Part shown: piece after piece, positions 1-33,232 of the stretch
Numbering within the stretch: the first letter of the stretch is position 1
How the letters are laid out: each line of letters starts with the position of its first letter
Assembly: GCA_031264105.1 (NCBI GenBank)
Contig: JAISEM010000030.1
Location: 1 to 33,232 of the forward strand
Origin: Endomicrobium sp.
Lineage (GTDB): Bacteria; Elusimicrobiota; Endomicrobiia; Endomicrobiales; Endomicrobiaceae
Direction of reading: 5' to 3'
Length of the DNA: 33,232 nt
Position numbers and translations under genes: made by a program
Notes under the pieces: generated by a model
Database searches by the model: none
What the model saw: the letters and a program-made list of their open reading frames with translations, nothing else
Told to the model about the DNA's origin: nothing

Positions 1-1
1 T

Positions 2-222
2 TTACAAAGAGCCAAAAACGTCAGAAGTTTAATCATGCAAAATTACAACGCGTATTATAGTTTGGCGCGAACGAAAGTGGCAAAGGCCCAAGCTCGAGCC
101 GTTAATTTAGCCGACTTTGCCAAAATGGCAAAAGAACGTGAAAGAATCATTTTATTTTTACACTGAACACGGCCTTAAGACAACCCAAGAAGCCTGCGGT
201 GCGGGGCTAAACGTTTAACTTT
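2..222 (+). pseudogene. N-terminal fragment of an integrase/transposase-like ORF (MQNYNAYYSLARTKVAKAQARAVNLADFAKMAKERERIILF... then frameshifted YTEHGLKTTQEA)
   Basis: Readable frame from position 2 stops at about 167. A related diverged copy lies inverted at 17106-17302. The HTH-like segment (FYTxxGxKTTQEAYGLKRST) resembles transposase N-termini. Confidence 0.55.
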
Positions 223-531
223 GTTAAAATGGCAAAAGCTATATATGTAAATTGGAATAAACGTCAATCGATTAACTATACCCTTGCCATTTTAAAACGT
301 CAAAATGTCTAAATATGTTGTGAACTATTACAATATTTGTTTTTTACAGTTAATTTATGGTAAAATAAATAAGCTGGATAAGGCTGTTAAAGACTTGGCT
401 GCCCCGCTAAGGCTTTAACGGGTTTATAATAGACGATATCTTGCCGGCAGTTATATTTTTAGAGTTTATAATTGCCGTTGTGTTTTGTCTTTTTTGTTGG
501 AAGTATAATTCTATAGGACAGGGTTTTAGAG

Positions 532-960
532 ATGAATAAAAAAACTTATTTACCAAAACAAGACGCGATTGAAAGAAAATGGCACTTGATAGATGCAAAT
601 GGAAAAGTTTTAGGAAGACTTGCTGTTGAAATAGCCGAGATTTTAAGAGGTAAAAATAAAGTTTTCTATACCAACCATATAGATTGTGGGGATTTTGTTA
701 TTGTTGTAAATGCAAGTAAAATTGTTCTTACAGGTAAGAAGCTTGATCAGAAGACGTATTTCACTTATTCTGGATATCCAGGCGGAGCAAAGTTGACGCC
801 TTATTCGGTTTTGATGGAAAAAAGTCCTCAAAAAGCATTGATTGCAGCAGTAAAAGGCATGCTTCCAAAAAACAAACTTGCAGATAGACAGATAACAAGA
901 CTTAAAGTATTTAAAGATGATAAACATATGCATAGCGCGCAATTAGCGTCGGCAAAGTAA
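532..960 (+). CDS. rplM: 50S ribosomal protein L13
   Basis: 142 aa; WHLIDANGKVLGRLA...ILRGKNK...VLTGKKLDQKTY...YSGYPGG is characteristic of L13; followed by S9. Confidence 0.97.
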   Translation: MNKKTYLPKQDAIERKWHLIDANGKVLGRLAVEIAEILRGKNKVFYTNHIDCGDFVIVVNASKIVLTGKKLDQKTYFTYSGYPGGAKLTPYSVLMEKSPQKALIAAVKGMLPKNKLADRQITRLKVFKDDKHMHSAQLASAK

Positions 961-972
961 AGAGGAGAAAAA

Positions 973-1368
973 ATGAGCAACGTTTCTTATTTAAGCGCAG
1001 GGCGCAGAAAGAACGCGATCGCCAGAACGAAAGTATCAAGCGGCAACGGTAAAATTGTAATCAATAATAAGACTGTAGACGAATATTTTGGCGGACTAGA
1101 AAGATTAAAAAAGACAGCTTTAAAGCCTTTGGATATTTGGGAAGGTGTAAAGAGCTACGACTTTTTTGTTAATGTAATAGGCGGCGGGGTAAGCGGTCAA
1201 GCAGGAGCTATAAGCCATAGCTTAGCAAGAACGATTTTAGAACTAAATGAAGCATCAAAAGCTGCATTGAAAAAAGAAGGTCTTTTGACCAGAGATTCAA
1301 GAATGGTTGAAAGAAAGAAACCTGGAAGACCAAAAGCAAGAAAGCGCTTTCAGTTCTCAAAGCGTTAA
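973..1368 (+). CDS. rpsI: 30S ribosomal protein S9
   Basis: 131 aa; GRRKNAIARTKV start and GRPKARKRFQFSKR C-terminus; RBS AGAGGAG upstream; canonical rplM-rpsI order. Confidence 0.97.
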   Translation: MSNVSYLSAGRRKNAIARTKVSSGNGKIVINNKTVDEYFGGLERLKKTALKPLDIWEGVKSYDFFVNVIGGGVSGQAGAISHSLARTILELNEASKAALKKEGLLTRDSRMVERKKPGRPKARKRFQFSKR

Positions 1369-1390
1369 TAATAGTGTTATTTATAAAATT

Positions 1391-1430
1391 AAAAACATCT
1401 GCCTCTTTAAAAGAGGCAGATGTTTTTTTA
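1391..1430 (+). terminator. Rho-independent terminator of the rplM-rpsI operon
   Basis: AACATCTGCCTCTTTAAAAGAGGCAGATGTTTTTTTA: long GC-containing perfect stem followed by a T run, just after the rpsI stop. Confidence 0.92.
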
Positions 1431-1548
1431 TGGAAGGTTACAGAATATCTTTTCTTTTCTCAAAAAAGGTTCTCGTTTTTTCTCTGCTTTTGACTCTCAA
1501 GATCTCTCTTTTCCCATCAAATCGACAAACTCAGATCGTGTCTGTTAA

Positions 1549-2477
1549 TTAAAAATTTCTTATTAACCAAGATGTTATAGGAAGGGTTATAAAAGCTGAT
1601 GCAGCTGTAAATAAAATTACAAAGGCTGACAAATTATAATCAAGCTTGTGGTGTGATGCTACAACTAAAGTCAACACCATTGTTGGCATAGCTGCTTCCA
1701 TAACAACGGATTTCAATGCAAGTCCGTCCATTCCAAAAAAGGAAACTATTGCGAAAGACAGCAAAGGCGCAATACAAAGTTTAATTATTAGTGCAGGCGC
1801 TACAATTACAACATGTTTAATATTAGGCATAGGTAAGACAAGACTGACACTAAATAGCATCAGCGGAACTATCGGCATAGCCATAAGACCCAAAGTTAAA
1901 AAAAATTTTGGTAAAGAAATAGACGAAAAATTTATCATAAATCCAAGCGCAAGATCCACATTGGCGGCATTTGTGCAATTATTTTAACCAATTTTTTACT
2001 GTTAATTTTTTTCTCCTCTACCGTAATAGGACGCTATTGTTGTTCCAACAAGTTAAAGTAGCGGTGTTGTAGCAAGAAAATCGTAAAATAAAACATATTT
2101 TGCTACACTTTTTCCGTAAAGTCCTGTAACAAACAATAACTCCAAAAATGTAACATTGCCCAAAAGAAGCGCCTAGTATTAACGATCCTTTCTCATTTTT
2201 GTGCAACGTTACAAATTCTCAAATATGTGTATACAACAAAAGATATTATAAGAGATAAAAGTATCGTTGAGACAGCTGTTACAGGAATTAATACGGTGTT
2301 TATATCTATATGAGAAGTTGCTATAACTTTAAAACATAATGCTGGCAAAAAAACTTAATTATTATTGTGCTTATAACGTATCTTGCCATATTTGGATCTA
2401 TGTTTCCATACTTTTTCCACTTAAAAAAATACTCTAAGACCTGCAAGTAAAAAAAATGCTATTAAATTGTTAAACAT
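1549..2477 (-). pseudogene. AEC (auxin efflux carrier)-family permease, decayed
   Basis: C-terminal 136 aa open (1549-1959). Upstream fragments are in shifted frames: MFNNLIAFFLLAGLRVFF at 2477 and GSLILGASFGQCYIFG near 2150-2206. Confidence 0.7.
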
Positions 2478-2526
2478 AAATTATTTCTCTTCCTTTATAA
2501 GAGAAAAAAAATCTTCACTTCTATCC

Positions 2527-2715
2527 TTAATTTAGAGCTATAGAATCTGCAAGACCTTTATGTAGTAGTAAGAAGCCAATATCTTCGGAAATGAAATCTA
2601 TAAAAAGCTCTCCTTTAAGATTGCCAATCTCTGTATCAGAGCTTCCTCTTAAATATTTTTTTAATTTTGTTGCTGTTTGAATCTAGTAAGTTCAATTTTG
2701 TTATAATTTTTTCAT
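2527..2715 (-). pseudogene. DUF2164-like small protein, decayed
   Basis: Minus-strand reading with frame changes: ...FKRSSDTEIGNLKGELFIDFISEDIGFLLLHKGLADSIALN*, resembling the DUF2164 (D)EEIG-L-A-LLLDFFLEELGP pattern. Confidence 0.45.
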
Positions 2716-2731
2716 TCAACAACGAGAGGGG

Positions 2732-4480
<1,749 letters not shown>

Positions 4481-4635
4481 ATGAAACAAAAAGTTTAAGA
4501 ATTCGTTTGTTAGCTTAATTATTTTATCAAATCTAAAAATGGTATACTATAAAAAATCGCTTCGAAAGTATTTCGGTAATTCTGTAATGGAACAAAAAAA
4601 AATTATTATCTGCTGATTATATAAAAACTAAACTT

Positions 4636-5694
4636 CTTGATTTTGAGATTTACTCATTATTTAATTATCTCCAACTATCAGTATAGATAACACTTGCAGT
4701 TCTAATAATCATCTCTTATCTCATTCCATTCTCTATATGAAAATCTTTAATCTCTGTTGAGTTTTTTGCGTCGGCAATAAGGTTTTTTGTATAGCAATTC
4801 AAAAAGTCGTCGTAATTATCTATGAATCTTAAATAGTATTTAAGCGTAGTTAAAATGCCGCTTGCTATTATATCTACGCCTCTATTTCAAAAGGTTTATT
4901 ATCTTTTGTGTAAATTTCTATATCGCCAAACCCGTATTTATCTGATGAAGTGTGAACTTGCAAAGGAACAAGTCTTTTATTTTTATCCCTGTCAAATTTA
5001 TCAAACAAAACTTCGTAAATGAATATATTACAATTACGGGCGCTCTTGAACTTTGTTTCATTTGAAAATGCTTTTGAAAGCGTTGAGAGAATTATATTGA
5101 TATTTAGATTTACAGAGTTTGGCGTTTTCTTTTGCGTTGTCTTCAAAAATAACGCTTCATTACTTTCTGATAATTTGGTAAGACTGAAAAACAAATAGAC
5201 AAGATATCTTTCAGGGTCTTATTTATGAGTTTCTATTTGGTCAAGTATATTAAGAAAAGCCTCTTTTAATTTTGGATCTCTTATCTTTAAATTTTTGCCG
5301 TCTTGTTTAATCCATTTAATTTCTTCTCTGGTAGCCAAAGTTAGAAAAGTACTTTCTTTATTTGCATATTTTGGAAAATAGTCTTTGAAAAAATGCGAAG
5401 TTATATAAGCATCTAAAACTCTTGCACAATAGCCGTTGTCAAAATCTGTTCTATGCAATCGAATATCTTGCGATGGCGTTATAATTTTCTTTAATAAACT
5501 TGTCGCCAAAGCAGAAACCAAAGACTTATTGCTTTCTATGTTTGCAATTATAATACCTATGTCTATTGATTGAATTAGTTTTCTTCGTTCTTGCCTTGGC
5601 GTAGGATTTGTTTTAGCCCAAGTAATTTGATTGATTAAAAAAACTTTTTTATTTTCTAACGCTTTAAGAGCAAATTTATAAGGTATCAAAGACA
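4636..5694 (-). pseudogene. Type II restriction endonuclease-like, decayed, 5' end fused to a truncated methyltransferase
   Basis: Frames 5219-5695 and 4874-5194 are in the same phase, separated by a TAA (...DQIETHK*DPERYLVYLFFSLTKL...). HTSSDKYGFGDIEIYTKDNKPFEIE looks like the first part of a PD-(D/E)XK site. Reading resumes as VDIIASGILTTLKYYLRFIDNYDDFLNCYTKNLIADAKNSTEIKDFHIE. Confidence 0.5.
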
Positions 5695-6023
5695 AATTGC
5701 CGTTTAGATATTTACCGCCAAAATTAAAGACTATTGCGCCTGTTGTTTTGACTACACGAGAGCATTCATTAAATATCAGTAATAAATTATTGATGTATTT
5801 GTCTTCCGTTGCTTCATTGCCAATACCGCCCGCTCCATAATCGCGCTGTTGAAAATAAGGGGGAGAGGTAAAACTAAATCAACGCTATTATCTGGTCCTT
5901 TTTTTTAAACGATAAAGCGTTAGAACAATGGATTTTATTAAGCAAATCGTTGATATTGAGGGTTTCGTAATAATACTGCTTGCGAACTAAATTTCCATAT
6001 ACTTGTAATTGCTCCATCATCAT
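5600..6023 (-). pseudogene. DNA methyltransferase N-terminal half, frameshifted
   Basis: MMMEQLQVYGNLVRKQYYYETLNINDLLNKIHCSNALSFKKK / frameshift / PPYFQQRDYGAGGIGNEATEDKYINNLLLIFNECSRVVKTTGAIVFNFGGKYLNGN...ITWAKTNPTPRQERRKL: PPY catalytic motif and the NPTPRQ block of amino-methyltransferases. Confidence 0.6.
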
Positions 6024-6029
6024 GCCCCT

Positions 6030-6500
6030 GCGAAAGGATAGGTATTTATTATTTTTTCTATCTCTTGCGTTTTTTGCAAACTTTCTTTTAATAGGCTTGT
6101 TACCTTTGTCGCTAATCTGTCAATATCTTTTTGAATTTTTGCTGAAACAATAGGAATTTTAGTGTTGTAAATATCAGAGACTTTTATCTTGATTTTTGGC
6201 TTCTTATCGTTTGCGTATTCTGTTTTACTGCGCGCAAATAAGCGGCTACGTAGCGAACTGACATTTTTAATTCTGGCTTTATCTGATACAAGTTAAGAAG
6301 CCAGATGGGATTGTTTTTTTTGATTGTCTTCTTTGCTAAAAATTGCCACCTTAAAAATTGTTCCGCGATAAGAAATTAAAATACCGTTGTCTTGCAAGAG
6401 ATACCTATTTTTTTATAGTCTTGCTTATTGTAATGTAGGCGATCTTTAAAAGAGATTTCGTTATTTTGAATATTTGCTGAACGAATAGCACGAAAACCGT
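6030..6500 (-). pseudogene. Restriction-specificity (HsdS/TRD-like) domain remnant
   Basis: Frameshifted reading: AIRSANIQNNEISFKDRLHYNKQDYKKI...DNDILISYRGTIFKVAIFSKEDN...KPELK...KIKVSDIYNTKIPIVSAKIQKDIDRLATKVTSLLKESLQKTQEIEKIINTYPFAG, typical of a TRD plus C-terminal helix. Confidence 0.45.
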
Positions 6501-6504
6501 CGTT

Positions 6505-7340
6505 GTGATGTTCCCGAAAAAGCGTATCGTTTGTAAAAATTGTAGCCACTGCCAAGGTGTCTGTGCAGGTCTTGCAATGTTAATGTTTTCATATAGAGGG
6601 ATAGAGTATTATAATCTTGATATGATTATAGCTGTAGGCTACCGTGTTCAATCTCAAATAGCAACCAGATTTCGCAAATGGGCTACAATGAGATTGCATG
6701 AGTATATTCAAAAAGGCTTTACGCTTGATGATGAAAGATTAAAGCAAGGTGGAAACCGCTATTTTAGAGAATGCTTCAGCGCATTAGAGCGCTTCGGAAA
6801 GGAATTTTTATCAGCAAGTCACCGATATTTACGCTACATCAATAGATTATGATCCGAGAACGGATTTGACAAAGACTTTTTTTGCCGCAGTTCAAAATAA
6901 ATTACATTTTGCCGTTTCTGAAAATACAGCTGCAGAGATAATTTACAATAGGGTGAGTAATGAAAAACCGTTTGTTGGAATGACAATTTAAGGGCAAATA
7001 TATCGCAAAAGACGATGTTAAAATTGCAAAAAATTATTTGTCGGAAATGGAATTAAAGCGCTTAAATTTATTAATATCGCAATTTTTGGATTATGCTGAA
7101 TTTCAGGCACTTGAACAAAATCCTATGACTATGAAAGATTGGATAAATGCGCTGGATAGCCAAATATTAAATCACAAAAAGAAATTATTGCAGAATGTCG
7201 GAAAAGTTTCCCACAGGCAAGCCGTTGAAAAAGCAGAAAAAGAATTTGATATATATATAGCAAATGAAATGAAAAAGTTAGAAAGCGACTTTGATCGTGC
7301 CATTAAAAAGTTAGCAATAAAAATAAAACTGAATAAATAA
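6505..7340 (+). pseudogene. RhuM-family (virulence protein RhuM-like) gene, frameshifted
   Basis: YNLDMIIAVGYRVQSQIATRFRKWATMRLHEYIQKGFTLDDERLKQGG, then SIDYDPRTDLTKTFFAAVQNKLHFAVSENTAAEIIYNRVSNEKPFVGMT, then FKGKYIAKDDVKIAKNYLSEMELKRLNLLISQFLDYAEFQAL...MTMKDWI across three frames. Confidence 0.8.
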
Positions 7341-7351
7341 GGAATTTGCAG

Positions 7352-7940
7352 TAAATGAAGCGTTGATGAACGCTTAAAGGAATACAAATTGACGATATAA
7401 CTTTTGAAAGATTGCGTAAGCATTTAGAAAGAAGAAAGGCGTTAAAGACAGAGACGCTGATATACTTAAACTCCGTGGGAAATACGATAAGAAACAGCTT
7501 GAACCTTCTTATAATAGCATTAAGCATTTTTATATTTAACTATTATTATGAGAGACCTTTGCAAATAGTTCCATATATTTTCAATTCTCTTAGTGAAAGC
7601 GTATTCATAATAGTTATTGTTGCGTATTTATTTAATAAATTTTTATGAAAATGCAAAGTTTTTAGAAAGTGGCTTGTGTTAATTCAAAATTTAAACGGAA
7701 AATGGAATGGTTTTATTCATTCTGATTGAGTTAATCCTGATACAAAGGAAAAGCGTAAGCCAATTGAAACATCTTTATTCATTAAGCAATCCCTCTTCCA
7801 TATAAGTTGTGTAATGAAAAATCGAATTGTAGTGAGAACGACGATAAAAGTAAGTCTTTCATTGCCGCTGTCTTCAGATTAGCCAAAGATGTACATAAAT
7901 TATTTAAAAGTTCGAGCTGTGAGCAAAAAAAAGGCAAATT
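7352..7940 (+). pseudogene. Probable Cap15-like two-TM plus beta-barrel effector, frameshifted
   Basis: Basic N-terminus and two hydrophobic helices (SLNLLIIALSIFIFNYYY / SVFIIVIVAYLFNKF), then LNGKWNGFIHSD*VNPDTKEKRKPIETSLFIKQSLFHISCVMK and, in another frame, SNCSENDDKSKSFIAAVFRLAKD. The order 2TM - G.W.G - IxQ - S.S matches the SMODS-associated 2TM beta-rich effector layout. Confidence 0.5.
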
Positions 7941-7962
7941 CTGATTGATTTTACGTATAAAC

Positions 7963-7990
7963 TTCCCTTTGGCAAGATTGCCAAAGGGAA
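7963..7990. other. Strong hairpin between effector remnant and tRNA-Asn
   Basis: TTCCCTTTGGCAA-GA-TTGCCAAAGGGAA, 13-nt complementary arms; no clear T run on either strand. Confidence 0.6.
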
Positions 7991-8006
7991 TTCTGTTAAG
8001 AGGATA

Positions 8007-8078
8007 CTCCGACGGCTGGACTCGAACCAGCAACCGATCGGTTAACAGCCGATTGCTCCACCATTGAGCTACGTCGGA
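8007..8078 (-). tRNA. tRNA-Asn (GTT anticodon)
   Basis: Cloverleaf: TCCGACG/CGTCGGA acceptor, ATCGG-CTGTTAA-CCGAT anticodon arm, GCTGG-TTCGAGT-CCAGC T arm. Confidence 0.96.
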
Positions 8079-8106
8079 ATTAGGTGTTTTTTTTAGCACA
8101 ACCAAG

Positions 8107-8135
8107 ATTATAACTATTTTTTTTTAGTTTGACAA
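8107..8135 (-). promoter_or_regulatory. Promoter for tRNA-Asn
   Basis: Minus strand TTGTCA (8135-8130), 17-bp spacer, TATAAT (8112-8107), about 29 nt before the tRNA. Confidence 0.65.
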
Positions 8136-8155
8136 GAGACTGCAATTTTTATAAT
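8129..8155 (+). promoter_or_regulatory. Promoter for tRNA-Thr
   Basis: TTGACA (8129-8134), 15-bp spacer, TATAAT (8150-8155), about 40 nt before the tRNA. Confidence 0.6.
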
Positions 8156-8194
8156 ATCTCCCGGCATATATATTCTTGTATTCATATTCTGTAT

Positions 8195-8267
8195 GCCGAC
8201 GTAGCTCAGCTGGTAGAGCAGCGGTTTTGTAAACCGCAGGTCGTAGGTTCAAACCCTATCGTCGGCT
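8195..8267 (+). tRNA. tRNA-Thr (TGT anticodon)
   Basis: Cloverleaf: GCCGACG/CGTCGGC acceptor, GCGGT-TTTGTAA-ACCGC anticodon arm, GTAGG-TTCAAAC-CCTAT T arm. Confidence 0.96.
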
Positions 8268-8309
8268 ATCTAATCTATATATTATAAACTAAGGCGACAA
8301 TGAGATAAG

Positions 8310-9854
8310 ATGAGAATATTTTCTAGCATAAGTTTAAAAACAGGGATACTAGTTATAATAGGTATAGTTATTATTTCTACGGCTACCATGTTGGCTGTTT
8401 TTTTTAGTAAAACTTATAAAATAACTCTTGAAGATAGTCTTAAAAATAAAGCAAAAGTTCTTGCGGAAGAGTTAGCAGATTCAAGTATGAATGCCTTATA
8501 TACTAATCAGCAAAAAACTTTACAATATCTCGTTGAAAGTGCAGTATTTGAAGAGAATGTTGAAAGTGTTCAAGTCTATAATAGTGAATTGGTAGAAATA
8601 GCCGGATCTAAAACAATAAATCCAGATATTAGTAGTATCGTTATGGAGAAAGTTAATGGTAACAATTTATCACGTACAACTTATAAATATATATCCAAAG
8701 AAAAATCCAGATTTTATGAAGTAATAGCTCCAATTTTTTTATACGATAAATTCCTAAATATAATAGGAATATCTGTTCCTGGTAATGAAGATCCGGATCA
8801 ATCTAAAAATTTAATAGGAGCTTTAAAGATAATAGTCTCTTTTGAAAATATAGATAAAGAAATGGCAAGGGTAACAAGCATTATTATAATAATTTCTGTA
8901 ATTGTTATCATTTTTGGATTAGCATTGTCAGTTATATGTTCCAAAATATTGTTGAGTTCGATAGAAAAGCTAGCTTTTGGCGCTAAGAAGATGGCAGAAG
9001 GAGATTTGTCATACAGGGTTCCGTCAGTAAGCATTAAAGAAATTGATTCGCTAATTAAAGTATTCAACTCAATGGGAGAAACTTTGGAAAATACTTTAAA
9101 ATGTTTGTACAAAGAGAAAAAAGACCTGCTTGAAACAAAAGAGAATCTTGAAGGACTTATGGTCGAAATGAAAGAAATGCAAGGAAAGCTTTTAGATTCT
9201 GAGAAATTTGCAACAACTGGAAGGCTTGCTGCAATTTTAGCACATGAACTTAAAAATCCTTTGACAAGTCTTAAAAATATAATGTTCTTTTTTTCACAAA
9301 TAAAAGACTTCAGCGATGAAAAGTCTGTTGAAATGCTTGATACGTTTTTTTCTGAAGTTGACAGAATTAGCAGGATTATTTCAGAATTGCTTTCTTTTTC
9401 AAGATTGACTAGCATTCAAAAATCATTTATATTCATTGATGAACTTGCCAGTAGTGCTGTGCTTTCAGTGAATCTGCCTGAAAATGTAAAAATTGAAAGA
9501 GATCTTGAACACTTTGAAGCGGAAGTTGATTCTTCAAGAATAAAACAAGCTCTAGTACAGCTTATTGGAAATGCGAAAGATTCTATGTTGTCAGGAGGTA
9601 GTATACGTATATCAGCTAAAAGACTTAAAACTTTTTTTAGTATAAGGATAAAAGATACAGGTTGTGGGATTGACCCTAATATTCTAGGAAATATATGGGA
9701 TCCTCTTTTTACAACAAAACTTCAAGCTGTAGGGCTTGGTCTTGCAATAGTAAAGAAAATAGTAGAGTTACATTCTGGGACGATAACAGTAATAAGTGAA
9801 AAGAAGAAAGGTTCGGAATTCATTGTAGATATTCCATATTTGAGGGAGGATTAA
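8310..9854 (+). CDS. Membrane sensor histidine kinase (HAMP, HisKA, HATPase_c)
   Basis: 514 aa; two TM segments, HAMP-like region, ILAHELKNPLTSLKN H-box, N box LIGNAKDSM, DTGCGID, GLGLAIVKKIVELHSG. Confidence 0.92.
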   Translation: MRIFSSISLKTGILVIIGIVIISTATMLAVFFSKTYKITLEDSLKNKAKVLAEELADSSMNALYTNQQKTLQYLVESAVFEENVESVQVYNSELVEIAGSKTINPDISSIVMEKVNGNNLSRTTYKYISKEKSRFYEVIAPIFLYDKFLNIIGISVPGNEDPDQSKNLIGALKIIVSFENIDKEMARVTSIIIIISVIVIIFGLALSVICSKILLSSIEKLAFGAKKMAEGDLSYRVPSVSIKEIDSLIKVFNSMGETLENTLKCLYKEKKDLLETKENLEGLMVEMKEMQGKLLDSEKFATTGRLAAILAHELKNPLTSLKNIMFFFSQIKDFSDEKSVEMLDTFFSEVDRISRIISELLSFSRLTSIQKSFIFIDELASSAVLSVNLPENVKIERDLEHFEAEVDSSRIKQALVQLIGNAKDSMLSGGSIRISAKRLKTFFSIRIKDTGCGIDPNILGNIWDPLFTTKLQAVGLGLAIVKKIVELHSGTITVISEKKKGSEFIVDIPYLRED

Positions 9855-10546
9855 TTGGCTAGTAAACTTAATATTCTTATTGCTGATGATGAAATGTCTT
9901 TAAGATCTTCTTTGAGAAATATTCTTGAAATGAAAAGCTATAATACTGCCGAGGCAAAAAATGGATTAGAGGCCGTAGAAGCCGTAAAGAATGGCAGCTT
10001 TGATGTAGTTTTTCTTGATATTAGAATGCCAGAAATGAATGGCATTGAAGCTTTTAGAGAAATAAGTAAATTCAATAAAAAAATTATCGTTATAATAATG
10101 ACAGCATATGCTCTTACGGACTTAATAAAAGAAGCAGAGCAAAAAGCATTTTTACTTATTGATAAACCTTTTGATATTCCTTATATTTTGGAAGTACTTA
10201 GAAATATAGAGGCAGGAAAATCGTATAGTAAAGAAAAAGTTGCTGTTATAGGCGAGAATTCAAGTTTAGTAACGATGTTGGGTAAGATTACGAAGTTTCT
10301 ATGTTTAAAAATAGCGATATTTTTCTTGCATCTTCCCCAGAGTCTTTTAAAGCAGTTTTGATAGATCCTGTTTCTGAAAATAATATAAATGATTTACATC
10401 AAAAGTTAAAAGAGAAAAACTTAAATTTAAAGATAATGTCAATAGTTAGTTTTGATAGTCCTGTATTGGAGTTTCTCAAGAAGGCAAACTTGCCGTTTGT
10501 AAGAAAACCTTTTAATGAAGAAGATCTTCTTAAACAAATAATATAA
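9855..10546 (+). pseudogene. Response regulator with receiver domain plus second receiver-like segment; frame broken near 10285
   Basis: ILIADDEMSLRSSLRNIL...VVFLDIRMPEMNG...IDKPF in ORF 9855-10361. Frame shifts near 10285 to DYEVSMFKNSDIFLASSPESFKAVLIDPVSENN...LPFVRKPFNEEDLLKQII (ends 10546). Confidence 0.75.
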
Positions 10547-10632
10547 AGTTTGATGGGAAGACAAAACTTGAATCAAAATCTAAGAAGGCTCGGTTTTGCT
10601 ATTGAACTACCCAATCAGTTCAGGAATAAAAA

Positions 10633-11082
10633 ATGGGAAAGAAAATATTTTCATCAAATAGAAAGGCTTATTATAATTACGAGATACTTGAGAAGCTGGA
10701 GGTAGGAATTGTCTTATCTGGATACGAAGTAAAATCAGTAAGACGATCAAACATAAGTCTTGTGGATAGTATAGTAAGATTTTCAAATGGAGAAGCATTC
10801 GTTGAAAATGTTTTTATCGCGCCGTACGAACAAATATCATCGCACATTATAGATTATAATGCGAAAAGAAAAAGAAAGCTTTTAATGCATAAATCTGAAA
10901 TTAATAAATTGCATGCAAAAGTTAGAGAAAGAGGTCTTACTGTTGTTCCTCTGGAGACTTATACTGACGTAAAAGGGAAAGTAAAACTTCTTATAGGGCT
11001 TGCCAAAGGTAAAAAAGCTTATGATAAGAGAGAAGCTATAAAGAAAAAAGATATTGCCAGAGAAGCAGCAAAAGAATATTAA
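10633..11082 (+). CDS. smpB: SsrA-binding protein SmpB
   Basis: 149 aa; NRKAYYNYEILEKLEVGIVLSGYEVKSVR and C-terminal KKAYDKREAIKKKDIAREA. Confidence 0.96.
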   Translation: MGKKIFSSNRKAYYNYEILEKLEVGIVLSGYEVKSVRRSNISLVDSIVRFSNGEAFVENVFIAPYEQISSHIIDYNAKRKRKLLMHKSEINKLHAKVRERGLTVVPLETYTDVKGKVKLLIGLAKGKKAYDKREAIKKKDIAREAAKEY

Positions 11083-11100
11083 CTTGTATTTGTAAATCAT

Positions 11101-14100
11101 ATGAGTAAATCTCGGATAATTTCTGTTCAAGCCTCTGCTGGTTCTGGCAAGACGTATAATCTTGCCAAAAGATACATTTACCTATTATTTAATTCTGATG
11201 AAAATATAAACATAAAAAATATTATAGCAGTCACTTTTACAAACAAAGCGACTCTTGAAATGAAATACAGAGTTATAAATTATCTTAAAAAAGCCGCTTT
11301 GGAACAGGACCCCAACGGCTTTTTTGACGATTTAAAATTGTCAAAACAAGAAATTGCTAAAAAGAGTAAAGCAATTTTAAATACGATTCTTACCTCTTAC
11401 GATAGTTTTAACATAAGTACAATAGACAGCTTCAAAAATCGCATATTAAAATCTTGCGCTATGAGTATTGATATATCTCCGAATTTCATAATAGAACAAG
11501 ATTATTCTGATACCCTCATGTTTTCTTTAGAAAACTTTCTGCAAAAAACTAAAAGATCTGGTAATTTAAAAAGCATGGTTTTAAAATGCGTCTCCCAATA
11601 CCTTATGAGAGATTCTGGTTGGCTTCCTAAAGAGAGCATATACGGAGAAATATTAAAAATTTTTAATAAGTCTGGAAATTCAGGCAAAGATATATTTTGC
11701 ATTAATGACGTAAATTTTAGAAATGAACTTTATTCAATGGCGCAAGCAATTGAAAAAAAAGTTGTAGATTTTTCAAAATTCCTAATAAAATTAAAACTAA
11801 ACGCTCATTATGGTAAAGCAGTGTCTAAAGTTTTAAAAACAGGAGCTAAATTATTCCTTTCTGCGAGTACTATTCCTCAAAGATTTAAATATGGTGATTT
11901 AGAGTATTTAAGAAATCCTCAAAAGTCTCAAGAAGCTGAGAATATATGGCATGAAATCCACAATGATATTTGTTCTCTTTGCCAATTCTATGTTGAAAAT
12001 TATTATGGTATTTATTCACAAATATACTCGGAAGTTTCTCTTGAGTTTGATAAACAATCAAAAAAAGATGGTGTAGTATATTTAAATGAAATAAATAAAA
12101 AAATTGTTAATTATTTTGAAAACGACAACAATATAATGCCTGAGATTTATTATAAGCTTTCTGAAAAATATAAGCATTTTCTAATTGACGAATTTCAAGA
12201 TACAAGTACTGTTCAATGGGTTGGAATTAAAAGATTTATAGAGGAAAGTTTAGCAGAAGGAGGAAGCTTCTTTTTTGTTGGAGACGTAAAGCAGGCCATC
12301 TATTCTTTTAGAGGTGGAAGATCAGAGTTATTTAACTCTATTGCAAATGAATTTTCTTCAGCTGAAATAGAAAAAAAATATTTAAATCGAAATTTTAGAA
12401 CAAGAAAGACAATAGTTGATTTTAATAATAAAGTTTTTTCTTTGGAAAATATTAAAAAGCTTTTTAATTCTTTTTGCGAATGCGAAAAAGAAAAAATTGA
12501 AACTGATTTTACAAAGATGATAGAAACCTATGATTTTTCACAACAACAATCCCAAAAAGATGGTGGATACGTTGAAATCAATACAATAGACAAAGGTTGT
12601 GATGATATTGATGAAGAAATAAAGCAAAAATTTATATCTTGCATTCTTCGGATTTCAGAGAGATTTAATCCTCGAGATATAGCGGTTTTGTGTAGATCAA
12701 ACGAAGAAATACTTAAAGTAAGTCTATGGCTTTTAGAAAACAATTATGAAGTTGAATCGCCACAAACTTTGAATATAAGAAATAATAGTTTTATAAAGCA
12801 GATAGTTTCACTATTGATGTTTATAAATTCCCCTATAGACAGTCTTTCATTTTCGTCTTTTTTGTTTAGCGAAATTTTTTCTAAGGCGTCTGGCATTTCC
12901 AACGAAAAAATGGCCGAATTTATTTTTGATTGTAAGTTAGATATTAAATCAAAGACCCTTTATAAAGTTTTTAGAGAAAAATATAAAGATATATGGAACG
13001 AGTATTTTAAGGAATTTTTTGTAAAAGCAGGTTTTATTCCAACGTATGAATTGACACTTTCCATACTTGATAGATTTAATATCGGAAATTTTCCCGAAGG
13101 GAAAGCTTTTATAGTGCGATTTCTTGAGATTATAAAAGATTTTGAAACTCAAAAGCCAGGTCTTAAGAATTTCTTAGAATATTTCAAAAGTCTTAGCAGT
13201 GATAAGGACGAACTTTATATAAAAAACTCTTTTGGTAATGGAATAAAGGTGATGACTGTCCATAAGTCTAAAGGATTGGAATTTCCTGTTGTGATAGTTC
13301 CTTATCTTAAACTTTCATCCGAATCTGTAAGAAATCCTTATTTTGATGATTTTGGTGAAAAGATAAAATTGTTAAATATAACAAAAGATCTCGCAGATTT
13401 TTCGCCAAATGCAAGAAAAGTGTATGAGAAAGAAAAGCTAAATTCTCTGCTAGGAGAACTCAACGTTTTATACGTTTCAATGACAAGAAGCAAATACGAA
13501 TTTTATGGAATAGTTCCGCCAAAAACTAAGCAATCAAATAACTTAATAGCTGCTTTGTTTGACGGCGAAAACTTTTCTTTAGGACAAAAGCAAAAATATC
13601 TGTCAGACTGCTATAAAAAAGAAGATGTGATATACGACTCATATGTTTCTGCAGGTTACAAAGATATAAATAAATATCCAATTATTTCTAAAAAAAACTC
13701 GTTTGACATCACTGAAACTAGAAAAAAAGGGATTATTGTCCACTATGCTTTATCAAAAATTATTACGGTTAAAGATGGAAATATGGAAGATATTATTAAA
13801 GACTCGCTAAAATTTACAGAAAGAAGATTCTCTTTTGAGGACGTTAGTTTTGTAAAAGAGAAGTTAAAACGATTGTTTTCTTCAAAAGAAATACTTGAAA
13901 TATTTTCTTATGAAAAAGATAGAGTTTTTAATGAGAAAGAAATTGTGGATCTTTACGGAAGATCTTATAGAATAGACAAACTCATAGTTAGTGATGATAG
14001 TTTTACAGTAATTGATTTCAAAAGCTCAAATTATGATGAAGAAGAGAATAAAAAACAGTTAGAAAATTATGTGTTGTTGGTATCTGAGATTTATCCAGAT

Positions 14101-14163
14101 AAAAAAGCTTTTGCTTATATTGTAGACATAGATAAAAACTCATTGGTGGAAATGTGTCATTAA
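11101..14163 (+). CDS. UvrD/AddA-type ATP-dependent helicase-nuclease
   Basis: 1020 aa; VQASAGSGKTYNLAKR Walker A, VTFTNKATLEMKYR, DEFQDTSTVQW, GDVKQAIYSFRGG, VMTVHKSKGLEFPVV, C-terminal VIDFKSS nuclease-like motif. Confidence 0.88.
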   Translation: MSKSRIISVQASAGSGKTYNLAKRYIYLLFNSDENINIKNIIAVTFTNKATLEMKYRVINYLKKAALEQDPNGFFDDLKLSKQEIAKKSKAILNTILTSYDSFNISTIDSFKNRILKSCAMSIDISPNFIIEQDYSDTLMFSLENFLQKTKRSGNLKSMVLKCVSQYLMRDSGWLPKESIYGEILKIFNKSGNSGKDIFCINDVNFRNELYSMAQAIEKKVVDFSKFLIKLKLNAHYGKAVSKVLKTGAKLFLSASTIPQRFKYGDLEYLRNPQKSQEAENIWHEIHNDICSLCQFYVENYYGIYSQIYSEVSLEFDKQSKKDGVVYLNEINKKIVNYFENDNNIMPEIYYKLSEKYKHFLIDEFQDTSTVQWVGIKRFIEESLAEGGSFFFVGDVKQAIYSFRGGRSELFNSIANEFSSAEIEKKYLNRNFRTRKTIVDFNNKVFSLENIKKLFNSFCECEKEKIETDFTKMIETYDFSQQQSQKDGGYVEINTIDKGCDDIDEEIKQKFISCILRISERFNPRDIAVLCRSNEEILKVSLWLLENNYEVESPQTLNIRNNSFIKQIVSLLMFINSPIDSLSFSSFLFSEIFSKASGISNEKMAEFIFDCKLDIKSKTLYKVFREKYKDIWNEYFKEFFVKAGFIPTYELTLSILDRFNIGNFPEGKAFIVRFLEIIKDFETQKPGLKNFLEYFKSLSSDKDELYIKNSFGNGIKVMTVHKSKGLEFPVVIVPYLKLSSESVRNPYFDDFGEKIKLLNITKDLADFSPNARKVYEKEKLNSLLGELNVLYVSMTRSKYEFYGIVPPKTKQSNNLIAALFDGENFSLGQKQKYLSDCYKKEDVIYDSYVSAGYKDINKYPIISKKNSFDITETRKKGIIVHYALSKIITVKDGNMEDIIKDSLKFTERRFSFEDVSFVKEKLKRLFSSKEILEIFSYEKDRVFNEKEIVDLYGRSYRIDKLIVSDDSFTVIDFKSSNYDEEENKKQLENYVLLVSEIYPDKKAFAYIVDIDKNSLVEMCH

Positions 14164-16946
14164 TAATAAATGTAGATATTAACAAAAATATAATTGATTT
14201 TACATCAGAATATATTTCAAAATCAAATAAGAAAATTGCCGTTATAAGCGGTGGAAAGAGACCTTCTCTTTTTATAAAGAGAAAACTCGCGCAAGATAAA
14301 GGCAAAGCTTTTTTCTCTCCAAGTTTTTATACAAATGATGAGTTTGTTGAACAATCTGTTTTTGAAAAATTAAAACTTATTAAAATATCAGATATTGAAG
14401 CATCGTATACGGTATATAAAATTATAAAAGATGAAGTGCCGCATCTTTTAAAAGAAGATTCTTCTTTTGCGTCATTTATGGAATGGTCTTTGGAGATTTT
14501 TTCATTTATAGAGCGACTAGACCTAGAAAATGTTTCACAAGAGAAACTTAGATCTATAAAAGCAAATGCTGAAATTGGTTATGATGTGCCTGAAAATATG
14601 AATAATTTATTAAAAAATATTTTTAAAATAAGAAAAAGTTTTCATGCAGAACTAGAAAAATCGTATAAAACTACAAAAGGATTTAGTTTTCTTAAAGCTG
14701 TAGAGTCAGATTGTTGTTTAGGTAACGATGAATTTGAAGAAATAATATTGTTGGCGCCTTTTTACCTGCATAAAACCGAAATTAAAATCTTTAAGAGAAT
14801 TTACGATTCTGGAAAACTCACGATAATTGTTCAAGGAGATCCTAAAGAGTTTGATGTCCTTGAAAATTTATATATGGAATTTGGGCAAATATCACCAAAT
14901 CTAAAACCATTAAAGAATAACTATGAACTAAGTATATATTCTGCTAGCGATGACCAATCTCAAGGAAGTTTGTTGAAAAATCTGATTAGCTCATATAGCC
15001 AAGAAGATTTTGATAATGCTGTAATTGTTGTCCCTGATACGAAAATGTTGCAGTCTGTAATATCTGAAATTTCAATAGTCACAGATAAGTATAACGTATC
15101 TGCTGGATATTCTGCTGATAAAACAGCGGTATTTTCTCTCATAAATGAGATTATAGAAGCCCAGCTTTCAAAAAGAGAAGACTGCTATTATTCAAAGCAT
15201 ATTATAAGAATATTAACTAATCCGCTTTTCAAGAATATAAGGTTTTTTGGTGAGAGCGCTATATCTAGAATCGTCTCCCATAAAATTGAAGAGTCTTTAA
15301 CTTCAGGCTCAAATAAAAATTTAAGCGGTAAGATGTTTGCTTCTTTTAAAGAAATAACAGAAGATAAAGTCCTTATAGAAGATATAGAAAAAAATATATT
15401 CGGAGCAGGGCAATATTTATCAGTTGAAAAAATTAAAAAAATATTAAATGAAATTTTCGAAGATTTTTTCGTATCTTGGGAAAGTATAGAGACATTCAAC
15501 AATTTGTCAGAAGTTCTTTTTCGTTTTTTAAACAAATTATATAGAATGTCTGCTGTCAACAGTTATCCATTAAATATAGAGGCAATGGATATTCTATTGT
15601 CTATGTGCGAAGAAATGAAGTGTGGTGAAGTTTCAAAAGTACGCTTTAAAAATGAAGAAATACTTACGGTTTTTAAAAAGTTTACAAAAAATAAAAGAAT
15701 GTCTCTGCCAGGATCTCCATTAAAAGGACTACAGATATTAGGCCTTTTAGAATCGAGAAATCTTTTTTTTGAAAATGTCTTTATAGTCGGTATGACAGAT
15801 TCTGCAATTCCTGCTGTAAAAAAAGATTATTCTTTAGTGCCTAAAGATATAATGTACTGTTTAGGCATAGAAATGACTCGTAAAGAATATGAAATACAGA
15901 AATATCATTTTAACAGGCTTATTGCTGGAGCCAAAAAGTTAAATCTTATTTACCCAGATAACGACAAAGAAGAACGTAGCAGGTTTATAGAATCTATAAT
16001 ATGGGAAAGACAGCTTGAAAAAAAAGATTTAGATACTGTAAAAGTAAACAGGTTTGTTTTGCCAAAGTTTTCAATAAAAAAAACTTTAAAACAAAAATAT
16101 GAAAAAACAAAAAAGATTAAAGAATATTTAAAGAATATTCCATATACTTATAGTAAAATTGATTCTTATTTAACGTGTAGATTGAAGTTTTATTTTCAAT
16201 ATGTGTTGTCGCTTGACGAAGAACGCGAGATAGGAAGTGATATTTCTGGCGCAGACATAGGAAATTTTATACATGATTTTTTAAAAGATGTTTTTTATGA
16301 AAGCCTTGCAGTTGAAGAGTTGCAAACAGAAAAGTTTAAAAAAGATTTTTTTAAGAAGCTTAACTATAAATTTGAGGCTTCTTCTTATTTTAGTTTTAGA
16401 GAAGATGCTTTTCTCATAAAAGAAGTTTTTGCAAACAGAATGGAAAAAGTTTTAGAAAAAGAAAAGCGGAGAGACTTTAAAAATATTTATATATGCGAAA
16501 AAGAATATAATTCAAATATTAAAACGGATTCTAGAAATACTTATAAACTCAACTGTAGAATAGATAGAATAGACGCTGGCATTACAGATTATATGATATT
16601 TGATTATAAGACAGGGTATATCAATGATAATATTGTTTCAAAAAAATATTTTGATAATTTAAATTTCGACAGACAAGACATAAAAAGAGCTGTTAAATCT
16701 TTACAACTTCCTTTATATAAATATATCTTTGAAAAAGAATCAGGATTAAAAGTTGTGCAATCTGGCGTATATAATTTAAAAAAGGCTGAAATCGTAAACT
16801 TCCCGCAGGAACAATATATACAAGAAAAATGTATCGATATAATAAAATTTTTGCTTGACGAATTAAATTCGGGAGATTATTTTATTTTTGACGAAAAAGA
16901 TGAGCCTAACTGCAAGGCTTGCAAATATTTCTACATATGCAGATAA
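14154..16946 (+). CDS. AddB-like protein with C-terminal PD-(D/E)XK nuclease
   Basis: 930 aa; starts GTG overlapping the preceding stop; YSKIDSYLTCRLKFYFQYVL, IGNFIHDFLKD, MIFDYKTGY, CKACKYFYIC. Confidence 0.82.
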   Translation: MSLIINVDINKNIIDFTSEYISKSNKKIAVISGGKRPSLFIKRKLAQDKGKAFFSPSFYTNDEFVEQSVFEKLKLIKISDIEASYTVYKIIKDEVPHLLKEDSSFASFMEWSLEIFSFIERLDLENVSQEKLRSIKANAEIGYDVPENMNNLLKNIFKIRKSFHAELEKSYKTTKGFSFLKAVESDCCLGNDEFEEIILLAPFYLHKTEIKIFKRIYDSGKLTIIVQGDPKEFDVLENLYMEFGQISPNLKPLKNNYELSIYSASDDQSQGSLLKNLISSYSQEDFDNAVIVVPDTKMLQSVISEISIVTDKYNVSAGYSADKTAVFSLINEIIEAQLSKREDCYYSKHIIRILTNPLFKNIRFFGESAISRIVSHKIEESLTSGSNKNLSGKMFASFKEITEDKVLIEDIEKNIFGAGQYLSVEKIKKILNEIFEDFFVSWESIETFNNLSEVLFRFLNKLYRMSAVNSYPLNIEAMDILLSMCEEMKCGEVSKVRFKNEEILTVFKKFTKNKRMSLPGSPLKGLQILGLLESRNLFFENVFIVGMTDSAIPAVKKDYSLVPKDIMYCLGIEMTRKEYEIQKYHFNRLIAGAKKLNLIYPDNDKEERSRFIESIIWERQLEKKDLDTVKVNRFVLPKFSIKKTLKQKYEKTKKIKEYLKNIPYTYSKIDSYLTCRLKFYFQYVLSLDEEREIGSDISGADIGNFIHDFLKDVFYESLAVEELQTEKFKKDFFKKLNYKFEASSYFSFREDAFLIKEVFANRMEKVLEKEKRRDFKNIYICEKEYNSNIKTDSRNTYKLNCRIDRIDAGITDYMIFDYKTGYINDNIVSKKYFDNLNFDRQDIKRAVKSLQLPLYKYIFEKESGLKVVQSGVYNLKKAEIVNFPQEQYIQEKCIDIIKFLLDELNSGDYFIFDEKDEPNCKACKYFYICR

Positions 16947-17091
16947 AACTTTACTGAAGCTTTATTCATTATTCTAATACTTTCCTTATTATAAACCTTG
17001 TTTGTTATAGCGTGCATTCTATAATTCACAAAAAACCTTTTTTTGAATTTTCCACACTTGCCGTTTTGTTTATACTAGTTATAAATCTATG

Positions 17092-17367
17092 TTTTCTGTG
17101 AGAAATAATTAATAGGGAAAGTTGAACGCTTTAGTCCGTAGGCTTCTTGGGTTGTCTTAAAGCCGCGTTTAGTGTAAAATAAAACGATCCTTTTACTCTC
17201 TTTTGCCGTTTTGTCAAAGTAGGCTAAATTAACGGCTCAAGCTACGCCTTTGTCCCTTTCGTTGGCGACTAACGATAAAAAGTGTTGTAATTTTGCATAT
17301 TAAACCTCTACAAAAAACTTATTTTACGTCAAATGTCTAATATCTGTTTGAACTTTTTCACAGAAAA
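17092..17367. mobile_element. Possible MITE-like/IS remnant bounded by inverted TTTTCTGTGA repeats
   Basis: TTTTCTGTGA (17092-17101) and TCACAGAAAA (17358-17367) flank the transposase remnant below. Confidence 0.35.
17106..17302 (-). pseudogene. Transposase N-terminal remnant (second copy)
   Basis: Reverse complement reads ATGCAAAATTACAAC... and AVNLAYFDKTAKESKRIVLFYTKRGFKTTQEAYGLKRSTF, related to 2-222. Confidence 0.6.
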
Positions 17368-17571
17368 TATTTAAAAAACATGGAATTCCAGAAGCAAAAA
17401 AGAAAGTATAGGGTATGACGGAAAAGCTAAAAATAGAAGAGCAGAGCAGAGATATTTATCCTGGCTGCCTCTAACTGATAGACTCAGTCTCTAAATTTTT
17501 GTATACAAAAAAATAAAATTTAGTATAATACTAATAAGTTACAAATAAATAATGATGTATTTGGAGTTATT

Positions 17572-19221
17572 ATGAGAAGTGATCAGATAAAAAAAGGTGC
17601 TGTTAGAGTGCCAAATAGATGTTTATTATATTCTACTGGAATAAGCCCAAAAGATTTAGGTAAACCTTTCATAGGGATAGCTTCATCTTTTACAGATTTA
17701 GTTCCGGGTCATGTCGCTATGCGTGATTTAGAAAGATATATAGAAAGGGGTATTGCCGCAGGTGGCGGAGTTCCCTTTATTTTTGGCGCTCCTGCAGTTT
17801 GTGACGGTATTGCTATGGGTCATAGCGGTATGCATTATTCTTTAGGATCAAGAGAGATAATTGCAGATTTAGTTGAAACTGTTGCAAACGCGCATATGCT
17901 TGACGGTCTTATTTTACTTTCAAATTGTGATAAAGTTACGCCTGGCATGTTGATGGCTGCTGTCAGGCTTAATATACCTTCCATTGTTGTTACGGCTGGC
18001 GCTATGATGACTGGCGCGTACGACAAAAAAAGACGTTCAATGGTAAGAGATACTTTTGAGGCTGTAGGGCAGTTTCAAGCTGGAAAAATTAATGAGCAAC
18101 AGCTTAGCGAGTTGGAAATGGCTGCCTGCCCAGGTGCTGGCGCTTGTCAGGGAATGTATACAGCAAATACTATGGCATGCTTAACTGAAACGATGGGAAT
18201 GTCTTTACAAGGTTGTGGTACTGCTTTGGCAGTAAGCGCCAAGAAAAAAAGAATTGCATATGAATCAGGCATAAGAATAGTTGAGCTTGTAAAAGAAAAT
18301 ATTAAGCCTAGAGATATTTTGACTTTAGACGCTTTCAAAAATGCAATCACTGTAGATATGGCTTTAGGCGGTTCTACAAATACAGTTTTACATCTTCCAG
18401 CTATAGCTAATGAAGCTGGTATAAAACTTCCTTTAGGATTGTTTGACGAAATTTCTAGAAAAACTCCTCAACTTTGTTGCTTAGAGCCTGCTGGTGATCA
18501 ATATATGGAAGATTTAGATAATGCAGGTGGAGTATCTGCCGTGTTGTCAGCTCTTAAAGACAAATTGGTATCTTCAAAGACGCTTACAGGCATTGATGTA
18601 AAAGACATAGCCTCATCGTCAAAAGTTTTAGACGAAGACGTTATAAGAGCAAACAATCCTTATAAATCAGAAGGCAGTATTGCTGTTTTAAAAGGCAATA
18701 TTGCGCCAAACGGTTCTGTTGTAAAACAAGCGGCTGTAAGCGAAAAAATGAAAGTGTTTACAGGCAAAGCTAGAGTATTCGACTCTGAAGACGATGCAAT
18801 GAAAGCAATACTTGATAAGAAGATTACTCCAGGAGATGTTGTTGTTATAAGATATGAGGGACCGGCAGGCGGACCTGGAATGAGAGAAATGTTAAGCCCA
18901 ACAAGCGCTTTGCAAGGAATGGGTCTGGCAGATTCCGTAGCTCTTCTTACCGACGGACGTTTTTCTGGCGGAACTAGAGGTCCATGCATAGGCCATATTT
19001 CTCCCGAAGCTGCTTCAGGTGGAGCAATAGCTGCCATAAATGAAGGCGACATTATTAAAATAAATATACCTGAAAGAAGTCTAAATGTTGAGCTAAGTAA
19101 TGATGAAATAAAAACAAGACTTACAGAAATAGTTAAGCCTGAACCGAAGATAAAGACAGGATATATGGCGCGCTATGCAAAATTGGTACAGTCAGCAGAT
19201 ACCGGAGCAATTTTGATATAG
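17572..19221 (+). CDS. ilvD: Dihydroxy-acid dehydratase
   Basis: 549 aa; [67 protein letters not shown]. Confidence 0.97.
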
Positions 19222-19233
19222 CAGAGGTATGTT

Positions 19234-20024
19234 ATGAAAATATTGTCAATACAAGCTCAAGCATTTGAAGTGTTACGCAATGACGGGGCCGTATATGTAG
19301 ATAAGACAGAGCATATATATAGTTTTGATAAATAGTGGAAAGGGATATTTTCTGTCACGTCCGCGCCGTTTTGGAAAATCTTTGCTTATAAGCACCTTTG
19401 AAGAATTGTTCAAAGGAAACAAAAAGTTATTTGAAGGATTGTATATTATATATATGTATATATGACAAATGGGGTTGGAGTAAGACAAATCCGGTAATAT
19501 ATGTTAGACTATTAGAGAGATAGGATACAAAACGTCTAACATGCTAGAAAATATAGAGATCAGTATACAATAGACTTTCCCAATATGGAAGTAAGGGAAA
19601 CATTTATAACAAACATAATAGAGTATTACAGTAATAGACAATCCAAGGAAATAAATAAGTATAGAAAAGCAAATAATAGAGAAAGATTCCTCACGATTAG
19701 AAGAAAGTTTAAGAATGTTATTTGGAAATATCCCATATGATTTACATATAAGCCAGAAGCCTATTATCATTCGATGTTAATGATGTAATGACAGTGGCGG
19801 GATATGAAATAGAAGGGGAAGCGCATACGGACAAAGGAAGAATAGGCGCGGTGTTAAAGAAAGTAAATGATGTAATAGTGGTAGAGATAAAATATGGGGA
19901 AGGGAGAAAAGTAGAACAGCTGCTAAAAGAGGGGATGGAACAGATAAAAGAAAAGAAGTATTATGAGAAGTATGGTAGTAGAGAAGTAAGCTTATTGGCA
20001 CTAGCGTTTGGAGAAAATAAATAA
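19234..20024 (+). pseudogene. AAA-ATPase-like / PD-(D/E)XK nuclease family protein, decayed
   Basis: [31 protein letters not shown] / [32 protein letters not shown] / YTIDFPNMEVRETFITNIIEYYSN / LEESLRMLFGNIPYDLHI / GYEIEGEAHTDKGRIGAVLKKVNDVIVVEIKYGEG...LLALAFGENK, in several frames. Confidence 0.85.
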
Positions 20025-20063
20025 ATTGCTTGTAAATTTGTAAACTAAATAGTAAGAAATAAA

Positions 20064-20355
20064 ATGAAAAAACTAATTTTTATCAGTGGAATATGGACGT
20101 GAGAAAGACTACCATTGCCAAAACACTTATTCTTATTGATAAACTTGAGAAGTCCATTATGTTTGATTGCGATTGAAGTTGGTATTAAGGCCAATATTGG
20201 AATTTCTATCAGAAGAATAAAGACATTGAGTGTTAACAATTTTTTAAAGGACGGTAATTTTGAACTGTACAGAGAGAGTCTGGCCACAAAATCAGTACTG
20301 TTAAAATTGACATGTCTCAATTAAGTAAAGACGAAGTTTTAAGTGCAGTGTTTTA
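20064..20355 (+). pseudogene. P-loop nucleotide kinase-like gene, decayed
   Basis: Composite of shifted frames: MKKLIFISGI..(V)GKTTIAKTLILLI...IMFDCD...VKIDMSQLSKDEVLSAVF*. Confidence 0.4.
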
Positions 20356-20373
20356 ACATAATAAGGAACTAGT

Positions 20374-22110
20374 ATGGGAAAAAAGACTGGAGCGCAGATC
20401 TTAATTGAGAGTTTGTTAAAAGAGAATGTTGAAGTTGTTTTTGGACTTCCAGGCGGGCAGGCTTTGCCGATATTTGACGCAATACATGGTTCTGATCTTA
20501 ACTTTATTCTAACAAGGCATGAACAAGCTGCTTCCCACATGGCAGATGGATATGCTCGTTCTACAGGTAAGCCAGGTGTTTGTGTAGTTACTTCTGGACC
20601 AGGTGCTACAAATATAGTTACTGGCCTTGCTACCGCATACATGGATTCTGTTCCTATGATTGCTATTTCTGGGCAGGTTGCAACAAATGTTATAGGTCAA
20701 GACGCTTTTCAAGAGGCTGACACTATAGGTATAACAAGACCTGTGACAAAACATAATTTTTTGGTTAAAGACGTAAAAGATTTGGCAAGAACTATTAAAG
20801 AAGCATTTTATATTGCAGCGACAGGAAGACCAGGCCCTGTTTTGGTTGATGTTCCTGTAGACGTACAGCGCAGTATTTATGAGTTTGTTTATCCTGAGAA
20901 AGTTGAGATACGTTCTTATAAACCCAACTATAATGGACATATCGTACAAATAAAGAAAGCAGCCGAAATTATAAATAGGAGTGAACGGCCAGTTCTTTAT
21001 ATTGGAACAGGCGTAGTTGTTTCCAATGCTAAAGATGAAATTTTGGAATTATCAAAAAAAGCAGATATTCCAGTAACTAACACTTTGCTTGCAGTAGGCG
21101 CATATCCTTTTGATTCAAAACTTAGTTTGGGTATGCTTGGAATGCACGGAACTTATTGTGCAAATAAATCTATGCAATCTGCAGACGTCATTATAGCAGT
21201 AGGGGCTAGGTTTGATGACCGATGTACTGGCAAGATTTGCAACTTTGCTAGAAAAGCAAAAATAGTTCATATTGATATAGATCCTACTGAAATATCAAAA
21301 ATTGTTGATGTTGATATTCCAGTTGTTGGCGATGCAAAAACAGTTTTAAAAGAAATGTTAGGTTTAGTAAATACGAAAGAGCATAAAGACTGGATTAAAA
21401 CGATTGATGTATGGAAACAAGAGCATCCTTTGTCTTACGACACAAATGATAATAAGCTTCACCCTCAATATGTTATAGAAAAAATTTCAGAGCTCACCAA
21501 AGGTGAAGCAATTATAACTACAGAAGTAGGACAGCACCAAATGTGGTCTGCCCAGTATTATAAAGCCAAATATCCTCGTTTATTTTTAAGTTCAGGCGGG
21601 CTTGGTACTATGGGTTTTGGCTATCCTGCCGCTATAGGTGCAAAATTTGGAAATCCAAATAAAAAAGTTATAGCTGTAGCTGGTGACGGATCTTTTCAAA
21701 TGAACATGCAGGAAATGGCAGTCGCAGTTTTAAATGATATTGATGTTAAAGTGGTTATATTAAATAATCAATATTTAGGAAATGTCCGTCAGTGGCAAGA
21801 GATGTTTTACGGTAAAAGATATTCTCACAGTTGCCTTGCTAAACGAAAAGAGTGTCCTAATCGGTGCAATAGTCCAAACAGAGCGACATGTCCTGTATAT
21901 ATTCCAGATTTTGTGAAATGGGCTGAAAGTTATGGGGTTTTAGGTATAAGAGTTACTGATAAAAAAGACGTTGAGCCTGCTTTGAAAAAGATGCTTGAAA
22001 CTAAAGGTTCTGTAGTTATTGATATGTGGGTTGAGATAGAAGAAAATATTTTTCCTATGGTTCCAGCCGGAGCTTCTCTTGACGACATGATAACCAGAAT
22101 GAACGAATGA
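20374..22110 (+). CDS. ilvB: Acetolactate synthase large subunit
   Basis: 578 aa; VVFGLPGGQALPIFDAI, TRHEQAASHMADGYARSTGKPGV, TSGPGATN, GDGSFQMNMQEMAVA, LNNQYLGNVRQWQE. Confidence 0.96.
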   Translation: MGKKTGAQILIESLLKENVEVVFGLPGGQALPIFDAIHGSDLNFILTRHEQAASHMADGYARSTGKPGVCVVTSGPGATNIVTGLATAYMDSVPMIAISGQVATNVIGQDAFQEADTIGITRPVTKHNFLVKDVKDLARTIKEAFYIAATGRPGPVLVDVPVDVQRSIYEFVYPEKVEIRSYKPNYNGHIVQIKKAAEIINRSERPVLYIGTGVVVSNAKDEILELSKKADIPVTNTLLAVGAYPFDSKLSLGMLGMHGTYCANKSMQSADVIIAVGARFDDRCTGKICNFARKAKIVHIDIDPTEISKIVDVDIPVVGDAKTVLKEMLGLVNTKEHKDWIKTIDVWKQEHPLSYDTNDNKLHPQYVIEKISELTKGEAIITTEVGQHQMWSAQYYKAKYPRLFLSSGGLGTMGFGYPAAIGAKFGNPNKKVIAVAGDGSFQMNMQEMAVAVLNDIDVKVVILNNQYLGNVRQWQEMFYGKRYSHSCLAKRKECPNRCNSPNRATCPVYIPDFVKWAESYGVLGIRVTDKKDVEPALKKMLETKGSVVIDMWVEIEENIFPMVPAGASLDDMITRMNE

Positions 22111-22644
22111 ATAATATTAAAGCGAAGATTTCGTATAATGGAGGCGCAATGCGCCACGCAGTTTCGGTTTTAGTAGAAAACAAATCTGGCGTTTTGACAA
22201 GAATATCTGCTCTTTTTGCCGCTCGCGGATTTAATATAGCTTCGCTTTCTGTAAGCGAAACGGAAGATGCTGCAATTTCAAGAATGACTATTGTTATAAA
22301 AGGCAATGAGTCAATTTTGGAACAGGTAACAAAACAATTAAACAAGCTTGTTGATGTTATAAAAGTTACAGATTTTAAAGATATTGGGTATATAGAAAGA
22401 GAGCTTGCTCTTAATAAAGATAATCGCTGTAAATAAGACATCTAGAGATGAAATTATTAGAGTTGCAGGTATTTTTAGAGCTAGGATAATAGACATATCT
22501 CCAGATTCTGTAATAGCTGAAATAAGTGGCGATGAAAGTAAATTGAGAGCCTTTATGAAAGCAGTCTTGCCTTATGGTGTAAAAGAAACTTGCAAAACAG
22601 GAGTTTCTGTTTTATGTCGTGGTAATGCTGGCAAGGTTAAATAA
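22107..22644 (+). CDS. ilvN: Acetolactate synthase small (regulatory) subunit, split into two overlapping frames
   Basis: ORF 22107-22436 carries the ACT domain (HAVSVLVENKSGVLTRISALFAARGFNIASLSVSETED). ORF 22405-22644 (+1 frame) carries the C-terminal domain (IKIIAVNKTSRDEIIRVAGIFRARIIDIS...GVKETCKTG). Confidence 0.88.
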
Positions 22645-22668
22645 GGAGTAATGTTAAGGAGGAAGAAG

Positions 22669-23676
22669 ATGACCGAAGCAAGAATGTATTATGACAATGA
22701 CGCAGATTTGAGTTTGTTAAAAGGGAAAACGATTGCAATTTTAGGGTATGGAAGTCAAGGTCACGCTCATGCGCTAAACCTTAGAGACTCTGGGGTAAAC
22801 GTTATAGTTGCTCAGAGAGAGGGCGGCGCCAATTATAAAAAAGCTGTGGAAGATGGCTGGAAGCCTGTAAGCATAGCTGAAGCCGTTAAACAAGCTGATT
22901 GGATTCACATTCTTTTGCCTGACGAGGTTCAAGGGAAAGCTTGGCAAGAAGATATAAAACCCCATATTAAAAAGGGTGCTGTTTTAAGTTTTTCTCATGG
23001 GTTTAATATACGCTATAAACAAATAGTTCCTAGTGAGGAGCTAGACGTAATAATGATTGCGCCTAAAGGTCCAGGACACTTAGTAAGAAGACAATATGAA
23101 GAAGGAAAAGGCGTTCCATGCTTGATAGCTGTTGAGCAAAGCGCAAGCGGCAAAGCAAAGGAATTAGCCCTTGCATATGCTATGGGTATAGGCGCAACAA
23201 GATGTGGAGTTCTTGAGACAACATTTAAAGAAGAGACAGAGACAGACTTATTTGGCGAGCAGGCAGTTCTTTGCGGCGGCATAGTTGAGTTAATAAATTC
23301 AGGTTTTGAAACGCTTGTTGCTGCAGGGTATCAACCAGAGATAGCATATTTTGAATGTTGCCATGAGGTGAAACTTATAGTTGATTTAATTTTTGAAGGC
23401 GGTTTTAGCAAGATGAATTACTCCATTTCTGATACTGCTGAATATGGAGAATATGTAACTGGAAAAAGAGTAATAACAGATGCAACAAGGGCTGAAATGA
23501 AGAAAGTTTTAGGAGATATACAATCTGGTAAATTTGCAAATGACTGGCTTAAAGAAAACAAAGACGGCAGGCCATTATTTAATAAAGAAAGGAAAGAAGT
23601 AAGCGAGAGGCTTATAGAAAAAGTTGGAGCAAGGCTTCGTTCACGTATGTCTTGGGTTAAAAACAATAGTTTTTAG
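22669..23676 (+). CDS. ilvC: Ketol-acid reductoisomerase (start set at the ATG after AAGGAGG)
   Basis: [86 protein letters not shown] at 22655-22663. Confidence 0.96.
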
Positions 23677-23695
23677 ATTTAAACGGAGTAACATT

Positions 23696-24427
23696 TTGGC
23701 AAGAAAGTTATTTAAAGTATTTATTTTTTTAGCGATAATAGGTTTAGCATTTTATTTCGCATTTAACATGGTAATGGTATCTTTGATTCACAATAAAAAA
23801 GAGGTGTCAACGCCTGATGTTATTGGGAAAAATTTGTATAGAGCTGTTGAAGATCTCTCTAGAGAAGGGTTTGGATTAAAGCTTGAAGGTGAAGAAACAG
23901 ACCAAAATGTTCCTGCAGGTACGATATTAAGACAAAATCCTCCAGCAGCAATGACTGTCAGAGAGGGTAAGGTAATAAAAGTTACAATAAGTCGAGGCGG
24001 AGAGATTATTTACGTTCCAGATCTTGTTGGACAGAGTATTCGTTCAGCCGATATTTCTTTAAGAACGTCAACATTAGTTATGGGTGAAGTTACAAAGAAA
24101 TATTCGGCGGTTTTTGATAAAGATATTATTCTTTCCCAAGACATTCCTGCTGGAACTAAAGTTGACAAAGATTCTGTTGTAAATCTTGTTGTTTCTGATG
24201 GACAACCTCCTGAGGGTATTGTTCTTATGCCAAAGTTTATTAACAAAAATATTCAAGAAGTGTCTGAATGGTCGTTACAAACAGGCGTAAATTTAAACAT
24301 AAAGAAAGGAGACTCCTCTGAGTTTAAATCTGACGTTATCATAAGTCAATACCCGCAACCTGATATGGATATAACAGGTTTTAATAGTATAGATATAACT
24401 GTTTCTCAATGGCAAAAAGAGCAATAG
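23696..24427 (+). CDS. Stand-alone membrane-anchored PASTA-domain protein (no kinase domain)
   Basis: Probable TTG start; one N-terminal TM, then PASTA units: STPDVIGKNLYRAVEDLSREGFGL..., YVPDLVGQSIRSADISL..., LMPKFINKNIQEVSEW.... Confidence 0.8.
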   Translation: MARKLFKVFIFLAIIGLAFYFAFNMVMVSLIHNKKEVSTPDVIGKNLYRAVEDLSREGFGLKLEGEETDQNVPAGTILRQNPPAAMTVREGKVIKVTISRGGEIIYVPDLVGQSIRSADISLRTSTLVMGEVTKKYSAVFDKDIILSQDIPAGTKVDKDSVVNLVVSDGQPPEGIVLMPKFINKNIQEVSEWSLQTGVNLNIKKGDSSEFKSDVIISQYPQPDMDITGFNSIDITVSQWQKEQ

Positions 24428-24430
24428 GGA

Positions 24431-25081
24431 ATGAAGAAAACTATAATAGCTCCATCAATTTTGTCAGCGAACTTTTCAAACTTGGAACGCGACGTTAAAA
24501 TGTTGGAAAGCATTGGTGCAGATTGGGTTCATATAGATGTTATGGACGGCCATTTTGTGCCAAATATAACAATAGGCGCCGGAGTAGTAAAAGCATTAAG
24601 AAAAACGACAAAATTATTCTTTGATGTTCATCTTATGATTGCAAATCCTGAAAAATATTGGTTGGACTTTAAAAAGGCTGGGACTGGCTTGATTGTATTT
24701 CACCAAGAGGTTTTGACTGATAAAAAAAAGCTCATAAAAGATATAAAGGATTCAGGCATAAAAGTCGGAGTGTCAATAAAACCAAAAACTTCTATAGAAG
24801 AAGTAGAAAATTTATTGCCATATGTTGATTTAGTTTTAGTAATGACTGTTGAACCAGGTTTTGGCGGACAGTTTTTTATGGAAGATATGGTTCCTAAAAT
24901 TAAAGGTTTAAGAAAAATTATTAATGAAAAAAAATATAATTGCCTCATAGAAGTTGACGGCGGGATAAATGCCCAAACAGGGAAAATATGTATTGATGCC
25001 GGTGCAGATGCGCTGGTAAGCGGCAGTTACATATTTTCTGCCAAAAATCCAGCAGAGGCCATAAAATCGCTTTTTATATGA
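24431..25081 (+). CDS. rpe: Ribulose-phosphate 3-epimerase
   Basis: 216 aa; APSILSANFSNLERDV, WVHIDVMDGHFVPNITIG, DVHLMI, MTVEPGFGGQFF, EVDGGIN. Confidence 0.96.
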   Translation: MKKTIIAPSILSANFSNLERDVKMLESIGADWVHIDVMDGHFVPNITIGAGVVKALRKTTKLFFDVHLMIANPEKYWLDFKKAGTGLIVFHQEVLTDKKKLIKDIKDSGIKVGVSIKPKTSIEEVENLLPYVDLVLVMTVEPGFGGQFFMEDMVPKIKGLRKIINEKKYNCLIEVDGGINAQTGKICIDAGADALVSGSYIFSAKNPAEAIKSLFI

Positions 25082-26835
25082 AAAAAATTATATCTTTGTT
25101 TTTTTCAACTGTTCTATTGTTCTTTCCCGTAATTTCTTATGCGGATTCAGATAGTTCTCTTCCATCTCAAAATGTAAATGCAATTCTTGATGGTAATCTT
25201 TTTGAAGGAATAAAAGTTTATAATGTTTCTGATAATACATATTATTTTTCAATAAGAGAACTTGCCAAATTATATAATGCTGTACTCGATTGGAAATCTG
25301 TGAGTTCAAAAGTAACTATGGGTTTAAATAATAGAAAGATAGATATAAAGGCTGATACCTCGGAACTTGTTTTTGGCAAAAAGCCCAAAAAGATGTCTTT
25401 GCCGTCAAGACGAATAAAAGAAGATATATATGTTTCACCGGAATTCATTACTTCAAAAGAGTTTGCAGAAATTTCAGATACGCAAACTTCATGGGACCCT
25501 TCGTTTTTAGTGTTAACTGTAAATCATCATGCTAATATTTCTGCAGTAAGATATTCTACAAAGTCAGAAAATACGCAGGTGAGAGTCCAGCTTGAGGAAC
25601 CGTTACAGTATAAAGTTTCAAAGAATGCTGATACAATAACATTGACAATATCAAGAGGTAAAATTCAAAGCGGATTTATAAATATAAATAATGGTGTTCT
25701 TAAAAACATTCAATATAGTACATTAGGACATAGCGCAGTTATTTCTATAAAGCTTGAACAAATCCCTAAAAATGTTAAGATTACAAGTTTTTCAAATCCT
25801 GCGGAAATAATTGTAGAAATAGATCATTCCAGAAATATTCCTATTATTGCTCCTATAAAAGAAGAAAACTCTAATGAAGATAAAGAAAATCTTCTTAGCA
25901 ACGAAAAATTGAGCAGTTTAGACTTAACTCCGCCAGAAAATTTTGGACAGGCTCGCATAAGCGAGATAAATTCTCTTGTTGAAAGTGATGATGAAAATAA
26001 AGATTTAGATAATGCCGTTGTTACAAAATTTGAAAGCGGTAACATAACTGATGATAGCTTTGTAATAGTTGATGACACTGATACATTATCTGGAGTTGTT
26101 GCTAAAAAAGAAGTTAAAAAGAAAAAGAAGTCTGCTAGAAAGAAAATTATAGTTATAGACGCTGGACATGGCGGACATGATACTGGCGCTATCGGAGCAA
26201 ACGGAACCAGGGAAAAAGATTTGAATCTTGATATTGCTTATGAGCTTAAATATCTTTTTGACAAAGATGATGATTTTGAAATCATTTTAACAAGAAAAGA
26301 TGATACGTTTATGTCTTTGGCTGAAAGAGCAAACATTGCAAACGAGAATAATGCTGATTTATTTATATCTATACACTGCAATGCAAACTTTAATAGAAAT
26401 GTCAGTGGTTTTGAGATTTACTTTTTATCCGAGAAAGCTACTGACTCTGAAGCAGCCGCAACTGCAGTATTAGAAAATTCTGTTATAGAATTAGAAGGAA
26501 AACCAAATAAAGAGCGCGCTATGCTTCAAGAGATATTGTGGTCTATGACAATGAACGCGTATAGGAACGAATCTTCAGAATTAAGCGCACTTATATCTTC
26601 TCAAGCAAGTGGAAGGCTAAAGATACCTATCAAAGGTGTTAAAGAGGGGAATTTTTATGTGTTAAGGGGTACACAAATGCCGTCGGTTCTTGTTGAAAGC
26701 GCTTTTGTAAGTAATTTTGCTGAAGAGGCAAAACTTGGTACTAAAAATTTTCGCGCGTCTGTAGCAGATTCTATATATGAAGGTGTTATAAGATATTATG
26801 CAAAGAAAGAAAGAGATCAAAACTCTGGGAAATAA
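25078..26835 (+). CDS. N-acetylmuramoyl-L-alanine amidase (Amidase_3) with N-terminal AMIN/stalk-like domains
   Basis: 585 aa; signal peptide; IVIDAGHGGHDTGAIGANGTREKDLNLDIA, TRKDDTFMSLAERANIAN, DLFISIHCNA, LVESAFVSN. Confidence 0.92.
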   Translation: MKKIISLFFSTVLLFFPVISYADSDSSLPSQNVNAILDGNLFEGIKVYNVSDNTYYFSIRELAKLYNAVLDWKSVSSKVTMGLNNRKIDIKADTSELVFGKKPKKMSLPSRRIKEDIYVSPEFITSKEFAEISDTQTSWDPSFLVLTVNHHANISAVRYSTKSENTQVRVQLEEPLQYKVSKNADTITLTISRGKIQSGFININNGVLKNIQYSTLGHSAVISIKLEQIPKNVKITSFSNPAEIIVEIDHSRNIPIIAPIKEENSNEDKENLLSNEKLSSLDLTPPENFGQARISEINSLVESDDENKDLDNAVVTKFESGNITDDSFVIVDDTDTLSGVVAKKEVKKKKKSARKKIIVIDAGHGGHDTGAIGANGTREKDLNLDIAYELKYLFDKDDDFEIILTRKDDTFMSLAERANIANENNADLFISIHCNANFNRNVSGFEIYFLSEKATDSEAAATAVLENSVIELEGKPNKERAMLQEILWSMTMNAYRNESSELSALISSQASGRLKIPIKGVKEGNFYVLRGTQMPSVLVESAFVSNFAEEAKLGTKNFRASVADSIYEGVIRYYAKKERDQNSGK

Positions 26836-27628
26836 TAATCCTATAGGGATTTTTGATTCTGGATTTGGCGGTCTTACCGTAATGTCTGCAATAAATAAAA
26901 TTCTTCCTTATGAAAATCTTATTTATTTTGGGGATACTGCTCATGTCCCATACGGTACAAAATCGCAAAATGCAATAATCAAGTTTTCTAAGAAAATAAC
27001 TTCCTTTTTGATAAAAAATAATGTGAAACTTATAGTTGTAGCGTGTAATACTGTGTCTGCTTTAGCTTTGCCAGTTCTAGATAAAATTGCAAAAATTCCT
27101 GTTATAGGGGTAATATCGCCTGGCGCAAGAGCTGCAGTAGGAGCATCAAAAAATTTAAAAATAGGAATTATCGGTACTGAAGGTACTATAGGAAGCAAAT
27201 CTTATCCTAAAGCAATAAGCAAACTTGCGAAAGCTAAAACGTATCAACAGGCATGCCCATTGTTTGTTCTATTTGTAGAAGAAGGCTTGACGGAGGGAGA
27301 AATAATCGATACTATAGCTAAAAAGTATATAAAGCCTTTGCTTTCAAAAAAAATTGACACTTTAGTTTTGGGGTGTACTCATTATCCGCTCATAAGAAAA
27401 ACATTAGAGAAGAATTTGGATAAGAATATAGTCCTTGTAGACTCGGCAAAATCTACAGCTATGGAAGTAAAACGTATTTTAGAGCAAAAGTCTCTGCTTG
27501 CATCAAAGAACAATAAGAAATATCTAAAATTTTACGTAAGTAATAATCCTGAAAAATTCAAGAAAATAGGAATGAGATTTTTCTCAAAAGATATAAAAGA
27601 TGTAAAAAAAGTTGATTTAGATGATTAA
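26798..27628 (+). CDS. murI: Glutamate racemase
   Basis: 276 aa; IGIFDSGFGGLTVMSAI, YFGDTAHVPYGTKS, VVACNTVSALA, LVLGCTHYPL. Confidence 0.95.
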   Translation: MQRKKEIKTLGNNNPIGIFDSGFGGLTVMSAINKILPYENLIYFGDTAHVPYGTKSQNAIIKFSKKITSFLIKNNVKLIVVACNTVSALALPVLDKIAKIPVIGVISPGARAAVGASKNLKIGIIGTEGTIGSKSYPKAISKLAKAKTYQQACPLFVLFVEEGLTEGEIIDTIAKKYIKPLLSKKIDTLVLGCTHYPLIRKTLEKNLDKNIVLVDSAKSTAMEVKRILEQKSLLASKNNKKYLKFYVSNNPEKFKKIGMRFFSKDIKDVKKVDLDD

Positions 27629-27636
27629 AGGAAAAA

Positions 27637-28005
27637 GTGAAATATAAACTTTCAGTAACCAAGAATTTTGCTTCTGCGCACTGTCTTAGAGAATATAAAG
27701 GTAGGTGTGAAAATCTTCATGGACATAACTGGAAGATAAGAGCTGCCTTTTCTGGTTCAAAGCTTGATAATACGGGCATGCTTATAGATTTTACGGATAT
27801 AAAAAAGCATCTTGATAAAATTATTGCATATTTAGACCACAAGTTCTTAAATGAAATAGACCCCTTCAATAAAATAAATCCAACAGCCGAAAATATAGCG
27901 GCATTTATTTATGAACAATTAAAACAAATAGAGACTGAAACTGCAAAAGTATGCGAAGTTGAAGTATGGGAAAGCGAGTCTTCTTCGGCTCTTGTTAGCA
28001 TATAA
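27637..28005 (+). CDS. queD: 6-pyruvoyl-tetrahydropterin synthase / 6-carboxytetrahydropterin synthase family
   Basis: 122 aa; FASAHCLREYKGRCENLHGHNWKI, GMLIDFTDIK, LDHKFLNE, PTAENIAAFI, VWESESSSA. Confidence 0.9.
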   Translation: MKYKLSVTKNFASAHCLREYKGRCENLHGHNWKIRAAFSGSKLDNTGMLIDFTDIKKHLDKIIAYLDHKFLNEIDPFNKINPTAENIAAFIYEQLKQIETETAKVCEVEVWESESSSALVSI

Positions 28006-28158
28006 CTAGCGGCTGTATTTTAGAAATAGTAGTAGTATTATTATTATGTCCAAATGATTGGCAAAGCGAAAAAAAGAAGCTAAAGAGTCAAAGATAACGA
28101 TATAATTATAATGTAGTTATTAATTAGTAATTGTATTTACTCGAAGACTGTTCTAAAT

Positions 28159-28404
28159 TTAAAACTGAAATTCTTGCTGCTGATTTCCTAATTCTATCGC
28201 TTTTATATCCTCTCGACTATAGAATATCTTATAAAAGACATCGGGATTTTCATTGACAAACTCTATAAATTTACCGTAACTTCCCCTAAAATTCAATTTT
28301 TCGCGCTCAATTTCCATATATTTATGGGCTTCTTTTGGCTTGTTTTTTGACCCTCTTCGTCGGCCGCCATAGAATAAATGCCCTTTTTGAAACCCTCGTC
28401 CCAC
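28159..28404 (-). CDS. Small basic hypothetical protein (GRRRGSKNK motif)
   Basis: 81 aa; GTG start preceded by GAGGAAAA; 9 nt after the TAA ending the upstream frame on the same strand. Confidence 0.5.
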   Translation of the reverse strand: MGRGFQKGHLFYGGRRRGSKNKPKEAHKYMEIEREKLNFRGSYGKFIEFVNENPDVFYKIFYSREDIKAIELGNQQQEFQF

Positions 28405-28413
28405 TTTTCCTCG

Positions 28414-28731
28414 TTAAATCGAGTTTTTTATACTATTTTTATACTCGAGCAAAATAAGTTGAGCCACGCTATCCCTCGTCGATACCAAATGTAGCGACCA
28501 AGTCGCAGAATGTTCTGCCTCCATCTTTTTTAGCTTACCGTTTAGATCTTTTAGCTCTTCTACTTTATCAGTGCTAGACGAAGATATCTTCTTTATCTTC
28601 TCTCTTATCTTATTTTCTTCCGCGATACCTTCTTTTATAAAGGGAACAATTTTTGCTCTTATATCTCTTCTTAAACCTTCTATAAGCTCTCTGAAACCGC
28701 TTTCATAAGTTTGCTGCGGTTTATCTTCGTA
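28414..28731 (-). CDS. 105-codon open frame in phase with the upstream lipoprotein, separated by one TAA; coiled-coil-like
   Basis: YEDKPQQTYESGFRELIEGLRRDIRAKIVPFIKEGIAEENKIREKIKKISSSSTDKVEELKDLNGKLKKMEAEHSATWSLHLVSTRDSVAQLILLEYKNSIKNSI*; no ATG start of its own. Confidence 0.45.
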   Translation of the reverse strand, partial: YEDKPQQTYESGFRELIEGLRRDIRAKIVPFIKEGIAEENKIREKIKKISSSSTDKVEELKDLNGKLKKMEAEHSATWSLHLVSTRDSVAQLILLEYKNSIKNSI

Positions 28732-30201
28732 TTACATTTCTTGCTCCTTTAGCGGAAGGAGAGGCAGCCTCTTCTGTGCCCTTTGTACGTTTAGCGCGGC
28801 AGTTAGTGATGGAACTGGATCAGAAAGATACTCTAGCTGCCTTAGTTCGGCCGTCCCCAGCCTCATTGCAAAAGTACATCTATCCTTTAAAGTTGGTTGC
28901 TGAAAAAAAGTCTTCACTTCAGATAGCATTTCTTTACCAGCTCCTATAAGCTTTAGTTTGAAGTCTAGAAGTTCAACTTCAATATTATTAAGTAAATCAC
29001 GGTTGCTTAGTAGTAATACTAGGTCAGAGTGAGATATCTCATTATTAAGCAAATATTCCATCTTGTCGTCAATAGTAGATAAGTTCATATATGTGCGATA
29101 AACAGCCGTTGGAGGTGGAGCTGGCTGGGCATTGGGCTTGGGCTGCGATTTCTTTTGAGGGGGTGCTGGAGCGTCCGCTACCTCCGCCGCTAGTCTTCGC
29201 GCGATAATTTCTCCTCCGCGACCCGTGAGTACATAGCTGCCTCTGATCACTTTTAGATCCTGGATGGTCAGAGGTTCATTTTCCAAAAAGTCGTCTCGAG
29301 CGTCGTCGGTAGTTAGCTCCTTAAATTCTTGTAGTTTGGTCTTTCGTGGCACGCAAATTATTCTTTCTTTTTTGGCCTCTTCGTGTTTATCTCCCTGTGC
29401 TTCCGCTGGCTTGGACTTTTCTGGCAAGGAAACTATTTCTTCTTTTTTGACCTCTTCGTGTTTATCTTCCGCGTCGTGATTTATTAAAGATATAAATGAC
29501 GATGTTAATGGAGCAGGCGTAATTTTTGGAAACTCGTCGTCGGCGTGAGATGGTGAAGATATCAATGCCGATGCTGTTAATGGATTAGGTATAGTTTTTG
29601 GAAGCTCGTCGTCGTCGGCGGGGCGAGAACGTTGTTTTATTATTCGTTTGTTGATACGTTCGATTTGGTACTCCTCGAGAGGATATGTCTCGCGGATACT
29701 TTCTAGCTCCTCTATCGTCAGAGGTATAATTTTCAAAAACGCGTCTTGATCTGTCCTACTAATTAGCTCCCCAAATTCTTCTAGTGGGGGCAAGCTGTAA
29801 CCTCTCCTTAAATCTTTTTCGTCCTTCACAATTTGATAAATTTTTCTATTTATCTGGCGGAAGTTTTTACCATCGAGGTCGCTTCGCTCGAGTAGCCGCT
29901 CGAGAATCTCTCGGGATAACGTTTTTCTGGCCAAAAACTCGGATCGACGAGCTATCTCCCAATGTTCGTCAAAATATATCATTGCCTCCCTTACGCTATC
30001 TTGATCTTCCTCTTCGCTGTTAGAAGGCGGCTCGGATGTTACGTTCTTGGTTGGCTGATAGGTTTTTGTCGGTTGGACTTGCGGAGTTGGACTTGGAGTT
30101 GGCGTGTGGCTTATGTTTTTACTTTTGCACCCTATCGACGTCCAAATAGCTAACGAAATTGATAAAATTAACAAACGCACTTGAGGATTAATTTTATTCA
30201 T
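28732..30201 (-). CDS. Lipoprotein with Pro-rich linker and five divergent ~46-aa helical modules
   Basis: 489 aa; LILSISLAIWTSIGC lipobox; TPTPSPTPQVQPTKTYQPTKN linker; modules at aa 76-121, 142-187, 292-337, 370-415 and ~431-479. Confidence 0.8.
   Translation of the reverse strand: MNKINPQVRLLILSISLAIWTSIGCKSKNISHTPTPSPTPQVQPTKTYQPTKNVTSEPPSNSEEEDQDSVREAMIYFDEHWEIARRSEFLARKTLSREILERLLERSDLDGKNFRQINRKIYQIVKDEKDLRRGYSLPPLEEFGELISRTDQDAFLKIIPLTIEELESIRETYPLEEYQIERINKRIIKQRSRPADDDELPKTIPNPLTASALISSPSHADDEFPKITPAPLTSSFISLINHDAEDKHEEVKKEEIVSLPEKSKPAEAQGDKHEEAKKERIICVPRKTKLQEFKELTTDDARDDFLENEPLTIQDLKVIRGSYVLTGRGGEIIARRLAAEVADAPAPPQKKSQPKPNAQPAPPPTAVYRTYMNLSTIDDKMEYLLNNEISHSDLVLLLSNRDLLNNIEVELLDFKLKLIGAGKEMLSEVKTFFQQPTLKDRCTFAMRLGTAELRQLEYLSDPVPSLTAALNVQRAQKRLPLLPLKEQEM
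29332..29613 (-). repeat. Tandem duplicated linker segments inside the lipoprotein gene
   Basis: DDELPKTIPNPLTASALISSPSHA / DDEFPKITPAPLTSSFISLINHDA, then DKHEEVKKEEIVSLPEKSKP / DKHEEAKKERIICVPRKTKL; also visible in DNA (TCTTTTTTGACCTCTTCGTGTTTATCTTCC vs TCTTTTTTGGCCTCTTCGTGTTTATCTCCC). Confidence 0.8.
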
Positions 30202-30534
30202 AGTTTCCCTTTTTTTATCTTGATTAAATAATATTATATTATTTTTTTTTCTTTTTGCCAGCGCCGTTGCCGTTTAAGTTGTTTTATTAAATGTCGCCGT
30301 TGTCGTTGCATTGTCGGGTAGTTAAATTAAAAACTAAAATTTGGCAAAAAAGCGTTTGTCTGTTGTTAGCCCTGGGAGACTTAGATTAAAAACTTTAAAG
30401 CCCTCTTGATTTTTTTAATTCGTAAGTTTTTATTAAATCGCTGATGTCTGTTTGCAAAAACATTTCAACGCTCCTTAAAATTTGCTAAAAGATACTAAAT
30501 TTAATAATACAAGTATTGTCAATAATCAGATAAA

Positions 30535-30828
30535 TCAATCTGTTTGAGTGTTTGTCCCATCGTCTGTAATTTCTGTGTATTCCTTTTTATCTTTTGGACC
30601 ACTTGAAGACTTGTTTACTAATTCAATATATCTTTTATTTATAACCCCAGACGAACTTTTATATTCTTGTATGATAGATTGATAATTTTCACGCGTTACA
30701 TTTGATATAAAAGAAAAGAAAGTATAAATCAATCCGACACTAATACATATCGTTCCAAGAATTCCCGCTGGACTTTTAAAACTATTATCAATTTTTAACA
30801 AAAAGCACCCGGGAATAAGCGTTAACAA
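30535..30828 (-). CDS. Small membrane protein, hypothetical
   Basis: 97 aa with two hydrophobic segments and a polar C-terminus; directly downstream of the restriction enzyme gene on the same strand. Confidence 0.5.
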   Translation of the reverse strand: MLTLIPGCFLLKIDNSFKSPAGILGTICISVGLIYTFFSFISNVTRENYQSIIQEYKSSSGVINKRYIELVNKSSSGPKDKKEYTEITDDGTNTQTD

Positions 30829-30863
30829 TAAGACAATTATAGATTGGAGTTCAATTTTTTGTA

Positions 30864-31595
30864 TTACAAATACATTTTCAAATCTTTTTGCACTAATGCT
30901 ACTGCGTTTTTAACGATATGTTTTTCTAACGGCTTGAAATGTTTGTGAATTGGAAAATCTATATTTCTTTCGCCTTTTAGAAATGTAAAGATATTCAAAT
31001 TCACATCTTCAAAATAACTCATTATTGAATGTGTTGATTGAGCGCCATATGCTGTTTCTGGCAAATCAGAATAATCGCCGCCGAGTTGGCTTTCAAGTTG
31101 AAACAAGTAGCAGGATATATTTGGATATAAAGTCTTTAACAAATGAAAGTCCACAAGTATTCGTTTTATCATTGCGTTTTCAGTATAGGCTTTGCACTCT
31201 ATACCCATAACGAATTTATCGTCAATAAAAATGTGTTTGTCAACGATTAACCCATATGAATAATCTTCTATATGTTCCTTTATATATTTTTTGACTTTTT
31301 CGTCCTTAAGATTTTCAACATAGGTTTTTTGTATAGGAATTTTTATTTTCTTTGAGTTAATTTCAAACCGCTCTTTTTTGCCTTTGAGATTAGCCCAAGC
31401 AAGTTTTATAATGTCTTCCGTTATAGCTTCTTGCAATTTACCTTTAACCATACGGACAACTCCGCCGTAAGCCCTGTCAGTCTGCTCTTTGGCTTTATCA
31501 TCAACGACACGAACAATAGCGTTATACATTTTGATTATTTCAGAAATACTTGGAGCAGTTTTGTAAGGCTTCATCATTTCGGAGGCATTAAACAT
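30864..31595 (-). CDS. Putative Type II restriction endonuclease
   Basis: 243 aa, 3 nt downstream of the methyltransferase; IFIDDKFVMGIECKAYTENAMIKRILVDF fits a PD-(D/E)XK core (D...ExK). Confidence 0.7.
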   Translation of the reverse strand: MFNASEMMKPYKTAPSISEIIKMYNAIVRVVDDKAKEQTDRAYGGVVRMVKGKLQEAITEDIIKLAWANLKGKKERFEINSKKIKIPIQKTYVENLKDEKVKKYIKEHIEDYSYGLIVDKHIFIDDKFVMGIECKAYTENAMIKRILVDFHLLKTLYPNISCYLFQLESQLGGDYSDLPETAYGAQSTHSIMSYFEDVNLNIFTFLKGERNIDFPIHKHFKPLEKHIVKNAVALVQKDLKMYL

Positions 31596-31597
31596 TT

Positions 31598-32731
31598 TTA
31601 ATCCTTTTGTTGTTTATGATTAAATAAAGTATCTGCTTCTTTAAGACGCTCTTTTGCAGTTTTGCAATAAGCCTCGTCAATATCAATGCCAATAAATTCT
31701 CTATCAAGTTCTTTTGCTACTTTTGTTGTAGTTCCTGCTCCATTGAAAGGGTCAAGCACGATATCGTTTTTATATGAGAATAATTTTATCGCTCTTTTTG
31801 CCAATTCTTCGGGGAACATTGCGTCGTGCTTATACTTTTTCATTTTTCTTTCTGGCGCGATAGACCATTTCCCATAAACCCATTTCTTAAATTCGCCGGC
31901 AGAAATATCAATATCGTCTTTTTTGCCATCTTTTTTTAATGTATCCTTGCAGAAAATTTCAATAAATTCCCAAGAGTATTTCATATACGGCGAAGACGGG
32001 CTTTTCCAACTTCCCCAAGTGCAGTATTTGCAGTTGTAATTATTTTTTTCCCAAATTATTTCGCCCTTCCAAATAAGCCCCTCTTTGAAAAAGAAATTAC
32101 TGACTATATGGTGTGTTGGGATATAGTCTGAAAATAAAGGCTGGATGTTTATAATAAAGCGTCCGCCGTTTTTAAGAACTCTATTGCATTCTTTGAAAAT
32201 TGCAAATAACTTGTCAAAATACCCTTCCCAGACGTTCACATCGCTTGTGTTGTTATAAGTAATGCCAAAATTATATGGCGGCGAAGTTAAAATTAAGTCA
32301 ATACAATTATCAGGCAAAGTTTGTAGAAATTCCAAAGAATTGGCGCAATGAATTTTATTGACTACTTTTTCTGAAATTTCATTATTGTTTTTTGCGAAGT
32401 TTTTTTGATAATACTCATAGCCTAATCTTTTCTTTTTGTTTTCGTCTTTATTTTGAACTTTTTTGGCTTTATTGAAACTTTTAAAAACGATTTTGCCGTT
32501 TGCGGAAGAAAATGAGCGAATTTTTAATAATTCGTCTAAAACACTACCGATTAGGCGGTTATTTTTATTTTGATATTCAATATACTTCATATCAACAATA
32601 TCAAAATTCAAAATTATATTATTATCGTCTAATTCCGTCTGAATTCCTGCTGTATTTAATATCTGAAAAGCTGACATAATATCGGTATTTGAATATTCAT
32701 TTTTTATAGCGACAGTCTTATATTGTTCCAT
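31598..32731 (-). CDS. Type II DNA methyltransferase, beta-class order, with ~120-aa N-terminal extension
   Basis: 377 aa; TSPPYNFGITYNN (motif IV) precedes DPFNGAGTTTKVAKELDREFIGIDID (motif I/X region). Confidence 0.9.
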   Translation of the reverse strand: MEQYKTVAIKNEYSNTDIMSAFQILNTAGIQTELDDNNIILNFDIVDMKYIEYQNKNNRLIGSVLDELLKIRSFSSANGKIVFKSFNKAKKVQNKDENKKKRLGYEYYQKNFAKNNNEISEKVVNKIHCANSLEFLQTLPDNCIDLILTSPPYNFGITYNNTSDVNVWEGYFDKLFAIFKECNRVLKNGGRFIINIQPLFSDYIPTHHIVSNFFFKEGLIWKGEIIWEKNNYNCKYCTWGSWKSPSSPYMKYSWEFIEIFCKDTLKKDGKKDDIDISAGEFKKWVYGKWSIAPERKMKKYKHDAMFPEELAKRAIKLFSYKNDIVLDPFNGAGTTTKVAKELDREFIGIDIDEAYCKTAKERLKEADTLFNHKQQKD

Positions 32732-33232
32732 AAAACCTCCAAGAAACTTTTAGTATCTATATTATACAAAAATAGCATATATTATATCTGAAAGAACAGC
32801 GTTGATTTGACTTAAATCACAATAGAAAATTCTTCGCAAACTGATTATCCGGGGTGCAAAATTATTATAGTAAATCAAAAGTGAATAGATGTAAAATAAA
32901 ATATGCTATCATAATGATTATGCAAGCATATATTCTCACGCCTTATTTGGCGATATTTTTCTATTTAGAACGTATTCCAAATATAAAAAATACCGTCTCA
33001 ATCGTCATATTTGCCTTTGCCTAAATTCCCCGAATGGATTACCGATAATAAATTTGAAGACAAAGTGAATATTGTAGTTTTTGAAATTCCAAGAGAAAAC
33101 TAGAAAGGCGAAGAAATAAAGAGCGTCAAAAAAGATTTCTTTATTAAAATTTCCAATAGGAAAAAACTCAAAACTTTTTTAAACAACTATACGAAATTAT
33201 TTAAAGAAAACCGATTAACGACAAATGAGAAA

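Follow-up and report, generated by a model that had tools for sequence, protein, structure and literature searches.

A dispersed, species-restricted family of lipoprotein genes, apparently diversifying, in an Endomicrobium genome

Introduction

Among bacterial surface proteins, the variable lipoproteins of mycoplasmas are the closest described counterparts of the genes considered here. Vpma of M. agalactiae, Vsp, Vsa and Mpl of M. penetrans are encoded by multi-copy families in reduced genomes. Their genes occur in tandem arrays and at dispersed loci, and they combine conserved promoter and signal-peptide ends with divergent mature parts that contain internal repeats. The vpma, vsp and vsa systems are defined by a recombinase and its recombination sites; those of vpma have been described as unaltered (PMC2268961).

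The genome considered here is that of a Candidatus Endomicrobiellum, a bacterium of a kind that inhabits wood-digesting protists in the termite gut. Members of this genus are symbionts living inside termite-gut flagellates; their genomes are eroding and marked by frequent horizontal gene transfer (PMC11257099). Close relatives express natural competence genes (PMC8809381). The window, that is, the whole stretch of DNA that was analysed, has a length of 33,232 nucleotides (positions 1 to 33,232 of contig JAISEM010000030.1, assembly GCA_031264105.1, Endomicrobium sp.) and contains a lipoprotein gene that belongs to a family within this genome. In several aspects this family resembles the mycoplasma families: it is multi-copy in a reduced genome, its promoter and signal-peptide ends are conserved and its mature parts divergent (a likeness that was tested and held), the mature protein has internal repeats (modules 1 to 3 and duplications in a linker), and tandem arrays exist beside dispersed loci. 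In contrast to the mycoplasma families, with which no sequence relation was found, diversification here, as seen in sequence comparison, is by substitution between paralogs, and the host is a protist and not an animal with antibodies. The family is new and unrelated by sequence, yet of a known general kind. The explanation favoured here, which we regard as evenly balanced between right and wrong, is that the window gene is a member, probably truncated at its 3' end, of a dispersed, species-restricted and diversifying family of partner-binding envelope lipoproteins.

The Lipoprotein Gene and Its Product

A preliminary description had placed an open reading frame of the window at 28732-30201 without assigning a strand. 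This frame is real, comprises 489 codons and lies on the minus strand. It has the following features (window coordinates):

28732..30201, minus strand: lipoprotein ORF, 489 amino acids, ATG start, TAA stop (ORF listing)
30127..30201, minus strand: lipoprotein signal peptide, residues 1-25, with lipobox TSIGC (motif rule)
30233..30261, minus strand: sequence resembling a promoter, CTGGCA-17-TATAAT, whose spacer is A-rich, ~30 bp upstream of the ATG; 10/12 matches, a consensus match only
30189..30400, minus strand: 5' region conserved among family members (alignments to the paralogs C22, C5, C2 and C10)

The same description had read a lipobox and a Pro/Thr linker from the translation, and both are indeed present. 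The stretch ending in ..TSIGC25 passes a PROSITE-like lipobox rule, and the linker comes after the signal. With TSIGC the window protein has the type II signal peptide by which bacterial lipoproteins are recognized. As in these, a hydrophobic signal is combined with a lipobox in the window protein and in most members of the family: eight of ten other members pass the PROSITE-like rule, and C10 and C31b do not. Unlike described lipoprotein families, the mature part of the window protein matches none. Searches of Pfam, NCBIfam, PHROGs and PADLOC, and of the PDB by sequence, gave no significant match for the protein, and the earlier statement that no family could be recognized holds across all of them.

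It had furthermore been remarked that the codons look unlike those of the neighbouring genes. This is right in substance, since the GC3 of the ORF is 0.40, compared to 0.21-0.29 in its housekeeping neighbours; the adjacent restriction-modification (R-M) genes have values of 0.31-0.32. Intact members of the family, with a GC3 of 0.38-0.43, lie above the same housekeeping neighbours, which is consistent with recent acquisition or with an unusual constraint.

Repeated Modules and Predicted Structure

The preliminary description viewed the protein as five diverged modules of one kind, starting at residues 76, 142, 292, 370 and 431. The regions concerned, and the linker between the second and the third, are:

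29839..29976, minus strand: module 1, residues 76-121; paralog profile E 0.024
29641..29778, minus strand: module 2, residues 142-187; 19/46 identical to module 3; four-helix model with pLDDT 92.9
29191..29328, minus strand: module 3, residues 292-337; paralog profile; pLDDT about 75-85 even without an alignment
28957..29094, minus strand: proposed module 4, residues 370-415; no sequence repeat, similar predicted helix spacing
28762..29013, minus strand: C-terminal region kept in paralog C22, including the proposed module 5; 48% identity, E 1.2e-18
29336..29617, minus strand: acidic/Pro linker with two internal duplications, 29336-29395 with 29411-29470 and 29498-29545 with 29570-29617 (repeat search, 83% and 81% identity)

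The 19 identities over 46 ungapped positions that had been claimed for modules 2 and 3 were reproduced. This pair is the best ungapped 46-residue self-match of the protein, with a BLOSUM score of 69, whereas the maximum among 1000 shuffles is 57, or 55 when composition is kept locally. A profile made from the modules of two paralogs of the same genome, and built without any window sequence, finds module 3 with an E-value of 7e-5, module 2 with 0.003 and module 1 with 0.024. Modules 4 and 5 have no significant match to this profile. Their pair scores with modules 1 to 3 range from -31 to 13, and against a profile of modules 1 to 3 module 4 scores -1.1 bits and module 5 is not listed. A profile-profile comparison of the modules with the C-terminal region of the window protein yields a probability of 2%.

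An AlphaFold2 model computed from a five-row alignment of the module consists of four short helices, with a mean pLDDT of 92.9. The structural check that had been suggested for the modules thus gave a confident model, for which Foldseek returned no significant match in the PDB or in a viral library. The most probable PDB match, condensin Ycg1, was rejected as a fold relative (probability 0.69, E 1.9). The mature protein modelled alone is mostly of low confidence, with module 3 well predicted; in this prediction module 4 has a helix spacing similar to that of the other modules. On the basis of the shuffle, paralog-profile and structure tests, therefore, the protein contains three repeats and possibly a fourth, with no support for a fifth. 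Of the original five, modules 1 to 3 stand as repeats, module 4 retains a similar helix spacing only and module 5 is unsupported.

A Probable Truncation and the Downstream Frame

Two further frames follow the lipoprotein ORF:

28414..28731, minus strand: in-frame continuation past the stop, 105 codons, ending ..QLILLEYKNSIKNSI before the TAA at 28414; probable lost C-terminus
28159..28404, minus strand: 81-codon ORF with GTG start, GRGFQKGHLFYGGRRRGSKNK.., following the lipoprotein here and in C22; pN 0.025, pS 0.214

The stop codon of the window gene, TAA at 28732-28734, is aligned with a GAA codon in C22. The window end ..QLILLEYKNSIKNSI matches the C22 end ..QLVLLEYKNSTKNSI, with changes that are mostly synonymous, and both ends are followed by a stop; in C22, most of the intervening stretch before ..QLVLLEYKNSTKNSI is gone. 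With window and paralog sequences taken as read, it seems likely that the gene once encoded a longer protein, of about 595 amino acids, that was cut by a nonsense change. Alternatively, the stretch behind the stop may be a short gene of its own that lacks a good start codon. It was also considered that a tail block of 93% identity might continue the lipoprotein in a different frame; this was ruled out by the pattern of codon changes, because the frame in which 15 synonymous versus 5 nonsynonymous changes are counted belongs to the 81-codon ORF and the ..NSI end.

The 81-codon ORF itself is under purifying selection. It carries a short basic motif, GFQKGH..GGRRRGSKNK, which by eye we take to resemble small phage packaging proteins of the GGRxxGxxNK type (DUF5681-like or small terminase-like). 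Pfam, PHROGs and phage records contain no match to it. Relatives occur in the same genome at C27, with stops, and, weakly, in the genomes G009, G013 and G020. Those of G013 resemble, by eye, small phage proteins of the terminase type, and a distant relative among them ends as small phage packaging proteins do.

A Family Dispersed in One Genome

The preliminary description dealt with a single gene whose paralogs were to be sought. They were found in its own genome, and none that convince were found in relatives. A count based on the signal peptide gives 13 lipoprotein genes or remnants, distributed over 8 loci: the window, C2, C5 (three in tandem), C10, C19 (three in tandem), C22, C31 (two) and C39. 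C27 is a possible further locus, with a coiled-coil lipoprotein-like ORF, traces of the upstream element that the members share, and the 81-codon ORF in degraded form. Within one group, members share ~70-200 upstream bases and the signal peptide; mature parts are often unalignable. The identity to the 5' region of the window gene (30189..30400) is 85% over 128 columns for C22, 78% over 196 for C5, 84% over 83 for C2 and 69% over 156 for C10. Modules of the C2 type ('..DPLY..I..') have no demonstrable homology to modules 1 to 3 and were dropped as instances of the same module. As the same holds for the C-terminal region of the window protein, it is mainly the 5' ends that define the family.

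Several traces of rearrangement surround the copies. Directly behind the C10 lipoprotein lies an inverted fragment of 118 bases that is 81% identical to the lost tail of the window gene (L038 8180-8297), and upstream of the same gene an IS1595-type transposase-like fragment can be read by eye (L009 1-1000). C31 (L037 8035-8161) and C22 (L005 3957-4083) share a 128-base block that contains a hairpin (TAAGGTATTTAAAGATAAATACCTTA); its two copies are 97.7% identical but inverted relative to the lipoprotein gene. Pieces of tyrosine recombinase/integrase genes abut the lipoprotein genes at C5, C19, C39 and C2 (L061, L074, L075 and L039). At C19 and C5 the lipoprotein start comes directly after an integrase fragment, read by eye (..LSRGYIEEN/KMGIKIV.. 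and a ..MRSKLEKQ-like piece/MGIKII..), as if the genes had been joined by recombination inside an integrase gene.

Conserved 5' regions in front of divergent mature parts, two tandem arrays and an A-rich promoter spacer would also be expected of phase-variable lipoproteins that are switched by a site-specific recombinase, as with vpma, vsp, vsa or mpl of Mycoplasma, and the inversion of a shared upstream block between C22 and C31 and the nearby integrase fragments point in the same direction. Nevertheless, such switching appears improbable. The assembly has two full-length tyrosine recombinase frames only, neither of them at a family locus, no convincing inverted repeats flank the promoters, and the 5' regions have diverged to 69-85% identity, as opposed to the unaltered recombination sites of vpma (PMC2268961). 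In contrast to vpma, vsp and vsa, integrase fragments and no recombinase stand beside the loci, and convincing recombination sites were not found there. Since the defining recombinase and sites were looked for and not found, the family is not filed with these systems. The assembly is 82% complete, and a recombinase could therefore be missing from it.

Genomic Context and Distribution

The surroundings of the gene can be compared with those in Candidatus Endomicrobiellum guadaloupense, which 7.2 kb of the window, together with the neighbouring gene MurI, match at 93%.

28040..33232, no strand: island; synteny with Ca. Endomicrobiellum guadaloupense (93.1% over 7247 columns) stops at 28039
30864..31595, minus strand: type II restriction endonuclease beside the lipoprotein gene (PADLOC REase_II, E 1.4e-107)
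31598..32731, minus strand: DNA methyltransferase of the same R-M pair (Pfam N6_N4_Mtase, E 3.4e-41; PADLOC)

The match ends at 28039, just behind a QueD-like gene, and in comparison with that species the sequence from 28040 onward is therefore an island, which contains the lipoprotein gene, the 81-codon ORF and a type II R-M pair. At the island site, E. guadaloupense has an ORF of 231 amino acids and, by eye, a PAS-PAS histidine kinase-like ORF (L022 7530-9717). Further away in the window (11101-16946, plus strand), two large neighbouring ORFs match RecB/AddA-like helicase-nuclease (E 2e-100) and AddB-like profiles; they are a recombination/repair pair kept in a reduced genome.

The C22 contig carries a second type II R-M pair (L005 138-2425; REase_II E 1.6e-101, methyltransferase E 5e-79). 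Between these genes and the lipoprotein lies an ORF of 157 amino acids (L005 3480-3953, minus strand) that matches positions 744-883 of the Dsr1 defence-protein profile (E 2.4e-12) and is apparently a Dsr1 fragment. The C31 copy adjoins a DNA methyltransferase-like gene, read by eye, so that R-M genes are present at three family loci.

This neighbourhood raises the question of whether the proteins are superinfection-exclusion lipoproteins that block competing phages at the envelope, borne by phages or mobile elements within defence islands, with pressure from phages as the cause of their diversification. Type II R-M genes beside the window and C22 copies and the methyltransferase (by eye) beside C31 would fit, as would the integrase fragments near C2, C5, C19 and C39 and the resemblance, by eye, of the downstream 81-codon ORF motif to small phage packaging proteins. 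We consider it unlikely, however: no relatives of the family were found in the phage and viral collections searched, viral contigs included, the PHROG matches are weak and confined to Rz-spanin-like proteins (E 0.05-0.08), and the C10 and C2 copies sit among housekeeping genes without R-M.

Protein and profile searches of 41 other genomes of the genus revealed nothing convincing, and one further search of this type took in 35 of these. The conserved region neighbouring the window gene is held by 38 of the 41. The nearest genome, G009 (94% complete), presumably E. guadaloupense, has 92% DNA identity over the neighbouring 2.5 kb and yet lacks the family. Two weak matches, in G041 (L003; NlpC/P60-like by eye) and G002 (L004), stand in unrelated contexts and were discarded.

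Selection on the Mature Modules

A comparison of nonsynonymous and synonymous change had been suggested as a check, and it was carried out on paralog pairs. Two pairs only, C5c/C19b and window/C22, are alignable over mature sequence and were picked for that reason; pN and pS come from a simple counting method. In codons 61-172 of C5c/C19b (112 codons), pN is 0.236 and pS 0.052 (one-sided Fisher 9e-5; 0/5000 bootstraps at or below zero), whereas codons 1-60, comprising signal and linker, give 0.210 and 0.356, the split at codon 60 having been chosen after viewing sliding windows. In the C-terminal region of window/C22 (81 codons), pN is 0.292 and pS 0.155 (Fisher 0.026, bootstrap 0.007). The control, MurI compared between species, gives 0.033 and 0.150. 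There is thus a nonsynonymous excess in the mature modules of both pairs, and none in the signal half of C5c/C19b or in the 81-codon ORF that follows the lipoprotein in the window and in C22.

Coding in a wrong frame or on the antisense strand was rejected as a source of the high ratios, as no other frame is open on either strand in the two tested regions. Transitions and transversions number 24/44 and 49/77 in module DNA; the corresponding counts are 375/111 for the genome as background and 9/5, 21/15 and 16/7 for the non-coding flanks that are shared. Local hypermutation is unsupported because the shared non-coding flanks have an ordinary substitution spectrum. The restriction of the transversion excess to the modules is as expected if selection on amino acids, and not a local mutator, drives the nonsynonymous excess. 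The simplest reading of these counts is that the modules may be under selection for amino-acid change.

A concentration of replacement changes in one part of the lipoprotein could also result from a diversity-generating retroelement. The adenine-specific substitution that is typical of these was not seen in the differing sites of the tested regions, which have no clear adenine preference (0.57 vs 0.56 expected; 0.67 vs 0.60), and an origin of this kind is very improbable.

The same measurements bear on whether the family is simply decaying and without present function, its members being relics of mobile elements or of former surface proteins, pseudogenes in an eroding genome. Frameshifts in C22, C2, C31 and C27, the stop codon of the window gene at the position of GAA in C22, beyond which the frame stays open for 105 codons, the inverted tail fragment at C10 and the integrase pieces abutting several copies can all be understood as decay, and eroding genomes have been described in this genus (PMC11257099). 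However, neutrality predicts a pN about equal to pS, and the modules show pN above pS. Several signal-peptide comparisons have pN below pS, and six members (C10, C5b, C5c, C19a, C19b and C39) are open and complete. Decay without function seems, on balance, rather unlikely, although it has somewhat more in its favour than phage exclusion.

A Possible Role in Contact with a Changing Partner

In the favoured explanation, that of a diversifying family of partner-binding envelope lipoproteins, each gene would join a conserved promoter and signal-peptide region to a variable mature part made up of small helical modules and Pro/acid-rich linkers. We infer that the proteins would be lipid-anchored in the cell envelope and exposed, and that the modules may bind a quickly changing partner, which would be either a host-cell factor of the flagellate or a phage or competing symbiont. 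Duplication, point substitution and the swapping of 5' and 3' pieces among copies would supply new variants, which selection would favour, and losing copies would decay. The broken copies (the frameshifts of C22, C2 and C31, and the probable nonsense change in the window) count against this explanation, as do the small number of informative paralog pairs, the departure of C10 and C31b from the lipobox rule, and the lack of demonstrable homology of C2-type modules and the C-terminal region to modules 1 to 3. Given the life of these bacteria within flagellates, the most likely partner would be a host factor, followed by phages or rival symbionts. The preliminary description had suggested contact with a host or partner; its modular, uncharacterized lipoprotein stands, and the contact itself was a guess to which the signal of diversifying selection and a multi-copy, species-restricted distribution now lend indirect support.

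A more far-reaching idea, doubtful at present, is that an obligate intracellular symbiont of a protist maintains a diversifying set of envelope lipoproteins, which keeps pace with a recognition system of its flagellate host. If true, there would be an arms race as in animal pathogens, yet inside a cell and without antibodies. Retention of such families would not be expected of a strongly reduced symbiont genome. The position of the family beside R-M genes bears on whether phages or the host drive surface change. As to how protists recognize and control intracellular bacteria, a young, multi-copy, replacement-rich family points to a contact surface, and its members are named proteins that may be used as probes for the flagellate partner.
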